Below are positions 1 to 64,000 of a stretch of DNA of 64,000 nt, one piece after another. The notes under the pieces were generated by a model. That model was not told where the DNA came from. It saw only the letters and a program-made list of their open reading frames with translations, and searched no databases. Position numbers and translations under genes: made by a program. Numbering within the stretch: the stretch's first letter is position 1; the number at the start of each line of letters is the position of its first letter. The DNA is from Haloterrigena gelatinilytica (GTDB lineage Archaea; Halobacteriota; Halobacteria; Halobacteriales; Natrialbaceae), in assembly GCF_013342145.1 (NCBI RefSeq), contig NZ_JABUQZ010000001.1, positions 744,001-808,000 on the forward strand, written 5' to 3'.

Positions 1-210
1 AGCGGCGATACCGAACGCTGTCGGCGGCAACGCTGGGAGTACGGTCGAGCTCTCGCACCAAACCAAAGGGGGAGCGAGTGGGAAGGAAGGCTGGCGCGCG
101 GATGGGTGGAAGTGGGATGGGGAGCGTCCGGCAAGCGCGCCGGTTTCGACCACACACTCTGACGGCATAAAATCCCGTCAGACGGCCGAATGACGATAGT
201 CAGACCGGAA
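1..210. other. Window edge, no gene seen
   Basis: No open frame here has haloarchaeal protein character. The stretch lies downstream of the leftward methylase gene. A run rich in purines around 65-120 may be untranslated. Nothing else can be supported. Confidence 0.5.
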
Positions 211-1302
211 TTAGCTGTCGGTTTCGGGGCGGAAGACGAGGACGTTCTGGTGGACCATCGACGGGACGAACGAGAACGGATAGCCGTAGACGTGGAGGTC
301 CTTCGTCGGATCGTACCAGATCAGGTTCGCCGCGAGCGTTACCGGCGCGGTCGACTCGATCGCTCGCGCGAGGTCGGCGGAAAGGAACTCGTAGGACTGC
401 TCGCGGTACATGTCGCCGATGAAGACGACGAGGTGGCCGTCCGGCGCGACCGCGTCGGTAAAGCGCTCGAACTTCGCGGCCATGTCGTCGAGCCACTCCG
501 CCTTCGTTCCGGTTTCCGTCTCCGCGTCCGCTTCGGTCGCCGGCCCCTCGTCGGTCGGTGACTCCTCGCCGTCGCCGTCGCCCTCGTCGGGCACGGCGGC
601 CGCGTCGAACGCCCCCAGTTTGCTCTCTCGGGTCGCGCGCTCGTTGCGCGTCTGCTCGAGTTCGTCCATGTGCCAGTAGGGAACGTCGGTCAACAGGAGG
701 TCGACCGAGTCGTCCGGAACCTCCGCGATCAGGTCCGCGCAGTCGCCGTGGCGCATGTCCTGGTCGGCAAGCGGCGGCTCGCCGCGCTCGCGGCGCTCCT
801 CGTTTTCGCGCTCGAGGGCGGTCTCGTAGATTTCGACCCACCGGCGGTTCCGCTCGAAGCCGATGGCCTCGCGCAGCCCGGTTCCCTCGTGTTCGCAGAG
901 GCTCGCCCCGAGCAGCGTGCCGCCGACGCCGGCGAACGGATCGAGGACGGTGTCGCCGGTCTTGCTGAACCGGCCGATCAGCTCGGCACAGAGCCGCGGC
1001 GGTTTCTGGCCGCCGTGTTCGCTGCGCAGGTCGTGTTGGAGGGCCGGCGGGTACCCCTCGGCGATCACGGACTTCGTCGCGTACTTCCACTCCTTGCCGG
1101 TGAGGTCGTTGACTCGGTTGCGCTCGTCGTAGATCCCCCGCCCCTCGACGTAGCGCTGGTGATCGGCCAGCTCGTCGGTGTCGATCACTTCGCCGTCCTC
1201 GACCGGCAGCGACTCCTCGCGGGCCCGTTCGGCGTCGAACTCGCCGTCGTCGTCCGTGAACAGGCGGCTCTGGCGGTGCTGCTCCCGCTCGTCCTCTGCC
1301 AT
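211..1302 (-). CDS. DNA methylase (N-4/N-6 adenine/cytosine family)
   Basis: Likely an S-adenosylmethionine-dependent nucleic acid amino-methyltransferase. The SAM-binding motif DPFAGVGG lies at residues 121-128, preceded by a motif X-like segment (GGQKPPRLCAELIGRF), and the catalytic motif IV appears as TDVPYW near 205-210 in place of the usual DPPY/NPPY. The motif order X-I-IV resembles the gamma arrangement. Residues about 240-268 are an acidic low-complexity insert (EGDGDGEESPTDEG-like) where a target-recognition segment might be. Length is 363 aa. No restriction endonuclease is adjacent, so it is an orphan methylase in this window; an RNA substrate cannot be excluded. Start ATG at 1302 gives an acidic N-terminus typical of haloarchaea. 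Confidence 0.8.
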   Translation of the reverse strand: MAEDEREQHRQSRLFTDDDGEFDAERAREESLPVEDGEVIDTDELADHQRYVEGRGIYDERNRVNDLTGKEWKYATKSVIAEGYPPALQHDLRSEHGGQKPPRLCAELIGRFSKTGDTVLDPFAGVGGTLLGASLCEHEGTGLREAIGFERNRRWVEIYETALERENEERRERGEPPLADQDMRHGDCADLIAEVPDDSVDLLLTDVPYWHMDELEQTRNERATRESKLGAFDAAAVPDEGDGDGEESPTDEGPATEADAETETGTKAEWLDDMAAKFERFTDAVAPDGHLVVFIGDMYREQSYEFLSADLARAIESTAPVTLAANLIWYDPTKDLHVYGYPFSFVPSMVHQNVLVFRPETDS

Positions 1303-1378
1303 ATTCCTCGGTGGGAACCGCTGGATGATAAAAGCGCGTCTCTCTCCCGGGAGGAGGTGCCGACCCCGTCGACGGTCG

Positions 1379-1651
1379 TCAGCCGGTGTAGGAGCTCTCG
1401 CCGACGACTTCGAGCAACTCGCCGCGGCCGGTCGCCGACGAGTCGTCGAACTCGGTCACGCGGACCCGGACGCGTTTCTCGACGGTCTCCGGACCGGCCC
1501 CCTCGACGGTCAGGCGGGTATCGCCGACGTAGGCGCGGCCGTCGGTCCCGTTGGTTTCGGCGACGAAGACGCTGATCTCGTCGCCGGGTTCGAACGTCGG
1601 TTCGGAACTGCGGAACCGCCAGCCCTCGAGGTACTTGCTAAAGAGGCTCAT
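1379..1651 (-). CDS. Small TRAM-like beta-barrel protein
   Basis: A 90-aa soluble protein whose central part (FEPGDEISVFV to VRVRVTEFDDSSATGRGELLEV) looks like a TRAM/OB-type barrel: short alternating strands with Gly/Asp turns and the paired R-V-x-V-T-x-F strand seen in TRAM domains. TRAM proteins bind RNA in archaea, but this is only a resemblance. The start ATG at 1651 overlaps the TGA of the upstream antiporter gene by 4 nt (ATGA), so the two are almost certainly co-transcribed and translationally coupled. An open frame continues upstream in the same phase, but only inside the antiporter gene, so the internal ATG is preferred. Confidence 0.7.
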   Translation of the reverse strand: MSLFSKYLEGWRFRSSEPTFEPGDEISVFVAETNGTDGRAYVGDTRLTVEGAGPETVEKRVRVRVTEFDDSSATGRGELLEVVGESSYTG

Positions 1652-3219
1652 ACGCGAGCCACCTCCTCGCTCTCGCGGTCGGTCACGTACTCGCGGCCGA
1701 AGCCGGTGATCGCCGCGACGACGAACACCGCCACCAGCAGCCAGCCCTGGAAGACGTAGGGCACGACGTCGATCGGAGTGACGAGCATCGCCTGATCGAG
1801 CCACTCGTACTCACCGGGGAGCCCCTCCATCGCCTGGTAGCCGGCGAGGACGCCGCCGGACCACGGGAAGATGTACCCCAGCGCGGCGGTCTGGCCGTCC
1901 AGGATGTTCGCCCGGCGGTAGCCGTTCAAGTTGAACCGCTCGCCGATCTTCGAGATGTAGGGTCCGATCGCGACCTCCGCGGCCGTGTTGATCGTGATGA
2001 TCGCGTTGATCAGGGCCGCCGAGGCGACCATCGTGAGTTCGGCGTTGCGGACGTTCGTCGCGAGGTTCTCGAGCGACCAGCCGAGGATCGCCTGGAACGC
2101 GCCGCCCCGGATCATGATCTGGGCGGCCGCGATGATCAGCAAGACGAGAATCGAGAGTTCGAAGAAGCCGGCCGCGCCCTGCATGACGCTGCCGGAGACG
2201 CCGACCGCGTCCGGATCGTCGACGATCTCGAGGATCGGCAGATCCGCGAGCGGGGCCGCCAGCGGGGCGTCCTCCGGCGCGGAGAACGTGACGATATCGC
2301 CGATGCCCGACAGCCCGAGCACGAGGTTGAACGCGATGGCGACGACGATCCCCCACGAGATCGCCTCGACGATGTGTCGACCGGCGATCGCCGCGCCGAT
2401 CACGATCCCCATGGAGACGAGGTGGACGAGTCCGATCGGATCGCTCGCCTCGGCGAGGAGGTCGGCGGCGGCCGCGCCGGTCTCGACGCCGCCCATCGTC
2501 TGTCCCGCGACGACGTAGCCGACGAACGTTAGCGTGGCGGCGATGATGACGTACTTGAACCGCGAGGCGACGACGCCGCCGATGTCTGAGTCCTGCGTGA
2601 CGGCGCTGACGATCGTCGTGTCGCTGACGGGCGCGAGGTTGTCGCCGAAGATCGCACCGGACAGGATCGCGGCGAACGTGAGGACCGGACTCGCTCCCAG
2701 CAGGAGCCCGGTGGGGAAGAACAGCGTGACGAACGCGACGGCCGCGCCGTATCCCGTCCCGATGCCCGTCGTGAACAGCGCCGCGAGGACGAACGTGACG
2801 GCCGGGAACAGCGCCGCGCCGACGCCGGCCAGATCGGCGAGCCAGACGAGGCCGCCGACGAAGCCGCCGTCCTGTAACAGCTGCGCGAAGATGCCGGCCC
2901 AGATCCAGGCCACGATGGCCGTCACCGCGACCGGCTGGGTCATCCCCTCGAAGATCGTGTTGGCGTAGGACGCCCAGTCCCCGCGGACGAAGAACATCCC
3001 GACGACGAGTCCGAGCAGCATCCCGACGATCAGCCCGCCCGTATCCGAGATGCGCCACAGCGCCGTCTGGACGATCGCCCAGACGATGAAGACGGCGATC
3101 GGAAGCGCGCTCATGCCCCGCCCGCCGTAGAAAGTTATCCGCGGCTCTTCGTCGCCCGTTCCCTCGACGAACGCGTCCGTCGGGTCGCCGTCCGGTGGAC
3201 CGTCACTACCGCCACTCAT
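1648..3219 (-). CDS. nhaC: NhaC-family Na+/H+ antiporter
   Basis: A 523-aa polytopic membrane protein with about 11-12 hydrophobic segments, expected to exchange Na+ for H+ across the cytoplasmic membrane. Family features seen are the GDNLAPVSDTT segment (about residue 190) and the conserved TTGIGTGYGAA loop. The second half has AEVAIGPYISKIGERF and YIFPWSGG, as in NhaC C-terminal repeats. A 35-residue acidic cytoplasmic N-terminus precedes the first helix. It is the first gene of a two-gene operon with the TRAM-like protein. Salt-in haloarchaea carry several such antiporters for Na+ and pH balance, so the role fits. The substrate could also be a carboxylate, as for some NhaC/ArsB-like members. 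Confidence 0.88.
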   Translation of the reverse strand: MSGGSDGPPDGDPTDAFVEGTGDEEPRITFYGGRGMSALPIAVFIVWAIVQTALWRISDTGGLIVGMLLGLVVGMFFVRGDWASYANTIFEGMTQPVAVTAIVAWIWAGIFAQLLQDGGFVGGLVWLADLAGVGAALFPAVTFVLAALFTTGIGTGYGAAVAFVTLFFPTGLLLGASPVLTFAAILSGAIFGDNLAPVSDTTIVSAVTQDSDIGGVVASRFKYVIIAATLTFVGYVVAGQTMGGVETGAAAADLLAEASDPIGLVHLVSMGIVIGAAIAGRHIVEAISWGIVVAIAFNLVLGLSGIGDIVTFSAPEDAPLAAPLADLPILEIVDDPDAVGVSGSVMQGAAGFFELSILVLLIIAAAQIMIRGGAFQAILGWSLENLATNVRNAELTMVASAALINAIITINTAAEVAIGPYISKIGERFNLNGYRRANILDGQTAALGYIFPWSGGVLAGYQAMEGLPGEYEWLDQAMLVTPIDVVPYVFQGWLLVAVFVVAAITGFGREYVTDRESEEVARV

Positions 3220-3403
3220 CGAAAGTCACGATACGGTCTAATCCAACGATAGCTGAAAAGTCTTACTACGGAACCGGTGAACGGACCGAATACGACGGAT
3301 TTCCCGAATAACCGCGACGGGCGGCGACGCGCTCGTCGACGGTCCGCCGCGGTAACACCGGTGTTAGCGGGAGTCTTTGAGCATCGAGCCCCTTCCGTCG
3401 ACC

Positions 3404-4411
3404 ATGAACATGCTCGTCGACGGCGAGTGGCGAACGGACGCCTACGAGACCACCAACGAGGAGGGCGCGTTCGAGCGCCAGAAGACGACGTTCCGCGACC
3501 GGGTCCGCGACGACCCAGATGCCCGCTTTCAGCCCGAGGCGGACCGCTACCACCTCTACGTCTCCTCCGCCTGTCCCTGGGCCCACCGGACGCTCGTGAC
3601 CCGGGCGCTGAAGGGACTCGAGGACGCCATCTCGGTCTCGGTCGTCGACCCGTATCGCGACGACGACGGCTGGCAGTTCACGCCCGAGAAGGAGGGCTGT
3701 ACGCCGGATCACGTCCACGGCGCCGACTACCTCCGAGAGCTGTACGTGGAGGCCGATCCGGACGCGACCTGTCGCGTGACGGTGCCGGTGCTGTGGGACA
3801 CAGAGGAGGACACCATCGTCAACAACGAGTCCGAAGAGATCATGCGGATGCTCGACACCGAGTTCGACGACTACGCGAACCGGGACGTCGACCTCTACCC
3901 CGAGGGGTACCGCGACGAGGTCGACCGGATCATCGACGAGATCTACGAGCCGATCAACAACGGCGTCTACCGTGCCGGCTTCGCGACCAGACAGGAACCC
4001 TACGACGAGGCCGTCGACGACCTCTTCTCGGCGCTCGATCACTGGGACGAGGTGCTGGCAGACCAGCGCTACCTCGCCGGCGACCGGCTGACCGAGGCCG
4101 ACGTCGCGATGTTCACGACGCTGGTTCGGTTCGACAACGTCTACCACACGCACTTCATGTGTAACGTCCAGTACATCCGCGAGTACGAGAATCTCTGGCC
4201 GTACCTGCGCGATCTGTATCAGACGGACGATGTCGCGGAGACGGTGAACATGGACCACATCAAGGAACACTACTACACGACCCATCCCGACGTGAATCCC
4301 CACCGAATCGTCGCTCGAGGCCCCGATCTGGACTTCGAGGCGCCCCACGACCGGGACGAACTGCCGGGTAGTACGCCGGCGGATCTGACCGCGGCCAGCG
4401 CCGACGACTAA
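3404..4411 (+). CDS. Xi-class glutathione S-transferase-like reductase (ECM4/YqjG type)
   Basis: A 335-aa protein with the thioredoxin-fold motif SSACPWAHRT (Cys near residue 56) that defines glutathionyl-hydroquinone reductases, followed by a helical GST C-domain containing LAGDRLTEADVAMFTTLVRFDNVYHTHF. The family reduces S-glutathionylated quinols with the active-site Cys. Haloarchaea are known to make gamma-glutamylcysteine instead of glutathione, so the thiol partner here is probably that (inference). The start is placed at ATG 3404 (MNMLVDGEW); a TTG 27 nt upstream in frame is less likely. It is divergent from nhaC. Confidence 0.85.
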   Translation: MNMLVDGEWRTDAYETTNEEGAFERQKTTFRDRVRDDPDARFQPEADRYHLYVSSACPWAHRTLVTRALKGLEDAISVSVVDPYRDDDGWQFTPEKEGCTPDHVHGADYLRELYVEADPDATCRVTVPVLWDTEEDTIVNNESEEIMRMLDTEFDDYANRDVDLYPEGYRDEVDRIIDEIYEPINNGVYRAGFATRQEPYDEAVDDLFSALDHWDEVLADQRYLAGDRLTEADVAMFTTLVRFDNVYHTHFMCNVQYIREYENLWPYLRDLYQTDDVAETVNMDHIKEHYYTTHPDVNPHRIVARGPDLDFEAPHDRDELPGSTPADLTAASADD

Positions 4412-4493
4412 CCGCCCGAAACGCAGCGGACCGCTCGCATACGCGTTCTACCACACGATTCTTCTTCGGTCCCTATCGGGACGCTCGAGCGGT

Positions 4494-4715
4494 TTACGAC
4501 CCGCTCGGCGGCTTGCCCGACTCGCGGCGCCACGATTCGAAACTGTGCTCGAACTCGTCGGGCGCGAAGAACGCCCGCCAGACGAGATACGCCGGGATCA
4601 GCACCGGCAACAACGGGATCATGACGATCACGAGGATAGCCGCCATCACGTACCCGAACAGCGACATCTGCAGGTTCGGGCCCATCCCCGTGGAATCGGC
4701 GACGTCTGTGGCCAT
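4494..4715 (-). CDS. Small two-helix membrane protein
   Basis: A 73-aa protein with one long hydrophobic stretch (SLFGYVMAAILVIVMIPLL and on to YLVWRAFF), which can form one long or two short membrane segments, followed by an amphipathic charged tail rich in E, S and R. It resembles the many short haloarchaeal membrane proteins of unknown function. It sits convergent to the GST gene and upstream in the same direction as the SDR gene, with its own short upstream region. No function can be assigned. Confidence 0.65.
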   Translation of the reverse strand: MATDVADSTGMGPNLQMSLFGYVMAAILVIVMIPLLPVLIPAYLVWRAFFAPDEFEHSFESWRRESGKPPSGS

Positions 4716-4822
4716 ACATCAGGGTAGGAACCTGTCGCTAATCGGTCTTACGGTCCCGCGACGGACGATCGTCGCTCCGTCCCCGAACGCGCCGTCGATA
4801 GCGCGAACTCGAGCTCGACGAC

Positions 4823-5593
4823 CTACTCGCCACCCAAGACGTCGGCCGAGTCGTCCCGCGGCCGATACCCCAGCTCGAGCATCGTCTCCGACAGCGAGAG
4901 GAACCGCTCCGAGTTGTCGGAGATGCCGTGGGCGGTCAGCGGCGTCGACTCGAGGGCCGTCGTCGCGGCCGCGCGAATCACCTGTTGGCAGTCGTCGGGG
5001 CTGAGCCACATCGCGCGGGCGTACCGCTCGCCGGCGCCGTCGCGGTCGGCGACTTCCTCCTCGAGTTCGTCCTCCGAGAGCAGCCAGCCGATCCGCAGGT
5101 TGACCACGTCGAGGCCGTGGCGGTTGGCGTAGTAGTGACCCATCGCCTCGCCGAAGACCTTGGTGACGCCGTAGTAGGTGTCGGGATCCATCTCGTCGTC
5201 CGGCCGGACGATGTCGGGCTTGCCGATCGTCGACTCCGGACGAATGGGCGAGACGACGTTCCGCATGTTGACCGCGTGGTTCGAACTCGCGAAGACCACC
5301 CGCTCGAGGTCGTTCTCCGCGGCGGCCTCGAAGGCGTTGTAGACGCCGTCGACGTTCGGCCCTCGCACCTCGTCCCACTCGGCTCGCGGACTCGGATTCG
5401 CCGCCAGATGGATCAGGACGTCCTGGCCCTCGAGGGCGTCGACGAACTCGTCGCGGTTCGCGATCTCGAGGGTCTCGGTGTCTAAATCCTCGCTCTCGCT
5501 GTGAGAGAAGAGCGCGAGCGTCTCGTCGTCGAACGCCTCGATAGACTGCCTGCCGACCCGCCCCGATGCGCCCGTGATGGCGATCTCGGTCAT
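4823..5593 (-). CDS. NAD-dependent extended SDR (epimerase/sugar dehydrogenase type)
   Basis: A 256-aa Rossmann oxidoreductase. The N-terminal dinucleotide motif is TGASGRVG (residues 7-14), the LIHLAANPSP segment follows strand 4, and the catalytic set is SSNHAV plus YYGVTK (Tyr-x3-Lys). The pattern VVFASSNHAV and the overall size match the uronate dehydrogenase group; the archaeal NAD-dependent glucose-6-phosphate dehydrogenase (Azf) of Haloferax belongs to the same branch, so the substrate is probably an aldose, uronate or sugar phosphate. Which one cannot be decided here. It stands alone between two short intergenic regions. Confidence 0.8.
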   Translation of the reverse strand: MTEIAITGASGRVGRQSIEAFDDETLALFSHSESEDLDTETLEIANRDEFVDALEGQDVLIHLAANPSPRAEWDEVRGPNVDGVYNAFEAAAENDLERVVFASSNHAVNMRNVVSPIRPESTIGKPDIVRPDDEMDPDTYYGVTKVFGEAMGHYYANRHGLDVVNLRIGWLLSEDELEEEVADRDGAGERYARAMWLSPDDCQQVIRAAATTALESTPLTAHGISDNSERFLSLSETMLELGYRPRDDSADVLGGE

Positions 5594-5791
5594 AGTCGAC
5601 GGACACCGAGTGCGGGGAAATAGTCCCGGCTTGAAAGCCCCGCCGGGCTCTAGACTCGAGCTCGGACACCCCGTTCAGCCCCAGCGAAAGCCCCGATCCG
5701 TCGGCGCTTACGCCGACGGGCCGCCCCTTTCAGTCCCGCTCGATGGTTGATCGACCGGTCGGCCGAAACAGGTCGGGGGCGAAACCACTGA

Positions 5792-6805
5792 CTACGGCTC
5801 GACGACGAGTTTGCCGACGCTATCCCGATCCTGCATCGTCGCGAACGCCTCACCGGTCGCCTCGAGCGGGAACGTCTCGTCGATCACCGGTGAGAGGTCG
5901 CCGTCGGCGGTCAGTTCGACGAGGCGGCGCAGATCGTCCTGCGTCCCCATCGTGGAGCCGACGACGCGCTTGTGACCGAGGAAGAGGTCCGGAACGTCGA
6001 TCGTCGACTCGCCGCCGGCCGTGCGGCCGCAGACGACCATCGTCCCGCCGCGGCGCATGACCTCCTGACCGAGCCGGGTGTACTCGCCGCCGAGGTGGTT
6101 GATCACCGCGTCGGGAGTACCGATCGCCTCGACCGCCTCGCGGATCGCGTCGGGCTCGGTCGCCCGGATCGCGTGATCGAGCCCCAGTTCGGCGACGCGC
6201 TCGAGTTTCGACGCCGACGAGGAGGTTCCGATCGTCCGGGCGCCGAGGATGTCGGCGAGCTGGACGGCGGCGACGCCGACGCCGCCGGTCGCGCCGGGAA
6301 CGAAGACGAGGTCGCCCGGCCCGACGTCGGCTCGCCGGAGCATGTGGAACGCGGTCATGTAGGCGGTCGGAATCGCCGCGGCGGTCGTCGCGCTCACGCC
6401 GTCGGGAAGCGCGACGAGCCGATCGGCCTCGACGCGGGCCGTCTCCGCGAGCCCGCCGTGGTACAGCGAGAACCGTTCGCAGCGGTTCTCCGGCCCCTCG
6501 CGGCAGAACCGACAGGACCCGCAGGTCTGATTCGGACAGAGGACGACCCTGTCGCCCGGCGCGACGTCGTCGACGTCGTCGCCGACCGCGCCGACGACGC
6601 CGGCGACGTCCAGCCCCGTCACGAACGGGAGGTCGTCGTCGTCGACCATCGCCGAATCGCCCTCGAGGATCCACAGATCGTGGCGGTTGATCGCACAGGC
6701 GTCGACGTCGACCGCGGCCTCGCCGGGGCCGGGATCGGGCTCGTCTCGCTCGATCACGCTCACTCCCTCGGGACCGATCAGATCGGTGAAGGCTGCGGCT
6801 CGCAT
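5792..6805 (-). CDS. Zinc-type MDR alcohol dehydrogenase/quinone reductase-like protein
   Basis: A 337-aa medium-chain dehydrogenase. The four-cysteine structural zinc loop is intact (CPNQTCGSCRFC then a Cys seven residues later, about residues 89-107). The GHE motif that normally carries a catalytic zinc ligand reads GLDVAG, so the catalytic metal site is altered. The nucleotide-binding motif GATGGVGVAAVQLA lies near residue 168. The protein is expected to use NAD(P)H on an aldehyde, alcohol or enone; the real substrate is unknown. Its final GKLVVEP is typical of quinone-reductase relatives. It is divergent from nothing close and lies downstream of the HD-domain gene on the same strand. Confidence 0.85.
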   Translation of the reverse strand: MRAAAFTDLIGPEGVSVIERDEPDPGPGEAAVDVDACAINRHDLWILEGDSAMVDDDDLPFVTGLDVAGVVGAVGDDVDDVAPGDRVVLCPNQTCGSCRFCREGPENRCERFSLYHGGLAETARVEADRLVALPDGVSATTAAAIPTAYMTAFHMLRRADVGPGDLVFVPGATGGVGVAAVQLADILGARTIGTSSSASKLERVAELGLDHAIRATEPDAIREAVEAIGTPDAVINHLGGEYTRLGQEVMRRGGTMVVCGRTAGGESTIDVPDLFLGHKRVVGSTMGTQDDLRRLVELTADGDLSPVIDETFPLEATGEAFATMQDRDSVGKLVVEP

Positions 6806-6924
6806 CGGGCGAGGAATCGGCCTCGAGTCCGTTCAACCCACCGGTCCCGGCGGTTTGGGTCCTGGTCCTCGACTCGGGACGGATACACGTGCGGCGGCGG
6901 CCTCGAACCCGTCGTCGATTCGGC

Positions 6925-8157
6925 TCAGTCGACGAACTGATCCAGCGTCGCGTCGAGGCCGTTCCGAACTTCGCTGACCAGCGCGCCCTCGATGTCGAGT
7001 CCGAGGACGTCGACGGCCGCCCGCCCGACTCGCTCGCGCATCTCGGGGGGCGAGTAGACGCCGAGTCGCCACTGGGAGTACTGGGCCGCGCGCAGCGCCT
7101 CGACCAGCGGCGATTGTTGGCCCAGCCGGCGGATATCGCCGTTGACGACCACCCTCGAGGTCGACTCCTTCATCGACGGTCGGCTCTGGACGTCGACGAT
7201 GACGCACTCGGGATCGACCGCGGCGTCGTCGGCGATCTCCCGCTCGAACTCGCGGACCGCCTCGTGGTCGGCCTCGATGATTCCGCCCGGCACGTCGTCG
7301 ATCTCGGCCCACACCGCTCGCTTGTACAGATCCCGCTGGTCCAGCCGGCGCGAGAACGTCTCCGTCGCCGAACACGAGCGCAGGGCGGCGATCAGGTCGT
7401 GGTCGTCCATCCGTTGGAGCGTCGCCGCGTCGACGTCCGTTTCGGGAGCGTCGAGCAGGCGCTCGGCGGCCCGCCGGAGCATCGCCTTGCTGATCCGGGC
7501 GACGCTGTGGCTGTAGACGGCGGGGTTCATCAGCGCCCGCGCGACCAGCAGGCTCTCGGCGGTCTGGACGTTCCCCTCGTCCAGGACGAGTTCGCCGTCC
7601 GTAAACGTCAGTTCGCGGACGAGCCGGCCGTGGTCGATCGTTCCGTAGGGGACGCCCGTGTGGTGGGCGTCCCGCACGAGGTAATCCATCCGGTCGACGT
7701 CGAGTTCGCCCGAGACCAGCTGGCCGAATCGTCCTTCGCCGGCGATCAGGTCGGCGATCCTGTCGGGCGCCAGATCGTGGTCGCGAAGCACCGAGCCGAT
7801 CTCGCCGTTGGTCAGCAGATCGTGCACGTCGTCGTGGTACCGGCCCGTTCGCCGGTGGGTCAGCGGCTCCAGGTTGTGGCTGAACGGGCCGTGGCCGATG
7901 TCGTGGAGGATCGCGGCGGCGTGGACGCGCTCGGCCTGTCGCCCGTCGACGTTGAGGTGCTCCAGCGCCTCGCAGGCGAGGTGGTAGACGCCGAGGCTGT
8001 GTTCGAAGCGCGTGTGATTCGCGGAGGGATAGACGAGGGAGACGGTCCCGAGTTGGCGGATCCGGCGGAGTCGCTGGAGTTCGGGCGTATCGAGGAGATC
8101 ACGCGCGACTCCGTCGATTCGGATGTGGTCGTGGACGCTGTCCTTGATGGTCGTCAC
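6925..8157 (-). CDS. HD-domain phosphohydrolase (SAMHD1/dNTPase-like)
   Basis: A 410-aa protein with the metal-binding HD signature arranged as in dNTP triphosphohydrolases: FEHSLGVYHL, then AAILHDIGHGPFSHNLE (residues about 55-100), and a later Asp in DYLVRDAHHTGV. Such enzymes hydrolyse dNTPs or other phosphate esters, and many are nucleotide-regulated. The substrate is not known here. The start is taken as GTG 8157 (VTTIKDSVHDH) because a TATA-like TTATAA at 8203-8208 would place the transcript start near 8179, just inside the longer ATG at 8184. With ATG 8184 the protein would be nine residues longer. Confidence 0.82.
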   Translation of the reverse strand: MTTIKDSVHDHIRIDGVARDLLDTPELQRLRRIRQLGTVSLVYPSANHTRFEHSLGVYHLACEALEHLNVDGRQAERVHAAAILHDIGHGPFSHNLEPLTHRRTGRYHDDVHDLLTNGEIGSVLRDHDLAPDRIADLIAGEGRFGQLVSGELDVDRMDYLVRDAHHTGVPYGTIDHGRLVRELTFTDGELVLDEGNVQTAESLLVARALMNPAVYSHSVARISKAMLRRAAERLLDAPETDVDAATLQRMDDHDLIAALRSCSATETFSRRLDQRDLYKRAVWAEIDDVPGGIIEADHEAVREFEREIADDAAVDPECVIVDVQSRPSMKESTSRVVVNGDIRRLGQQSPLVEALRAAQYSQWRLGVYSPPEMRERVGRAAVDVLGLDIEGALVSEVRNGLDATLDQFVD

Positions 8158-8202
8158 ACCCTTCCGTTCGGTCCGATTACACAAAAACCGTCGTTCGAAG
8201 CG

Positions 8203-8208
8203 TTATAA
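8203..8208. promoter_or_regulatory. Shared bidirectional TATA-like element
   Basis: TTATAA is a perfect palindrome in the divergent region. It is positioned to serve the leftward HD gene (about 22 nt leader to GTG 8157) and the rightward small gene at 8265 (about 32 nt leader). This is inferred from spacing only. Confidence 0.4.
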
Positions 8209-8264
8209 GGAGCCGTCACCTGATGCGGGGGTACTTACCCGCGTGGCCGTAGTTTCCCCGCTAC

Positions 8265-8513
8265 ATGACCGAACTCACCGTTCCGCGCGACGCCGATCAG
8301 GAGCGCGCCGCGGAGCTCGTCCGAGACCACGTGACGGTCGGCGACGTCGTCCAAGTCTGGGAGCGCGACCGAACCGGCGGCGACGATCCCGAGGTCGTCG
8401 GCGAGGTGACGGGTATCGAACCGGGCTACCTCGAGCTCGACGGCCAACCGCCCGGCGAGGGGAGCGTCCGCTACGACCGAATCGGGACGGTAACCCGGGT
8501 CGAGCCAGCGTGA
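8265..8513 (+). CDS. Small acidic protein of unknown function
   Basis: An 82-aa, very acidic protein with a predicted small beta-rich core (VGDVVQVWERD, EVVGEVTGIEPGYLELDG, VRYDRIGTVTRVE), like an OB or SH3-like barrel. I do not recognise the family. It is divergent from the HD gene and followed by a gene-free region of more than 500 nt. Its strongly acidic composition and haloarchaeal codon use support a real gene. Confidence 0.65.
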   Translation: MTELTVPRDADQERAAELVRDHVTVGDVVQVWERDRTGGDDPEVVGEVTGIEPGYLELDGQPPGEGSVRYDRIGTVTRVEPA

Positions 8514-8841
8514 TATCCGCCTCGCCCTGACGGCGAGGTGTTCAGTGTGGAACCGTAGGCGACTCCGCGTCCGACTCGTTTGTCCAGACGAGACGCGCGG
8601 TGGTCCTCAGCGACGCGTTCATTCTTCGCGACTTCCGCGCCCGTTCGCCCGCGCTCTACACTTCACGCTTCGAATCTCGTCTGCTGTGTCGCTCGGCGCT
8701 GAGACCGCTCCCACCCGATTGATAAGGACAATATTAAAATAGTAGTTTTTATTAACATAGTCTTTCGAGTTCACAACCAGATGCATCCGAATCGGATCCG
8801 TGTTCACGAGACGACGAATCGAGAATTCGACCAAAGTGTTC
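8514..8841. other. AT-rich intergenic stretch upstream of the ABC operon
   Basis: No gene is supported. The part from about 8722 to 8850 is far richer in A+T than the neighbourhood (for example ATATTAAAATAGTAG and TTTTTATTAAC) and probably holds promoter and regulator sites for the operon that begins at 9081. Confidence 0.5.
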
Positions 8842-8849
8842 AATATAAT
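8842..8849 (+). promoter_or_regulatory. Probable TATA box of the ABC transporter operon
   Basis: The AATATAAT segment is the best TATA-like sequence before the operon. A transcript from it would start near 8875 and have a leader of about 200 nt before ATG 9081. Confidence 0.45.
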
Positions 8850-8858
8850 CAGGTGAAG

Positions 8859-8872
8859 TTTAGTTAACTAAA
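8859..8872. promoter_or_regulatory. Perfect 14-bp palindrome, operator-like
   Basis: TTTAGTTAACTAAA is a perfect palindrome placed between the TATA-like box and the predicted transcript start, which is where a repressor would block initiation. The half-sites TTAG and CTAA spaced by four bases resemble sites of DtxR/MntR-type metal regulators in general form. The regulator is not identified. Confidence 0.5.
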
Positions 8873-8964
8873 GTGGATTTGATCACCGTGTCAATCGACG
8901 CAGCGCGACTCGAGGAAGCCAACGCGACGCGGCGGTCGCGACGAGAGACGGCTCCGTCGTGTCC

Positions 8965-9010
8965 CGTGCCGCCGATTCGGGGTTGGGGCCGACCGCCGAA
9001 CGGCGGCACG
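8965..9010 (+). promoter_or_regulatory. Leader stem-loop before dppB-like gene
   Basis: Inverted repeats CGTGCCGCCG (8965-8974) and CGGCGGCACG (9001-9010) pair over 10 bp, and after one bulged A (8975) the inner arms TTCGG (8976-8980) and CCGAA (8996-9000) add 5 bp. A 15-nt loop remains. It lies 70 nt before the first permease start. It could be a regulatory RNA structure or an attenuator. Confidence 0.45.
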
Positions 9011-9080
9011 TCCGCAACGCTCACGTCCCGGCGATCGACTAGTCGTTCGAAACCCTCGTCCTCGAGCGCCGGAGACTGAG

Positions 9081-10034
9081 ATGATACGAGCCCTCCTCGC
9101 CCGACTCGGATCGCTCGCGGCGGTCATGGCGACCGTCTCGTTCGTCACGTTCGGCTTCGTCTCCCTCACGCCCGGCGATCCGGCGTACACGATCCTCCGA
9201 GAGCAGCGACAGAGCCCGCCGTCGGAGCGCGAGGTCGCGGCCTTCCGCGCCGAACACGGGTTCGACGAGCCGTTCGTCGTCCGCTATCTCTCGTGGCTCG
9301 GCGACGCGGTTCGGGGCGACCTCGGGACGTCGTACTACCAGTCGGAACCCGTCACGTCGCTGTTGGTCGAGCACCTGCCGAACACGCTCGAACTCGCGCT
9401 GGCGGCGACGGCCGTCGCGCTTGTAGTGGCCGTCCCGCTGGGCGTCGTCAGCGCCGTCCACCACGAGACGTGGATCGACCGGACCGGTCAGATCGCCGCG
9501 CTGGTCGGCGTCTCCATGCCGAACTTCTGGCTCGGCTATCTGCTGATCCTCGTCTGCTCGCTCCGGCTCGGAGTGACGCCCGTCTCCGGCGCCGGCACGC
9601 TCTCTCACCTCGTGCTCCCCGCGATCACGCTCGGTACCGGGATGGCCGCGGTCATCACGCGCCTCGTTCGCGCGTCGATGCTCGAGGTCCTCGAGGCCGA
9701 GTACGTGACGGCCGCCCGTTCGAAGGGCGTCCGCGAACGGCTCGTCGTCTACAAGCACGCGCTGCGAAACGCGCTCGTTCCCGTCGTGACGATCGTCGGC
9801 CTCCAGTTCGGCTTCGTCCTCAACGGCGCCGTGGTCGTCGAAGTCGTCTTTCAACGACCGGGACTGGGAACGCTGCTCGTCGACGCCATCTTCGCGCGCG
9901 ACTATCCGATCGTGCAGGGAGTCGTCCTCGTGACGGCGTTCGCTTTCGTCGCGACGAACCAACTGGTCGATCTCGCGTACGTCGCGCTCGACCCGCGGAT
10001 CGAACGCGGCGGGGGAGGGAGCGATCGCCGATGA
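9081..10034 (+). CDS. ABC transporter permease, DppB/NikB type
   Basis: A 317-aa inner permease of a dipeptide/oligopeptide/nickel ABC importer. It has an N-terminal membrane anchor, the DppB-type periplasmic loop (LTPGDPAYTILREQ), about six membrane segments, and the binding-protein-dependent transport signature with the EAA loop (EYVTAARSKGVRERLVVYKHALRNALVP) that docks on the ATPase. The C-terminal FQRPGLGTLLVDAIFARDYPIVQG is classical for DppB. First gene of a four-gene operon; its TGA overlaps the next ATG by 4 nt. Which ligand is imported is not visible from the permease. Confidence 0.9.
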   Translation: MIRALLARLGSLAAVMATVSFVTFGFVSLTPGDPAYTILREQRQSPPSEREVAAFRAEHGFDEPFVVRYLSWLGDAVRGDLGTSYYQSEPVTSLLVEHLPNTLELALAATAVALVVAVPLGVVSAVHHETWIDRTGQIAALVGVSMPNFWLGYLLILVCSLRLGVTPVSGAGTLSHLVLPAITLGTGMAAVITRLVRASMLEVLEAEYVTAARSKGVRERLVVYKHALRNALVPVVTIVGLQFGFVLNGAVVVEVVFQRPGLGTLLVDAIFARDYPIVQGVVLVTAFAFVATNQLVDLAYVALDPRIERGGGGSDRR

Positions 10035-10960
10035 GTGACCGCGAGACGCAACGCCGTCGACCGACGCGCCGGCTGCGAGCGCTCCGCGAGCGGGGGCGAC
10101 GCCTCGTTCGGCGCCGGCTCGGCCGACGGTATCGATCGAACGGCAACATCCGGCTCGGCGGCGCCGTCGTGTGTCTCCTCGCGATCATCGCGGTCGTGGG
10201 TCCGATACTGTCTCCCTACGATCCGACGGCACAAGCGCTCGAGCGGCGCCTCGCGGGCCCGTCGCTCGCCCATCCGCTTGGAACCGACGCGCTCGGGCGC
10301 GACGTCGCGACGCGGCTGGTCTACGGCGCCCGGATCTCGCTCGCGCTGGCGGTCGGCGCGACGCTCGTTCGCCTCGTCGTCGGGACGGCGATCGGCCTGC
10401 TCGCGGCGACCGGGAACCGACTCGTCGACGCCGCGTTGATGCGGCTGGTCGACGTCCAGCTCGCCTTCCCGGGGCTCGTGCTGGCGCTCGTGATCGCCGG
10501 GACGCTCGGCCCGAGCATGCGCAACGTCGTGATCGCGCTCTCGGCCGTCGGCTGGGCCACGTACGCACGCGTCGTGCGCAGCAGCGTCCTCGCGGTCAAG
10601 GATCGGCCGTTCGTCGAATCGGCGCGGCTCTGCGGAACGCCCCGGCGACGGATCGTCACGCGGCATCTGCTCCCGAACGTCGTGAGCCCGGTGCTCGTCC
10701 TCGCGACGCTCAACCTCGGGACCGTCGTGCTCGCGGCGGCGGGCCTGTCCTTCCTCGGACTGGGCGCACAGCCCCCGACGGCGGAGTGGGGGACCATGAT
10801 CGCCGACGGCCGCAACTACCTTCGGTCGGCGCCGTGGCTCATCACCGCGCCCGGTGTCGCGATCGCGGTGACCGTTATCGGCTTCAACGTCCTGGGCGAC
10901 GGACTGCGGGACGTACTGGATCCTGATCACGTAGACGACGCGGATCGGAGGCGGACCTGA
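10031..10960 (+). CDS. ABC transporter permease, DppC/NikC type
   Basis: A 309-aa second permease. It has a very basic cytoplasmic N-terminus (about 40 residues rich in Arg), then the DppC hallmark (LSPYDPTAQ, and LGTDALGRDVATRLVYGARISL), about six membrane segments, and the EAA loop (VESARLCGTPRRRIVTRHLLPNV). The end, TFLGLGAQPPTAEWGTM-like (here SFLGLGAQPPTAEWGTMI), is also diagnostic. The start ATG 10031 overlaps the preceding stop. It pairs with the 9081 gene to form the channel. Confidence 0.9.
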   Translation: MSDRETQRRRPTRRLRALRERGRRLVRRRLGRRYRSNGNIRLGGAVVCLLAIIAVVGPILSPYDPTAQALERRLAGPSLAHPLGTDALGRDVATRLVYGARISLALAVGATLVRLVVGTAIGLLAATGNRLVDAALMRLVDVQLAFPGLVLALVIAGTLGPSMRNVVIALSAVGWATYARVVRSSVLAVKDRPFVESARLCGTPRRRIVTRHLLPNVVSPVLVLATLNLGTVVLAAAGLSFLGLGAQPPTAEWGTMIADGRNYLRSAPWLITAPGVAIAVTVIGFNVLGDGLRDVLDPDHVDDADRRRT

Positions 10961-10962
10961 TC

Positions 10963-13197
10963 ATGAACGCACCGCTCGAGATCGAAGACTTACACGTTCG
11001 GTTCAGTTCCCGGGCGGGATCGGCTCCCGTCCGTGCGGTCAACGGCGCGTCGTTCCGAATCGAACCCGGCGAGATCGTCGGTCTCGTCGGCGAGAGCGGC
11101 TGCGGCAAGTCCGTCACCGCGAGATCGATCGTTCGGATCGAGGAGCCGGGCGAGATCGTCGACGGGAGCATTCGGTTCGACGGTCGGGAGCTGACGACCG
11201 CCGACGACCGGACGCTGCGGCGGCTCCGCGGCCGGGAGCTCGCGACGGTCTTTCAGGACCCCTCGACGTCGCTCAACCCGGTCTACACCGTCGGCGAACA
11301 GATCGCCGAGGCGCTGCGCGTGCGCGACGATCCGGACCGGCAGCCGTTTTTCAGGGAACTGGCGCTCGGCGCGAGTTCGCGGCTCCGCTCGCGGGCGCTG
11401 CGATCGGACGTCCTCGAGTTGATGGAGACGGTCGGCATCCCCCGGCCGGCGGAGCGAATCGACGACTATCCCCACCAGTTCAGCGGCGGGATGCGCCAGC
11501 GAGTGATGCTCGCGATCGCGCTCGCTCGCCGCCCCTCGGTGCTGATCGCCGACGAGCCCACGACGGCGCTGGACACGACGACGCAGGCGGCGATCCTCGA
11601 GCGGCTCGAGACGCTCAACGAGGAGCGGGAGATGAGCGTGTTGCTGATCAGCCACGATCTGGACGTCGTCGCGGAGCTGTGCGACCGGCTCGTCGTCATG
11701 TACGACGGGACCGTCGTCGAACGGGGACCGGTCGACGACCTGCGGTCGAACCCGGCCCATCCCTACACGAAGGCGCTGCTGGGCTGTCTCCCCCGTCGGT
11801 CGAAGCCGGGGACGCGACTGCCGACGATCGACGGTTCGCCGTCGGACGGCTCTCGCCCGCAGAACGGCTGCGCCTTCGCCGATCGCTGCTCGTTCGCGCG
11901 GGAGGACTGCTATTCGACCGCGCAGCCGACCGTTTCGGTGGGTGAGAACCACACTGTCGCCTGTGGCGTTCCGGACGCTCGCGAGGCGACGCTCGAGGGG
12001 ACGGCTGCGAACGCGGCGACGGAACCGACGACAGGGTCGACGGTGACGGCGACGACCGCCGACACGGCGCTGGCCGTCGACGGCGGCGCGGACGCGCGGA
12101 CGGGCGAGCGCGTTCGACAGGGTGACGATCCGACGGACGGGGCGCCGATCGTCGAACTCGAGGACGTCGCGAAGTCGTTCCGGGGATCGGACGCGCTGCT
12201 CGATCGACTCCTCGGAACCGACGAGCGCGTGCCGGCCGTCGACGGCGTCTCGCTCGCGTTGCAGCCGGGAGAGACCGTCGGCCTCGTCGGCGAGAGCGGC
12301 TGCGGCAAGTCGACGCTCGCGCGACTGATCGCGGGCCTCGAAGAACCGACCGACGGCGCGGTCAGGCTCCGTGGGACCGCCGTCGGCGGCGTCGACGCGC
12401 GGACCGACGACCAGCGCGCCGAGATCGGCGTCGTCTTCCAGCACCCCGGCACGAGCCTCGATCCGAAGCGGACGGTCGGGGAGTCGATCGCCGAACCGCT
12501 GGTCGAAGCCGGATGGGGCACAACTCGGCGAGAGGACCGCGTCGACGAACTCCTCTCGCTCGTCGATCTCCCGCTCGAGTACGCCGACCGGTTCCCGCGT
12601 CAGCTGTCTGGCGGCCAGCGCCAGCGGGTCGCGATCGCTCGCGCGCTCGCGCTGGAGCCGTCCGTGCTCGTCCTCGACGAGCCGACGGCGGCGCTCGACG
12701 TCTCGACGCAGGCGACGATCCTCAACCTGCTGGCCGATCTCCGGGACGAACTCGGGCTCGCGTGCCTGTTCGTCTCCCACGATCTGGACGTCGTTCGCCA
12801 CGTCGCGGACCGCGTCGCGGTGATGTATCTCGGTCGTCTCGTCGAGGTCGGCCGGACCGAACGGACGCTCTCGAATCCGACCCATCCGTACACGGCGACG
12901 TTACTGGCGTCGCTTCCGGGCGACCGGGGCGACCCGGTGCCGACGGCGGTCGAGGATCGGGACGCGCTCGCGGGCGACCCGCCGAGCCCGACCGATCCGC
13001 CCGCCGGCTGTGCGTTCCATCCCCGCTGTCCCGTCGCCACCGAGGAGTGCCGTCGCCGCGAGCCGCCCCTCGAGGCCGTCGGCGACGGAGCGCCCGGGCC
13101 GCGCTCCCGGTGTCTGTACGCGCCGGAGTGGATCGAAGCGGGCGCAGACCCGCCGTCCGACGTCGATGCGCCCGATCTCGGGGTCGACGACGAATAG
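10963..13197 (+). CDS. Fused double ATPase of the DppD-DppF type
   Basis: A 744-aa protein joining two ABC ATPases that usually are separate DppD and DppF. Domain 1 has Walker A GESGCGKS (43-50), signature FSGGMRQR, Walker B VLIADEP, then an oligopeptide C-terminal (oligo_HPY) region with a cysteine set (NGCAFADRCSFAREDC). A Thr/Ala-rich linker of about 60 residues follows. Domain 2 has a second GESGCGKS (about 443-450), LSGGQRQR, VLVLDEP and a second oligo_HPY end with Cys residues. The Cys clusters in both ends may bind an iron-sulfur cluster, as known in some DppD-like ATPases. It starts 2 nt after the DppC gene. Confidence 0.9.
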   Translation: MNAPLEIEDLHVRFSSRAGSAPVRAVNGASFRIEPGEIVGLVGESGCGKSVTARSIVRIEEPGEIVDGSIRFDGRELTTADDRTLRRLRGRELATVFQDPSTSLNPVYTVGEQIAEALRVRDDPDRQPFFRELALGASSRLRSRALRSDVLELMETVGIPRPAERIDDYPHQFSGGMRQRVMLAIALARRPSVLIADEPTTALDTTTQAAILERLETLNEEREMSVLLISHDLDVVAELCDRLVVMYDGTVVERGPVDDLRSNPAHPYTKALLGCLPRRSKPGTRLPTIDGSPSDGSRPQNGCAFADRCSFAREDCYSTAQPTVSVGENHTVACGVPDAREATLEGTAANAATEPTTGSTVTATTADTALAVDGGADARTGERVRQGDDPTDGAPIVELEDVAKSFRGSDALLDRLLGTDERVPAVDGVSLALQPGETVGLVGESGCGKSTLARLIAGLEEPTDGAVRLRGTAVGGVDARTDDQRAEIGVVFQHPGTSLDPKRTVGESIAEPLVEAGWGTTRREDRVDELLSLVDLPLEYADRFPRQLSGGQRQRVAIARALALEPSVLVLDEPTAALDVSTQATILNLLADLRDELGLACLFVSHDLDVVRHVADRVAVMYLGRLVEVGRTERTLSNPTHPYTATLLASLPGDRGDPVPTAVEDRDALAGDPPSPTDPPAGCAFHPRCPVATEECRRREPPLEAVGDGAPGPRSRCLYAPEWIEAGADPPSDVDAPDLGVDDE

Positions 13198-13236
13198 CCC
13201 GACCGACCGACTTCCGCCCACGAACCCACCACCCAC

Positions 13237-14790
13237 ATGACACGCGACTCGCGATACGCTACGACCCGACGAACCGCGCTGAAGACGACGCTCGGAGCCG
13301 CGACCCTGTCCCTGACCGTCGCCGGCTGCCTCTCGAACGACCCCGACGCGGCCGACTTTCGGATCGGGACCCCGTGGAAACCGAACCGGGACCCCCTCGA
13401 CGGAGGCAGCGTGCTTCGCCGACTGGGGATCACCGAGGCGCTCGTCAGCGTCGACCACGACGCGACGACGGCGCCCGGCCTCGCGACCGACTGGGAACGG
13501 GTCGACGAGCGCCGGTGGCGGTTCGACCTCCGCGAGGACGTGACGTTCCACGACGGGACGTCGCTCGACGCGGCGGCAGCCGTCACGTCGCTTCGCCGAA
13601 CCGCCGACGCGACGGCGTTTACCGACGTTCCGATCGACGCGATCGAGGCCGAAGGCGAGACCGTCGTCGTCGAGACCGAAACGCCGTTCGCCCCGCTGCC
13701 GGCCCACCTCTCGCGCGACGAGGCCGTCATCCTCAGCCCGGACGCGATCGGCGACGACGGGTCGATCGAAGACCCGGTCGGTACCGGCCCGTTCGCTCTC
13801 GAGTCGTTTCGCTCCGGCGCCGAGATCCGAGCCGTTCGACACGACGAGTACCACGGCCGGGAGCCGTCGCTCGAGTCCGTCCGCTACGAGGTCGTCGAGG
13901 ACGACCAGACGCGCCGGATGAAACTCGAGAGCGGCGAACTCGAGATGGCTCGTATCCTCCCCCAGGAGACGGTCGACCCGCTCGAGTCCGACGACGATAT
14001 CGCCGTCCACACCTACGAGGTGCCGCGGATCAGGTTCCTCACGTTCGATACCGCGTCGGCGCCGTTCGACGACCGGCGCGTTCGACGAGCGGTCCACCGC
14101 GCGATCGACCGCGAGGCCATCGCCGAGTCGATTCTCGAGGGACTCGACGAGCCCGCGGTCGGCCCGTTTTCGTCGTCGATCACCGACTGGGCGAATCCGG
14201 ACGTCGACGCCGACGAGCACGCGGTCGATCCGGAACGCGCTCGCTCCCTGCTGTCGGACGCCGGCTGGACGACCGGCTCGAGCGACGTCCGCACCCGCGA
14301 CGGCGAGGAACTGGCCGTCGAGTTCCTCACCTACGACGCCAGGAGCCTCCCGCTGATCGCGGAGGCGATGCAGGATCACCTCGCCGCGGTCGGGATCGAC
14401 GTCGACGTGACGACGGTGGAGTACAGTTCGATGGTCGACCGCGTCAGCCAGGGCTCGTTCGACGGCTACCTCACGTCGTGGGGGACGTTCCGGTACCCGG
14501 ATCCGGATCGACTCACACAGATGTTTCACTCGACGGACGCGACCCTCCACCACGGCTACGAGAACGACCGGGTCGACGATCTGCTCGAGGAGGCCCGGGA
14601 ACTCACCGACCGGGACGCGCGACGCGAGCGCTATCACGAGGTCCAGTCGATCGTTCTCGAGGACGCGCCGATCGCGGTCCTGACGAACTTCACGAACGTC
14701 GTCGCCACCGCGGCCGACGTCGACGGATACGAGCCGCACCCGACGGAATCGCGGTACGGGCTCGAGTCGATTACGGTGGACGAAGAGTAA
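13237..14790 (+). CDS. Substrate-binding lipoprotein, family 5 (DppA/OppA/NikA)
   Basis: A 517-aa extracellular solute-binding protein. The N-terminus carries a twin-arginine motif (TRRTALKT) and a lipobox ending VAGC, so it should be exported by Tat and lipid-anchored. The family-5 core follows: TEALVSVDHD, LATDWERVDERRWRFDLREDV-like segments, VGTGPFALESF, and a mid-domain RRAVHRAIDREAIAE. It binds the ligand of the ABC importer, a peptide, a metal complex or nickel. Family 5 members with short N-termini such as NikA are of similar length. Last gene of the operon, 39 nt after the fused ATPase; it ends 40 nt from the convergent methyltransferase gene. Confidence 0.88.
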   Translation: MTRDSRYATTRRTALKTTLGAATLSLTVAGCLSNDPDAADFRIGTPWKPNRDPLDGGSVLRRLGITEALVSVDHDATTAPGLATDWERVDERRWRFDLREDVTFHDGTSLDAAAAVTSLRRTADATAFTDVPIDAIEAEGETVVVETETPFAPLPAHLSRDEAVILSPDAIGDDGSIEDPVGTGPFALESFRSGAEIRAVRHDEYHGREPSLESVRYEVVEDDQTRRMKLESGELEMARILPQETVDPLESDDDIAVHTYEVPRIRFLTFDTASAPFDDRRVRRAVHRAIDREAIAESILEGLDEPAVGPFSSSITDWANPDVDADEHAVDPERARSLLSDAGWTTGSSDVRTRDGEELAVEFLTYDARSLPLIAEAMQDHLAAVGIDVDVTTVEYSSMVDRVSQGSFDGYLTSWGTFRYPDPDRLTQMFHSTDATLHHGYENDRVDDLLEEARELTDRDARRERYHEVQSIVLEDAPIAVLTNFTNVVATAADVDGYEPHPTESRYGLESITVDEE

Positions 14791-14829
14791 CTCGGGGCCC
14801 GACGCACGTCGCGAGTCCCGCCGCGACGG

Positions 14830-15510
14830 TCATTTGGGAACGTCGATTCCCACGACGTACAGCTCTTGCTCCGGGTTCTCGCCCCAGAGCGTCGCGTCCA
14901 TCAGGGGTTCGCGTTCGAGCCGCTCGAGTCCGTGATCCGCGAGAAAATCGACCAGCTCACCGGGCGGCCGACCGCGGTACAGCGGCAGGTCGTCGTGGAT
15001 CTCCCGGTACTCCTCCCACGGCTCCGGGAAGTCCCAGTGACCCTCGAGGAGGACGATCCGGCCGCCGGGTCGGACGACGCGTCGCCACTCCCGAATCGCC
15101 TTCGAGGGGTTCGGTAGCGTCCAGATCAGGTGTCGCGCCGTTACCACGTCGTAGGCGTCGTCGGGAACCGGGAGCGCCTCGGCGTCGCCGAGACCGAAGT
15201 CGATCGACAGGCCCGCCTCTCGGGCCTTCGCTCGGGCGCGCTCGAGCATCTCGGGCGTGAGATCGACGCCCGAGACGTCGTGGCCCAACTCGGCCAGCAG
15301 CAGCGAGATCGTCCCCGTCCCGCAGCCGAGATCGAGCACGCGTCGGGGCGGGTCGCCGGTCCACCGTCGGAGCACCGCCAGCCACGCCTCGCGCTGCTCG
15401 TCGGCGCGGACGCCGGAGATTCCGTCGTCGTCGTACGAGTCGGCGCGGCCGTTCCAGTACCGGCGGACGACCTCCTTGACGTCCTCGTCGCCGTTCGACG
15501 AGCGCGTCAC
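14830..15510 (-). CDS. Class I SAM-dependent methyltransferase (type 11)
   Basis: A 226-aa small-molecule methyltransferase: motif I VLDLGCGTGTISLLLA, acidic loop VSGVDLTPEM, motif post-II (LGDAEALPVPDDAYDVV) and motif III LEGHWDF. Start is GTG 15510, which overlaps the TGA of the creatininase gene as GTGA, so the pair is translationally coupled. Substrate unknown. Its tail-to-tail position with the ABC operon raises the idea that it modifies a ligand the transporter carries (inference). Confidence 0.85.
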   Translation of the reverse strand: MTRSSNGDEDVKEVVRRYWNGRADSYDDDGISGVRADEQREAWLAVLRRWTGDPPRRVLDLGCGTGTISLLLAELGHDVSGVDLTPEMLERARAKAREAGLSIDFGLGDAEALPVPDDAYDVVTARHLIWTLPNPSKAIREWRRVVRPGGRIVLLEGHWDFPEPWEEYREIHDDLPLYRGRPPGELVDFLADHGLERLEREPLMDATLWGENPEQELYVVGIDVPK

Positions 15511-16244
15511 GACTGGGCGCTCCCTCCCGGTTCTCTCCCCTCGTCCCCGTCGGCGGACCGAACCCGCTCGAGGAACGAGACGAGCGCGTCGACGGCCGTC
15601 TCGAACACCCGTTCTCCCTGTTCGGGGGAGGCCTCGGTCGCGTCGCCGACCGCGCCGTTCTCGCTGAACTCGTCGGTGAACTGGCGGACGACCCCGCCGT
15701 CGACCGTATCCGCCCACGTCGCCGCGTCGCCGGCGACCGGGTCGCCGACGTCGTCGGGACGGAGATGGAGCAACACGGCCGTCTCGAGTTCGCCCGCGTG
15801 ACCGACGTGCTCGTCGACGGCGCGCATCCACTCCCACAGGTACGCCTCGCAGTCGATCGTGTCCCCCGCGGTCACCTCGCGGGCCAGATGGGAGAGCGTC
15901 TCGCCGTTACCGCCGTGGCCGTTGACGAAGACGACCGTCTCGACGCTCGAGTCGGCGATCGACTCGACGACGTCGCGGACGTAGCGCCGGAACGTCTCCG
16001 CGGAGACGGAGCACGTCCCCGGAAAGTTACCGTGGTAGGGGGCGATTCCGACCGGGATCGTCGGGCCGACGATCGACTCGGCGTCGCTCTCTCGGTCGGC
16101 CGCGTCGGCGATCGCTCGAGCGACGAACGTATCGGTTCCGACGGGGGCGTGCGGGCCGTGTTGTTCCGTGCTGCCGACGGGGAGCAGCGCGGTCGTCGGT
16201 GACGCCTCGTCCACGTCGGTCCAGGAACTCGTCTCGAGTCGCAT
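15507..16244 (-). CDS. Creatininase-family amidohydrolase
   Basis: A 245-aa metal hydrolase. The defining metal-binding sequence GSTEQHGPHAPVGTD (Glu, His, Asp) lies near residues 23-37, and the HGGNGE motif with its Glu is near 109-114. Known relatives hydrolyse creatinine, formamidopyrimidines (ArfB) or trim a peptide (MftE), so the family alone does not give a substrate. First gene of a two-gene leftward operon with the methyltransferase. Its promoter side is near 16244-16355. No mycofactocin precursor or radical SAM gene is in the window, so MftE function is not supported. Confidence 0.82.
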   Translation of the reverse strand: MRLETSSWTDVDEASPTTALLPVGSTEQHGPHAPVGTDTFVARAIADAADRESDAESIVGPTIPVGIAPYHGNFPGTCSVSAETFRRYVRDVVESIADSSVETVVFVNGHGGNGETLSHLAREVTAGDTIDCEAYLWEWMRAVDEHVGHAGELETAVLLHLRPDDVGDPVAGDAATWADTVDGGVVRQFTDEFSENGAVGDATEASPEQGERVFETAVDALVSFLERVRSADGDEGREPGGSAQS

Positions 16245-16355
16245 GCTCGGTCGCTACTCGCGGTCGCGCATAAGAAATATCGATCTTCGGACGGAGTCGG
16301 GGAGAGGGCGCGAGCGGTATCGAAAGCGGGGACCGGAGAGACCGGGCGTCGCTCG

Positions 16356-17360
16356 TTACTCGTTGACCACCAGGAGCTTTCCGAGGAAGTTCCCCTCCTC
16401 GGCGCGTCGGTGGGCCTCGGCGACCTCGTCGAACGAATAGCGGTCGTCGATGTGGGGTTCGACGGCGCCGTCGTCGACGAGTTCGGCGATCTCGGCGAGC
16501 TCCTCGCCGATCCGGTCTTGCTGCTCGCCGAGCAACACCGGCAGGATGACCAGTACGACGCCGAGTTCCAGCGAGTTCTCGTGCATGGGTGCGAGGTCGA
16601 CATCCTGGGCCGCGCTCGACTCGGTGGTGACGACGGTGCCGTAGGGTCGGACCGCCTCGAAGGCCGTCTCGAGGTGGTCGTCGCCGATCGGGTCGAAGAC
16701 GACGTCGAAGCCGGTCCCGTCGGCGCGTTCCGCGACGTACTCCTCGACGTCCGTCTCCGTGTAGTCGACGGTCGCGTCGGCGCCGAGCCGTTCGGCGAGC
16801 TCGCGCTTGTCCTCGCTCGAGCCGGTCGCCGTGACCGCGGCGCCGAAGCGGTCGGCGAGCTGGACGCCGACGTGACCGACGCCGCCGCTGGCGCCGTAGA
16901 CGATCACGTCGTCGCCGTCGTCGACGGTCGTCTTGTCGGCCAACATCTCCCAGGCCGTGAGCGCGACGACCGGGAGCGCGGCGGCGTCGGAAAGCGGCAG
17001 CGACTCGGGCGCGCGGGCGAACGTCCCCGCGTGGCCGACGACGTAGTCGGCCAGCGCGCCCTGTCGGCCGGCACCGCCGGGCATGCCGTAGACCTCGTCG
17101 CCGGCCTCGAAGGCGTCGACGTCCTCGCCGACCGCGTCGACGACGCCGGCGACGTCGCAGTGAAGCCGCGCCGGGAGCTCGGGCGCGAAGTCCGGGATCG
17201 CTCCCTGCCGGATCTTGTAGTCGACTGGGTTGACGCTGCTCGCGACGACCTCGACGCGAATCTCGTCCGGTCCGGGTTCGGGGACGTCGACGGTCGTTCG
17301 CTCGAAGGCGTCCGGTTCGCCGAACTCCTCGATCACGTAGGCGGTCATCTCCGAAGACAT
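16356..17360 (-). CDS. Zinc-independent MDR oxidoreductase (NADPH:quinone reductase type)
   Basis: A 334-aa medium-chain reductase without the four-Cys zinc loop. Typical features are VVASSVNPVDYKIRQG, the DVAGVVDAVGEDVDAFEAGDEVYG core and the nucleotide-binding YGASGGVGHVGVQLAD (about residue 153). The C-terminal RYSFDEVAEAHRRAEEGNFLGKLLVV is standard for quinone or alkenal reductases. It should use NADPH and act on an activated double bond or quinone. Stands alone between the creatininase operon and the SHOCT gene. Confidence 0.85.
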   Translation of the reverse strand: MSSEMTAYVIEEFGEPDAFERTTVDVPEPGPDEIRVEVVASSVNPVDYKIRQGAIPDFAPELPARLHCDVAGVVDAVGEDVDAFEAGDEVYGMPGGAGRQGALADYVVGHAGTFARAPESLPLSDAAALPVVALTAWEMLADKTTVDDGDDVIVYGASGGVGHVGVQLADRFGAAVTATGSSEDKRELAERLGADATVDYTETDVEEYVAERADGTGFDVVFDPIGDDHLETAFEAVRPYGTVVTTESSAAQDVDLAPMHENSLELGVVLVILPVLLGEQQDRIGEELAEIAELVDDGAVEPHIDDRYSFDEVAEAHRRAEEGNFLGKLLVVNE

Positions 17361-17443
17361 AGCGCTCGCCGATTGGGTCGTCCACCGGGAATACGCGACG
17401 CTTGCGGCAATCGAAAGCGGGTGTCACAGCCGAGCGTCCCCGG

Positions 17444-17887
17444 CTAACGTTCCCGTTCCCGTTCCCGTTCGCGATCTCGAGCGTGCTCGAGCGGCTCGGT
17501 CTCGGTCGCAGCGTCGGCCGTCCCGGTTCCGATTGCGTCGTCCGGAATCTCGTCGACAGCCACGAGCCGCTCGAGTCGGCGCTCGAACTCCGCGTCGTCG
17601 ATCTCCCCCGCCGCGTAGCGGCGTTTCAGTTCCTCGAGCGGGTCCGCTTCGGCGTCGGGGTCGCCGGTACGGGTCGCGCCCGTCGGCTCGTCGTCTCCGA
17701 GCATCAGCGCGACCTCGTCACCCCAGAACAGCAGGATCGGCGTCAGCACGAACCAGCCGACGATCGTGATCACGCCCGCGAGCGCCCCGAGGCCGGCGAG
17801 TCCGGCGAGGCTCGTGAGCGCGAGCGTCAGGATCGCTACGAACAGCCATCCCTCGTCGGCGATGGCGTCTCTGATCCTCTCGTCCAT
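17444..17887 (-). CDS. SHOCT-domain membrane protein
   Basis: A 147-aa protein with two N-terminal hydrophobic segments (WLFVAILTLALTSLAGLA, and VITIVGWFVLTPILLFW), then an acidic linker and the SHOCT motif (DPLEELKRRYAAGEIDDAEFERRLERL) near residues 78-107. SHOCT segments are short helical hairpins thought to act in oligomerisation. The C-terminus ends in an alternating Arg-Glu run (RERERERER) encoded by a tandem hexamer. No function known. Confidence 0.8.
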   Translation of the reverse strand: MDERIRDAIADEGWLFVAILTLALTSLAGLAGLGALAGVITIVGWFVLTPILLFWGDEVALMLGDDEPTGATRTGDPDAEADPLEELKRRYAAGEIDDAEFERRLERLVAVDEIPDDAIGTGTADAATETEPLEHARDRERERERER

Positions 17888-18044
17888 CTCTCCCTCGTTG
17901 TTCTCAACGGAGCTACAAAAAATTCCGCGGCGCTGGACGTCGGTCGATCGGAGAGCTGAGTGGAATGCGATCCCGCGGTGGCGCGCTATCGATTCGACCG
18001 AACGAGAAGTGGACCGAACGCCTCTCGAACGCGGTGAGATCGCC

Positions 18045-19175
18045 CTACTCGAGGCTGATCCACTCCCCGCGCTCGTCGCTCTCCTCGATCGCGGCGAGGA
18101 CGCGCTGGGCCTCGAGGCCGGCCTCGAAACTCGGTTCGAACTCGCCCCCGTCGGCCACCGCGCTCAGGAACTCGTAGTTCTCGTGGACGAACGTGTGCTC
18201 CCAGCCCAGCACGTGGCCCGGCGGCCACCAGTGATCGACGTAGGGGTCGTCCGCGTCGGTCACGAGGATCGTCTCGTAGCCGCGGTTCTCGTTCCGGCGC
18301 AGCAGTTCGAGTTCGTTCAGGCGCTCGAGGGAGAACTTCAGGCTCCCCTCCGAGCCGTGGATCTCGATCGCGTGGTCGTTCTTATGGCCGGTCGCGAAGC
18401 GGGAGGCCTCGAGGGTACCCATCGCGCCGTTTTCGAACTCGAGTTGCGCGGAGTAGGCGTCGTCGACGGTGACGGGTCGCGTCTCACCGCCCTCGCCCTC
18501 CACGGGACGTTCGTCCACGAACGTCCGCAGGTGGCCGCTGAGCCGGTCGATATCGCCCGCGAGGTCGTCGTCGCCGACCAGGAACCGAAGCAGGTCGACC
18601 GTGTGCGCACCGAGGTCCCCGAGCGCGCCCGAGCCGGCCAGCTCCTCGTCGTTGCGCCACGACCACGGCGCTTCGGGGTCGACCAGCCAGTCCTGGAGGT
18701 AGCGCCCGCGGACGTGGCGGATCTCGCCGAGTTCGCCGTCCTCGAGCAACCGCTTCGCGTACCGGATCGCGGGGACGAACCGGTAGTTGAACGCGCAGCC
18801 GGCGGGCACGTCGTCGCCGGCCTCGCGGGCCGCGTCGGCCATCGCCCGGGCGTCCTCGAGCGTCGGGGCGAGGGGCTTCTCGCAGAAGACCGGCGTGCCG
18901 GCCTCGAGCGCCGCGATCGAGGGCTCGGCGTGGACGTGGTTCGGTCCGAGGTTGTAGAAGGCGTCGACCTCGTCGACGACTTCGGCCCAGTCGGTCGATA
19001 TCGCGTCGAACCCGAGTCGGTCGGCCGCGTCCTCGAGCGCGTCCTCGTCCCGGCCGACGAGCACGCTGCGCTCGACGTCGGGCGCCTCCGGGAAGAACAT
19101 CGGCAGCCGCGCCATCGCGTTCGCGTGTGCTTTACCCATGAATCGATAGCCGAGAACGCCGATCTCGAGGGACAT
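18045..19175 (-). CDS. Gfo/Idh/MocA-family sugar-type dehydrogenase
   Basis: A 376-aa NAD(P)-dependent oxidoreductase. N-terminal Rossmann motif GVLGYRFMGKAHANA, then the family motif CEKPLAPTLEDA (Glu-Lys-Pro) and the catalytic region with GALGDLGAHTVDLLRFL (Asp-x3-His). Family members oxidise inositols, glucose derivatives or glycosides. It is leftward, and 192 nt downstream of a secreted glucosidase on the same strand, so it may process a released sugar (inference). Start ATG 19175 begins MSLEIGVLG. Confidence 0.85.
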   Translation of the reverse strand: MSLEIGVLGYRFMGKAHANAMARLPMFFPEAPDVERSVLVGRDEDALEDAADRLGFDAISTDWAEVVDEVDAFYNLGPNHVHAEPSIAALEAGTPVFCEKPLAPTLEDARAMADAAREAGDDVPAGCAFNYRFVPAIRYAKRLLEDGELGEIRHVRGRYLQDWLVDPEAPWSWRNDEELAGSGALGDLGAHTVDLLRFLVGDDDLAGDIDRLSGHLRTFVDERPVEGEGGETRPVTVDDAYSAQLEFENGAMGTLEASRFATGHKNDHAIEIHGSEGSLKFSLERLNELELLRRNENRGYETILVTDADDPYVDHWWPPGHVLGWEHTFVHENYEFLSAVADGGEFEPSFEAGLEAQRVLAAIEESDERGEWISLE

Positions 19176-19367
19176 AGACGCCCGTTCATCGAGCCGACAG
19201 TTAGCGGTTGCGGTGAGGGTTCCAAGCCCCCCGTCCGCAACGAGCGACCGAACGGAGCGAGTGGGGCGGGGTAGTTCGCTCGTTGTCGAAACGGGTGCCG
19301 GAGTCGCGTCTACCCGCCCGCGACGGCCGCAGCCGCGACGGTCACCGTTGCGGTGTGTCCCGTCGCG

Positions 19368-21932
19368 TCACCGTCGCCGTCTTCGGTGTTTGAGCCGCCG
19401 GTGGAGCGCCATCACGTCCTCGAAGTCCTCGCTGCCGTCGCCGTCGATGTCGTAGCGGCCCGGCGTCGGCTCGGGGTCGGTGATGGAGGCCGTCTTCCCG
19501 ACGGTCAGCGTCGCCGTCTCGCCGTCGTCCTCGTCGTCCGCGTTCACGCCCCAGTCGGTGCCGACCCAGAGTTCGTACTCGCCGGCTTCGACGACCCGGG
19601 GCCCCCAGCCGGGGACGTCGCCGGGGACGACCTCGAGCGTCGAGAGGTCGAGGTCGACGGCGACGGTCTCGCACTCGCCCGGCTCGAGGGCGACCCGTTC
19701 GAAGCCCATCAGGCGACGGTGGGGCTGGAGCACGGAGCCGTAGGACTCGGTGTTGTAGACCTCGACGATGTGCTCACCCGCCGTGTCGCCGGCGTTCTCG
19801 ACGGTCACGTGGGCCCTCACGGTCGACGTCGACGCGGGGTTTTTGACCGAGTCGGTCGACAGCGACAGGTCCGCGTACTCCCAGTCGGTGTAGGAGAGTC
19901 CGCGGCCGAATTCGAACTGGACCATCTGATCGCCCGCCCCGTCGGGGTGACGCGGCGGATACTCGTCGTAGATCTGCGGGACGTGCCCGACGTGGGACTC
20001 CCAGGTGAACGGGAGCTTCCCCGAGGGGTTGTAGTCGCCGAAGAGCGTGTCGACGACCGCGACGCCGGTATCGCTGCCCGGCTGGCCGGCGAAGAGCACG
20101 GCGTCTAGGTGTCGGAACGTCTCCGCCGTGCCGCGCGGGCTTCCGGCGAGGATGACGCCGACGAGCGGAACGTCGTCGCCCGTCTCGGCGTCGACGAGTT
20201 CGACGAGCTCCCGCTGGGCCTCGAGGAACCGCATCTTGTCCCGGTCGCCGAAGCCCTCGTTGTGCGTTCCCTCGCCGAGGACGACGACGACGGCGTCGGA
20301 GCCAGGTGCGGCCTCGCGGATCGCCGCCGCCTGCTCGTCGGTGACGTCGAAGAAGCCGTTATCGAAGTTCTCGTAGAGGCTCTCGTAGGCGGCCGGCTTG
20401 TACTCCGTCGGCACGTGCGCGAGCCCGTCGCCGAGCCGGGCTTCCAGTTCGCCTTCGATCGTGTTCTGGCGCGGTCGCGGGCCGTCCGGGGTCAGCTCGC
20501 CGTCCTCGATCCCCTGCCAGCCGAGCGTCCAGCCGCCGTGTTGCATCAGGAACCGGTTTTCCGTCCCCTCGTGGACGCCGGGACCGGTCAGCAGCAGGTC
20601 GTCGACGTCCTCGAGCGGGAGCGCGTCGCTCTCGTTTTGTAGCAGGACCAGCGACTCCTTGGCGAGTCGCTCGGAGACGTCGGCGGCGCCGCCGACGATG
20701 TCGCCGATCTCGTCCTCCGGTGCGAGGGGATCCTCGAACAGCCCGAGATCGGCCTTGAGCTCGAGGATGCGACGGACCGATTCGTCGATGCGCCGCTCGG
20801 AGAGCTCGCCGCTCTCGACGAGGTCGATCGCGGTGTCGATGAACTCGGTCGGCGCCGTCTCGCCGCCGCACATGTGCATGTCGATACCGGCCTCGATGCC
20901 CTGTCGGACCGCTTCGCGCCAGCCCGCGTCGGTATCGGGCAGGTACTCGTGGTTGGAGAGCATCCGCTCGAAGTCGTCCCAGTCGGTCAGTACCACGCCG
21001 TCGAAGCCGAACCGGCCTCGCAGTACCGTCGTCAGCAACCACGGCGAAGCGTGGGCCGGCTTCCCGTTGACCGCGCCGCTGTTGACCATCACCGTCTCGG
21101 CCTCCTCGAGACCGCGCCGATAGGGCTCGAACTGGCGGGTCCGCAGGTCCCGCATCGAGGTCCGAGCGTGCGTCCGATCGGAACCGGTATTCGGGGTGCC
21201 GTAGCCGGCGAAGTGCTTGACCGTCGCCGCGACCCGGCCGTTCCGCTGGAAGCCTCGGGCTCGCGCTTTCCCCATCTCGCCGAGCAGCATCGCGTCCTCG
21301 CTGTGGCCCTCGAAGTAGCGGCCCCAGCGCATGTCCCGCAGGACGTCCAGCGTCGGCCCGAAGTTCCAGTGGCCGCCGATCGCCGCGACGGAATCGCCCG
21401 TGTGGGTCGCCGCCGCCTCGACGAGGTCGACGTCGCGCGTCGCACCCATGTTGAGCCGCTGCGGAAAGCTCGTACACCCCTCGAGCAGGCAGTTTCCGTG
21501 GAGGGCGTCACAGCCCCAGACGAACGGGATCGAGGGCTCGTTGACCTCGAGGTTGTACTCCTGGAGGCCGTTGAGCCCCTCGACGAACTCCTCGCCGTCG
21601 TACGTCGGCCCCGTGGCGCCGCCGTTGAGGATCGATCCGACGTGGAGTTCGGCGAACAGGTCGCCGAGCGTGTCCGCGTCGTCGTGATCGTTGAACGCGG
21701 TGTCGGGGTCGAACCCCTCGCCGAGGTCGTCGATCGCGACCTGAGTCATCTGGCCGACCTTCTGCTCTATGGTCATCGCCTCGAGCAGGTCCTCGATGCG
21801 CTTCGATCGTTTCCCGTCGCCGGCCGCCGCACCGGTGGCTCCGAGCCCGGCCGCAGCCGTCGCTGCACCGGTCGCCTTCATGAACGTTCGGCGCGATTCG
21901 TCGACGTCATCACCATTGTTATCAGCTGTCAT
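19368..21932 (-). CDS. Secreted GH3 beta-glucosidase with dockerin-like tail
   Basis: An 854-aa glycoside hydrolase family 3 enzyme. The N-terminus has a Tat motif SRRTFMKA and an Ala-rich hydrophobic stretch. Next come the GH3 barrel with KHFAGYG and the nucleophile Asp317 in VVLTDWDD, the alpha/beta sandwich domain (LVLLQNESDALPL, VVVVLGEGTHNEGFGDRD) and a fibronectin III-like end (AGEHIVEVYN, FERVALEPGE). It likely releases glucose or xylose from oligosaccharides outside the cell. A single calcium-type repeat (DIDGDGSEDFEDVMALHR) sits near residues 828-845. The protein ends abruptly in a five-Arg run; the next reading frame stays open for about 20 more codons to a stop at 19310, so a frameshift at the very end is possible. 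Confidence 0.9.
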   Translation of the reverse strand: MTADNNGDDVDESRRTFMKATGAATAAAGLGATGAAAGDGKRSKRIEDLLEAMTIEQKVGQMTQVAIDDLGEGFDPDTAFNDHDDADTLGDLFAELHVGSILNGGATGPTYDGEEFVEGLNGLQEYNLEVNEPSIPFVWGCDALHGNCLLEGCTSFPQRLNMGATRDVDLVEAAATHTGDSVAAIGGHWNFGPTLDVLRDMRWGRYFEGHSEDAMLLGEMGKARARGFQRNGRVAATVKHFAGYGTPNTGSDRTHARTSMRDLRTRQFEPYRRGLEEAETVMVNSGAVNGKPAHASPWLLTTVLRGRFGFDGVVLTDWDDFERMLSNHEYLPDTDAGWREAVRQGIEAGIDMHMCGGETAPTEFIDTAIDLVESGELSERRIDESVRRILELKADLGLFEDPLAPEDEIGDIVGGAADVSERLAKESLVLLQNESDALPLEDVDDLLLTGPGVHEGTENRFLMQHGGWTLGWQGIEDGELTPDGPRPRQNTIEGELEARLGDGLAHVPTEYKPAAYESLYENFDNGFFDVTDEQAAAIREAAPGSDAVVVVLGEGTHNEGFGDRDKMRFLEAQRELVELVDAETGDDVPLVGVILAGSPRGTAETFRHLDAVLFAGQPGSDTGVAVVDTLFGDYNPSGKLPFTWESHVGHVPQIYDEYPPRHPDGAGDQMVQFEFGRGLSYTDWEYADLSLSTDSVKNPASTSTVRAHVTVENAGDTAGEHIVEVYNTESYGSVLQPHRRLMGFERVALEPGECETVAVDLDLSTLEVVPGDVPGWGPRVVEAGEYELWVGTDWGVNADDEDDGETATLTVGKTASITDPEPTPGRYDIDGDGSEDFEDVMALHRRLKHRRRRR

Positions 21933-21951
21933 ACGACCTGTTCATATTACT

Positions 21952-21968
21952 CTATATTGTATAAATAT
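21952..21968 (-). promoter_or_regulatory. Promoter of the GH3 gene
   Basis: An A+T island of TATA-like sequence (reading leftward, AATATTTATACAATATAG) starts about 20-35 nt before ATG 21932, giving a leaderless or nearly leaderless transcript. Confidence 0.55.
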
Positions 21969-22120
21969 TTCCTAGCTACACGCGAGGTAGCAGGTGGCTA
22001 TATCGCATTCGACTGCGGGTAGCGATCGGGGAGGCGCTCGTGTGCGGAAGAGTACGCCGTACACGTCGAGTCTCGGCGGTACCGTTTCCCCCGCTCGGAC
22101 CGTACGCTCACCGAGGGAGG

Positions 22121-22717
22121 ATGAACAACACAGTCCGATTCGACGACGCGAAGCACATTCGACTGTCGGACGTCGTCGTGGAAACGCGACCGCCCGACGG
22201 GCTCGAATTCGCGGTGGAGGGCCATCTGAGCGTATCCGAGGCGCTGCTCGGCGAGTTCGAGGGAACGACGGTGAACCCGGTCCGCGTGACCGTGTCGGGC
22301 GGCGACGCGGACTCCGTCGCGCTCGATCTGACCGGCCCGGCGACCCTCCGCCTCGAGACCGTCGACGTCGGCGTCGCGGCGCCGGACCGGGAGGATCTCG
22401 CGGACGGGATCGACGCGCTTCGGTCGTCCGCGAACGACGGACGCGAGTCGGTCGACTCCCGTCCCGACGTGCTCTCGTTCACCGTCGAAGGTGAGATCCG
22501 GGACGTGCCGTCGGAGACGGTCGCGGCACTTCCGGCGGACGTATCGAGCCTCGAGTCAGTGACGTTCGCCGCCGACGAGTCGGTCCGGAGCGACGGCGGC
22601 GGTGGCGACGACGTAATTCTCGAACTGTCCCTGCTCGGCTACGGGATCGTCGTCCGCCGCGACGGTTCGATCGTCGTCGGGAACGCCGACTCGCTGGTTA
22701 CCATCGACCTCGACTGA
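22121..22717 (+). CDS. Hypothetical acidic protein
   Basis: A 198-aa soluble protein of unknown family. It is acidic and strand-rich, with repeated Val/Leu/Asp patterns (LRLETVDVGV, LSFTVEGEIRDV, VILELSLLGYGIVVRRDGSI) and a Gly-rich loop near residue 165. ATG 22121 is chosen because the encoded product starts with a normal haloarchaeal sequence; the in-frame upstream extension is Arg-rich and unlike a protein. It is divergent from the GH3 gene and convergent with the nitroreductase gene. Confidence 0.65.
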   Translation: MNNTVRFDDAKHIRLSDVVVETRPPDGLEFAVEGHLSVSEALLGEFEGTTVNPVRVTVSGGDADSVALDLTGPATLRLETVDVGVAAPDREDLADGIDALRSSANDGRESVDSRPDVLSFTVEGEIRDVPSETVAALPADVSSLESVTFAADESVRSDGGGGDDVILELSLLGYGIVVRRDGSIVVGNADSLVTIDLD

Positions 22718-22867
22718 GATCCGTAAGCGTTCGGCCACTCGCCGGTCTCGAGGCGTCTGAGAATTTCGACGCATCAGACGGTATCTCGGCGGAGCCGAGG
22801 GATTCTCGACGGATTCGGCGGCATCAGCTGTCCCCGACGAAAACAGGTGGCTCCGCGGCTCGAGTCG

Positions 22868-23485
22868 CTACTCGAAGCCGCCGCGGTGGACGATTTCCTC
22901 GAGGGGCTTCCGGTCGCTGGGCTGTTCGCGGTCCTGCAGTTCTTCGGGGAGCGTCTCGGGCGGGGCGCGCTCGCCGATCGCGACCATCGCCTCGACCGCG
23001 TACTCCTCGGGGACGTCCAGTTCGTCGGCCGCGCGCTCGTAGTCGAAGCCGGCCATGCCGTGGACGGCCAACCCTCGGCGCGCGCCCTCGAGCGCGAGGT
23101 TCTCCCAGGCCGCGCCGGTGTCGAAGGAGTGGACCGGCGCCGGTTCGCCGTTGTGGTCGAACGTCGTCTTCGAGACGATGACCGCGAGGACCGCGGCGTC
23201 GGTCGCCCACTCCTCGTTCCCGCCGAGTAGCAGGTCGGTGAACGTCTCCCACTCGTCGTCCTCGCGGTCGGCGATCAGGAACCGCCAGTGCTGGTTGTTG
23301 TAGGCCGAGGGCGCCCAGCGGGCGGCCTCGAACAGCGGGAGGTACTCCTCCTCGTCGAGCGAGTCGCCGGTCATCGCGCGCGGCGACCAGCGGTTGACGA
23401 ACAGCGGGTCGATATCGTGGGCGGGATCGCGGTGTTCGGCGACGGAGTCGCGCAGTTCGCGCCGGCTCTCGGACGTGTCTTGCAT
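22868..23485 (-). CDS. Nitroreductase-family FMN oxidoreductase
   Basis: A 205-aa protein with the nitroreductase fold signature: RWSPRAMTGDSL at the start, the FMN contact region AARWAPSAYNNQHWRFLIA, and LVLEGARRGLAVHGMAGFD-type helix (here NLALEGARRGLAVHGM), then an EEYAVEAMVAIG strand. It should bind FMN as a homodimer and reduce nitro compounds or quinones with NAD(P)H. A TATA-like box sits about 31 nt before the start. Confidence 0.88.
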   Translation of the reverse strand: MQDTSESRRELRDSVAEHRDPAHDIDPLFVNRWSPRAMTGDSLDEEEYLPLFEAARWAPSAYNNQHWRFLIADREDDEWETFTDLLLGGNEEWATDAAVLAVIVSKTTFDHNGEPAPVHSFDTGAAWENLALEGARRGLAVHGMAGFDYERAADELDVPEEYAVEAMVAIGERAPPETLPEELQDREQPSDRKPLEEIVHRGGFE

Positions 23486-23512
23486 CGACAGTTTATTCGA
23501 ACCCGTACTATG

Positions 23513-23520
23513 TATATATT
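23513..23520 (-). promoter_or_regulatory. TATA box of the nitroreductase gene
   Basis: Leftward AATATATA, centred about 31 nt before ATG 23485, predicts a leader of only a few nucleotides. Confidence 0.55.
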
Positions 23521-23722
23521 ATCGGACGTGAGGGTCACCAGGTAACACTCGTGTCGTGTTCGTGTCTATTGATTAAACAGTCGGCCTTCGGGAAATTTGG
23601 GTGTGACCCTCTCCCACGAGATGGGGCCGCGTTCGATTCTCAAAACCGGAGCGCAGCGAAGAAATCGCGGGCGAAGTCGCCGGCAGGGAACGAACGACCG
23701 GCGACTCGCCGCGGAATCCGCG

Positions 23723-24799
23723 TCAGTCGTCGGCGGGCGTCGGCGTGCCGCGTTCGATGTCGATGTTACCCGCGTCGAGGTCGGCCTCGACGTTGCGGGC
23801 GGCCTGCACCATGTTCTCCATCTTGCCGTAGGCGACCTCGCGGGGCAGCAGCTTCACGCCGCAGTCCGGCGAGACGACGAGCTGCTCCGGCGGGACGACC
23901 TCGAGGCCCTTCTTGATGTTCTCCTCGATCTGCTCGACCGATTCGACCTCGGCGACGTGGACGTCGGTGACGCCGAGCGCGAGGTCGGCGGTGAACTCGG
24001 GGTCCTTGAAGACGTCGAGCTGGTCGTAGTCGCCGTTGGCGAGCTCGAGGTCGAACTCGTCGACGGGGAACTCGAGGATCTCGGGATAGATGCGGGAGTA
24101 GTCGCCGTAACAGACGTGCAGCCCGATGCGAACGTCGTCGTCGATGTCGGCGACGATGTGCTCGAGGGCCTCGCCGACGATCGCGTGGTCGTCCGGCGTG
24201 GTCGCGAGCGCGGGCTCGTCGATCTGGATGTAGCGGGCGCCGGCGTCGACGAGCTTCTCGATCTCCTCGTTGACGAGGTCCGCGAGGGCGTAGGCGAGTT
24301 CCTCGTCGTCCTCGTAGGCCTCGTTGAACGCCCAGCTCGCGAGCGTGTACGGACCCGTGATCGGGACCTTGACCGGGCGATCGGTGGCGCTGGCGGTGAA
24401 CTCGTACTCGTCGACGAGCCAGCTCTCGTCGTACTCGACCTCGCTGACGACGCTGGGCTTGTCGAAGTAGTTGTGGCCCCACACCTTGACGGGGCCGTTG
24501 AACTCGTAGCCCTCGATGCGGTGGGCGAAGAACTCGACCATCTCGTTGCGCCGCATCTCGCCGTCGACGACGACGTCCAGTCCCGCGCGCTCGTGTTCGT
24601 TCGTGATGAGCCGGGCGGCGTCGTCCTTGGCCTCCTGGTAGTCGTCCTCGTCGAACCCGTGGTCGTCGTCCTGGTAGAGCTCCTTCGCGCGGTTGAGCCA
24701 CTTGGGCTTGGGGTAGGAGCCGACGACGGTCGTCAGCAGGAAGTGGTCGTTCTCGTGGTTCTCGGGTCGGAACTGATCCTTGTTCTCGCTCGCGCTCAT
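23723..24799 (-). CDS. Methionine synthase, MetE C-terminal (catalytic) protein
   Basis: A 358-aa cobalamin-independent type methionine synthase core. The zinc ligands are visible: His-x-Cys in GLHVCYGD, a Glu in FDLELANG, and Cys in VSPDCGVKLL. The N-terminal TTVVGSYPKP and the YIQIDEPAL strand match the MetE C-terminal barrel. It should transfer a methyl group to homocysteine; the methyl donor in archaea of this type is not settled. Its ATG overlaps the stop of the upstream partner gene (ATGA). Haloarchaeal acidic composition throughout. Confidence 0.88.
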   Translation of the reverse strand: MSASENKDQFRPENHENDHFLLTTVVGSYPKPKWLNRAKELYQDDDHGFDEDDYQEAKDDAARLITNEHERAGLDVVVDGEMRRNEMVEFFAHRIEGYEFNGPVKVWGHNYFDKPSVVSEVEYDESWLVDEYEFTASATDRPVKVPITGPYTLASWAFNEAYEDDEELAYALADLVNEEIEKLVDAGARYIQIDEPALATTPDDHAIVGEALEHIVADIDDDVRIGLHVCYGDYSRIYPEILEFPVDEFDLELANGDYDQLDVFKDPEFTADLALGVTDVHVAEVESVEQIEENIKKGLEVVPPEQLVVSPDCGVKLLPREVAYGKMENMVQAARNVEADLDAGNIDIERGTPTPADD

Positions 24800-25797
24800 G
24801 CGGCGGTCACCTCCGCGAGGTCCGCGGCTTCGGCAAGGACGGCGAGCTTCTCTTGGTACTTGCTGTAGGGCAGGTAGAACGTCTCCGTGTTCGTCGTCAG
24901 GTAGACCGTCTCGAACTCGGTGACGCCGAGCTGGCCCTCGACCCACTCGGTCCGGTCGCGGATCGCTTCGGGGTCCTCGACGAGCGTGTTCTGGCCGTCG
25001 GCGAGGCCGAGCGCGACGTCGTCGGTCGCGCCGTACTCCTGAATGTTGTAGAGGTTGTCGTCCTGGTTCGCGACGAAGTCGAAGCCGACCGCGTCGATGT
25101 CCGCGTCGAGCAGGTGCGCGTACACCTTCTCCTCGAGTGCCCCCCAGTAGGGCTGGACGACGACGTCGGCGTCGGTCGCGCTCGCGACCTGATCGATCGC
25201 CTCGCTGGCGCGTTCGTCTTGGCCGTCCTCGGGGGCCGACTCGACCAGCGACGGCTCGAGCAGGAACAGCGTCTCGATCTCGGGGAAGGCGTCGACCTCG
25301 CCCTCGAGGAAGTCGGCGATGGCGCCGAGGAACTCGGCCTCGTCGCCGTACTGTTCGTCGGTGGCGAGATCGGCCAGCGAGTACGGACCGGGGAGGACGG
25401 CCTGCAGGTCGCCGTCGGTCAGTTCCGCGGTCGCCTCGAGTTCCTCGGCGACGTCGCCGGAGAAGCCGAGGTCGTCCTGGACGACCGGCTCCCGGTAGAA
25501 GTTGTTGTTGTCGTAGTAGCGGACGATGCCGCGGGTCTCGACGGCGTCGTGGACGGCCAGCGGGTGGGCGAGCATGTCGTCCCAGCGCAGTTGCCCCTCG
25601 ACGATGCGGTCGAGGCTGGCCTCCTCCTGGACGCCGATCACTTCCTCCCGGGCCTCCTCGTAGGCCGCGGTGATCTCCTCGCCCTCGTCGCCGCTGATGA
25701 GGTCGTGTTTCTGGTGGCCTTTCAGGTCCGAGAGGTCGTCTTTCGCCCAGTCCGGGAGCGGATAGAGCCCCGGCGTGGTCGAAACGTACTCAGTCAT
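24796..25797 (-). CDS. MetE N-terminal-like partner protein
   Basis: A 333-aa protein related to the N-terminal MetE barrel, expected to help bind the folate or pterin substrate and work with the catalytic gene that follows it with a 4-nt overlap. It starts MTEYVSTTPGLYPLPDW, and its second half runs parallel to the catalytic partner, but the zinc ligands are missing: the HxC position reads QPYWG and the last Cys region reads TTNTETFYLP. It cannot be the catalytic half by itself. ATG 25797 is chosen over longer in-frame starts because the longer N-terminus is basic and unlike the family. A TATA-like TTAATATTTT lies at 25826-25835. Confidence 0.82.
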   Translation of the reverse strand: MTEYVSTTPGLYPLPDWAKDDLSDLKGHQKHDLISGDEGEEITAAYEEAREEVIGVQEEASLDRIVEGQLRWDDMLAHPLAVHDAVETRGIVRYYDNNNFYREPVVQDDLGFSGDVAEELEATAELTDGDLQAVLPGPYSLADLATDEQYGDEAEFLGAIADFLEGEVDAFPEIETLFLLEPSLVESAPEDGQDERASEAIDQVASATDADVVVQPYWGALEEKVYAHLLDADIDAVGFDFVANQDDNLYNIQEYGATDDVALGLADGQNTLVEDPEAIRDRTEWVEGQLGVTEFETVYLTTNTETFYLPYSKYQEKLAVLAEAADLAEVTAA

Positions 25798-25996
25798 CGT
25801 GGAATCGGCTAGGCTATACCGACGCTTAATATTTTCCATCCTTGCTAATACACTGGAGTAATTCTTCCCGGTGAGCCCGTCCACCCGTCCGTTCGGATCG
25901 CGTTGGCTGTGAAGAATCCGCAAACCCGTCTCGGTCCGTTCGATCGCCGAGTCTCGAGCCGTTAGCGACTGCCGAGAACGGTCGCAGTAGTCTCGG

Positions 25997-26578
25997 TTAC
26001 CGGAACAACTCGAGGACCGTCAACGTCTCGAAGGGGAACGACTCGTCGGCGACGGCGGCGGCGCTGAAGCCGTGTGCGCCGGCCTCCTCGACCACCTCGT
26101 CGACTCCCGTGAGGCTGCTGACCAGCAGGTAGACGCTGCCGTCGGGCGCGAGCGCGCGGCCGACGTCCGCGAGGAAGGGATCGATGACCGCGCGGCCGTC
26201 CTCGCCGCCCGAGAGGGCGCGCTCCATCCAGTCGTCCCACTCGTTGTCGGGCTCGGTCGGCAGGTACGGCGGGTTGAAGGCGACCGCGTCGAGGGCGCCG
26301 TCGGCGAAGGGGGCGACCAGATCGGCTCGGACCGCCTCGAGGCCCGCGAGGCGGGCCTGCCGAACCGCGTGGGGGTTCAGGTCCGCGGCGATCACGCGCG
26401 CGGGCGTCTCGTCGTCGATCCGGCCCGCGACGTAGCCCGAGCCGGTGCCGACCTCGAGGACGACCGAGCCCTCGTCGGCGTCGGCGAGGGCCTCGCAGGC
26501 CGCGTCCGCGAGGAGGTGCGAGTCCTCGGCCGGTTGATAGACGTCCGTTTCCACGTCGCGCTGATCCTCGAGTCCCAT
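25997..26578 (-). CDS. HemK2/MTQ2-type protein glutamine methyltransferase
   Basis: A 193-aa SAM-dependent methyltransferase. It has the YQPAEDSHLLAD start, motif I EVGTGSGYVAG, DLNPHAV, and the amino-methylating motif NPPYLP (near residue 102). Relatives methylate the Gln of the GGQ loop of the archaeal/eukaryal release factor aRF1. The match to this subfamily (small, no N-terminal extension) is good. It is the last gene of the conserved cluster with rpl21e, rpoF, DUF655 and rsmA, here with a mechanosensitive channel in between. Its ATG abuts the channel's TAA. Confidence 0.88.
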   Translation of the reverse strand: MGLEDQRDVETDVYQPAEDSHLLADAACEALADADEGSVVLEVGTGSGYVAGRIDDETPARVIAADLNPHAVRQARLAGLEAVRADLVAPFADGALDAVAFNPPYLPTEPDNEWDDWMERALSGGEDGRAVIDPFLADVGRALAPDGSVYLLVSSLTGVDEVVEEAGAHGFSAAAVADESFPFETLTVLELFR

Positions 26579-27781
26579 TTAATCGTCCTCCGTCGGCGGC
26601 ATCCGTTTCGGTTCCCGCTCCGTGCCGTCGCCGTCGCGTGCGTCCGTTTCGTCACCGTCGCCCGCCTGTCCGGGATCGCTCGCTCGAGTTTCGCCGTCGT
26701 TGATCCGGAAGCCGTTCGTTTCGGCCCGGCCGGACAGTTCGCGCTGCGGGTACGGAATCTTGATCCCCTCGTCCTCGAAGGCCGCCTTGATCTCGTTGAT
26801 CGCGGCCGTTTGGGCCTGCCAGCGGCGTCTGGCGGACGGGTTATCGATCCAGAACCGCACGCCGAGGACGACCGCCGAATCGCCGAAGGACTTGCTGACG
26901 ACCTGGGGCGACGGCGCCGTCAGCGATCGGTCGAGGTTCTCGACCGTCGTCCTGGCGATTTCGGCGGCCCGCTCGACGTCGCTCGCGTAGTCGACCCCGA
27001 CGTCGATATCGATGCGAAGCCGACCGCGCCGCGAGCGGTTCGTGACCGCGCTCGAGGAGATGACGTCGTTGGGGATCATGATGTACTCGCCGTCGAACGA
27101 CTGGATGCGGGTGTTGACGATCGAGATGTCGGTGACGATCCCCTCGTGGTCCTCGACCTCGACCCAGTCGCCGATCTCGAAGGGCCGGTCGAACATCAGG
27201 ACGAAGCCCGCGAGGACGGTGCCGAGCGTCTGGCGGGCGGCCATACCGACGACGATACCGAGGAACCCGGCCCCGACCAGCAGGCCGCCGAGGTCGTCGA
27301 CCCAGACGCCGAGGATGACGACCAGCGACACCGACCAGATGATCACCTGCGAGATCCGGTGGGTGACCTCGCGCTGGTGGTCCGTGACCGCCGACGCCGA
27401 ACTCAGCACCTCCGCGATAACTCGCTTGACGAACCGCGTGACGATCAGCGTCCCGATGACGAGAATGAACGTGACCGCCGCTTGGACGAAGACCGTCTCA
27501 TCGAGCCCCAGCCCTTCGGAGTAGAGCGTGTAGGCGTCGCCGGTGAGGTTCCATACCTCGAGGACGACGCTGAGGGTGATCACGCAGGTCGCGATGAGGA
27601 CGGCCGTCGACGCGATGTCGGCGTACAGCGGCTTGGACCGCTCGCAGAGCCAGTCCTGGAGCCGTCGATAGGACAGCAGCACGGCCAGCAGCGCGGCGAC
27701 CACCGCGATCGTCGCCGCGATCTGGAACTCGGTCCCGAACGCGTCCGACAACCGATTGAAAACGGTCAGTGGCACGGACAT
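26579..27781 (-). CDS. MscS-family mechanosensitive channel
   Basis: A 400-aa membrane protein. It has four hydrophobic segments in the first 210 residues and the MscS pore helix plus beta domain: GLLVGAGFLGIVVGMAARQTLG, FDRPFEIGDWVEVEDHEGIVTDIS and a C-terminal alpha/beta domain. It should release osmolytes on hypo-osmotic shock. An acidic disordered tail of about 50 residues follows. Stop and HemK2 start are contiguous, so the genes are probably co-transcribed. Insertion of a channel gene in this information cluster seems to be lineage-specific. Confidence 0.88.
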   Translation of the reverse strand: MSVPLTVFNRLSDAFGTEFQIAATIAVVAALLAVLLSYRRLQDWLCERSKPLYADIASTAVLIATCVITLSVVLEVWNLTGDAYTLYSEGLGLDETVFVQAAVTFILVIGTLIVTRFVKRVIAEVLSSASAVTDHQREVTHRISQVIIWSVSLVVILGVWVDDLGGLLVGAGFLGIVVGMAARQTLGTVLAGFVLMFDRPFEIGDWVEVEDHEGIVTDISIVNTRIQSFDGEYIMIPNDVISSSAVTNRSRRGRLRIDIDVGVDYASDVERAAEIARTTVENLDRSLTAPSPQVVSKSFGDSAVVLGVRFWIDNPSARRRWQAQTAAINEIKAAFEDEGIKIPYPQRELSGRAETNGFRINDGETRASDPGQAGDGDETDARDGDGTEREPKRMPPTEDD

Positions 27782-27878
27782 GGGATCACGCGTCTCTCGA
27801 GCGACTGGTTCGCGCAGGCTTGAGTATCCGTCGGTCGAGCGCGATCGGAACCGGGCCGCTTCGCTCCCGCCGCGGCGC

Positions 27879-28736
27879 TCACTGCGCTCGGGCCTCGTTC
27901 GGCTCGCCCACCTCGGCCGCGAGTTCGGCCAGCGCCGCGAACTCCGCGGGCGCCATCGCGTCGGCCCGCTTCCGGAGGAGTTCCTCGTCGGCCGCCTCGA
28001 CGACCGCGTCGGGGGCCTCGAGGCCGGTGATGTGCGCCGTGTTGCGGATCGCGTTCCGGATCGTCTTCCGCCGCTGGGTGAACAGCGCCTTCACGAACCG
28101 CAGGAAAAAGGCCTCGTCGCCGACCTCGTAGTCGGGGTCGCGAGGCTCGAGTCTGACGACCGCGCTCTCGACGGCCGGCGGCGGCGAGAACGCCTCCTTG
28201 GGGATCGTTTCGACGATTTCGGGCGCCGCGTAGTGTTGGGTCGACACCGAGAGCCGGCCGTACTCGGACGTGCCGGGCTCGGCGACCATCCGCTCGGCGA
28301 ACTCCCGCTGGAACATGAGGACGAGGGGGCGTCCCTCGGGGAGTAAGCGGAAGGTAATCTCGCTTGAGACGCCGTAGGGGAGATTGGAAAGCGAGGCCGT
28401 GAATTCGGGCAGGTCGACCTCGAGGGCGTCGCCCTCGATCACCGTCAGGTCGCCGGCCGCGATCTCGTCGGCGAACTCCTCGCGGAGGAACTCCGCGAGT
28501 TCCCGGTCGCGTTCGACGACGGTGACTTCGTCGTCCTCGTCGCCCATCGCCAGCAGGCGGTCCGTCAGCGCGCCCGTCCCGCCGCCGATCTCGAGGACGT
28601 GGTTCGTGTCGGCGTCGATCTCTTGCAGGTAGGTCGGCAGTCGGTCCAGCACCCGGTCGTCGACCAGAAAGTGCTGGTCCCGGTCCGGATCGCCGCGGAC
28701 GCCCGCCCGCGCGATCAGTCCGTCTGGGTCTCTCAT
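27879..28736 (-). CDS. rsmA: 16S rRNA dimethyladenosine transferase
   Basis: A 285-aa KsgA/Dim1 enzyme that dimethylates two adjacent adenines near the 3' end of 16S rRNA. Motifs: DQHFLVDDRVLDRL, SAM-binding EIGGGTGALTDRLL, catalytic NLPYGVSSEI, and the C-terminal RRKTIRNAIRN helical region. Start ATG 28736 (MRDPDGLIARAG) is well placed; a longer in-frame extension runs through a repeat-rich region and is not credible. It belongs to the archaeal cluster with DUF655, rpoF and rpl21e, but a 459-nt gene-free gap with hairpins separates it from DUF655. Confidence 0.92.
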   Translation of the reverse strand: MRDPDGLIARAGVRGDPDRDQHFLVDDRVLDRLPTYLQEIDADTNHVLEIGGGTGALTDRLLAMGDEDDEVTVVERDRELAEFLREEFADEIAAGDLTVIEGDALEVDLPEFTASLSNLPYGVSSEITFRLLPEGRPLVLMFQREFAERMVAEPGTSEYGRLSVSTQHYAAPEIVETIPKEAFSPPPAVESAVVRLEPRDPDYEVGDEAFFLRFVKALFTQRRKTIRNAIRNTAHITGLEAPDAVVEAADEELLRKRADAMAPAEFAALAELAAEVGEPNEARAQ

Positions 28737-29195
28737 TGCCCGTGGTTGCGCGGGGACGGGTGTAAACGCACCGTCTTCCCACGAACTTTTTCCGCGTCGG
28801 GTTCGCCGCAGGCGAACCACTCTCTGCTCACGGGAGCGCAGCTCCCGTTCGCACGGCTCGAGGGACCCACGTCCCTCGCAGGCGCAAAAACTTCGATGAA
28901 AAAGGCCGCTCACTCGCTTCGTTCGTTCGCGGGTGCAACGCTCGGACTTGACCGCTGTGGTACCGCCTCCACCTGTACGACTGCGATAGCGGTTGTATAG
29001 GGATCGTTTGTACTCCTTCATAGTACTCGAGCACCTCGTCGGGAGCGGCGTCGCTCCACAGTCGTCGCAGGATCGGAACCGCGCCGTGCCGATCGATTCC
29101 GCGGACAGTTTGCAGGTCACTATACGAGCTTGGGTCGGCGATAGATGCGTCTGGCGGGAGATGTCTCCGGAAGAATCCTCGAGACCGCGACCGCG
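28737..29195. repeat. Gene-free segment with an array of short hairpins
   Basis: No protein gene is supported. Three short inverted repeats follow one another: GGTTCGCC-GCA-GGCGAACC (28800-28818), ACGGGAGC-GCA-GCTCCCGT (28830-28848) and CGAGGGAC-CCAC-GTCCCTCG (28859-28878). Next come two A-runs and, at 28906-28930, the leftward motif GCGAACGAACGAAGCGAGTG, similar to one at 19244-19269. The design looks like a dispersed haloarchaeal repetitive element. It splits an otherwise tight operon. Confidence 0.6.
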
Positions 29196-29804
29196 CTACT
29201 GGTTCTGCTCCTGTTCGCGCCGGCCGACGAACGTCTGGTACTTCAGGTCGTCGTCGCGCAGTTCCTCCAGGATGCGCTCGACGAGAATCTCGTCGGGGTC
29301 GTGGAGCCCGGAGACGCGTTCGGAGAGCTCCTCGAAGCTCTCGAAGGGCTTTCGCTTGCGTTCGTCGAGGATGCCGTTGCGGAGCTTCTTCCCGATCCCC
29401 GGCAGCAGGTTCAGCTGGTGGAGCCGCAGCGTGATCGGCTGGGCGTCGTTGTAGAAGTCGACGAACCGCTCCTCCTCGTCCTCGACGAGGTCTGCGACGA
29501 CGTACTCGAGTTCCGACTGGGCGCCCGAGGAGAGGTCCTCGTACTCGACCCGCCGAGCTTCGGTGACGACGTCGCGTTCGCTGGCGGGCTCGACGACGAC
29601 CTCGCTGCCGATCGTGAGCCGCTCGTCCTCGTCGAACGCGACCTGATAGAGCTCGAAGTTGTCTGTCTCGAGAGCGTAGCCGGCCGGCGATTTCTCGTAC
29701 TGCGGACGGCTGTCGTCCGAGAGCCCGTGCGCGAGATAGTCCAATACGACTGCGCGACGGACGTCCGCCTCGCCGCTATCGGATTCGGTCATTGTCATAA
29801 CCAT
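29196..29804 (-). CDS. DUF655 protein with helix-hairpin-helix
   Basis: A 202-aa archaeal protein that begins with a small strand-rich domain (VLDYLAHGLSDDSR, FELYQVAFDEDERLTIG), followed by a helix-hairpin-helix-like nucleic acid binding part (LHQLNLLPGIGKKLRNGILDERKRKPFESFEEL). The family is conserved in archaea next to rpoF and rsmA and is presumed to act in RNA processing or translation, but its role is unknown. The start may be ATG 29804, or one of two nearby in-frame ATGs (MTMTES, MTESDS). Confidence 0.87.
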   Translation of the reverse strand: MVMTMTESDSGEADVRRAVVLDYLAHGLSDDSRPQYEKSPAGYALETDNFELYQVAFDEDERLTIGSEVVVEPASERDVVTEARRVEYEDLSSGAQSELEYVVADLVEDEEERFVDFYNDAQPITLRLHQLNLLPGIGKKLRNGILDERKRKPFESFEELSERVSGLHDPDEILVERILEELRDDDLKYQTFVGRREQEQNQ

Positions 29805-29838
29805 ACGGCGACGGCGTACTTAAAGAGTCGGCCCGCGG

Positions 29839-30195
29839 TCAGGCGTACTGGGCGACGACGTTGAGGATCTCGTCGAGTTCGTCGCCCGACAGCGAGTACC
29901 GTTGCTGTGCGTACACCGAGCGGAGTTCGTCGCGGTTGCGCGGCAGGAGGTTGGCGATCTTGTACGCCGTCGGTTCGTCGACCTTCTCTAACTCCTGGAG
30001 CTGGTCGACGAGGTCCTGTGCCTCGGCGGGCTCGAGGACGGTAAACCGGTTGACGTGCTCGACTGCGCGTGCGAGCTCGTACGGCAGCTCCCGATCCTCG
30101 TCTAACGCCCGTTCGGCTTCGATGTCGGCGAGCAGCTCCTTCGTTTCCGAGACCGTGAGGAACTCCTCGTCGACGATCTCCTTGAAGATCGTCAT
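29839..30195 (-). CDS. rpoF: RNA polymerase subunit F (Rpb4-like)
   Basis: A 118-aa archaeal Rpo4. It starts MTIFKEIVDEEFLTVSETKELL, and contains the helical core LARAVEHVNRFTVLEPAEAQDLVDQL plus the HRDC-like ending (AYKIANLLPRNRDELRSVYAQQRYSL). It forms the stalk with Rpo7 (not in this window). It lies 6 nt after rpl21e on the same strand, so the genes share a transcript. Confidence 0.93.
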   Translation of the reverse strand: MTIFKEIVDEEFLTVSETKELLADIEAERALDEDRELPYELARAVEHVNRFTVLEPAEAQDLVDQLQELEKVDEPTAYKIANLLPRNRDELRSVYAQQRYSLSGDELDEILNVVAQYA

Positions 30196-30201
30196 GCTCG
30201 C

Positions 30202-30510
30202 TCAGATCCGGGACTTCTCTTGGTTCTGGGCGCGCATGTGCGCGGCGGTGACGATCAGCGTCTTCTCCTTGCCGCGGTCGCTGATCTGGACCTTGAAGGC
30301 GTCGCCCTGTTTGCCGACGACTTCGCCGGTCTGTCCGTCGAAGCGCGGGTGGAAGCGGCCGTTGGGGACGCTCGGGTCGATCTTGAGGTGGACCTTCTCG
30401 CCCTCCTCGTACTCCTGAATCGCGCGCTGTGGCGACGAGGTGCCGCGGTTTCGAGGTTCGTTCGAGAGTTTTCTACGGGATCCCTGACGAGGGCCATTAG
30501 AGTTCGGCAT
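30202..30510 (-). CDS. rpl21e: Ribosomal protein L21e
   Basis: A 102-aa large-subunit protein. It starts [20 protein letters not shown] and continues with [37 protein letters not shown]-type core (split here by family positions), [20 protein letters not shown]. First gene of the cluster; a TATA box (TTTTATA, reading leftward) lies about 33 nt before the ATG. Confidence 0.94.
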
Positions 30511-30540
30511 AGTCGTACGACGGTGTTGTCCGGTCGGCGT

Positions 30541-30547
30541 TATAAAA
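30541..30547 (-). promoter_or_regulatory. TATA box of the rpl21e-rpoF transcript
   Basis: TTTTATA in leftward reading is centred about 34 nt before ATG 30510, so the transcript should have a leader of only a few nucleotides. Confidence 0.6.
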
Positions 30548-30732
30548 CGCACGTATTCGTACGAACGTGGCGGCGACGAGCCGATCGGCCCGCCGTCGGG
30601 CGGTAGTGACGGCGAAACCGGACGGCGCCGCGGGCTGATCGCCGGAGCGAGCGTGGTCGGTCGGCCGGTTCCCGCTCACTGGGAGCGTAGTGGGTGTTTA
30701 TTGAAGAGGTCCTGTGGTATTCATACGCATTG

Positions 30733-31422
30733 ATGCGTCAGTACGAACTTCGGCTCTCGCCGCAGGGAGGGTGGTTTCATCCGTTCGAAAAGCGGATCGA
30801 TCGCCGCGAAGGGGTCGACCGCGTGGCGATCCACCGGATCCGTCTCCGCCCCGACGGGCTCGGGGTGATGGTCTACGAACTCGCGGGGGAGTTCGAACGC
30901 GTCGAGGCGCTCGTCGACGAGGAGCTCGGCTCGCTCGGCTACTGGATCGAGGAGTTCGGCGACCGAATCTTCGTCTGTTCGCGGTTCGTTCCCAACGACA
31001 CCGTCAGCGAACTCCTGCGGGTGACGCGGGACTTTCAGGTGTTCCTCGACCCGCCGCTGACGTACGTCCGCGGTGGCGACCTCAAGGTGTCGTTGTTCGC
31101 CACCGAGGAGTCGTTCCAGCGGGCGCGGTCGGTCGTGCCCGACACCGTCGATCTCACCCTCGAGACGAAGCAGCCGTTCGAACCCGAGGAGAACGTCTTC
31201 CTCGCGTCGCTCACGCCGAAACAGCGCCGGCTGTTCGAGACGGCGATCGAACTCGGCTACTACGGCTCGCCACGGGAGACGACCTACGAGGAGATCGGCC
31301 GCGAGGTCGGCATCGCGGGCGGGACGGTCGGCGAACACCTCCGGAAGATCGAGGCGAAACTCGTCGATCACGTCGTCTCGGCCTCGGTCACGGAGTCGCC
31401 GAAGCGACGACAGCTCCAGTGA
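30733..31422 (+). CDS. Bat-type helix-turn-helix regulator
   Basis: A 229-aa cytoplasmic DNA-binding protein. The first two thirds form a haloarchaeal sensor-like domain of alpha/beta type. The last part is the HTH_10 (bacterio-opsin activator) domain: LASLTPKQRRLFETAIELGYYGSPRETTYEEIGREVGI followed by AGGTVGEHLRKIEAKL. Start is ATG 30733 rather than the GTG at 30694, because a TATA-like TTTATTGA at 30697-30704 would make a leaderless transcript from the ATG. Target genes are unknown; the next gene is a trans-sulfuration enzyme on the same strand. Confidence 0.85.
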   Translation: MRQYELRLSPQGGWFHPFEKRIDRREGVDRVAIHRIRLRPDGLGVMVYELAGEFERVEALVDEELGSLGYWIEEFGDRIFVCSRFVPNDTVSELLRVTRDFQVFLDPPLTYVRGGDLKVSLFATEESFQRARSVVPDTVDLTLETKQPFEPEENVFLASLTPKQRRLFETAIELGYYGSPRETTYEEIGREVGIAGGTVGEHLRKIEAKLVDHVVSASVTESPKRRQLQ

Positions 31423-31512
31423 GGCGGCTCCCGGCCACTCGAGGGCGGCCCGCCGGAGTCGCGACCGCCTCGAAGGAGCAAGAGTCACCCGGCTCGAGGT
31501 CGTTGGGCCGGT

Positions 31513-32718
31513 ATGGACGACTCCGACAGCGACGGTGACGGCGTCGACGAACGCGGCGAGCAGGAGCCGCGCCGAATCGAAACCCGCTCGATCCACGCCG
31601 GGCAGGAGCCCGATCCCGAAACGGGCGCGCTGATGACGCCGATTCACGCGAACTCCACGTACGAACAGGACGCGCCGGGCGACCACCGCGGCTACGAGTA
31701 CTCCCGGACCGGGAACCCGACCCGGACGGACTTAGAGGAAAACCTCGCGAGCCTCGAGAACGCCGACTACGGCCGCGCGTTCGCCAGCGGAATGGCCTCG
31801 ATCAACACCGTGCTCAACCTCCTCGAGGCCGGCGACCACGTCGTCACCGGCAACGACGTCTACGGCGGTACCCACCGCATTTTCACGCAGGTCTACGAGG
31901 AGTACGACATCGAGTTCTCGTTCGTCGATATGACCGACCTCGACGAGATCGAGGCGGCCTTCCGAGACGAGACGGAACTGCTCTGGCTCGAGACCCCCAC
32001 GAACCCGCTCATGTCGATCGTCGACATCGCGGGCGCGGCCGAGATCGCCCACGACAACGACGCGCTCTGTGCGATCGACAACACCTTCGCGACGCCGTAC
32101 CTCCAGCGCCCCCTCGATCTGGGCGCGGATATCGTCTCCCACTCCCTGACGAAGTACCTCGGCGGCCACTCCGACGTCGTCGGCGGCGCCTTGCTGACCA
32201 ACGACGCCGACCTCGACGAGCGGCTGGGGTTCTACCAGAACTCCGTCGGCGCGACGCCGGGTCCCTTCGAGTGCTTCCTCGTCCTCCGGGGCACCAAGAC
32301 GTTGCCAGTCCGCATGGATCGCCACTGCGAGAACGCCCGCGCCGTCGCCGAGTGGCTCGACGACCACCCCGACGTCGATCGGGTCTACTACCCCGGCCTC
32401 GAGTCCCACCCGGGCCACGAGATCGCCGCCGAGCAGATGGACGACTTCGGCGGCATGCTGAGCTTCGAACTCGACGCGAGCTTAGAGGAGGCCAGCGAGG
32501 TCGTCTCGAACACCGAGGTCTTCACGCTCGCGGAGAGCCTCGGCGGCGTCGAGAGCCTGATCGAACAGCCCGCGCCGATGACCCACGCCGCCATTCCGCG
32601 CGAGGAACGGCTCGAGGCCGGCCTCTCGGACAGCCTCATCCGCGCGAGCGTCGGCATCGAACACGTCGACGACCTGATCGGCGACCTCGAGAGCGCGATC
32701 GAGACGGCGCTGGAATAG
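31513..32718 (+). CDS. Trans-sulfuration PLP enzyme (cystathionine gamma-synthase/lyase)
   Basis: A 401-aa Cys/Met metabolism PLP-dependent enzyme. The PLP Lys is in SHSLTKYLGGHSDVVGG (about residue 221); other family marks are YEYSRTGNPTR, FASGMASIN, and WLETPTNPLMSIVDI near the start of the PLP region. It builds or breaks cystathionine; synthase, gamma-lyase and O-acylhomoserine sulfhydrylase functions cannot be told apart. A leading acidic segment (MDDSDSDGDGVDERGE) is a haloarchaeal addition. It is 90 nt downstream of the Bat regulator. Confidence 0.87.
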   Translation: MDDSDSDGDGVDERGEQEPRRIETRSIHAGQEPDPETGALMTPIHANSTYEQDAPGDHRGYEYSRTGNPTRTDLEENLASLENADYGRAFASGMASINTVLNLLEAGDHVVTGNDVYGGTHRIFTQVYEEYDIEFSFVDMTDLDEIEAAFRDETELLWLETPTNPLMSIVDIAGAAEIAHDNDALCAIDNTFATPYLQRPLDLGADIVSHSLTKYLGGHSDVVGGALLTNDADLDERLGFYQNSVGATPGPFECFLVLRGTKTLPVRMDRHCENARAVAEWLDDHPDVDRVYYPGLESHPGHEIAAEQMDDFGGMLSFELDASLEEASEVVSNTEVFTLAESLGGVESLIEQPAPMTHAAIPREERLEAGLSDSLIRASVGIEHVDDLIGDLESAIETALE

Positions 32719-32769
32719 CCGCCCGAATTCCGGCGGTCGCGCTTCCGGGCGCCGCGCTCGCGCGAGCCG

Positions 32770-33765
32770 TCAGGCCCCGCCCCGACGGGCGAGTTGCGAG
32801 CGGAAGATCGGGACGAACCCGTCGAGGTACGCCCGAACGTCGACGGACGCGATCTCGCCGCAGTAGTCGGCGCCCCGCTCGTACTCGCGGCGCCACCGAT
32901 CGACGAACGCGGCTTCGATGTCGGCGTCGCGGATCCGGTCGGCGATCGCACCGACCGCCTCCTCGGACGGCTCCTGCTGGAGCGCACGGAGTTCGTCGAT
33001 CGACACGACGCCGGACTCGAGGGCGCGGACCACGACGCCGGAGCTGTAGTCGCCCTCGGCGAGTTCGCGCTCCCAGGAGGCGATCCAGTTCCCGATTCGC
33101 GCCATCCGCTGGCCGCGGGCGACGACGTCCCGAACGGTCGAGAGATCGCGTCGCTCGAACTCGGGCGCGTTGGCGAGATCGATGTCGGCGAACGGGAAGA
33201 GCATCATGTTGTAGACGTCGTAGGTCCGGAGTTCGCGCTCGCCGGCGAGGCCGGGATACCGGGCCAGCAGCGCCGAGTAGTCGACCGACTGGAGCGCCTG
33301 CCGCACGTCGAACCGGAACAGCGGCTCGAACTCCGCGGCCCGCGGGCTCTCCCTGAACTGCGACAGCAGCGCGTCCCAGAGCTCCTGCTGGAATCGAACG
33401 TACGCGCCGTCGACGCCGTCGCGCGTCGGATCGGCGGGCCGCGAGTCGAACGGGACGAGCAGCAGTTCCTCGAGGGTCGCCCGGTCGCCGTGTCGCTCGG
33501 CGACGTCGTCGATGACGGTGATGAACATCGTGGCGAGCACCTTCGCGTCGCGAACGCGCCGCCCGCGCTCGTCGTCGACACACGACAGGCGAAACTCGGG
33601 TTCGACCGCGTCGAACCACCGCCACGTGGATCGGTCCCGATCGCCGATCCGGTCGTCGTAGGCGTCGGCCAGCGGCCGAACCGTCTCCGAGAGCGTCCGC
33701 GTCGGTGCGTTCGCAAACGGATCAATCTCGTCCTCGAGGCTGGGGAACCGCGACTCGGCTACCAT
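32770..33765 (-). CDS. Class I terpene synthase-like protein
   Basis: A 331-aa protein, mostly helical, that carries the metal-binding signatures of class I terpene cyclases. First, IDDVAE gives DDxxE at residues 86-90. Second, GNWIASWERE gives the NSE triad N226-x3-S230-x3-E234. The spacing between the two (140 residues) and Arg180 exactly 46 residues before N226, where bacterial terpene synthases have the pyrophosphate sensor Arg, agree with the fold. The canonical Arg-Tyr pair near the C-terminus is not evident. The likely reaction is cyclisation of a prenyl diphosphate in the cytoplasm. No cognate prenyltransferase or P450 is adjacent. I infer this family from motifs only. Confidence 0.65.
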   Translation of the reverse strand: MVAESRFPSLEDEIDPFANAPTRTLSETVRPLADAYDDRIGDRDRSTWRWFDAVEPEFRLSCVDDERGRRVRDAKVLATMFITVIDDVAERHGDRATLEELLLVPFDSRPADPTRDGVDGAYVRFQQELWDALLSQFRESPRAAEFEPLFRFDVRQALQSVDYSALLARYPGLAGERELRTYDVYNMMLFPFADIDLANAPEFERRDLSTVRDVVARGQRMARIGNWIASWERELAEGDYSSGVVVRALESGVVSIDELRALQQEPSEEAVGAIADRIRDADIEAAFVDRWRREYERGADYCGEIASVDVRAYLDGFVPIFRSQLARRGGA

Positions 33766-33788
33766 CGTTCACTCAAAAGATAACTGAA

Positions 33789-33797
33789 ACTAAAAAT
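33789..33797 (-). promoter_or_regulatory. TATA-like element of the terpene synthase-like gene
   Basis: The leftward sequence ATTTTTAGT is centred about 28 nt before ATG 33765, in a 50-nt A+T-rich island (33776-33827) that is shared with the divergent MBL gene. Confidence 0.5.
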
Positions 33798-33905
33798 GTT
33801 TTTTGCTAATTGTTTAAATCGTAATATGCTGTCGGCGCCCCACGACGAGCGACGCGAGGACATCGGACGGACAGTCCTTTCGTGCTGGGAGCGAACGACT
33901 CGAGT

Positions 33906-34598
33906 ATGCCGGCAGACGAACGCGAGGCGGGCGTCCACACGCTCCCGATCACGGTCGAGTACGGTAGTCGAACGATCACGCTCACCCCGACGCTGGTCGA
34001 GACCGAGCGCGGACCGGTCCTGATCGACGCCGGCCCGGAGGGCGCGCTCGAAGGCCTTCGAACGCACCTCCGGTCGCTCGGCTACGCCCTCGAGGACATC
34101 TGGCTCGTCGTTCTCACCCACCACGACGCCGATCACGCGGGCGGACTCGACGAGTTGCTCGAGGCCGTCGACGCGGTCGTCGCGACCCACCGCGAGGAGG
34201 CGCCGTACATCGCCGGGGAACGGGACCCGATCAAGGGCGACGGCGATCGCTATCCCCCCGCCGACGTCGATCTGGAACTCGCCGGCGGCGTCCGGATTCC
34301 GACCCTCGCCGGCCCGATGGAGGTCCTCGAGACGCCGGGCCACGCGCCCGGACATATTTCCCTGCACTTCCCGGAGGACGGTCTGTTGATCGCCGGCGAC
34401 GCCCTCGTCGCGGACGGAGATGATGGCTCGCTGTCGGGCCCGAAGCCCGAGTTCACCCCCGACACGGATCGCGCCCTCGAATCGGTTGGAGAACTGGCCG
34501 ACCGCGAGATCGAGCACGTGGTCTGCTACCACGGCGGCTACGTCGACAGCGGGAGCGAACGGATCCGAGAACTCTCCGAGCGCGGACTCGAGGACTGA
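33906..34598 (+). CDS. MBL-fold metallo-hydrolase
   Basis: A 230-aa metallo-beta-lactamase-fold protein. Metal-binding motifs are LTHHDADHAGGLDEL (THxHxDH variant), TPGHAPGHIS, and LIAGDAL (Asp), with a C-terminal VCYHGGYV (His). Two metal ions are expected. The reaction could be a thioesterase or lactonase reaction; glyoxalase II-like relatives are common. ATG 33906 is used; a GTG 24 nt upstream is possible. It is divergent from the terpene synthase-like gene across the A+T island. Confidence 0.85.
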   Translation: MPADEREAGVHTLPITVEYGSRTITLTPTLVETERGPVLIDAGPEGALEGLRTHLRSLGYALEDIWLVVLTHHDADHAGGLDELLEAVDAVVATHREEAPYIAGERDPIKGDGDRYPPADVDLELAGGVRIPTLAGPMEVLETPGHAPGHISLHFPEDGLLIAGDALVADGDDGSLSGPKPEFTPDTDRALESVGELADREIEHVVCYHGGYVDSGSERIRELSERGLED

Positions 34599-34771
34599 CG
34601 GACGTCGCCGCCCGCAGGTACGGGACGACCGACGCGACCGGCGGTTGTCACAGTCGGTCGTCCGCAAATGGCGCGGACAACATGTGCGGGGCCGGGCGGA
34701 GACGGCGAGACCGACGCCTGCAGTTGCTACGAGTGCACCTAACCCGTTCGCGACCGCGTTTCGAATCGGCA

Positions 34772-35218
34772 ATGAGCATTCTCCCCCAATCCGAACAGCA
34801 GAGCGACGGCGACTCTCAATCGGCGTCGGACTCGGACGTAACCGCGCGGCCGCTGTTCCGCCTCGGGCGGGTCCTCTTCGGCGGCGTCCTCGCGTTCACG
34901 GCCGTCGACAATCTCCGGCAACTCGAGGGGCGGATCGACTACGCCGACGCCAAGGACGCGCCGCTGCCCGGCGTGACGGTGCCCTCGGTCAGCGGGAGTC
35001 TCCTGCTGGGCGGCATCAGCGTCGCCCTCTGGCGGGCCCCGGCGGCCGGCGCCGCGGCGATCGCCAGCTTCCTGATCGGGACGACGCCGATCATGCACGA
35101 CTTCTGGAACGAGGACGATCCCCAACAGCAACAACAGGAGCTGACCCACTTCCTGAAGAACACCGCGCTGCTGGGCGCGGCCCTCGCGTTCCTCGAGGTC
35201 GGCCAGCGAGAGACGTAG
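34772..35218 (+). CDS. DoxX-type membrane protein
   Basis: A 148-aa membrane protein with an acidic N-terminus (about 25 residues), then about four hydrophobic segments starting with FRLGRVLFGGVLAFTAVDNLRQLEG, then SGSLLLGGISVALW, AAIASFLIGTTP, and NTALLGAALAFLEVG. The LGRVLFGGVLAFTAVDNL stretch and TTPIMHDFWN are DoxX-like. DoxX proteins are quinol oxidase or redox-related, but most are of unknown function. ATG 34772 is favoured because the upstream in-frame extension is Arg-rich. Convergent or tandem partners give no further hint. Confidence 0.75.
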   Translation: MSILPQSEQQSDGDSQSASDSDVTARPLFRLGRVLFGGVLAFTAVDNLRQLEGRIDYADAKDAPLPGVTVPSVSGSLLLGGISVALWRAPAAGAAAIASFLIGTTPIMHDFWNEDDPQQQQQELTHFLKNTALLGAALAFLEVGQRET

Positions 35219-35342
35219 TCCCGTCGCCCGCGCATACGCGATACGCCTCGAGTATCCACCCTTTTTCACGTTGGAGAGGTGATAACAATCCGTGAGCCGC
35301 ACCGTCGATCGCGCGTTCCGTCCGTCGCGGCGGGAGCGATAG

Positions 35343-35867
35343 ATGTCCGCCCTCCGCGTTCGCCGATTCGAACCGGCGGACGCCGATCGGATCCGGGAGC
35401 TACACGAAACGGCCATGCGAGACGTCGGGGCCTACGTCGCGGACGTTCCGGACGAGGACCTCGAGACCGTCACCGAGACGTACTTCGAGAGCGGCGGCGA
35501 GTTCCTCGTCGGCGAGCGCGAGGGGCGAATCGTCGCCATGGGCGCGTTCCGGCCGGTCGACGGGACGGACTTCGTCGCCCAGGTCCTCCCCGACCTCCCG
35601 GAGTCGACGGTCGAACTAACCCGGATGCGCGTCGATCCGGGCTATCAGCGCCGCGGCTACGGTCGGCGGGTCGCGACGGAACTCGAGCGACGCGCTCGCG
35701 AGCGGGGAGCGACGCAGATCGTCCTCGATACGAGGCCGACACAGACCGCCGCCCGCGGGCTCTACGAGACGCTGGGGTACGAGGAAGCGGCGCGCGAGCG
35801 GATCGAGGGATTCGGCGAGCCGTTCGAACTGGTGTTTTATCGGAAATCGATCCTCGACGGCGAGTGA
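35343..35867 (+). CDS. GNAT-family N-acetyltransferase
   Basis: A 174-aa acetyltransferase. The acetyl-CoA pyrophosphate loop is RVDPGYQRRGYGRRVATELE (Q/R-x-x-G-x-G). Strand 4 reads FLVGEREGRIVAMGAFRP and the end (TAARGLYETLGYEEAARERI) is the typical GNAT tail. It acetylates an unidentified amine or protein N-terminus. ATG 35343 starts MSALRVRRFEPADAD. It runs toward mutS, with convergent ends 20 nt apart. Confidence 0.9.
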   Translation: MSALRVRRFEPADADRIRELHETAMRDVGAYVADVPDEDLETVTETYFESGGEFLVGEREGRIVAMGAFRPVDGTDFVAQVLPDLPESTVELTRMRVDPGYQRRGYGRRVATELERRARERGATQIVLDTRPTQTAARGLYETLGYEEAARERIEGFGEPFELVFYRKSILDGE

Positions 35868-35887
35868 CGGCGGTTCGAAACCCGCCG

Positions 35888-38611
35888 TCACTCCTCGAGC
35901 AGTCGCTTCAGTCGATCCAGTTCGGTTAGCGCCTCGACGGGCGTGAGGTGGGCGAGGTCCAGCGCCCGGAGTTCGGCGGCGACGTCGGTAGGAATGTCGC
36001 CTCCGTCTGCAGTGGCCGCAGCAGCCACGTCGTCGGTCGGTTCGGCCGAGGCGTCCGCGTCGCCCGTGTCTTCACGCTCTTCGATCGATTCACCGTCGTC
36101 GACGTCGTCACCGGCGGCCTCCGCGACCAGTTCCCGCGAGCGCTCGACCACGGTCTCGGGGACGCCCGCGGCCGTCGCCACCTCGACGCCGTAGGAGCCC
36201 GTCGCCGCGCCGGGGGCGATCTCGTGGTGGAAGACGACCTCGCCGTCGTCCTCGTCGACCTCGAAGTGGAGCGTGAACGCGGCCTCGAGCTCGTCGGCGA
36301 GTTCGGTCAGCGGGTGGTGGTGGGTCGCGAACAGCGTCGTCGCGCCGACCCGGTCGTGGAGGTGCTCGGTGATCGCCTGCGCGATGGCCATGCCGTCGGC
36401 GGTCGAGGTGCCCCGGCCGACCTCGTCTAAGAGGACGAGCGAGCGCTCGTCGGCCTCGCGCAGAATGGTCGCGAGTTCGTCCATCTCGACCATGAACGTC
36501 GAGCGCCCGCCCGCGATGTCGTCGCTGGCGCCGACGCGGGTGAAGATCCGATCGACGGGCGTCAGCCTGGCCGCGCGGGCCGGGACGAAGCTCCCGACCT
36601 GCGCGAGCAGGACGATCTGGGCGACCTGGCGCATGTAGGTCGACTTCCCCGACATGTTGGGGCCCGTGATCACGGCCAGCCGTCGGTCGTTCGTCAGTCG
36701 CGCGTCGTTGGGGACGAACGACTCCTGGGTGCGCTCGACGACCGGATGCCGGCCTCCTTCGACGTCGATCTCGAGGCCGTCCCGGCCGTCGCGCTCGAGC
36801 ATCTCGGGGCGACAGTAGTCGTACTGGGCCGCGACGGTCGCGAGCGAGACGAGCGCGTCGAGGGCCGCGATCGCCTCTGCCAGTCCCTGCACGCGTTCGA
36901 CCTCGGCGGCGACGTCGCTGCGGACCTCACAGAACAGTTCGTACTCGCGCTCGTCGGCCCGCTGCTGGGCGCCGACGATCTCGTCCTCGCGCTCCTTGAG
37001 CTTCGGCGTGACGAACCGCTCGGAGTTCTTCAGCGTCTGCCGGCGCTGGTAGTTCTCGGGGACGGCATCGAGGTTCGGGTTCGTCACCTCGATGTAGTAG
37101 CCGTGAACGGAGTTGTGGCCGACCTTCAGCGAGTCGATGCCCGTCCGCTCGCGCTCGCGCTCTTCCAAATCGTCGATCCACTGCTTGCCGTCTCGAGCGG
37201 TCCCCCGGAGGTCGTCGAGGTCGTCGTCGTACCCCTCCGCGATGATCCCGCCCTCGGTGATTTCGATCGGCGGCTCCGCGACGACGGCGTCCTCGATCAA
37301 CTCGCGGACGTCCGCCAGCGGGTCGAGGTTCTCGCGGAGGCTCCGCAGGCGTTCGCAGTCCGCGTCGGCCAACTGCTCCCTGATCTCGGGGACGACCGCG
37401 AGCGTGTCGCGCAGCGAGCGCAGGTCCCGGGCGTTGGCTCGCTCGCGGGAGATGCGCCCGATCAGCCGCTCCAAGTCGTAGACCTCCCGCAGCCGGTCGT
37501 GGAGTCGCTCGCGGGTCCGCACGGCCGATTTCAGCTCGGCGACCGCGTCGTGGCGGGCCTCGATCCGCGCGGGCTCGAGCAGCGGCCGGCGGATCCAGTC
37601 CCTGAGCTTGCGACCCCCGAGCGCGCTGGCGGTCTCGTCGAGCACGCCGACGAGCGTGGCGTCGTCCCGGCCGTGGACCGTCCGCGGCTCGAACAGCTCG
37701 AGGCTGCGCAGGGCGACGGCGTCTAACAGCAGGTACTCGCGGGGATCGTAGCGGGTGAGTTGGGTGATGTACTCGAGGCGCTGCTCGGCGTCGCCCTCGA
37801 AGACCGCCTCGACGCGCTCCTCGTCGTCGACGTCGCCGCGTTCGCCCTCGTGTTCGCCGCCGCGGACGTACTCGGCGTACGCGAGCAAGGCGCCGCAGGC
37901 CCGTATCTCGGCGTCCGCCGCGAGCAGGGCGTCGGGGTTGCGAAAGTACGTCGCGAGCTTCTCCCCGGCCCGCTCGCGGTCGAAGGCGCGGGCGTCGAAC
38001 GGCGTCACCATGCAGTCGTCGGGAACGGGGTCGGCGGGCGCGTCGGGGCCGACGACCGCCTCGGAGGGGGCAAAGCGGCTCACCTCGTCGGCGATCGACT
38101 CGGGGGCGGTCGCGCTCGTCGCGTAGAAGTCGCCCGTCGAGACGTCGAGCAGGGCGAGCCCGAGCCGCTCGCCCTCCCGGGAAATCGCCGCGACGAAGTT
38201 GTTGTCGTCGCTCGAGAGCAGTTCGTCCTCGGTGAGCGTCCCGGGCGTGATCACGCGGGTGACCGCCCGCTCGACCACGCCGGAGGTCTCGCCGGGCTCT
38301 TCGACCTGGTCCGCGACGGCGACGCGGTAGCCGGCCTCGAGCAGCTCCTCGATGTACGACTCGGCGTTGTCGATCGGGATGCCGGCCATCGGGTACTCGC
38401 CGGTGGAGTCCTCGCGGCTGGTCAGGGCGATCTCGAGCAGGCGAGCGGTGCGCTCGGCGGCGCCGCAGAAGGTCTCGTAGAAGTCCCCCACCTGAAAGAG
38501 CACGATGGCGTCGTCGTAGCGGGCACAGAGGTCGTGGTACTGCGCCATCATGGGCGTCAGCTCGTCGCGCTTTGCGGCCATCTGTTCCGGAGGGCCAAGC
38601 GCCGGATCCAT
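35888..38611 (-). CDS. mutS: DNA mismatch repair ATPase MutS
   Basis: A 907-aa MutS1. The mismatch-reading Phe-x-Glu is in GDFYETFC (near residue 47). Further domains include the connector, lever and clamp, then Walker [14 protein letters not shown], signature region with [14 protein letters not shown], and Walker [16 protein letters not shown]. An acidic, low-complexity insert of about 45 residues ([17 protein letters not shown] and on) precedes the C-terminal end, a haloarchaeal addition. It detects mismatches and starts repair with MutL; no mutL gene is in the window. Standard length and complete motifs suggest full activity. Confidence 0.94.
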
Positions 38612-38716
38612 ACCCGAATACCGCCGTCGGACGCGGAAATAGCTTGCTGGATCGGCGCCGAACGGTCCGATTCCGAGACTGGTCTAGTCACACGACTTTC
38701 AGGAAACGGAAAAGGC

Positions 38717-38724
38717 GTATTACG
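38717..38724 (+). promoter_or_regulatory. TATA-like element before the membrane-anchored regulator
   Basis: GTATTACG lies about 32 nt before ATG 38753, in the divergent region with mutS. Spacing fits a nearly leaderless start. Confidence 0.45.
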
Positions 38725-38752
38725 CTCGACCGCACAACCCCACACGAATAGC

Positions 38753-40168
38753 ATGACCGCCCGTTCGTCGACCGCGAGTCGCGTCCTCGTCTGTCTCGTC
38801 ACCCTCCTCGTCTGCGGCGCCGGTACGGTCGGGATCGTCGCCGCTGCGACCGGCGGCGCCGCGTCCCTGGGGACCGACGATTCGCTCACCGGATCCGTCG
38901 ACGAGACGGACGACGAGTTGGCAAACGTAAGCGACGACCTCGAGAACGCCGACGACGGGACGATCGACGGCGGCGGGAACGCGACGAACGAGACCGCCGA
39001 CGAGGACGACGGGACGGCTGCCGAACGGGACGGCGGGACGGACGGACTCCGAAACGTAACCGACGAGAGCGACGACTCGATCGACGAAACAGAAGCCACC
39101 CTCGAGAACGGGTCCGGAACGGTGACGAACACGACCGACGAGACGAGGGACGCGGTGGACGCCGCCGCTAACGAGACGGCCGACGGGCTGCTCGAGAACT
39201 CGAGCGACGCGCTCGACGGCGACGCCGAACTCGACGGATCGATCGGAACGGAGTCCGTCGGCCTCGAGGTGTCGGCGTCCGCGTCGACCGACTCGAGCGA
39301 CGGCGCGGGTGACGGCGATGACGACGCTGCGAGCGCGGGCGACTACGGCAGTACCGACGGCTCCCCGATTCCGGACGGAACCTCGACGACGGCCGACGTC
39401 GTCCTCGTCGGCCTGCTCGGCACGATCACCGCCGCGGGGGCTGCAGCGGGGGGTGCCGGCGCGGGTGCCGCCGCCGGTTCGGCCGGCGCTGGCGCGGGGT
39501 CCGCTGGCGCTGCAGGCGGCGCGACCGGTCTCACAGCGAACTGGCTCGGTCAATCCGTCCTGCGACACCTCCGCCGTCTCGGTTCGCTGCTCCCGGTGAA
39601 GCTCCTCTCGATCCTCGGCTACAGTCGCTACGACGACTCCGACCCCCTCGAGAACGACCGCCGGCGGGCGATCTACGAGACCATCGCGGCCGACCCCGGC
39701 TGCTACCTCTCGCAGGTCAGCGAGGAGAGCGGCGTCGCGCTCTCGACGGTCCGCCACCACGTCCGCATCCTCGACGAGGAGGGGCTGGTGGCCACGGCCA
39801 AGGTCGACGGCAAGCGCCGGTACTTCCTCGCGGACGAGGCCGCGGCGGCGCCTGGCGACGGCGGGCCGACCGTCGAGGACGCCGAACTCCACGCCGCCCT
39901 CGCGGAGCCCGCCAAGCGGGCGGTGCTCGAGACGCTCGCGGACCTCGGTTCGGCGCCGAACGGCCGCCTCGCCGACGAACTCGAGCGCGATCCGAGTACC
40001 GTCTCACACCACCTCTCGGCGCTGGCCGACGACGGACTGGTCGTCCGCGAGAAGGACGGCCGAGCGATGATCAACGAACTCGTCCCGACGGTCGAGGCGG
40101 CGCTGAGCGAGACAGAGCCGTCGCTCGAGGACGAAACGGCGTCGCCGTCGGCGCCGGCGGACGACTAA
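38753..40168 (+). CDS. Membrane-anchored double winged-helix regulator
   Basis: A 471-aa protein that combines a surface domain with DNA-binding domains. Residues about 10-35 are a signal anchor (VLVCLVTLLVCGAGTVGIVA). Residues about 36-210 are acidic and low in hydrophobic residues, with eight N-x-S/T sequons (for example NVSDD, NATNET, NTTDET, NSSDA), so the region is probably glycosylated and outside the cell. A Gly/Ala-rich membrane span follows (about 214-260). Two winged-helix domains are inside: first CYLSQVSEESGVALSTVRHHVRIL (301-363), second NGRLADELERDPSTVSHHLSAL (379-453). A one-component membrane sensor-regulator is the likely role. The stimulus is unknown. Confidence 0.75.
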   Translation: MTARSSTASRVLVCLVTLLVCGAGTVGIVAAATGGAASLGTDDSLTGSVDETDDELANVSDDLENADDGTIDGGGNATNETADEDDGTAAERDGGTDGLRNVTDESDDSIDETEATLENGSGTVTNTTDETRDAVDAAANETADGLLENSSDALDGDAELDGSIGTESVGLEVSASASTDSSDGAGDGDDDAASAGDYGSTDGSPIPDGTSTTADVVLVGLLGTITAAGAAAGGAGAGAAAGSAGAGAGSAGAAGGATGLTANWLGQSVLRHLRRLGSLLPVKLLSILGYSRYDDSDPLENDRRRAIYETIAADPGCYLSQVSEESGVALSTVRHHVRILDEEGLVATAKVDGKRRYFLADEAAAAPGDGGPTVEDAELHAALAEPAKRAVLETLADLGSAPNGRLADELERDPSTVSHHLSALADDGLVVREKDGRAMINELVPTVEAALSETEPSLEDETASPSAPADD

Positions 40169-40190
40169 GACACCGCTCTCGGACGACCGT

Positions 40191-41075
40191 TTACTCAAGC
40201 CACTCGTTTACCGAGTCCATCAACGTCGTCACCGGATTACCTGTCGTCAACTCGCGGATCTCAGGGAATTCGGCGTACAGCTCGTTCGATTTCGAGTAAT
40301 CCTCCGTCTCGCCCGATCGCGTCGTCCCGCTGATTACACCGACGACGTCGCCGTCTGGCGTGAACAACGGCCCGCCGCTATTCCCCTGTGACGTGGGTAC
40401 GGTCGATAGTATCCAATCGCTAACCGACCGGTAGCTATCGTATCGACCGATCGACATAACCCAGTCACCGTACCGGCCGGGATGACCGATCGTCAACAGC
40501 GGATCGCCGGCACGAAGCGTCGACTCGTCGCCGATCGAGAACTCCGATAACCCGTCTAGGTCCGTCTGAACGAGCGCGAGATCGGGTCTCATCTCCCGGT
40601 GATACCCGACGCGCGTCGCAGTGCCGGTTTTCCCGTCGAACGTTCCGATGGTAAACGACTCGTCGTTGATCGCGACGTGGGCGTTCGTCACGACGTGGCC
40701 CTTCTCGGCGTCGAGTACCCAGCCGGTCCCTCCGGAACTCGCGCCGCGCACCGTCACGACGGCACTTCGGGCGTTCCTCGCCGTCGTTTTCGCCCGCTCG
40801 AAAACGTCTCGGGAGAACTCCGGACTCGTCGCGGAGTCGGTTTCGTTCCGATCCTCAAGTTCTTCGATACGCTCGTTTTTCGCCGCAATCGTCTCTTCGA
40901 GCGTTTCGATCCGGGCCACGAGTTCCGCTCTGGACGGCTCTTCCGGATCGGATTCCGAAGTGGTAGTCGCGTTTCGCCCTGAGTTCCCATCGCCGAGGCT
41001 AGCACAGCCCGCGAGCCCGACGAGGAGTCCTGTCGATCCGGCCGTGAGAACGTTCCGTCTGGACGGTCTAGCCAT
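40191..41075 (-). CDS. Tat-exported lipoprotein, trypsin-like serine protease
   Basis: A 294-aa S1-type protease. It has a twin-Arg motif (RRNVLTAG) and lipobox (GLAGC), a short Thr/Ser linker, a coiled coil (ARIETLEETIAAKNERIEELED), and a chymotrypsin fold with His in VVTNAHVA, Asp in MRPDLALVQ and Ser in TSQGNSGGPL. It should act at the outer face of the membrane. There is no PDZ domain, unlike HtrA/DegP. It ends close to the membrane regulator gene (convergent, 22 nt), but co-function is not shown. Confidence 0.87.
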   Translation of the reverse strand: MARPSRRNVLTAGSTGLLVGLAGCASLGDGNSGRNATTTSESDPEEPSRAELVARIETLEETIAAKNERIEELEDRNETDSATSPEFSRDVFERAKTTARNARSAVVTVRGASSGGTGWVLDAEKGHVVTNAHVAINDESFTIGTFDGKTGTATRVGYHREMRPDLALVQTDLDGLSEFSIGDESTLRAGDPLLTIGHPGRYGDWVMSIGRYDSYRSVSDWILSTVPTSQGNSGGPLFTPDGDVVGVISGTTRSGETEDYSKSNELYAEFPEIRELTTGNPVTTLMDSVNEWLE

Positions 41076-41188
41076 ACCGGAATTCTCGGATAACGGACTA
41101 AATAGATTATCGGCCAGCGGACACGCGTGCTTCCCTCTTCGGACTGTGTTCGAACCGATTTTCTACGAGAACGGGGCTCCGAACTCCG

Positions 41189-41542
41189 TTATCCCGTCCG
41201 TTCGTCTCGTTCCGGGGAGTCCGTTTGGAAGTATAATTCGGCGTGCGCCTCGCAACCGGGATTGAACGGCGCCGAACACGACGGGCACCGGTAGTCGGCC
41301 TCGAGGTACGCGGGAACCGTGAGTTCGGTCTCGCAGACGCCACAGAGCACCGAGGGCTCGTCGAACCGATCGCGGGGCCACGGGACGGCCTCGTGGTCCG
41401 TCGTCTCGGCGTGGCAGCGATAGCACGGAAAGTAGCGCTCGCAACAGGAGAATTTGAAGGCGACGACGTCGCGCTCGGTGCGGTAGTGGGCACACCGGGT
41501 CTCGGAATCGACGTCGACGCCGCGAACGGAAGGGTCAGACAC
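41189..41542 (-). CDS. CHY-type zinc finger protein
   Basis: A 117-aa protein with the CHY zinc-finger ligand set: TRCAHYRTERD, FSCCERYFPCYRCHAE, LCGVCETELT, YRCPSCSAPFNPGCEAH. Several zinc ions are bound. In eukaryotes CHY domains belong to E3 ligases such as Pirh2; in archaea single-domain forms are of unknown function. An acidic end follows. It precedes the gvp cluster but is separated by 120 nt and likely unrelated. Confidence 0.88.
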   Translation of the reverse strand: MSDPSVRGVDVDSETRCAHYRTERDVVAFKFSCCERYFPCYRCHAETTDHEAVPWPRDRFDEPSVLCGVCETELTVPAYLEADYRCPSCSAPFNPGCEAHAELYFQTDSPERDERTG

Positions 41543-41662
41543 GGATCGTCGGTCGAACCGACGGGCGGACGGGACTTCGGAGTTTCGACGGACGCGTTGG
41601 CGACAGCGACGGCTCTCGGTGCCCGACTGACCGGTGTCGGACGGCTGCGACGCGGTGATCCG

Positions 41663-42226
41663 TTACTCGAACGTCGTCGTGTCGCCGCGCCGGTAGCGGT
41701 CGAGACGACGGTAGCCGTGGACGGTCGCGCTCTCGTCGAGTTCGATCTCGTAGCGACCGACGATGTCCTGCGTGTCGGGGACGGCTCGGCGTTCGACGAC
41801 TTCGACGACCGCGCGCCAGCCGTCGTCGGTCGGCGAGATCTCGCTGACGGCGTCGAACTCCCGACCGATGAGTTCGCCGGCGGTCGACTGGACGGTCCGG
41901 CGAACCGCGAGGACGCCCGCGATCTCGTCGTGGTCGGTGTCGACGTCGGCGTCTACGTCCTCGGGGTCGCTCTTTTCCTCGTCGGTCATGTCGACCGAGC
42001 CCAGCTCCTGACTCTGGGCTTGCGACTGCCGTTCGTCGTCCTGTGCCGCTTCGTCCTGTTCGTCTTCGACTGCTTGACTGTCGCTCACTGTTGGATCACT
42101 CTCGTCGTGCTGATAGCAGAAGCCGTCCTCCTGGGCCGGCCGCGAACAGCGCTCGCCGTCCTCGGTCAGCGCCCGACACTGGTCCTGGGCTTGCTCCGCT
42201 GATTGCTGGGTATCGGCTTCGGCCAT
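41663..42226 (-). CDS. gvpO: Gas vesicle protein GvpO with N-terminal zinc-knuckle extension
   Basis: A 187-aa protein; the C-terminal 90 residues are GvpO (LIGREFDAVSEISPTDDGWR, VVEVVERRAVPDTQDIVGRYEIEL, YRRGDT). GvpO acts in gas-vesicle formation or control. Residues about 17-40 hold a Cys/His motif (CRALTEDGERCSRPAQEDGF, then CYQH), which resembles a short zinc knuckle, followed by a Gln/Asp-rich linker of about 50 residues. Halobacterium GvpO, as I recall it, has no such motif. It ends the leftward A-N-O group, 87 nt after gvpN. Confidence 0.87.
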   Translation of the reverse strand: MAEADTQQSAEQAQDQCRALTEDGERCSRPAQEDGFCYQHDESDPTVSDSQAVEDEQDEAAQDDERQSQAQSQELGSVDMTDEEKSDPEDVDADVDTDHDEIAGVLAVRRTVQSTAGELIGREFDAVSEISPTDDGWRAVVEVVERRAVPDTQDIVGRYEIELDESATVHGYRRLDRYRRGDTTTFE

Positions 42227-42313
42227 TGGCGTGTGCTGAACCTGTCGCGTGTATTCGTCCGTGTCTGGGTACGGGTCCGGATCTCGTCCTCTTCCGCAGC
42301 GGCCGGCGCCGAG

Positions 42314-43369
42314 TCAGACCGACTCGGCGATCTGCGTCCGGAGCTGCGAGACGTCCTCGGGACCCTCGCCGGCGATCTTCGGCGCGAGGACGTCCATGAA
42401 GACGTCGGTCAGTAACTCGTCGTCGAACTCGCCGGGGTCACCGTCGCCGTCACCGTTTCGTTGGCCGTCGAAGACGGCGAGCCCCTTCGCGGCGGTGATC
42501 GCCGCCCGCGTGCCGACGACGAGGTCGAGTTCGTCGCGCAGCGCCCGCGTCTTCGCGACGATCGCCGCGACGTCCTCATCGGAGAGGTCGACGTGGGACT
42601 TGACGATCTCGCGCTCGGTCTCCTCGTCGTAGTAGTCGATGTGGACGCCGACGAAGCGGTCGAGCAGCGCGTCCTGCTGGCGGTGGACGCCGGCGTACTC
42701 GACGTCGTTCGAGGTGAAGATCGCCCGGAACTCGGGGTGGACGTCGATCGTCCGGTCCTCGCCGCGCTTGCCCGGTCGCTCGAGGACCCCCTCCTCGAAC
42801 ACCGAGAGCAAGACGTTGTGCGCCGAGGGGTCGCTGCGCGAGAACTCGTTGTAGACGAGCGTCGCGCCCTCCCGGACGGCCACCGAGAGCGGGTTGTCGA
42901 CCCAGCGCTCCCGGACGACTTCGGTCTTCTTGCTGACGCCGCCGACGAACTGGTCGGTCTCCTTGTACCGTTCGCCGCCGGCGTTCGCGCCGACGAGCGC
43001 GGCGGTGTCGACGGACTCGTCGCCGTTGATCCAGACGACCGGCCGACCGCGTTCGGCGGCGGCCGACAGCGCAAGCGCCGTTTTCCCGCAGCCCGTCGGG
43101 CCGATCAGGTGGACCGGCTTCTCGGCCTCGAGCCAGCCGGTGATCCGGCTTCGCAGCGAGGCGACGGCGTCGGTCTCGACGAACGGGTCGGGAGCGACGG
43201 CTTCGGGCGCCGAGAGTGGGCCGTCCCCGCTCCGGGCGCTCGCTGACGACGTCCCGTTCGACGACTTCCGGGCGAGTTTCTTCTTCGCGTGCCGACTCTC
43301 CTTCCGGGAGCGGTCGCTCCTGATCTTTCGACCTCTGACCTTGCGCTTGCGCGACGAATCGTCGGCCAT
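42314..43369 (-). CDS. gvpN: Gas vesicle AAA ATPase GvpN
   Basis: A 351-aa MoxR-like AAA ATPase. Walker A is IGPTGCGKTALA (about residue 92); the Walker B position reads ATLVYNEFSRSD; sensor and Arg-finger region lies in EFRAIFTSNDVEYAG and after. It helps gas vesicles grow. It starts 6 nt after gvpA, with no gvpC between. The N-terminus (about 65 residues) is highly basic (RKRKVRGRKIRSDRSRKESR), an unusual tail. Confidence 0.9.
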   Translation of the reverse strand: MADDSSRKRKVRGRKIRSDRSRKESRHAKKKLARKSSNGTSSASARSGDGPLSAPEAVAPDPFVETDAVASLRSRITGWLEAEKPVHLIGPTGCGKTALALSAAAERGRPVVWINGDESVDTAALVGANAGGERYKETDQFVGGVSKKTEVVRERWVDNPLSVAVREGATLVYNEFSRSDPSAHNVLLSVFEEGVLERPGKRGEDRTIDVHPEFRAIFTSNDVEYAGVHRQQDALLDRFVGVHIDYYDEETEREIVKSHVDLSDEDVAAIVAKTRALRDELDLVVGTRAAITAAKGLAVFDGQRNGDGDGDPGEFDDELLTDVFMDVLAPKIAGEGPEDVSQLRTQIAESV

Positions 43370-43375
43370 GGAGTG

Positions 43376-43666
43376 TTATTGAGTGGCGGATTCGGGTGAC
43401 GATTCCGGACGCGGTTCGACCTCGAGTTCCTCCAGCTCCTCGAGGTCGCCCTCCGCCGTCGCTTGCTCAATTTTCGCGATCTCCTCCGCGTAGTGCAGGA
43501 AGGTGTCGACGCTCGCGACGACGACGCGGGCCTCGATCGTCAGCAGTTCGATCCCGACAACCGAGATCCGTGCCCAGACGTCGATGACGACGCCCTTGTC
43601 GAGGATGCGGTCCAGTACCTCTGCGAGACTCGAGGAGTCGGGTCTCCGACCTGATGATGCTGCCAT
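43376..43666 (-). CDS. gvpA: Gas vesicle structural protein GvpA
   Basis: A 96-aa main shell protein. The core [40 protein letters not shown] and [18 protein letters not shown] match other GvpA. Halobacterium GvpA is about 76 aa, so this one has a longer acidic end ([18 protein letters not shown]). It self-assembles into the ribbed protein shell. First gene of the leftward gvpA-gvpN-gvpO operon. gvpC is absent. Confidence 0.93.
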
Positions 43667-44001
43667 ACGGACGCAGGTACACCCCCGGTTCGTAACACGG
43701 CTGGGACTGCGTCTGCAAGCCGCCGGTGCCGGACCGCGGCCGTTCCGAACCGGTTCGGCCCGCCGCCGCGGGCTGCCATTGCAAGCACCACGGTGACCCT
43801 TCGCGGCGGTGAATCTCGCATGACGAGTTCCTCGAGTACCCGCAGGTGAGTACCGTCGAACCGGCGTTCGGCGGTGCCCGCTCGGGTAGTCGACCCCGTT
43901 CCCATGATATCCCGATCGCTCCGTCTCGAGGCCGTTGACGAATCGCGCCCGCGCTCGCGGGCACGAGCAGCGCCGCCGTTCGACGCCGAGGTGATCGACC
44001 G
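43667..44001. promoter_or_regulatory. Divergent control region between gvpA and gvpF
   Basis: A 335-nt region that separates the two gvp operons. It holds the perfect 14-bp palindrome CCGAACCGGTTCGG (43745-43758), and a hairpin GCCCGCG-CT-CGCGGGC (43947-43962) about 40 nt before gvpF. No TATA box and no match to the TGAAACGG-N4-TGAACCAA activator site known for GvpE are clear. No gene is supported inside. Confidence 0.55.
43988..43996 (+). promoter_or_regulatory. Strong Shine-Dalgarno site of gvpF
   Basis: GAGGTGATC is a 9-nt match to the complement of the conserved 16S rRNA 3' end and lies 5 nt before ATG 44002. It fixes the gvpF start and shows that gvpF has a leader and is not leaderless. 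Confidence 0.7.
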
Positions 44002-44625
44002 ATGACCCACCGGTACGTATACGGCGTGATGAACGACGACCCCGTCGAGTTCGAGACCGACGCCGTCGGCGGCGCCGACCGCGTCTACACGGTCTCCCAC
44101 CGGCGGCTCAACGCCGTCGTCTCCGACATCGACACGACCGATCCCGAAGAGACCGACGAGGACGCCCAGCGACACGACGACGTCCTCCGGGAGATCATGG
44201 AACGCGACGGGGGGCGAACGATCGTCCCGATGCAGTTCGGCATGGCCTTCGAGAACGACCGGGCGCTGAAGAACGTCCTCCGCGGCGCCAGGCCGGCGTT
44301 CCGGCGCGCGATCAACGACATCGAGGGCCGGGAAGAACTCGGCCTCAAGATCGTCCGCGAGGAGGACACCGACGTCGATACCGACGCGCTCGAAGCGGCC
44401 GTCGCGGACGAACTCGAGTCAATCGCCGCGCAGTCGGTTCCCAACGACCTGTTCAGCGACCGACTCGTGCTCAACCGCTCCTACCTCGTCGACCGCGACG
44501 AACGCGAACGGTTCGACGAGGCCGTGGCCGACCTCGAGGACGAGTACGACGACCTCATGTTCCGCTACACGGGGCCGTTCGCACCGTACAGTTTCGTCGA
44601 CGTCAAGATCGGCGCCCAACAGTAA
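44002..44625 (+). CDS. gvpF: Gas vesicle protein GvpF
   Basis: A 207-aa GvpF/GvpL-family protein ([17 protein letters not shown], then [24 protein letters not shown], and the conserved end [16 protein letters not shown]). It is an accessory protein for early assembly of the vesicle. First gene of the rightward operon gvpF-G-H-(I slot)-J-K-L-M with a strong ribosome binding site. The paralog gvpL is at 47595. Confidence 0.92.
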
Positions 44626-44627
44626 CC

Positions 44628-44882
44628 ATGTTCATCCTCGACGACCTCCTGATCCGACCGTTCGTCGGCATCGTGGACACGCTGCACACGATGGCGCTGA
44701 GCGAGATGTACGACATCGAGGCGCTCGAGGCCGAACTCAAGGAGAACCAGCTGCTGTACGAACTCGGCGAACGATCCGAGGAGGAGTACCGACGCCGCAA
44801 GGACGAACTCGAGGAGGAGATCGAAATCGCCCGCGACGTCCACGAGCGACTCGCGAGCGGTCGCGTAGAGGTGAAACGCTGA
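44628..44882 (+). CDS. gvpG: Gas vesicle protein GvpG
   Basis: An 84-aa helical, highly charged accessory protein. It starts MFILDDLLIRPFVGIVDTLH, and contains the coiled-coil-like ELKENQLLYELGERSEEEYRRRKDELEEE region. It starts 2 nt after gvpF and ends inside the gvpH start (TGATG overlap). It functions with GvpF and GvpL in assembly. Confidence 0.92.
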   Translation: MFILDDLLIRPFVGIVDTLHTMALSEMYDIEALEAELKENQLLYELGERSEEEYRRRKDELEEEIEIARDVHERLASGRVEVKR

Positions 44883-45541
44883 TGTCACCGGACGACCACA
44901 CACCCGAGGACCGACGCGACGAATCGAGCGACGACCAGGGCCACTGGCTCACCAGCCTGCTGTCGGCCCTCGAGTGGCTGGACGAGGCCTCCCGCTCCGG
45001 CCGGCGCCGCGGCGACCGGACGACGATCGACTACGACGTCTCGATCCGGACCGGCGACGCCCTCGACGATCGGCGGGAGGTCGATCGGAGCCCGTTCGCC
45101 GCCGGCGGGGACGACCGCGATCGGTTCGAGCGCAGCGAGGAGTCCGACTGGAATCGACCGCGGACGCGCCGCTACCGTCCCGACTCCTCGAGCGGATCGC
45201 CCGCGCCCTCGAGCGACCACCACCTGACGACGCGGGAGGGCGAAGACGAACTGCTCGTCACCGCCGACGTGGCCGGCGCGGATCCGGACGACGTCACCGT
45301 CGGCTTCGACGGCGCGACCCTCGTCGTCGGCGTCGACGGCCGCGAACTCGATCGGATCGACGTCCCGTGGCGCGAGCGAACGGCCGAGGCGACGATCAAA
45401 AACGGCGTGCTCTCCGTGCGGGTCGAACCGGACTCGATCCCCGAGTCGGACGAGAGACCGTCGACGGAGATCGAAACCGAGACCGAGACGACCGAGTCGG
45501 CGACGGACGCGGAGTCCGAGACGGAGGACGACGATGGGTGA
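44882..45541 (+). CDS. gvpH: Gas vesicle protein GvpH, Hsp20-like
   Basis: A 219-aa protein. A charged N-terminal half (about 110 residues) is followed by an alpha-crystallin/Hsp20-like domain (HHLTTREGEDELLVTADVAG, ADPDDVTVGFDGATLVVGVD, and ERTAEATIKNGVLSVRVE) at about residues 115-190. The acidic tail (ETETETTESATDAESETEDD) is low complexity. GvpH stabilises other Gvp proteins as a chaperone in Halobacterium. It overlaps gvpG by 1 nt and the next gene by 8 nt. Confidence 0.9.
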   Translation: MSPDDHTPEDRRDESSDDQGHWLTSLLSALEWLDEASRSGRRRGDRTTIDYDVSIRTGDALDDRREVDRSPFAAGGDDRDRFERSEESDWNRPRTRRYRPDSSSGSPAPSSDHHLTTREGEDELLVTADVAGADPDDVTVGFDGATLVVGVDGRELDRIDVPWRERTAEATIKNGVLSVRVEPDSIPESDERPSTEIETETETTESATDAESETEDDDG

Positions 45542-46520
45542 CGACGCGGCCGACGACGGCGAGACCTTCGACGCCCTCCTCGACGAGGCGGAGGACTGCC
45601 TCGCGAATCTCGACGAGTGTCTCGGCGGCGTCGAGAACATCGACGAACTCGACGACGGGACGCTCGAGACGATCCTCGGCGACGTCGAGACGCTCGTCAA
45701 AGTCGTCCGCGAAACCGAAGACCTGCTCGAGGCGATCGATTTCAGCGAGCTTCCCGAGGCCGTCGACGGCGACGACCTCCTCGCAGCGATCGAGGTCGGG
45801 GACATTCCCGAAGTGCTCGCCGACGAGGACCGGGGCGCGACCGACCTCGTGAACGTCACGCAGCTGTTCCGGGCGATCAACCTGCTGAACGCCTGGGACG
45901 CCACGGATCTCACCGACCTCTGGCGGGAGAAGCGCGAACTCGAGGACGCCGTCGACGAACTCGAAGACGGCGAGGACGCCGGACTGGTCGAAGACGCCAT
46001 CTCGGACGTCGCCGGCGGTGACGACGGCGAGGGCGGCCTGATCGGCGACGACGACGAAGACCTGATCGAGATGGACGCCGGCGACGCGAAGCAGGCGCTG
46101 GGCGACATCGACGTCGCGTCGGATCCGGAGGCCTACCAGGTCGCGATCCAACAGCAGGCGCTGCGGGGAATCGACGCCTTCCGGTCGGCGCTGCTCGAGA
46201 CCCACGAGCAGTTCGAGAAGCTCTACGAGCTCAACCGGGAGAAGATGCGCCGCAAGGACACCAGCACGAACTCCCGGAACCCGACCGCGGCGGCGACGAT
46301 TCCGACCGAGCGCCGCGACCTCGGCGGCGGTGCCCGCTACTCGACGGTGCCACAGGACGTCAAGCTCTCGACGGCGCCCACCCGGAAGCGCATCTACGGC
46401 CGTCGGTTCGAGATCGAACGGGAGAAACAGCGACGACGGAAGAACGACGGACAAGCGGACCAGCAACGGCGCGAGAACGACGACTCGGAGACCCAACAGC
46501 AGCGAGCCACCAATGAGTGA
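45534..46520 (+). CDS. Gene in the gvpI position, 328 aa, not a typical GvpI
   Basis: A 328-aa protein overlapping gvpH by 8 nt. The first 200 residues are acidic and helical, with repeats built around ENIDELDDGTLETILGDVE, LLEAIDFSELPEAVD and DLLAAIEVGDIPEVL. The last 100 residues are basic (TERRDLGGGARYSTVPQDVK, RKRIYGRRFEIEREKQRRRK). GvpI, which occupies this slot in Halobacterium, is short and basic. The basic tail could be GvpI-like, and the acidic part added. I cannot name the family. Position inside the operon suggests an assembly role. Confidence 0.7.
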   Translation: MGDDAADDGETFDALLDEAEDCLANLDECLGGVENIDELDDGTLETILGDVETLVKVVRETEDLLEAIDFSELPEAVDGDDLLAAIEVGDIPEVLADEDRGATDLVNVTQLFRAINLLNAWDATDLTDLWREKRELEDAVDELEDGEDAGLVEDAISDVAGGDDGEGGLIGDDDEDLIEMDAGDAKQALGDIDVASDPEAYQVAIQQQALRGIDAFRSALLETHEQFEKLYELNREKMRRKDTSTNSRNPTAAATIPTERRDLGGGARYSTVPQDVKLSTAPTRKRIYGRRFEIEREKQRRRKNDGQADQQRRENDDSETQQQRATNE

Positions 46521-46674
46521 TACTATGCTACCGAAGGCGATTCGACGGCGACTCGAAGTACTGACGGCCGTCGGGCTGGCGACCGTCTCGCCGCCGACGG
46601 ACCCGACCGGGCCGACGGCCGCGGACGCGACCGATTCGAGGCCACCAGACGGAGGTGAGAGCCGTGGTCGATGA
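46513..46674 (+). CDS. Small protein of the gvp operon
   Basis: A 53-aa ORF starting ATG 46513, overlapping the preceding gene by 8 nt and gvpJ by 11 nt. It begins MSDTMLPKAIRRRLEVLT and is Pro/Thr/Ser-rich after residue 25. No family is recognised. Coupled overlaps support it as coding, but it might just be spacing within the operon. Confidence 0.4.
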   Translation: MSDTMLPKAIRRRLEVLTAVGLATVSPPTDPTGPTAADATDSRPPDGGESRGR

Positions 46675-47257
46675 CTTCCAGCCGAGCCGGCAGAAGGCCG
46701 ACCTCGCGGAGGTCGTCGAGATGCTGCTCGACAAGGGGATCGTCATCAACGCCGACATCGCCGTCTCGATCGGTGACACGCAACTGCTCGGCGTCCAGCT
46801 CCGGGCCGCCATCGCCTCCTTCGAGACCGCGGCCAAGTACGGCCTCGAGTTCCCCGAAGGCACCGACATGCGCCGCGTCGCGGCGGCGGTCGACGACCCC
46901 GAAATCGCCGAGACGGAGCGGCCGAACCCGGTGATCGATCCCACGAGCGGCGTCAACGTCACGCCGGACGAGCGATACGAAGACGAGGAAACGGAGACCG
47001 AGAGCGAGCGCGGCGACTCGAGCGACGACGAGAGCGCGGAGAGCTACGAGATGCCCGACCGCGGGGTCTCCCACCTCGGCGCGCGGCCGGATCCGGCCCG
47101 GCCGACCCGCGGCGGGTTCGATCTGCTCAGCGACGATTCCGACGGTGACGGCGAGAACGAAACGGAATCCGACGGCGACGAGGACGCCGATTCAACCGAG
47201 AACGGCGGCGGCGAGGAAGTAGAAGCGGAAGCGACGAACGCGGAGGACGAATCATGA
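46664..47257 (+). CDS. gvpJ: Gas vesicle protein GvpJ
   Basis: A 197-aa GvpA-related minor shell protein. The core ([59 protein letters not shown]) is typical. The remaining 100 residues are an unusually long acidic tail ([17 protein letters not shown] and [16 protein letters not shown]). GTG 46664 is chosen since the Shine-Dalgarno GGAGGTGA at 46651-46658 is properly spaced; GTG 46655 in frame is inside that site. Halobacterium GvpJ is near 114 aa, so this is a much longer form. Confidence 0.88.
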
Positions 47258-47598
47258 CGCAGATCGACGTCGGCGACGGCGAGGACGCGCGCCAGGGGCT
47301 GGTCACGCTCGTCGTCACCGTCGTGGAGATCCTGATGGACGCCTTAGAGCGCGAGGCGGTTCGTCGCATGGAGTCGGGAGATCTCGCCGACGAGGAGATC
47401 GAACGGCTCGGCGAGCAGCTCGCGACGATCGAGGCGGAGATCGAGCAGCTCAAGGAAGACGAGGGGATCGAGGACGGCGTCGACGACCTGCGCGGCGACT
47501 TAAACGGGCTGGTCAACGACGCGATCGAACAGCTACACGGCGAGCCGCGGGCCACCAGCGAGCCCGGCTACTCCGTGCTCGGAGGTGAGGACGAATGA
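47254..47598 (+). CDS. gvpK: Gas vesicle protein GvpK
   Basis: A 114-aa helical protein ([42 protein letters not shown], coiled-coil EQLKEDEG region). It starts inside the gvpJ stop (ATGA overlap) and overlaps gvpL by 4 nt. It is an accessory protein needed for gas vesicle assembly. Confidence 0.92.
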
Positions 47599-48545
47599 GC
47601 TCCGGGCGATCTAACGACCGGCTCGAGGACATCGCAGACGCCGAGCGCATCGACGAGCTCGATGGCGTCGACGATTTCGACGACCTTCAGGACGCCGTCG
47701 ACGACGCGGTTCCCGAGATCGACGACGGGCGGTACCTCTACTGTATCGTCCGGGCCGACGAGGGCGCGACGCTCGAGACGACCGGCGTCGACGGCGAACC
47801 CGTCTCGATCGTGGTCGCCGACGGCATCGGCGCGGTCGTCCACGAGACGGACGGGATCTACGACTCGGCCGACCTCGCGCAGGTTCGGCGCTGGCTCGTC
47901 CGCCACCAGACGGTCGTCGACGAGGCCGCCCAGGAGTTCGGCACGCCCGTGCCGTTCCAGTTCGACACGATCCTCCGGGGCGGCGACGAGGCCGTCCGCG
48001 AGTGGCTCCGCGAGGAGTCGGACACGCTCGACCGCGCGCTCTCGGGACTGGCCGGCCACTGGGAGTACCGCGTCGAGGTCGTCGAGATCGACCCCGTCGA
48101 CGACGAGGCGCTGATCGAACGGGACGAGCGCCTGCAGGAACTCGCCGACCGGATCGACGACTCCGGCTCGGGAACGTCGTTCCTGCTCGAGAAGAAACTC
48201 GAGCAGCGCCTGACCGAGCTGCGGGCGGCCCGCCGCGAGTCGATCACGGCCGATTTACGGGACCGACTCGCGGACGCCGCGCGGGAGGTCCACAGCCTCG
48301 AGCGGTCGCCGACGGCGTCGCTCTCGGACGACGTCGCCGACGAAGCCGAGCAACGCGACGGCGAAACGCTCTGTCGACTGACGCTGCTCGCCCACGAGGA
48401 CGAGGAGTCGGCGATCGGCTCGATCCTCGACGACGTGGCGGACCACGACGGCTTCGAGGTCCGGTTTACGGGGCCGTGGCCGCCGTACACGTTCGCGCCG
48501 GAACTGGGCGGCGACGAATCGACCGATACCCAGCCACACGCATGA
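47595..48545 (+). CDS. gvpL: Gas vesicle protein GvpL
   Basis: A 316-aa GvpL/GvpF-family protein. [57 protein letters not shown] and the end [17 protein letters not shown] are family segments. An acidic N-terminal extension of about 45 residues precedes the domain. GvpL binds other accessory proteins during vesicle initiation. Shine-Dalgarno GGAGGTGA (47581-47588) precedes ATG 47595. It overlaps gvpM by 4 nt. Confidence 0.92.
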
Positions 48546-49000
48546 GACCGCGAAAGGACGAAGAGACGCTCGTCGACGTGCTCGACGTGGTGCTCAGGGA
48601 CGGCGCCGTCCTCCGAGCGGACGTCATCGTCTCGGTCGCGGGGATCCCGCTGGTCGGCCTCAAGCTCACGGCCGCCATCGCCGGCATGGAGACGATGACC
48701 GAGTACGGGTTCTTCGAGGAATGGGACGTCGAACGCCGGCAGACGGCGATCACCCGTCGGCAACACAAGAAAAAGCGAAAGCGAAAACGGAAGCGGAAAC
48801 GAGCGCCCGACGAACTCGAGCGGCTCACGGTCGGATCGACGCCGGAGGGCGAGCGCGATCGCGACCGAGATCGAGACGACGAAGCCCCTCGAGACCGCGC
48901 CGAGGAACGGTCTCGCGGCGACGACGGAGAGCAGTCCCGAACGGAGGACGAGCGATCGGACGACGATGCTACCGAGCGGTCCCGAGCGGACGACGAGTGA
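48542..49000 (+). CDS. gvpM: Gas vesicle protein GvpM with long charged tail
   Basis: A 152-aa GvpA-related minor protein. The core (KDEETLVDVLDVVLRDGAVL, RADVIVSVAGIPLVGLKLTA, AIAGMETMTEYGFF) is typical; Halobacterium GvpM is about 84 aa. The tail has a run of Lys-Arg (QHKKKRKRKRKRKRAP), encoded by a tandem AAGCGA/AAACGG-like repeat, and then Arg-Asp repeats (ERDRDRDRDDE). This tail is basic where GvpJ has an acidic tail. Last gene of the operon. Confidence 0.9.
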   Translation: MRPRKDEETLVDVLDVVLRDGAVLRADVIVSVAGIPLVGLKLTAAIAGMETMTEYGFFEEWDVERRQTAITRRQHKKKRKRKRKRKRAPDELERLTVGSTPEGERDRDRDRDDEAPRDRAEERSRGDDGEQSRTEDERSDDDATERSRADDE

Positions 49001-49081
49001 GACGCCTCGAGCGTCCGTTTCGGGAAGCGCAACCGTACCAGTGGGCCGAACCGAACGGGATCGACGGCCGGTCGCCGTCGC

Positions 49082-49297
49082 TCAGGCGTGCTTCGGTCGT
49101 TCCGTGGTGAGTTCGACGTCGCCGGTGACGTCCTCCGTGTCGTGGTCTTCGTCGTAGATGTACTGACCGGTGGCCCCGCAGAGCGTACACTCGTACGTCT
49201 CGGAGATCTCGTTGATCATCTCCCCGTCCTCGAAGTAGACGCGGCTCTGCGTTATCTGCAGGAATTGGGCGGTCTCGCAGTTACTGCAGGTGATCAT
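49082..49297 (-). CDS. Small zinc-ribbon protein
   Basis: A 71-aa protein with two CxxC knuckles: ITCSNCETAQFLQI near the start and YECTLCGATGQYIYDEDHD in the middle. A strand pair between them (SRVYFEDGEMINEISETYE) completes a zinc ribbon. Haloarchaea have many such mini zinc proteins, mostly of unknown function. It is convergent with gvpM. Confidence 0.7.
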   Translation of the reverse strand: MITCSNCETAQFLQITQSRVYFEDGEMINEISETYECTLCGATGQYIYDEDHDTEDVTGDVELTTERPKHA

Positions 49298-49606
49298 ATC
49301 CGATCGAAGGCCACGACCGGTTGTAGTTATCCGGCTTGTAACCGAAAGTGGAACCGATCTATGCGCTTCTTACCGACGATTTGACAGCCGACCTGGCGTC
49401 GGCCGGAGCGGTTCGACAGCCGATCCGAGAACCGAGCCGTTCCCGCCCGTAATAACTGCATAACCGACCGACTGCGCCGGGTTTCAGCGACCCGGTATAA
49501 CGATATTAGCGACCGAAAAACTGCGTTCCATCGATCGTTCCACGGCGGTATGTCGTCACTTCCAGCCACGGCAACCGTTGGTCCGGCGTTTCGCTCGAGT
49601 CGCGAC
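49298..49606. other. Intergenic stretch with one hairpin
   Basis: No gene is supported. The inverted repeat CCGGGT (49477-49482) and ACCCGG (49490-49495) with a 7-nt loop, followed by an A+T-rich run (TATAACGATATTAG), could end transcription of the dehydrogenase gene to its right or be a regulatory site. Otherwise nothing is seen. Confidence 0.4.
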
Positions 49607-50623
49607 TCACTCCGCGGTCGGCACGTCGATCCGCTCCCCGGTTCGGGCCGCCTCGTAGGCCGCTTCCGTCAGCGCGGTCACCCGGAGGGCGTCCCGTGCC
49701 GTCGCCGGCGGCTCGTCGCCGGTCCGGACGCTCTCGAGGAAGGCCTCGGCGCGGGTCTGCTCGGTCCGGGCGTCGATGTAGGGCTCGTACTCGCCCGCGT
49801 CGCCGTCGATTTCGGTGACGGTTCGAGAGCCCCACTGGCGCCCCTCGAGGTAGACGGCGCCGTCGTCGTCCCAGCAGTGGATGTGTTCCCGAACCGAGGG
49901 GGCGTCGCCGTGAAAGGAGAAGGTCCCCGTGGCGCCGCCGGCGAACCGGACGTCGAGGTGTGCCCGACTGTCGACCCGCTCGTCGTCGTCGTGGAAGTCC
50001 ATGCTCGCCGCGACGGACTCGGGTTCGAGGCCGGTCGTCCAGAGGACGCCGTCGAGGACGTGGCTCCCGGTGTCGTAGAGGAAGCCGCCCCCCGAGAGGT
50101 CGGGGTCGAGCCGCCAGGTCCCCCGCGAATCCTCGATCCAGTCCTGGGTGATCGACGCGGTCAGCCAGTTCGGCGGCGCGCCCTCGAAGCGCTCTCTGGC
50201 GGTCCGGAACGCGGTCTGGAGGTGGCGCTGGTAGCCGACCATCAGCGTCTCCGCGGACCGTTCGGCCCGCTCCGCGAGGTCGCGTGCGCGCTCGAGGTCC
50301 GTGGTCAGCGGTTTGTCGCAGTAGACGTGACAGCCGGCCTCGAGGGCCGCGACGACCTGCTCGTAGTGGAGCGTGTGGGGCGTGCCGACGAGGACGGCGT
50401 CCAGCGCGGCGTCCTCGAGCATCGTCGGGTAGTCGGCGTACCGCTCGGCGTCGGGAACGTCGAACGAGTCGCCGATCTCCGCGAGCCGCTCCGTATCGAG
50501 GTCACAGAGCGCCTGTACGGTCACATCACCGTGTCGGTGAAACTGCCCGCCGACGGTCGTTCCGATGTATCCGAGCCCGACGATTCCGAGCCGAAGCGGC
50601 TCCTCGAAGCTGTCCTCGTGCAT
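49607..50623 (-). CDS. Gfo/Idh/MocA-family dehydrogenase
   Basis: A 338-aa NAD(P)-dependent oxidoreductase with Rossmann motif GIVGLGYIGTTVGGQF, YCDKPLTTDLERA (the EKP motif appears as DKP), and a C-terminal region with GGFLYDTGSHVLDGVLW (catalytic Asp-x3-His). Distinct from the one at 18045. The substrate is probably a cyclitol or sugar. Stands alone with its own upstream region. Confidence 0.84.
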   Translation of the reverse strand: MHEDSFEEPLRLGIVGLGYIGTTVGGQFHRHGDVTVQALCDLDTERLAEIGDSFDVPDAERYADYPTMLEDAALDAVLVGTPHTLHYEQVVAALEAGCHVYCDKPLTTDLERARDLAERAERSAETLMVGYQRHLQTAFRTARERFEGAPPNWLTASITQDWIEDSRGTWRLDPDLSGGGFLYDTGSHVLDGVLWTTGLEPESVAASMDFHDDDERVDSRAHLDVRFAGGATGTFSFHGDAPSVREHIHCWDDDGAVYLEGRQWGSRTVTEIDGDAGEYEPYIDARTEQTRAEAFLESVRTGDEPPATARDALRVTALTEAAYEAARTGERIDVPTAE

Positions 50624-51059
50624 GGACCGCTAGACGGGAAACGGGCTCAATTATCTTCGCCCGTCGTGGGCTCCGTGAACCGGGTTCGGACGACTTCGAC
50701 CTCCGGGCGGCGATTTCGGCGGCGTTGGGGTTCGAAACAGCCGGGTTAGCCGCCGACTGTCAACTGTTTGGGGAGACTACTGGCGGCCAAGCGCCTGCAT
50801 AACAATGGGTGACACTGGCATTGCACCGGTTGCGGGGAAGACAACCCCGCCGGGTACGCGCTCAACCGAGACGACGCGCTGACCAGTCGATTGCGTGCGT
50901 TCGTGCCCGGATCGCTCGGAAGTGGACTCGCCCCCGCTTCGAGTGAGCTCATGTCTCTCACGCCAGGGCGGGTTCCCGCCCCCGCCCGGGTTTCCGAAAC
51001 CGATACCGCGACCGGTAACGGCTCCCGTACCGATAGAGCGGCCGCCTTCTCCGAACCGT
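50624..51059. other. Gene-free segment with hairpins and a zinc-ribbon-like remnant
   Basis: No complete gene. Rightward codons from 50816 to 51073 stay open but follow a stop and have no start; they begin HWHCTGCGEDNPAGYAL and would suit a small zinc-ribbon protein with the second knuckle lost. Hairpins: GCGGGG (50832-50837)/CCCCGC (50845-50850) and GGGCGGG-TT-CCCGCCC (50966-50981). The rest looks like neutral DNA. Confidence 0.35.
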
Positions 51060-52121
51060 TCAGAACTCGGTGACGACCGGAATGCCGACCGTCTCGTAGT
51101 CGTCCATCGAGGCCAGCGTCTCCGGCAGGTCGTCGAGCGAGAGCCGCTCGCCGATGATCTTGCTCGGCTCGAGGGTCCCCTGTGCGATCAGCTTGAACAG
51201 TTCCTCGTAGCGGACCAGCGGCATGCCGAAGGAGCCGTGGAAGTCGATCTCCTGCATCGTCATGACGTCGACGGGCAGTTCGATCTGTCCTTCCTCCTCG
51301 CCGGTCGTCAGGCCGACCTGCACGTGGCTGCCCCGCGTGCCGAGGCTGTTGACCGAGTTCGTACAGGTCTCGGCGACGCCCAGCGCGTCGATGGAGACGT
51401 CTGCGCCGCCGTCGGTGATCGCCTGAACCTCTCGGGCCGCGCTGTCGACCTCGGTCACGTCGATCGTCTCGCGAGCGCCGAGCTCCGCGGCGCGCTCGAG
51501 TTTGTCGTCGACGAGGTCGATCGCGATCGGATGGGCGCCCAGCGCGTTCGCGATGTGGATCGCGGAGAGGCCGACGCCGCCGCAGCCGTGGACGGCCACC
51601 CAGTCGCCGGGGCGGAGGTCGGCGCGGTCGGCCAGCGCGTGGTAGGCGGTCATAAAGCGGCAGCCGAGACCCGCCATCTCGTCGTACGCGACGGTTTCTG
51701 GCAGCTCGACGCAGTTGAAGTCGGCTTCCCGAACCGGGAACGCCTCCGCGAACGCGCCCTGGGAGTACTCCGACAGTCCGAGCGGAATCACCGTCTCGCA
51801 GTTGTTCGCCCGCCCCTCGCGGCAGTGCGGACAGCTCCCGTCGCCGAGGTGGAAGGGGACGGCGACCCGGTCGCCGACCTCGAGGGTCTCGACGTCGGAC
51901 CCGACCTCGGAGACGACGCCGGCCGGTTCGTGGCCGAGGATCTGCCCCTCCGGGACCCCCGCGCCGATCCAGCTCCAGTCGCCCTGCCAGGCGTGCCAGT
52001 CGCTGCGACAGACGCCGCAGGCCTCCGTCTCGACGACCACCTGATCCGGCTGCGGTTCCGGATACGACACGTCCTCGATCGCCAGCGGTTCCCCGTGTTC
52101 CTCGATGACGGCTGCTCGCAT
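51060..52121 (-). CDS. Zinc-dependent alcohol dehydrogenase (MDR)
   Basis: A 353-aa medium-chain dehydrogenase with both zinc sites complete. Catalytic ligands are Cys in ACGVCRSDWHAW and the His-Glu of GHEPAG. The structural zinc loop reads GSCPHCREGRANNC. The nucleotide-binding motif VHGCGGVGLSAIHIANALG is intact. It should oxidise alcohols or aldehydes with NAD(P)+. ATG 52121 (MRAAVIEEHG) is used; an upstream in-frame ATG at 52148 would add nine residues. Confidence 0.88.
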   Translation of the reverse strand: MRAAVIEEHGEPLAIEDVSYPEPQPDQVVVETEACGVCRSDWHAWQGDWSWIGAGVPEGQILGHEPAGVVSEVGSDVETLEVGDRVAVPFHLGDGSCPHCREGRANNCETVIPLGLSEYSQGAFAEAFPVREADFNCVELPETVAYDEMAGLGCRFMTAYHALADRADLRPGDWVAVHGCGGVGLSAIHIANALGAHPIAIDLVDDKLERAAELGARETIDVTEVDSAAREVQAITDGGADVSIDALGVAETCTNSVNSLGTRGSHVQVGLTTGEEEGQIELPVDVMTMQEIDFHGSFGMPLVRYEELFKLIAQGTLEPSKIIGERLSLDDLPETLASMDDYETVGIPVVTEF

Positions 52122-52199
52122 GCCACCTAGTTCCGCCGGACGCCACAAAAGTTTATGAGAAATACCCGGAACGGAAACGTGTAATCGGTTTATTCGGGC

Positions 52200-52598
52200 T
52201 CAGGCGAGCAGTTCCGCGCTCTCCGCGGAGAGTTCGACGGTGACGTCCTGTCGCGTCTGGTCGCTGATCTGATCGATGTTCCGCGTCAGCACCTCGAGGA
52301 CGTCCTCCGGTTCGGGGTAGACCAGCAGGTTCCCGTCTCCGTCTTCCATCACCAGTTGCGTGTCCGCCAGCGTTACCTGATCGTTCTCGATGTGGGCGAC
52401 GATGGCCGGCAGGGCCTCCGCGCCGCCGACGTCGCCCTCCTCGACCTTCGCGATGTACAGCGAGTCGAGTCCGATCAGGTCCTTGTACTCGCGGACGCGC
52501 TCGGCGCAGGCGACCATATCGCGCGTGATCGCGGTCTTTCCCTCGTTGCCGTGGGTCCCCTCGTAGCAGTGTTTGCAGACGCGGAGTTCCATGCGCAT
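52200..52598 (-). CDS. Conserved small protein with CxxC motif
   Basis: A 132-aa acidic protein starting MRMELRVCKHCYEGTHGNEG (CxxC and a His). The rest is compact alpha/beta (ERVREYKDLIGLDSLYIAKV, ALPAIVAHIENDQVTLADT, LVYPEPEDVLEVLTRNIDQI). ATGs at 52598 and 52592 are both possible. A long Arg-rich open frame upstream in the same phase is not coding. No function recognised. Confidence 0.65.
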   Translation of the reverse strand: MRMELRVCKHCYEGTHGNEGKTAITRDMVACAERVREYKDLIGLDSLYIAKVEEGDVGGAEALPAIVAHIENDQVTLADTQLVMEDGDGNLLVYPEPEDVLEVLTRNIDQISDQTRQDVTVELSAESAELLA

Positions 52599-52819
52599 AC
52601 GCTGTCGTTCGATATCATCCCGCAAGGGGGTTTCGCAGGCGACGGCGTCAGTCACGCGCGATTTGATAAGTCGGTGAGACGTCCCGAACCGTAATCGATC
52701 GGTACCGGTCCTCGCGACTGACCGCTCGAGACGAGCGAGAGCGTCTAAAACGACATTGATCCAGTATATTCCTCGTTTTGGGGACGGTATTGAAGTCCGT
52801 CCGCGCGTACGTTGTGACG

Positions 52820-52942
52820 ATGGTACGGGAGCATCCGGCGCGCGTCCTTCGGGTCGACCGCGCGACTCCGGTTCCGACGGCGGACGGTCCGGTGTCCGAG
52901 GGCGAATCGGAGCCGCCCACGGAGGTGAGCGACGGTGACTGA
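52820..52942 (+). CDS. Possible 40-aa leader ORF
   Basis: ATG 52820 opens a 40-codon frame (VREHPARVLRVDRATPVPTA and an acidic end) that overlaps the next gene by 8 nt. The next gene's Shine-Dalgarno lies inside it. The overlap pattern suggests translational coupling, but it is short and has no family match. Confidence 0.3.
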   Translation: MVREHPARVLRVDRATPVPTADGPVSEGESEPPTEVSDGD

Positions 52943-53723
52943 CCGGATCGATCTCGACGACCTCGAGACCGATACCGAGGAAGCGGAGGAGACGGGGAAC
53001 CGGGGCGACTGGCTGTGGCGCGACGACGGGGCGACGGAGCCGGCGGACGAACCCGATTCGCCAGCGGCGGGAACGACGGAAGGGACGGCAGACGCAGATC
53101 CGGCGACCGAGACGGGAGACGACGGCGCGGAGACGGACGGCCCGGACCGCGCGCCGGCTCCGCACGTCCCCAAGACGGACGAGAGCACGCCCGTCGGGAT
53201 TCCGACCGAGGGCTCCGGATCGAGCGGATCGACGGGGACGACGGCGGGAGCGAGCGACCGGGGAACCGAGTCGATGCGACCGATGGGTGCGGCGCCGTCG
53301 GAGACGTCGAACGCGGCGGACGCCGCCGAGCCGGCGTCGGGCCCCCACGGCGGCGGCGCCGACGAGATGACGACGGCGATCACCTACGGCGCGCTCCGCC
53401 GACTCGAGCACCCGGCGGCGGTCGTCGCGGACGCCGCCGGCTGGAGCGACTGGGTCGGCATCGTCGGCGACGTTCCCGCTCACGTGATCCAGAAGTTCCA
53501 GCGCGACCGCGGGATCGACGTCGACTTCTTCAACGGCACCGGGACCGGCCCCGGCGAACGCCTCGCCGCGATCGACCGTAACTCGATGTTCTACGCCGAT
53601 CGGATGGTCGTCGTCGGACTCGCGGGCGAGGACGACCCCATCGCCGAGGCGGCCGACTGGGAGTTCGTCCCCCTCGAGACGGCGGCCGAGAAGGCCGACT
53701 GGAAACTCGCGGACGCCGAGTGA
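52935..53723 (+). CDS. Acidic hypothetical with C-terminal conserved domain
   Basis: A 262-aa protein starting at GTG 52935, 6 nt after GGAGGTGA (52921-52928). The first 140 residues are disordered and acidic (Thr/Asp/Glu/Gly). The last 120 residues form a compact domain (MTTAITYGALRRLEHPAAVV, AAGWSDWVGIVGDVPAHVIQ, FYADRMVVVGLAGEDDPIAE). No catalytic motif is recognised. It may be one of several haloarchaeal proteins with this domain. Confidence 0.7.
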   Translation: MTDRIDLDDLETDTEEAEETGNRGDWLWRDDGATEPADEPDSPAAGTTEGTADADPATETGDDGAETDGPDRAPAPHVPKTDESTPVGIPTEGSGSSGSTGTTAGASDRGTESMRPMGAAPSETSNAADAAEPASGPHGGGADEMTTAITYGALRRLEHPAAVVADAAGWSDWVGIVGDVPAHVIQKFQRDRGIDVDFFNGTGTGPGERLAAIDRNSMFYADRMVVVGLAGEDDPIAEAADWEFVPLETAAEKADWKLADAE

Positions 53724-53852
53724 GGCGGTCCCGTTCGGTCGCCTCGAGGCGGCCGGGTAAGCGGTTTCGGTCCACGGATCAGCGTCGGCGACAGTTCGGT
53801 TCGAGAACCGGTGGCGTAGGGAATTTTTACCGTGGCCGTGGTGCTTGTTCGC

Positions 53853-54110
53853 ATGGGTATCCGTACTGCGATCCAACACAATCCGCTCGTCACGGCGGGG
53901 CTGTTGTTCGCCATCGGCTGGACCGTCGTAATCGGGGCCCGGATCGTCGACCAGATGGGGCCGATCGTCGGCGGCAACTGGGTCGGCCAAAACGGCCTCG
54001 GGGGCCTGATGGGCCTGCTCGTCATCGTCGCCTTCCTCGGCCTGTTGATCGCCTCGTTCGGCGCGCTCGGCGAACCCGATCCCGCACCGGAGGAGTGGCC
54101 GCCCGAGTGA
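53853..54110 (+). CDS. Small two-helix membrane protein
   Basis: An 85-aa protein with two hydrophobic segments (NPLVTAGLLFAIGWTVVIGA and GLMGLLVIVAFLGLLIASFG) and a short acidic end. ATG 53853 is preferred: the TATA-like AATTTTTAC (53822-53830) is about 26 nt upstream, giving a leaderless transcript. It is 1 nt before the next gene, so the two may be co-transcribed. Function unknown. Confidence 0.68.
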   Translation: MGIRTAIQHNPLVTAGLLFAIGWTVVIGARIVDQMGPIVGGNWVGQNGLGGLMGLLVIVAFLGLLIASFGALGEPDPAPEEWPPE

Positions 54111-54111
54111 G

Positions 54112-54468
54112 ATGACGGGCGATCGACTCACCGTCCCCGTCAGCGACCGGTTCCGCGAGGCCGCGACCGACTGGGGCGACAACCGGCTCATGGACGCGGA
54201 CGACGCCCTCGAGACCAAGGCCGAACAGGCGCTGCTCGAGATCGAACACCTCGTCGCCGACGCGACCGAGGTCGAGTTCACCGTCGAGGACGGCGCGATC
54301 CACCACCGACCGACCGACGATCTCGCGGCGTTTCTCGACCGACAGGCCGACCGCTACGGTCTCGAGCCCGCGGAGGTGCTCTCGATGCACGTCGACCTGT
54401 TCGCGCGGGTGTTCCTCGAGGGCGAGGAGACGGAGTCCGCGGACCCGGACGATCCGCGCCCGTGGTGA
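54112..54468 (+). CDS. Hypothetical acidic protein
   Basis: A 118-aa acidic, largely helical protein (RFREAATDWGDNRLMDADDALETKAEQALLEIE-like start, split here as family-free text; HRPTDDLAAFLDRQADRYGL, and LSMHVDLFARVFLEGEE). It begins 1 nt after the membrane protein gene and is likely its operon partner. The helical helix-turn portion might bind nucleic acid, but no firm motif is visible. Confidence 0.62.
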   Translation: MTGDRLTVPVSDRFREAATDWGDNRLMDADDALETKAEQALLEIEHLVADATEVEFTVEDGAIHHRPTDDLAAFLDRQADRYGLEPAEVLSMHVDLFARVFLEGEETESADPDDPRPW

Positions 54469-54567
54469 TCGGCGACGCCGCCCGAACGCGGGAGCCGACC
54501 GTCGAAGTCCCGACCTGTCCGCGAATCGCGGGAAAGCTATAATCCTGTGGCTCGTGAACACGTAGCT

Positions 54568-54729
54568 ATGACGCACACAGACTGGAAACCGAAGCCGGCC
54601 CTCGAGTGCTCCTGTGGCAGGGAGGTGTGGGACCACGAGGCGCCACACCGCATCAACGACGGCGAAGTCGACGGCGACGTCTCGTTCAGCGACGCGGTGC
54701 TCGAGGGGTTCCGGGACGAAGACGACTGA
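54568..54729 (+). CDS. Small Cys/His protein
   Basis: A 53-aa protein starting MTHTDWKPKPALECSCGREV, with a C-x-C and two later His residues (WDHEAPHRI), a possible incomplete metal site. The end is acidic. It follows the previous gene by about 100 nt. Function unknown. Confidence 0.5.
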   Translation: MTHTDWKPKPALECSCGREVWDHEAPHRINDGEVDGDVSFSDAVLEGFRDEDD

Positions 54730-54754
54730 TCGGCGGTTCGATTCTGCGGTCCCG

Positions 54755-54949
54755 TCAGTAGCCGGAGACGTCGTCGAAACAGCTCCCGCATCGTTCGATC
54801 GCGGCCGACGTCCGGACCGTCTCGTCGGAGACGATACGCGTGCGGTCGTGGGTCGCGGTAACAAGCGATCCGCACGCCGTCGCGCGTACGCTTTCCTCGT
54901 CGCACGGTTTGTGCGCGGTGTTCGTCTGTGGATTGAGAATGCGAGTCAC
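54755..54949 (-). CDS. Small zinc-ribbon protein, GTG start
   Basis: A 64-aa ORF with GTG 54949, reading TRILNPQTNTAHKPCDEE, then ACGSLVTATHDRTRIVSD and the end RCGSCFDDVSGY. The spaced pair ACG and RCGxCF is the haloarchaeal mini zinc-finger style. A TATA-like sequence lies leftward near 54975-54990. A longer frame exists upstream (to 55018) but looks noncoding. Confidence 0.5.
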   Translation of the reverse strand: MTRILNPQTNTAHKPCDEESVRATACGSLVTATHDRTRIVSDETVRTSAAIERCGSCFDDVSGY

Positions 54950-55095
54950 GGCAGTAGCCACGCGAGAACTGTGCTTAGTCGTAATACCCACATAGTTGGT
55001 GTACGCCGATCCGAACACTCAGCGCTCGCGACCCGTCTCGGAAGCGCGACTCGCGGCGCGCAACGATTATCATCGCCACTATCTTTCATACGAAC

Positions 55096-55440
55096 GTGGC
55101 TTCAAATATTCCGCACACGTCGGGTAACTCGAATGGCCTCGTCGCCGCACTCTCGATTCTCATCGGAATACTGGTCGTCGGCTACGGGTTACTCGTCGCT
55201 TCGGCGTCGCCGCTCGGCGGCGCCTGGATCGCCGCGATCGGGACCGCCCTCCTCCTGTCGGGGCTGTTCGCCACCGACGCGGTCGGCGACCGTCTGGGGC
55301 TCGCGCCGAATCGCCGACGCCGACTCTCGCTCGGCTGTGCCGGCCTCGCCGCGCTGCTGGCGGTCGCGTTCGTCGTCATCAACGGCGCGACCTTCGAGGC
55401 CGAAGAACTCGAGAGCGTCGCGTCGGCGCTCCGTCGGTAA
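55096..55440 (+). CDS. Small membrane protein
   Basis: A 114-aa protein with three or four hydrophobic segments (LVAALSILIGILVVGYGLLV, GLFATDAVGD flanks, and LGCAGLAALLAVAFVVINGA). GTG 55096 starts MASNIPHTSG. It is next to the TorD gene (convergent) and to the zinc-ribbon gene (divergent). Function unknown. Confidence 0.6.
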   Translation: MASNIPHTSGNSNGLVAALSILIGILVVGYGLLVASASPLGGAWIAAIGTALLLSGLFATDAVGDRLGLAPNRRRRLSLGCAGLAALLAVAFVVINGATFEAEELESVASALRR

Positions 55441-55481
55441 CGCCGCGCGCTCTCCTCGCCGTCTTTCCGCCGCTTCTCCGC

Positions 55482-56114
55482 TCAGGCCATGCTCATCGCG
55501 ATCTCCTCCTCGAACGCGACGTACCCCTCGAGGATCGAGGCGACGGCCTCGTAGAACCGCTCGTCGGCGGTCTCGCGAACGTCGGCAGCGAACGCGGGGA
55601 TCCACTCGGAGAGGTGTTCCTCGTGGAAGACGCGCTGGTAGCCGACGGTCTCCTCGTAGCCGGCCCGCTGCTGACGGATCAGATACCGGAGGAAGGCGAG
55701 TTCGACGGCGATGTAGTCGTTCTCCTCGGGGTACTCCTCGGGTGGCGACCAGCCCGCAGCGCCGTAGCTGGCCTCGACTTTCGCCAGTCCCGCGCCGCGG
55801 AAGTCCGTGTCCTCGCGGTAGTAGGTCTCGTGGGGGAGGATCGGCGGCCGCGGGCCGACGAACAGCCGGGTGAACTCGCGCTCGAGGTCGTCTCGTACGG
55901 CGTCGACCTCCCGATCGCGGTTCGCCTCGATGAACGACTCGAGCGTCGCGAACCCCTCGTCGAGTTTCTCGCCGGCGCCCTCGTCGGGCAACAGGACGTC
56001 CTCCGAGCAGATCGTCTCGACGAACGCCTCGCTGGGCACGTCCGCGAACGCGTCGATCAGGAAGTTCACCAGCTCGAGCCGTGCTTCGTATAGCGCCTGT
56101 TGGTTTACGCTCAT
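55482..56114 (-). CDS. TorD/DmsD-family redox enzyme chaperone
   Basis: A 210-aa all-helical chaperone that binds molybdenum/tungsten enzymes and protects their Tat signal until cofactor insertion. Conserved TorD features are FTRLFVGPRPPILPHETYY and ENDYIAVELAFLRYLIRQQ, with a C-terminal FHEEHLSEWIPAFAADV helix. It lies beside a multi-cluster Fe-S protein and divergent to formate dehydrogenase with a Tat signal, so FdhA is its likely client. ATG 56114 (MSVNQQALYEAR) is chosen; an Arg-rich extension is not coding. Confidence 0.9.
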   Translation of the reverse strand: MSVNQQALYEARLELVNFLIDAFADVPSEAFVETICSEDVLLPDEGAGEKLDEGFATLESFIEANRDREVDAVRDDLEREFTRLFVGPRPPILPHETYYREDTDFRGAGLAKVEASYGAAGWSPPEEYPEENDYIAVELAFLRYLIRQQRAGYEETVGYQRVFHEEHLSEWIPAFAADVRETADERFYEAVASILEGYVAFEEEIAMSMA

Positions 56115-56146
56115 GAATGTCGGTGGATCGTGATCGTCCGTCTCGA

Positions 56147-58330
56147 TTAGCCGTTGCCGCGGTCGTAGAGCAGTTGCGCGCGACAGTCGCCGCAGTACTC
56201 GAAGACGCTCCCCTGTGCCCCCGGCACGAGACCGGCGACGGCGTCGCCGACCTCCGACTGGATCTTCTGTGCTGAGCCCTCGCTCGTGAACGCCTTCCCG
56301 CAGCGGTTGCACTCGCGCATCTCGCCGTCGTGGACCGCGATCCAGGCGGGATCGTCCGCGCCCGGGCGGTTCTCCGGCAGCAGCGAGCGGTCGAGGCCGT
56401 CGCGCATCGCGATGACGTCCTCGACGCAGCCCTCCTCGCAGGTCCCGCAGTTGACGCACTGCTCGTGGTTGAACTCGAGGGTCGCCGTCTCCTCGTCGCG
56501 GCGGATCGCGTCGGTCGGACAGAGGTTCGCACACGTGGGCGTGAGCGTGCAGCCGTCGCCGACCTCCATCCGGCCGAAGTCTTTCAGACCGCGGATCACC
56601 TCGCGGTCGGGGTCGACGTGCTCGAGGATCGCCCGGACGCTCTCGAGAGTCCAACCGTGGCTGTCGAACGGGGGATTCGCTCTGTCGACATCGCCGGACT
56701 GCGTCCGGCTGTTCGCGGAACGTCGTTCCGCGCTATCGATTCCGCCGGTGGCCTCGTGCTCGCCCGCGGGGATCGGCGAGGGGTCGAGTTCGACGGCGAA
56801 TGTCGAAATCGCCTCCACGAAGGCGCCCGGCTCGTCGGGGTCGGGCGCGAAGAATTCGAACCGCTCGCCGAGCTCGAGGTCGCGCCCGGCCCGGTTGAGC
56901 CGGTCGACCAGTTCGGCCTTCGGATCGGGCCCCGAGTGCAGGCAGTCGCCGCCGCAGCCGACGATCGCGACGCCGTCGGCGCCGCAGGCCAGCGCGTGCA
57001 TCGCGTGGGCCTCGCCGACGGTATCGGTGCAGTTGACGCGCACGGGGAGGATCGGCGGGTACTCGACGTCGGCCTTGCCCGCGGCCGCGAGGCGGCCGTA
57101 CTCGGCGAGCGCGTCGTCGGCCGCCTCGGAGCAGACGAACGCGACGATGGGCGCGTCGACGTCCGAATCCGACCGGTTCAGGAGCCAGCCGCCCTCCTCG
57201 TCGGTCGGCCGAAGGAGGGCCTCGACCTCGCGGGCGATGCGCTCGTTCGAGGGCTCGCGCAGCCGCGTCGCGCCCGTCGGACAGGCGCTCGTACAGGCCC
57301 CGCAGTTCTGGCACGCTTCCTCGTGGAACTCGACCTCGTCGATCCGCGCGCGCTCGACCGCGTCGTGCGGGCAGGCCTCGACGCACTCGTTACAGCCCGG
57401 CTGGCTCGAGTCGCCGGCCGCGCAGACGTCCATCTCGAGATCGAGGTGGGCGGGCTTCTCGATGCCGCCGAGGTGTTTTCGCACGGCCGAGATCGTCGCC
57501 GCGTCGATCGGCGCGGTGTAGAAGCCGATCCGGCCGCCGCGGGTCTCCCGGCTGGCGGCCGGGTAGACGATCTGGTCGAACTCGAGCGTCCGCCGCGTGC
57601 CGTCCATCTCGATCGCGTCGGTCGGACAGACGTCGGTCCACGCGCCGTCGGGCGCGTCGGGATCGATGTCGACGGGATAGCGCGTGACCTGCCCGTCCGG
57701 GCCTTCGTGGACGCACTTCATACAGGAGATACACTCCTCGGTGACGCGGGACTCGAGGCGAACCTCGAACTCGCCGAAGCGACCGTCCACGTCGACGACG
57801 CGTCCGCGTTCGATCGTCACGTCGTCGAGATCGGCCGCGGCGTCGACGAACTCGTTTCCGTCGGCGATCAGGGTCACGTCGGCGTCGTCGGCCAGCGCCG
57901 CGGCGGTGTCGGGGTCGGCGACGACCGCGACGCTGTCGCCGGCCGCCGCCGCGAGCGTCTGGGGACGGGACTCGGCCTCGAGGCCGGCCTGCCGGGCGTT
58001 GACCATGCGGGCGGTCTTGGCCGTCGCGCCGGCCTCGTCGTGGACCCAGCCCGCGCCCTCGCGCTGGTCGACGAACGAGACGGCGTCGGGGTGGACCCCC
58101 TGGGCTTCGGCGACGCGCTCGAGTTTTCGCTGGACTCGCCGCTCGGGACAGGTGACGATCACCTGATCGAGGTCGTACTCGTCGATCACCTGTTCCATCG
58201 CGGGCAGGCCGTCCTCGCAGAGCAGCCGCGAACTCGCCGCGACGTCGACGCCCTCGATCCCCTCCCGGGCCGCCTCGAGGTCGATGTCACACGTGTCGGC
58301 ACAGGAACAGACGAAACTCCCGACCTTCAT
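56147..58330 (-). CDS. HdrA/MvhD-like multi-[4Fe-4S] electron carrier
   Basis: A 727-aa cytoplasmic protein made of modules: an HdrA-like start (KVGSFVCSCADTC, VIVTCPERRVQRK), a degenerate region where HdrA would bind FAD but no GxGxxG is found, ferredoxin-like Cys clusters (CISCMKC, CNECVEACPHD, CQNCGACTSACP), an MvhD-type domain (APIVAFVCSEAADDALAEYG, IVGCGGDCLHS), further clusters (CANLCP, CVNCGTCEEGC), and a zinc ribbon-like tail (CNRCGKAF, CGDCRAQL). MvhD domains pass electrons to HdrA in methanogens. It lies 32 nt upstream of torD on the same strand and divergent to formate dehydrogenase. Its partner could be the dehydrogenase. Confidence 0.8.
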   Translation of the reverse strand: MKVGSFVCSCADTCDIDLEAAREGIEGVDVAASSRLLCEDGLPAMEQVIDEYDLDQVIVTCPERRVQRKLERVAEAQGVHPDAVSFVDQREGAGWVHDEAGATAKTARMVNARQAGLEAESRPQTLAAAAGDSVAVVADPDTAAALADDADVTLIADGNEFVDAAADLDDVTIERGRVVDVDGRFGEFEVRLESRVTEECISCMKCVHEGPDGQVTRYPVDIDPDAPDGAWTDVCPTDAIEMDGTRRTLEFDQIVYPAASRETRGGRIGFYTAPIDAATISAVRKHLGGIEKPAHLDLEMDVCAAGDSSQPGCNECVEACPHDAVERARIDEVEFHEEACQNCGACTSACPTGATRLREPSNERIAREVEALLRPTDEEGGWLLNRSDSDVDAPIVAFVCSEAADDALAEYGRLAAAGKADVEYPPILPVRVNCTDTVGEAHAMHALACGADGVAIVGCGGDCLHSGPDPKAELVDRLNRAGRDLELGERFEFFAPDPDEPGAFVEAISTFAVELDPSPIPAGEHEATGGIDSAERRSANSRTQSGDVDRANPPFDSHGWTLESVRAILEHVDPDREVIRGLKDFGRMEVGDGCTLTPTCANLCPTDAIRRDEETATLEFNHEQCVNCGTCEEGCVEDVIAMRDGLDRSLLPENRPGADDPAWIAVHDGEMRECNRCGKAFTSEGSAQKIQSEVGDAVAGLVPGAQGSVFEYCGDCRAQLLYDRGNG

Positions 58331-58520
58331 CCCGTCGTGCTATCCCATGCCACGATATGAACGTTGCGCCGAGTAAGCGCGAACTTCTTCCGACTCGATG
58401 GGATAAACGAGTCATATCTCGAGACCGTTCGAGTAATACGCGGATAACCTAGTCGAACGTTACATTCCTCGCTACTGACTCGGGCAAATATTGATAGTGG
58501 GTACCGGGCAAGGCGTTAGC
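58331..58520. promoter_or_regulatory. Divergent promoter of the formate dehydrogenase locus
   Basis: The region holds inverted repeats GACTCG (58392-58397)/CGAGTC (58408-58413) and CGTTCGA (58426-58432)/TCGAACG (58453-58459). A TATA-like CAAATATTGA (58485-58494) predicts transcription near 58516 toward fdhA. Leftward, TTCATATCG near 58350-58358 is suitably placed for the HdrA-like gene. Repeats between two promoters suggest a regulator site. Confidence 0.5.
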
Positions 58521-58598
58521 ATGGGTGTACGTAGCACAGAGCCGAATCGGCGGGAAGGTGCACTCGCGGTCGTCGCGACAACGGGCGTGATGCCATGA
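58521..58598 (+). CDS. 25-codon leader ORF of the fdh operon
   Basis: ATG 58521 lies about 5 nt after the predicted transcript start. The 25-aa product (VRSTEPNRREGALAVVATTG and VMP) ends in TGA at 58596-58598, overlapping the fdhA ATG by 4 nt. This gives a translational coupling pattern: ribosomes load at the leaderless ORF and pass into fdhA, which has no clear Shine-Dalgarno. The peptide has no recognisable domain. Confidence 0.45.
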   Translation: MGVRSTEPNRREGALAVVATTGVMP

Positions 58599-61500
58599 GC
58601 GCGGCGGACGAGCCGGTCACGATCGACCTCGACAGGCGCTCGTTCATGAAGGCGAGCGCGCTCGCCGGGGGGATCTTCCTCGGCGGCGGTGTGACGGGCC
58701 ACGTCCTCGGCACCCAGGAGGAACAGGAGGACGACGGCGTTCCCGAGGGGGAAGAGACGGCGAAGGTGATCTGCAACTACTGCGCCGTCGGCTGCGGGTT
58801 CAAGGCCGTCAAGGACGGCAACTCCTTCGTCGGCCAGGAGCCGTGGTTCGAGAACCCGATCAACAACGGCTCGCTCTGCTCGAAGGGCGCGGGCATCCTC
58901 GAGACCGAACACTCGCCGAAGCGGCTGAAACACCCGATGCGAAAGGAGGACGGCGAGTGGCGGCGGGTGACGTGGGACGAGGCCTACCGTGAGATCGCGG
59001 AGACGTGGGAGCAGACCGTCGAGGAGTACAGCCGCGAGAGCGTCATGCTGCTGGGCAGCGCCCACCACTCGAACGAGGCGGCCTACGCCAGTCGGAAGCT
59101 CGCGGCGTTCATGGGAACGAACAACGTCGACCACCAGGCGCGGATCTGCCACTCGCCGACCGTCACCGGGCTCGCGAACACCTGGGGGTTCGGCGCGATG
59201 ACGAACACGATCAACGACTACCGCAACTTCGACCTGTTGATCATCCTCGGGCAGAACCCCGCCGAGTCCCACCCGATCGCGATGCAACACATCCTCGAGG
59301 GACAGGCGCGGGGCGGGACGATCGTCTCGATCGACCCCCGGTACACGAAGACGTCGGCCCACGCCGACTACTTCCACCGGCTCCGGCCGGGGACGGACGT
59401 CGCGCTCGTCTTCGGCCTGCTCAACTACGTCCGCGAGCAGGGTGAGCTCGACGACGAGTTCCTCGGGGACCGCGTGATGGGCTGGCCCGACGTCGAGGCC
59501 GAACTCGATCAGTACGACCTCGAGACGGTCTCCGACATCACCTGGATCGACCGGGAGGACCTCGAGCAGATCGGCGACCTGATCGTCGAGAAATCGCCGC
59601 ACATCCAGGTCGAGTGGGCGATGGGCGGCACGCAACACAACAACGGAACCCAGAACATCCGCGCGTACGCGCTCTTCAGCCTCGCGACCGGGAGCGCGGC
59701 CCGCTCCGGCGGCGGCCTCCAGGTCATGCGCGGTCACGCCAACGTGCAGGGCGCGACCGACCTCGGCGTCGACGCGAGCATCCTGCCGGGTTACTACGGC
59801 GTCGACGCGCCCGGCTCGTGGGAGCACTGGTCGTCGGTCTGGAACCAGAGCCCCTGGACCAGCGGCAGTATCTCCTTCGAGGACCTCTACCGGAACTTCG
59901 AGCGGATGCCCGACGAGATGTGGGCTGGCCTCGAGGTGCCGGCCGCGGTCGAGGAGGGGGAATCCGACTCGGAAGACGAGGGCGAGTCGCCGAACGGCGA
60001 GGAGGACGGAAGCGGCGGCGACGAAGGCGGCGACAGCGAAGGCAGCGAGGACGAAGGCCTTCAGGAGGACGCCCCGCTCGAGGAGCCGGATCCCCAGTCG
60101 ATGATGTTCCAGCGCGGGCTGACCGTCGCCCGCTGGTACGAGGCCGCGCTGGGCCAGGAGGACCGGCTACTCGACTCGAACCTCTACCAGCCGAACCCGC
60201 TGAAGATGGCCTTCTTCTGGGGCCACTCGGCCAACTCCATCAGCGAGATGGACAAGATGAAACAGGCCATGGAAGCGCTCGACCTGCTGGTCGTCGTCGA
60301 CGTCTTCCCGGCGATCTCCAGTACGCTGCCCGACGACGCGGACGTCCTCTTGTTGCCGGCCTCGAGCCAGTACGAGCACGTCCGGTCGGTGACCAACTCC
60401 CACCGGTCGGTCCAGTGGAGCGAGGCCGTCGCGACGCCGGCGCACAACTCCAAACCCGACCTCCAGATCATGCAGGAGCTGGCCGACTACATGGGCTTCG
60501 GCGAGCACTTCGACTGGGGGTCCGGCCCGGAGCAACACAACGGCCGGAGCTCCTACGAGGACGCCCTCCGGGAGATCAACCTCGGCGTGCGCTCGATCGG
60601 GTATCAGCAGTCGCCCGAGAAACTCCAGCAACACCAGGAGTACGACTGGGCGTTCAGCACCGAGGACCTGCGGGCGGAGAACACCGGTACGCCCGTCGAC
60701 GGCGATTACTGGTCGCTCCCCTGGCCCTACTGGGGCGACGACCACCCCGGCTCGCCGATCATCTGGACGAAGGAGGCCGACCCCCGCGAGGGCGGCCACG
60801 ACTTCCGGGTCAACTGGGGCCAGCAGGCCCCGACGCCCCAGGAGTGGACGGAGATGGACGTCGACAAGGACTACCCCCTGCAGGAGACCGTCGACCAACA
60901 GGGCGAGGACGGACTGGATCTCATCGCCGGCTCGTTCGAGGCGCCGTGGTGGGACGGCCAGGAGGTCCAGGGCGTGCCGTCGTATCCCGGCTATTCGACG
61001 ATCTTGCCCGACGATCCCACGGAGGCCTCGAGCCAGACGCTACCGGTTCGGGCGGCCCTCGACGAGGACGTCTCGGTGTACGAGGCGGCCCAGGCGGTCG
61101 ACGAGCAGTACGGCGATCAGGTGGACGTCGATCCCGCGGAGTTCGAGGAGTACGACTACGAACAGCCCGACCCGCCGACGGGACGCGGGAAGGCCCGGGC
61201 GGTCGTCTGGAACTTCATCGACACGGTGCCGGTTCACCGGGAACCCGTCGAGAGCCCGCGACCCGATCTGGTCGAGGAGTGGCCGGCCAACGGCGAACAG
61301 ACCAACTTCTGGCGGCTCGACCAGAACAACGCCAGCGTCCAGCAGCAGGCGACCGAGGCGGTCCACACGGAACTCGGCAGCGACGCCGAGAGCGGGCGGA
61401 CCGTCATCATGACGTCGGGTCGGCAGGTCGAACACCAGGGCGGCGGCGCCGAGACGCGGAACAACAAGTACACCGCCGACCGGCAGCCGCACATGTACGC

Positions 61501-61939
61501 GGAGATCAGCCCCAGCCTGGCCGAGGAACTCGACGTCGTCGGCGGCGACGACCACGTCGTCGTCACGTCGGCCGACAAGGGGTCGATCCTCGTGAAAGCC
61601 AACGTGACCAACCGGGTCAACGACGAGGAGATCTTCCTCCCCTACCACTGGGGCGGCGTCTTCCACGGCGAGGACAGGACGCCGAACTGGCCCGACGGCA
61701 CCGAACCGCTGGCGATCGGCGAGAGCGCGAACATCATCACGCCCAGCGGATTCGACGCCGAGACGCAGATGCAGGAGACGAAGTCGGGCGTCGTCCACGT
61801 CCAGAAGGCGACCCAGAGCGTGGTCGACGACCTCGGCATGGAGTTCATCGACTACCCGCAGGACGAGGGCGGCCTCGGGGCCCAGAAGCGGTACGACGTC
61901 CGCGAGTGGGACATGGAACACGGCGGTGAGCAACTATGA
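58595..61939 (+). CDS. fdhA: Formate dehydrogenase catalytic subunit, Mo/W-pterin
   Basis: A 1114-aa molybdopterin oxidoreductase exported by Tat (RRSFMKASAL, then a Gly-rich hydrophobic stretch). The [4Fe-4S] motif is CNYCAVGC plus Cys of GSLCSKGAG. The active site ARICHSPTVTGLANTWG has Cys-His in place of selenocysteine-His, as in non-seleno formate dehydrogenases. An acidic insert (residues about 451-498, SDSEDEGESPNGEE and on) is haloarchaeal. The C-terminal pterin domain contains TSGRQVEHQGGG. It should oxidise formate at the outer membrane face and pass electrons to FdhB. It overlaps fdhB by 4 nt. Confidence 0.88.
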   Translation: MSAADEPVTIDLDRRSFMKASALAGGIFLGGGVTGHVLGTQEEQEDDGVPEGEETAKVICNYCAVGCGFKAVKDGNSFVGQEPWFENPINNGSLCSKGAGILETEHSPKRLKHPMRKEDGEWRRVTWDEAYREIAETWEQTVEEYSRESVMLLGSAHHSNEAAYASRKLAAFMGTNNVDHQARICHSPTVTGLANTWGFGAMTNTINDYRNFDLLIILGQNPAESHPIAMQHILEGQARGGTIVSIDPRYTKTSAHADYFHRLRPGTDVALVFGLLNYVREQGELDDEFLGDRVMGWPDVEAELDQYDLETVSDITWIDREDLEQIGDLIVEKSPHIQVEWAMGGTQHNNGTQNIRAYALFSLATGSAARSGGGLQVMRGHANVQGATDLGVDASILPGYYGVDAPGSWEHWSSVWNQSPWTSGSISFEDLYRNFERMPDEMWAGLEVPAAVEEGESDSEDEGESPNGEEDGSGGDEGGDSEGSEDEGLQEDAPLEEPDPQSMMFQRGLTVARWYEAALGQEDRLLDSNLYQPNPLKMAFFWGHSANSISEMDKMKQAMEALDLLVVVDVFPAISSTLPDDADVLLLPASSQYEHVRSVTNSHRSVQWSEAVATPAHNSKPDLQIMQELADYMGFGEHFDWGSGPEQHNGRSSYEDALREINLGVRSIGYQQSPEKLQQHQEYDWAFSTEDLRAENTGTPVDGDYWSLPWPYWGDDHPGSPIIWTKEADPREGGHDFRVNWGQQAPTPQEWTEMDVDKDYPLQETVDQQGEDGLDLIAGSFEAPWWDGQEVQGVPSYPGYSTILPDDPTEASSQTLPVRAALDEDVSVYEAAQAVDEQYGDQVDVDPAEFEEYDYEQPDPPTGRGKARAVVWNFIDTVPVHREPVESPRPDLVEEWPANGEQTNFWRLDQNNASVQQQATEAVHTELGSDAESGRTVIMTSGRQVEHQGGGAETRNNKYTADRQPHMYAEISPSLAEELDVVGGDDHVVVTSADKGSILVKANVTNRVNDEEIFLPYHWGGVFHGEDRTPNWPDGTEPLAIGESANIITPSGFDAETQMQETKSGVVHVQKATQSVVDDLGMEFIDYPQDEGGLGAQKRYDVREWDMEHGGEQL

Positions 61940-62610
61940 CACAGGACGAACCGTCCGGCCAGGTGATGAGCCAAGGCGTCATGAGCACCGGCGAGGGGAT
62001 GCGGATCTTCCCCGACGTCGAGGCCTGTATCGACTGCGGCGGCTGCGTCGTCGCCTGCAAACGCACCTGGGACCGGGAGATCGACAACCAGCGCATCGAC
62101 ATCACGACCATGGCCGAGGGCGTCGCCGGCCCGCAGGGCGAGAACGCCGACAAGACCGGCCGGCTGGCCGCGGGGGAGAACCCCGGCGAGACCAGCCTAC
62201 CGATGCAGTGTTACCACTGCGAGAACGCGCCCTGCGTCTCGGTCTGTCCGACCAACGCCCTCCAGAAGGAGGACGACGGCTTCGTGTCGGTCCACGAGGA
62301 CCTCTGCGTCGGCTGCCAGTACTGCCTGTCGGGCTGTCCGTTCGGCGCCCCGCAGTTCCCCGACAGCAACGACGGGGCGGCCCAGATCTTCGGCACCGGC
62401 GGCATCATGGACAAGTGCACCGGCTGTCGCGAACGCCAGGAGGTCCAGAAGGGGCCGGCCTGCGCCGAGGAGTGCGCGACCGACGCCATCCTCGTCGGCG
62501 GCGCCGGCGAAATCGCCGACGAACTCGAGTCCCGGGACAGCCAGCCGTTCTTCAACGACGAGGCCATGGCGATCATCTTCGGCGAGGAGGACGCCCAACT
62601 CTTCCAGTGA
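61936..62610 (+). CDS. fdhB: Formate dehydrogenase iron-sulfur subunit
   Basis: A 224-aa FdhB/DmsB-type ferredoxin with four [4Fe-4S] clusters: CIDCGGCVVACK, CYHCENAPCVSVCP, CVGCQYCLSGCP and CTGCRERQ followed by CAEECATDAI. It transfers electrons from FdhA to the membrane cytochrome. No signal peptide is seen, so it is probably carried out by hitch-hiking with FdhA through Tat. Its ATG overlaps the fdhA stop. Confidence 0.9.
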   Translation: MTQDEPSGQVMSQGVMSTGEGMRIFPDVEACIDCGGCVVACKRTWDREIDNQRIDITTMAEGVAGPQGENADKTGRLAAGENPGETSLPMQCYHCENAPCVSVCPTNALQKEDDGFVSVHEDLCVGCQYCLSGCPFGAPQFPDSNDGAAQIFGTGGIMDKCTGCRERQEVQKGPACAEECATDAILVGGAGEIADELESRDSQPFFNDEAMAIIFGEEDAQLFQ

Positions 62611-62612
62611 CC

Positions 62613-63368
62613 ATGAGCGACGACCGATCAGCAGACACGCACGACCACGCGGGCGACGACGTCCGGGCCGCCAGCGAGCGCGAGCGGACGACCGACGCGG
62701 TCGATCGGGAGGCCGCCTCGAGCGCTCGGGAACGCGAAGCGCGGGACGGAGTACCGTCCGACGAACAGCGAGGCGAATCCGGACCCGAACCGACCGGCGG
62801 CGAGGGGTCCGGCGGCGACGGGAGCGGCGACGGCGGCGGTTGGTCGGGCCGGCTCGCCTTCTTGCTCAGCGCCCTGTTCGGCCTCGGACTGGCGGTCGGC
62901 GCCGTCGCGCTCGTCACCGGGCGCGCCCCGTTCTTCGAGAACGTCATGCGGGTCCGCCCGACCGTCGAGGGCGGCGGCGTCGGCGCCGACTGGGTCGTCG
63001 GGAACACGGGGCCGATCCTCGAGGCCGCCATCACGCTGGTCCACCTGGCGGACGTCGTCATGGGGATCTTCATCCTCCTGATGGTGTTCATCCACTGGGC
63101 CGCGTTCCGCCGGCTGGCGACGCGGATGCGCCCGCCCGCGGGCTCGAGTCGCGCCGGAGAGAGCGCGGCGGCCACCGACGGGGGTGAGCGGTCCGGAGGA
63201 CCGCGATCCTCGTCAGACCGAAGGTCTGACGTAGGTGAGCCGAGCGGAGCGAGGCGAACGTCGGAATCGACCGCTGCAGGCGACTCGAACGCCGGATCGG
63301 ACGCGTCGGCCTCGAGTGACGATACACCAGACGATTCCACCGGTCCCGACGGGGGTGATCGACGGTGA
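62613..63368 (+). CDS. Formate dehydrogenase operon membrane protein
   Basis: A 251-aa protein with two hydrophobic segments (RLAFLLSALFGLGLAVGAVA and VHLADVVMGIFILLMVFIHW) between disordered polar arms. The N-terminal arm is acidic and Gly/Ser-rich; the C-terminal arm is built partly from hairpin repeats (63188-63231) that encode SGGPRSSSDRRSDVG. Between segments is a loop with FFENVMRVRPTVEGGG. Its GTGA overlap with the next gene and position between fdhB and cytochrome b suggest a fourth subunit or assembly factor. Confidence 0.7.
   Translation: MSDDRSADTHDHAGDDVRAASERERTTDAVDREAASSAREREARDGVPSDEQRGESGPEPTGGEGSGGDGSGDGGGWSGRLAFLLSALFGLGLAVGAVALVTGRAPFFENVMRVRPTVEGGGVGADWVVGNTGPILEAAITLVHLADVVMGIFILLMVFIHWAAFRRLATRMRPPAGSSRAGESAAATDGGERSGGPRSSSDRRSDVGEPSGARRTSESTAAGDSNAGSDASASSDDTPDDSTGPDGGDRR
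63188..63231. repeat. Two C(GNA)G hairpins within coding sequence
   Basis: GCGGTCC-GGA-GGACCGC (63188-63204) and CGTCAGACC-GAA-GGTCTGACG (63211-63231). They are followed at 63238-63260 by a purine-rich segment similar to the other haloarchaeal repeat motifs. The same hairpin form is seen at 28800-28848. Confidence 0.6.
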
Positions 63369-64000
63369 CGAACCTCGATCACGGGAAGTTCTCGCGGGTG
63401 ACGACGATGTTCCACTCGCTGCTGGCGCTGACGGTGTTCATCCTGTTCTTCACGGGGTACGCCATCGCCTTCAACACGGAGCTGTGGTGGCTCGTGGAAC
63501 TGATGGGCGGCAACCAGGGCGTGCTCTCGATCCACCGGCTGGCCGGCTTCGCGCTGATCGCGCTGACCGGGTTCTGGGTGCCCTACATGCTGCTTCGGTC
63601 GGCCAGTCGGTCCAACTTCCGGTCGGTCCTGCCCGCTCCGTCCGACGTGAAGGCCTTCGTTCAGGACGTCCAGTTCGCGCTGGGGCGGGCCGACGAACGC
63701 CATCCGGCGGCCCGCCAGTTCGCGGGCTACAAGGCCGACGAGGTGCCGCTGATCTCCTACATCGGCAAGGGCGTCATCTGGATCTTCACCGTCGAACTCC
63801 TCCTGCTCATGCTCTCGGGGCTGCTCATCTGGCGCAAGACCTGGCTGATCGACTTCTACGACTCCCAGTCGGTCGTGATGGCCTTCGTCGCCTTCCACGG
63901 CCTGCTCGGGGTCATCATGCTGATGGGCGTGATGTTTCACACCTTCGAGCACGGCTTCCACCCGGCGTTCTACCCCGTCGAGATGAAGGCGTTCCTACCG
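63365..64000 (+). CDS. fdhC: Formate dehydrogenase cytochrome b subunit (partial)
   Basis: The first 212 residues of a membrane cytochrome b of the FdnI/HydC type; the 3' end lies beyond the window. GTG 63365 overlaps the preceding TGA. Hydrophobic helices contain candidate heme His residues: MFHSLLALTVFILFFTG, SIHRLAGFALIALTG, VMAFVAFHGLLGVIM and MFHTFEHGFHPAFYP. It passes electrons from FdhB to quinone inside the membrane. The symbol is by position and family; fdnI-like would also do. Confidence 0.85.
   Translation, partial: MTNLDHGKFSRVTTMFHSLLALTVFILFFTGYAIAFNTELWWLVELMGGNQGVLSIHRLAGFALIALTGFWVPYMLLRSASRSNFRSVLPAPSDVKAFVQDVQFALGRADERHPAARQFAGYKADEVPLISYIGKGVIWIFTVELLLLMLSGLLIWRKTWLIDFYDSQSVVMAFVAFHGLLGVIMLMGVMFHTFEHGFHPAFYPVEMKAFLP

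Follow-up and report, generated by a model that had tools for sequence, protein, structure and literature searches.

The stretch of DNA analysed here (the window, 64 kb from a 4.55-Mb haloarchaeal genome) contains an operon at 9081-14790 with genes for two permeases, for an ATPase of two fused halves and for a family-5 binding protein. The permeases and both ATPase halves exceed the cut-offs of the curated NCBIfam nickel-importer models Opp2B, Opp2C, NikD and NikE, and in this the operon resembles nickel/cobalt ABC importers of the Opp2/Nik type. It differs from them in its binding protein, which does not reach the NikA-type cut-offs of NCBIfam (268.7 versus 600 and 193.1 versus 393 bits), and the regulon context described below points to cobalt/B12. 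The start of nikC/dppC and the stop of nikB share an ATGA overlap. The features of the operon and of the region before it are as follows.

8738..8756, plus strand: AT-rich element AATAGTAGTTTTTATTAAC, lying some 120 bp upstream of the operator
8842..8849, plus strand: TATA-like box AATATAAT by direct reading; relatives have TTTACAA (logo, 29 orthologs)
8859..8872, no strand: operator-like perfect 14-bp palindrome TTTAGTTAACTAAA, general form TT-N4-TA-N4-AA
8879..8881, plus strand: TTG at operator+20, a possible initiator or alternative start codon
8888..9079, plus strand: leader ORF (uORF), GTG start, 63 aa, TGA stop at 9077-9079
8965..9010, plus strand: 10+5 bp stem-loop inside the uORF, found in this genus only, with 0 compensatory changes
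9081..10034, plus strand: nikB/dppB-like permease, passing NCBIfam Opp2B 'nickel ABC transporter permease' (394.9 bits versus cut-off 350)
10031..10960, plus strand: nikC/dppC-like permease (Opp2C, 312 bits versus cut-off 300)
10963..13197, plus strand: fused double ATPase, with the NikD and NikE models both over their cut-offs
13237..14790, plus strand: family-5 solute-binding lipoprotein, NikA/DppA-like, under every NCBIfam cut-off

Genes for a class I methyltransferase (14830-15594) and a creatininase-family protein (15507-16244) adjoin the operon on the minus strand. By clustering, the methyltransferase recurs near the operon in 9/35 loci and the creatininase-family protein in 14/35; in two genomes the methyltransferase gene follows the operon in the same direction.

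A conserved promoter block before nikB

The preliminary description placed a TATA-like box with a palindrome directly downstream ahead of this operon, and both are present as claimed. The palindrome is conserved, being identical in 4/4 congeners with the same promoter form while the flanks differ. Palindromes of 14 bp are not rare (the 64-kb window has 19), and one arises in 97/2000 dinucleotide shuffles of 8701-9080 and in 16/5000 shuffles of 8842-8890; this one stands above chance because of its position and conservation. The proposed search for it elsewhere in the genome returned one perfect copy. All other sites carry 3 mismatches, and sites with at most 3 mismatches number 8 per strand versus 28 per strand for a reversed control pattern. 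With a single perfect copy and a remainder below control, we rejected the palindrome as a multi-copy site of the window genome.

A protein search of 125 family genomes yielded 35 nikB matches in 34 genomes, and all 35 upstream regions were read. An element related to that of the window is present at 32/35 of these loci; the element-free loci left out of the 32 are the second copy of G136, the locus of G082 and that of G018, whose nikB is an ortholog (77%). After three near-duplicates had been dropped, a logo of the remaining 29 gave the common block AAA-n-CCGAAG-n-TTTACAA-N6-TTTCASTA-N4-AA-N6-TT(G). The operator positions that vary least form the pattern TT-N4-TA-N4-AA, with TT and AA at its two ends and TA at its centre, and the fullest operator form seen is the perfect palindrome TTTCAGTACTGAAA. 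At operator+20, TT occurs in 29/29 orthologs and G in 25/29.

In the nik promoter of the window genus TTTACAA has been lost and the palindrome reads TTTAGTTAACTAAA, while the cbtB promoters of the same genus keep TTTACAA-N6-TT-N4-TA-N4-AA with different intervening letters. The window site retains TT-N4-TA-N4-AA and the TTG at +20. The full element TTTACAA-N6-TTTCASTA-N4-AA-N6-TTG has 0 matches at up to 2 mismatches in the window genome. The window genus shows the most changed, divergent form of the family element, and we place the window palindrome in a set of cobalt/B12 elements (see below) by orthology and position, not by letters. This divides the earlier suggestion of metal-regulator half-sites: the metal link holds up, in that the element is common to cobalt/B12 genes in related genomes, and the TTAG/CTAA letters as such do not, being found among orthologs in the window genus only, where the family form is TTTCASTA...AA.

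The leader stem-loop is restricted to one genus

The 10+5 bp stem-loop at 8965-9010, about 70 nt before dppB, is also present as described. Its arms are CGTGCCGCCG (5′, 8965-8974) and CGGCGGCACG (3′, 9001-9010), the inner stem is TTCGG/CCGAA with one bulged A, and 70 nt separate the stem end from the ATG at 9081. Together with leader folding that is moderately better than that of shuffles (z -2.34), the stem would suit an untranslated structured leader, that is, a riboswitch or attenuator that senses a metal or cofactor. The covariation test proposed for such a leader fails. Among the 15 stem pairs in four congener sequences, 10 are invariant, 2 have changes on a single side, 3 fail to pair in one or more of the species and 0 show compensatory changes on both sides (two of the four aligned rows begin 20 nt late at the 5′ end, with the stem columns intact). 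Rfam gave no match of note for the leader, just a chance match elsewhere that stays under the threshold; beyond the genus the leader keeps neither its sequence nor its length; and the stem sits within an ORF. With neither compensatory changes nor an Rfam match, and with the stem limited to the genus, we rejected a riboswitch or attenuator, which we consider the least probable of the explanations weighed here. Of the two levels of control envisaged earlier, the operator level is supported and the RNA-structure level is not; a translational level is possible in the form of a coupled ORF.

A small ORF spans the leader and ends at nikB

The supposed untranslated leader is probably a small ORF that runs from the start of the message to the start of nikB. 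From its GTG the uORF encodes 63 aa, or 66 aa from the alternative start TTG at 8879, and its TGA ends 1 nt before the nikB/dppB ATG at 9081. The stop thus falls within the few nucleotides of the next start that are taken to mark termination-reinitiation coupling, with a spacing of +1 in the window.

The same arrangement recurs among the 32 orthologs. With the start codon sought at operator+20 to +32, ATG being preferred to GTG and GTG to TTG, the uORF ends -4 to +10 nt from nikB in 30/32, where 3.05 are expected (1000 dinucleotide shuffles each); the operator was located with a by-eye consensus, the -4 to +10 range was picked after the data had been seen, and the shuffle tail probability is overstated by the kinship of the relatives. 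When any start codon in operator+20 to +32 is accepted, 31/32 uORFs end at nikB, compared with 4/65 in other frames. The one locus that fails both start rules, in G079, has ATT where others carry ATG. Leaders range from 92 to 256 nt among the 32 nikB-class loci. Since lengths, frames and stop contexts vary, many separate events must lie behind the pattern despite kinship.

The window uORF would start at GTG or TTG instead of ATG. Changing AUG to GUG or UUG abolished translation in the one leaderless mRNA for which PMC4983044 reports the test; the same paper counts 118 native leaderless GUG transcripts.

The element precedes cobalt and B12 genes

At up to 2 mismatches the element occurs in 81/125 family genomes, and a backwards-pattern control in 0. 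Merging sites with identical first 60 nt left 92 distinct non-nikB sites, two of which are both strands of one place; the nikA site G013:C13 lies outside the 92 and was read separately. More than half (49/92) precede cbtBA (CbtB PF09489, CbtA PF09490) and 17 precede nikA-like binding-protein genes. Two lie before an adenosylcobalamin-dependent ribonucleotide reductase gene (NrdJ_Z, 727.6 bits versus 399.95), one before BluB (265.9 versus 150) and two before nikB-like remnants. The other 21 include 11 sites before a gene of 2Fe-2S ferredoxin type, which at other loci comes after cbtBA, the ferredoxin name resting on sub-cut-off matches. The element is best read as a cobalt/B12 operator.

Some sites have features of their own. 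The element stands about 150 nt before the B12-dependent ribonucleotide reductase gene in G022 and G119, with no start codon at operator+24; in G005 and G111 it is followed by broken or partial nikB-like sequence, an apparent operon remnant; and at G022:C1:3104268 it precedes a gene for a Peripla_BP_2 lipoprotein, possibly corrinoid- or siderophore-binding.

No regulator emerged from the neighbourhood, where none of the 13 families in at least 4 of the 35 loci is regulator-like by eye. A NikR-like protein beside cobW was set aside as the regulator, since its relatives occur in 125/125 genomes and co-occurrence is uninformative. The window genome has three NikR_C loci outside the window, one beside a cobW-like GTPase gene and another next to a sequence that weakly matches a nickel/cobalt efflux model.

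The start of cbtB lies at operator+24 in 43/49 sites and at +23 in 6/49, and most nik uORFs begin at this offset or beside it. Because cbtB encodes a real small protein, its offset calibrates where translation would begin on a promoter of this type; starts at +23/+24 leave no room for a long 5′ UTR, provided that the TATA box acts at the usual distance. This geometry bears on whether transcription could come from another promoter, with the palindrome region a transcribed spacer. The AT-rich element at 8738-8756 is a candidate, possibly an upstream activator site or a second promoter, and roughly half of the 32 orthologs have a similar motif at operator-120 to -139, which, having been chosen by eye, does not test the idea independently. 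The conserved unit, however, is the operator-proximal block of TATA box, operator and start, which also stands at unrelated genes (cbtB) at a fixed distance to their start codons. We hold an origin elsewhere to be very improbable, only slightly less so than a structured leader.

The predicted uORF peptide diverges and the position of the ORF is kept

The nikB-class uORFs encode 19-77 aa without residues common to all, and Pfam gave no match for the two that were tested. In 15 close pairs the pN of the uORF exceeds that of nikB several-fold and is comparable to its own pS (pN/pS around 0.35-1.4), and changes fall about evenly over the three codon positions, compared with mostly third-position changes in nikB. 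Simple indels in close pairs measure 3 nt (G071/G073) and 123 nt (G086 versus G085/G090); the leaders of G003/G113/G118 are too diverged for indels to be judged. By these measures the uORF peptide evolves almost freely and selection appears to keep its position. Given a near-neutral peptide with frame and stop retained, what is kept would be a frame that stays open from a start close to the presumed 5′ end to a stop at nikB.

Two further readings give the peptide itself a role. The uORF could encode a functional, fast-evolving small transporter protein, as CbtB stands beside CbtA, with coupling a by-product. In its favour, cbtB occupies the same slot, encodes about 61-64 aa and overlaps cbtA by 1 nt (two loci read), and the uORF frame is kept open; the pN/pS values, the even spread of changes over codon positions, the variable lengths, the lack of shared residues and the absence of a Pfam match for the two uORFs tested make it unlikely. 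Alternatively, the uORF could be a regulatory leader peptide whose stalling or start choice responds to cobalt or cobalamin. The identified genes behind the element are mostly cobalt/B12 genes, as such a peptide would lead one to expect, but no residues are conserved that could form an arrest sequence or a metal site, and the same variation in ORF length speaks against it; we rate it lower than a transporter protein, as quite improbable.

Leader ORFs of other gene classes

Outside the nikB class the coupling pattern is weaker, and the nikA-first and ferredoxin classes are supportive, not decisive alone. At nikA-first sites the uORF ends -4 to +10 nt from the gene in 6/17 by script, or 7 including one by hand, against about 2.8 expected; two others end at +11, one at +314 and further ones at +25 to +55, and one is fused in frame to the binding protein. 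In six genomes of one genus a 48-51 aa ORF in this class ends exactly at -1. At ferredoxin sites the count is 5/11 by script, or 8 including three by hand, those 8 ending at -4 to +5, against about 3.6 expected, a result not significant by itself since -4 overlaps are common in shuffles. In G033 the leader ORF continues in frame into the binding protein, whose N-terminus it lengthens by 33 residues ahead of the signal sequence.

Scored in register against a profile of the 5′ end of cbtB, the ferredoxin uORFs reach a mean z of 2.86 (9 sequences), the nikA-first uORFs 1.42 (17) and the nikB uORFs 0.71 (26/32 long enough). Several ferredoxin uORFs can be recognised as the beginning of cbtB, as though these loci had shed cbtBA but retained its start. 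We claim cbtB homology for the ferredoxin class only; the slight score of the nikB uORFs may reflect base composition near starts.

Discussion

We think it likely that a leaderless coupling uORF behind a cobalt/B12-type operator delivers ribosomes to nikB; the 5′ end, the translation of the uORF, the coupling, the repressor and the metal are what we infer from the conserved arrangement. A putative metal- or corrinoid-responsive repressor would bind the operator, which would occupy the start region of the promoter from TATA box to transcript start, and would block the polymerase when metal or cofactor is plentiful. Judged by position, the transcript would begin within a few nucleotides of the start codon and have little or no 5′ UTR. 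Ribosomes would load on the 5′-terminal codon, translate the uORF (8888-9079), stop 1 nt before nikB and reinitiate there by termination-reinitiation. The uORF would then be a ribosome carrier, conserved in position and not in peptide.

Several published observations bear on such a leader. In H. volcanii, 72% of coding transcripts are reported as leaderless, defined as having 0-5 nt before the start codon (PMC4983044), coupling is described as requiring overlap or very short spacing (PMC10666635), and a review proposes that a short ORF may merely deliver a ribosome (PMC12548453). The nearest parallel is the leaderless coupled uORFs of mycobacteria (Shell et al. 2015, PMC4633059). Their stops likewise overlap or abut the next gene, the linkage is kept as the peptide diverges, and ribosome delivery is proposed. 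The present case is archaeal, is tied to one operator element and its regulon, has been followed through 32 orthologs whose leaders differ in length, and is described at the level of sequence. Leaderless coupled uORFs are already known in mycobacteria; the archaeal, regulon-linked form would be new, and we found no description of the element or the arrangement in the open-licence literature.

Termination-reinitiation in Haloferax volcanii (PMC6728339, PMC10666635) is similar in its stop-start spacings of -4, -1 or a few nucleotides; the cases given there are native gene pairs, whereas here a sequence-free leader ORF takes the first place. Among 97 long H. volcanii leaders, 16 are reported to contain small ORFs, which encode 15-31 aa and in one case precede a dppA gene (PMC4983044); those lie within long UTRs, and the one described here appears to be 5′-terminal and to fill the leader. 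CbtBA operons share the promoter/operator element and the start-codon offset, with cbtB in the place of the uORF; cbtB, unlike the nikB uORF, codes for a conserved protein.

A broader proposal, which we advance tentatively and think somewhat more apt to fail than to hold, is that the promoter of the haloarchaeal cobalt/B12 regulon compels translation to begin at the 5′ end of the mRNA. Operons behind it would then need either a real small first protein such as CbtB or a sequence-free 'adaptor' ORF, selected solely for staying open and for stopping on the next start; where ferredoxin operons have lost cbtBA, the adaptor would be a decayed cbtB 5′ end, so that gene loss would have created coupling uORFs.

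If the coupling reading is correct, these operons would offer a natural comparative case of an archaeal leader ORF selected for position and not for peptide, and a testable haloarchaeal cobalt/B12 regulon would have been named together with its operator. Where annotated starts predict a long leader in haloarchaea, a leaderless small ORF may lie concealed.
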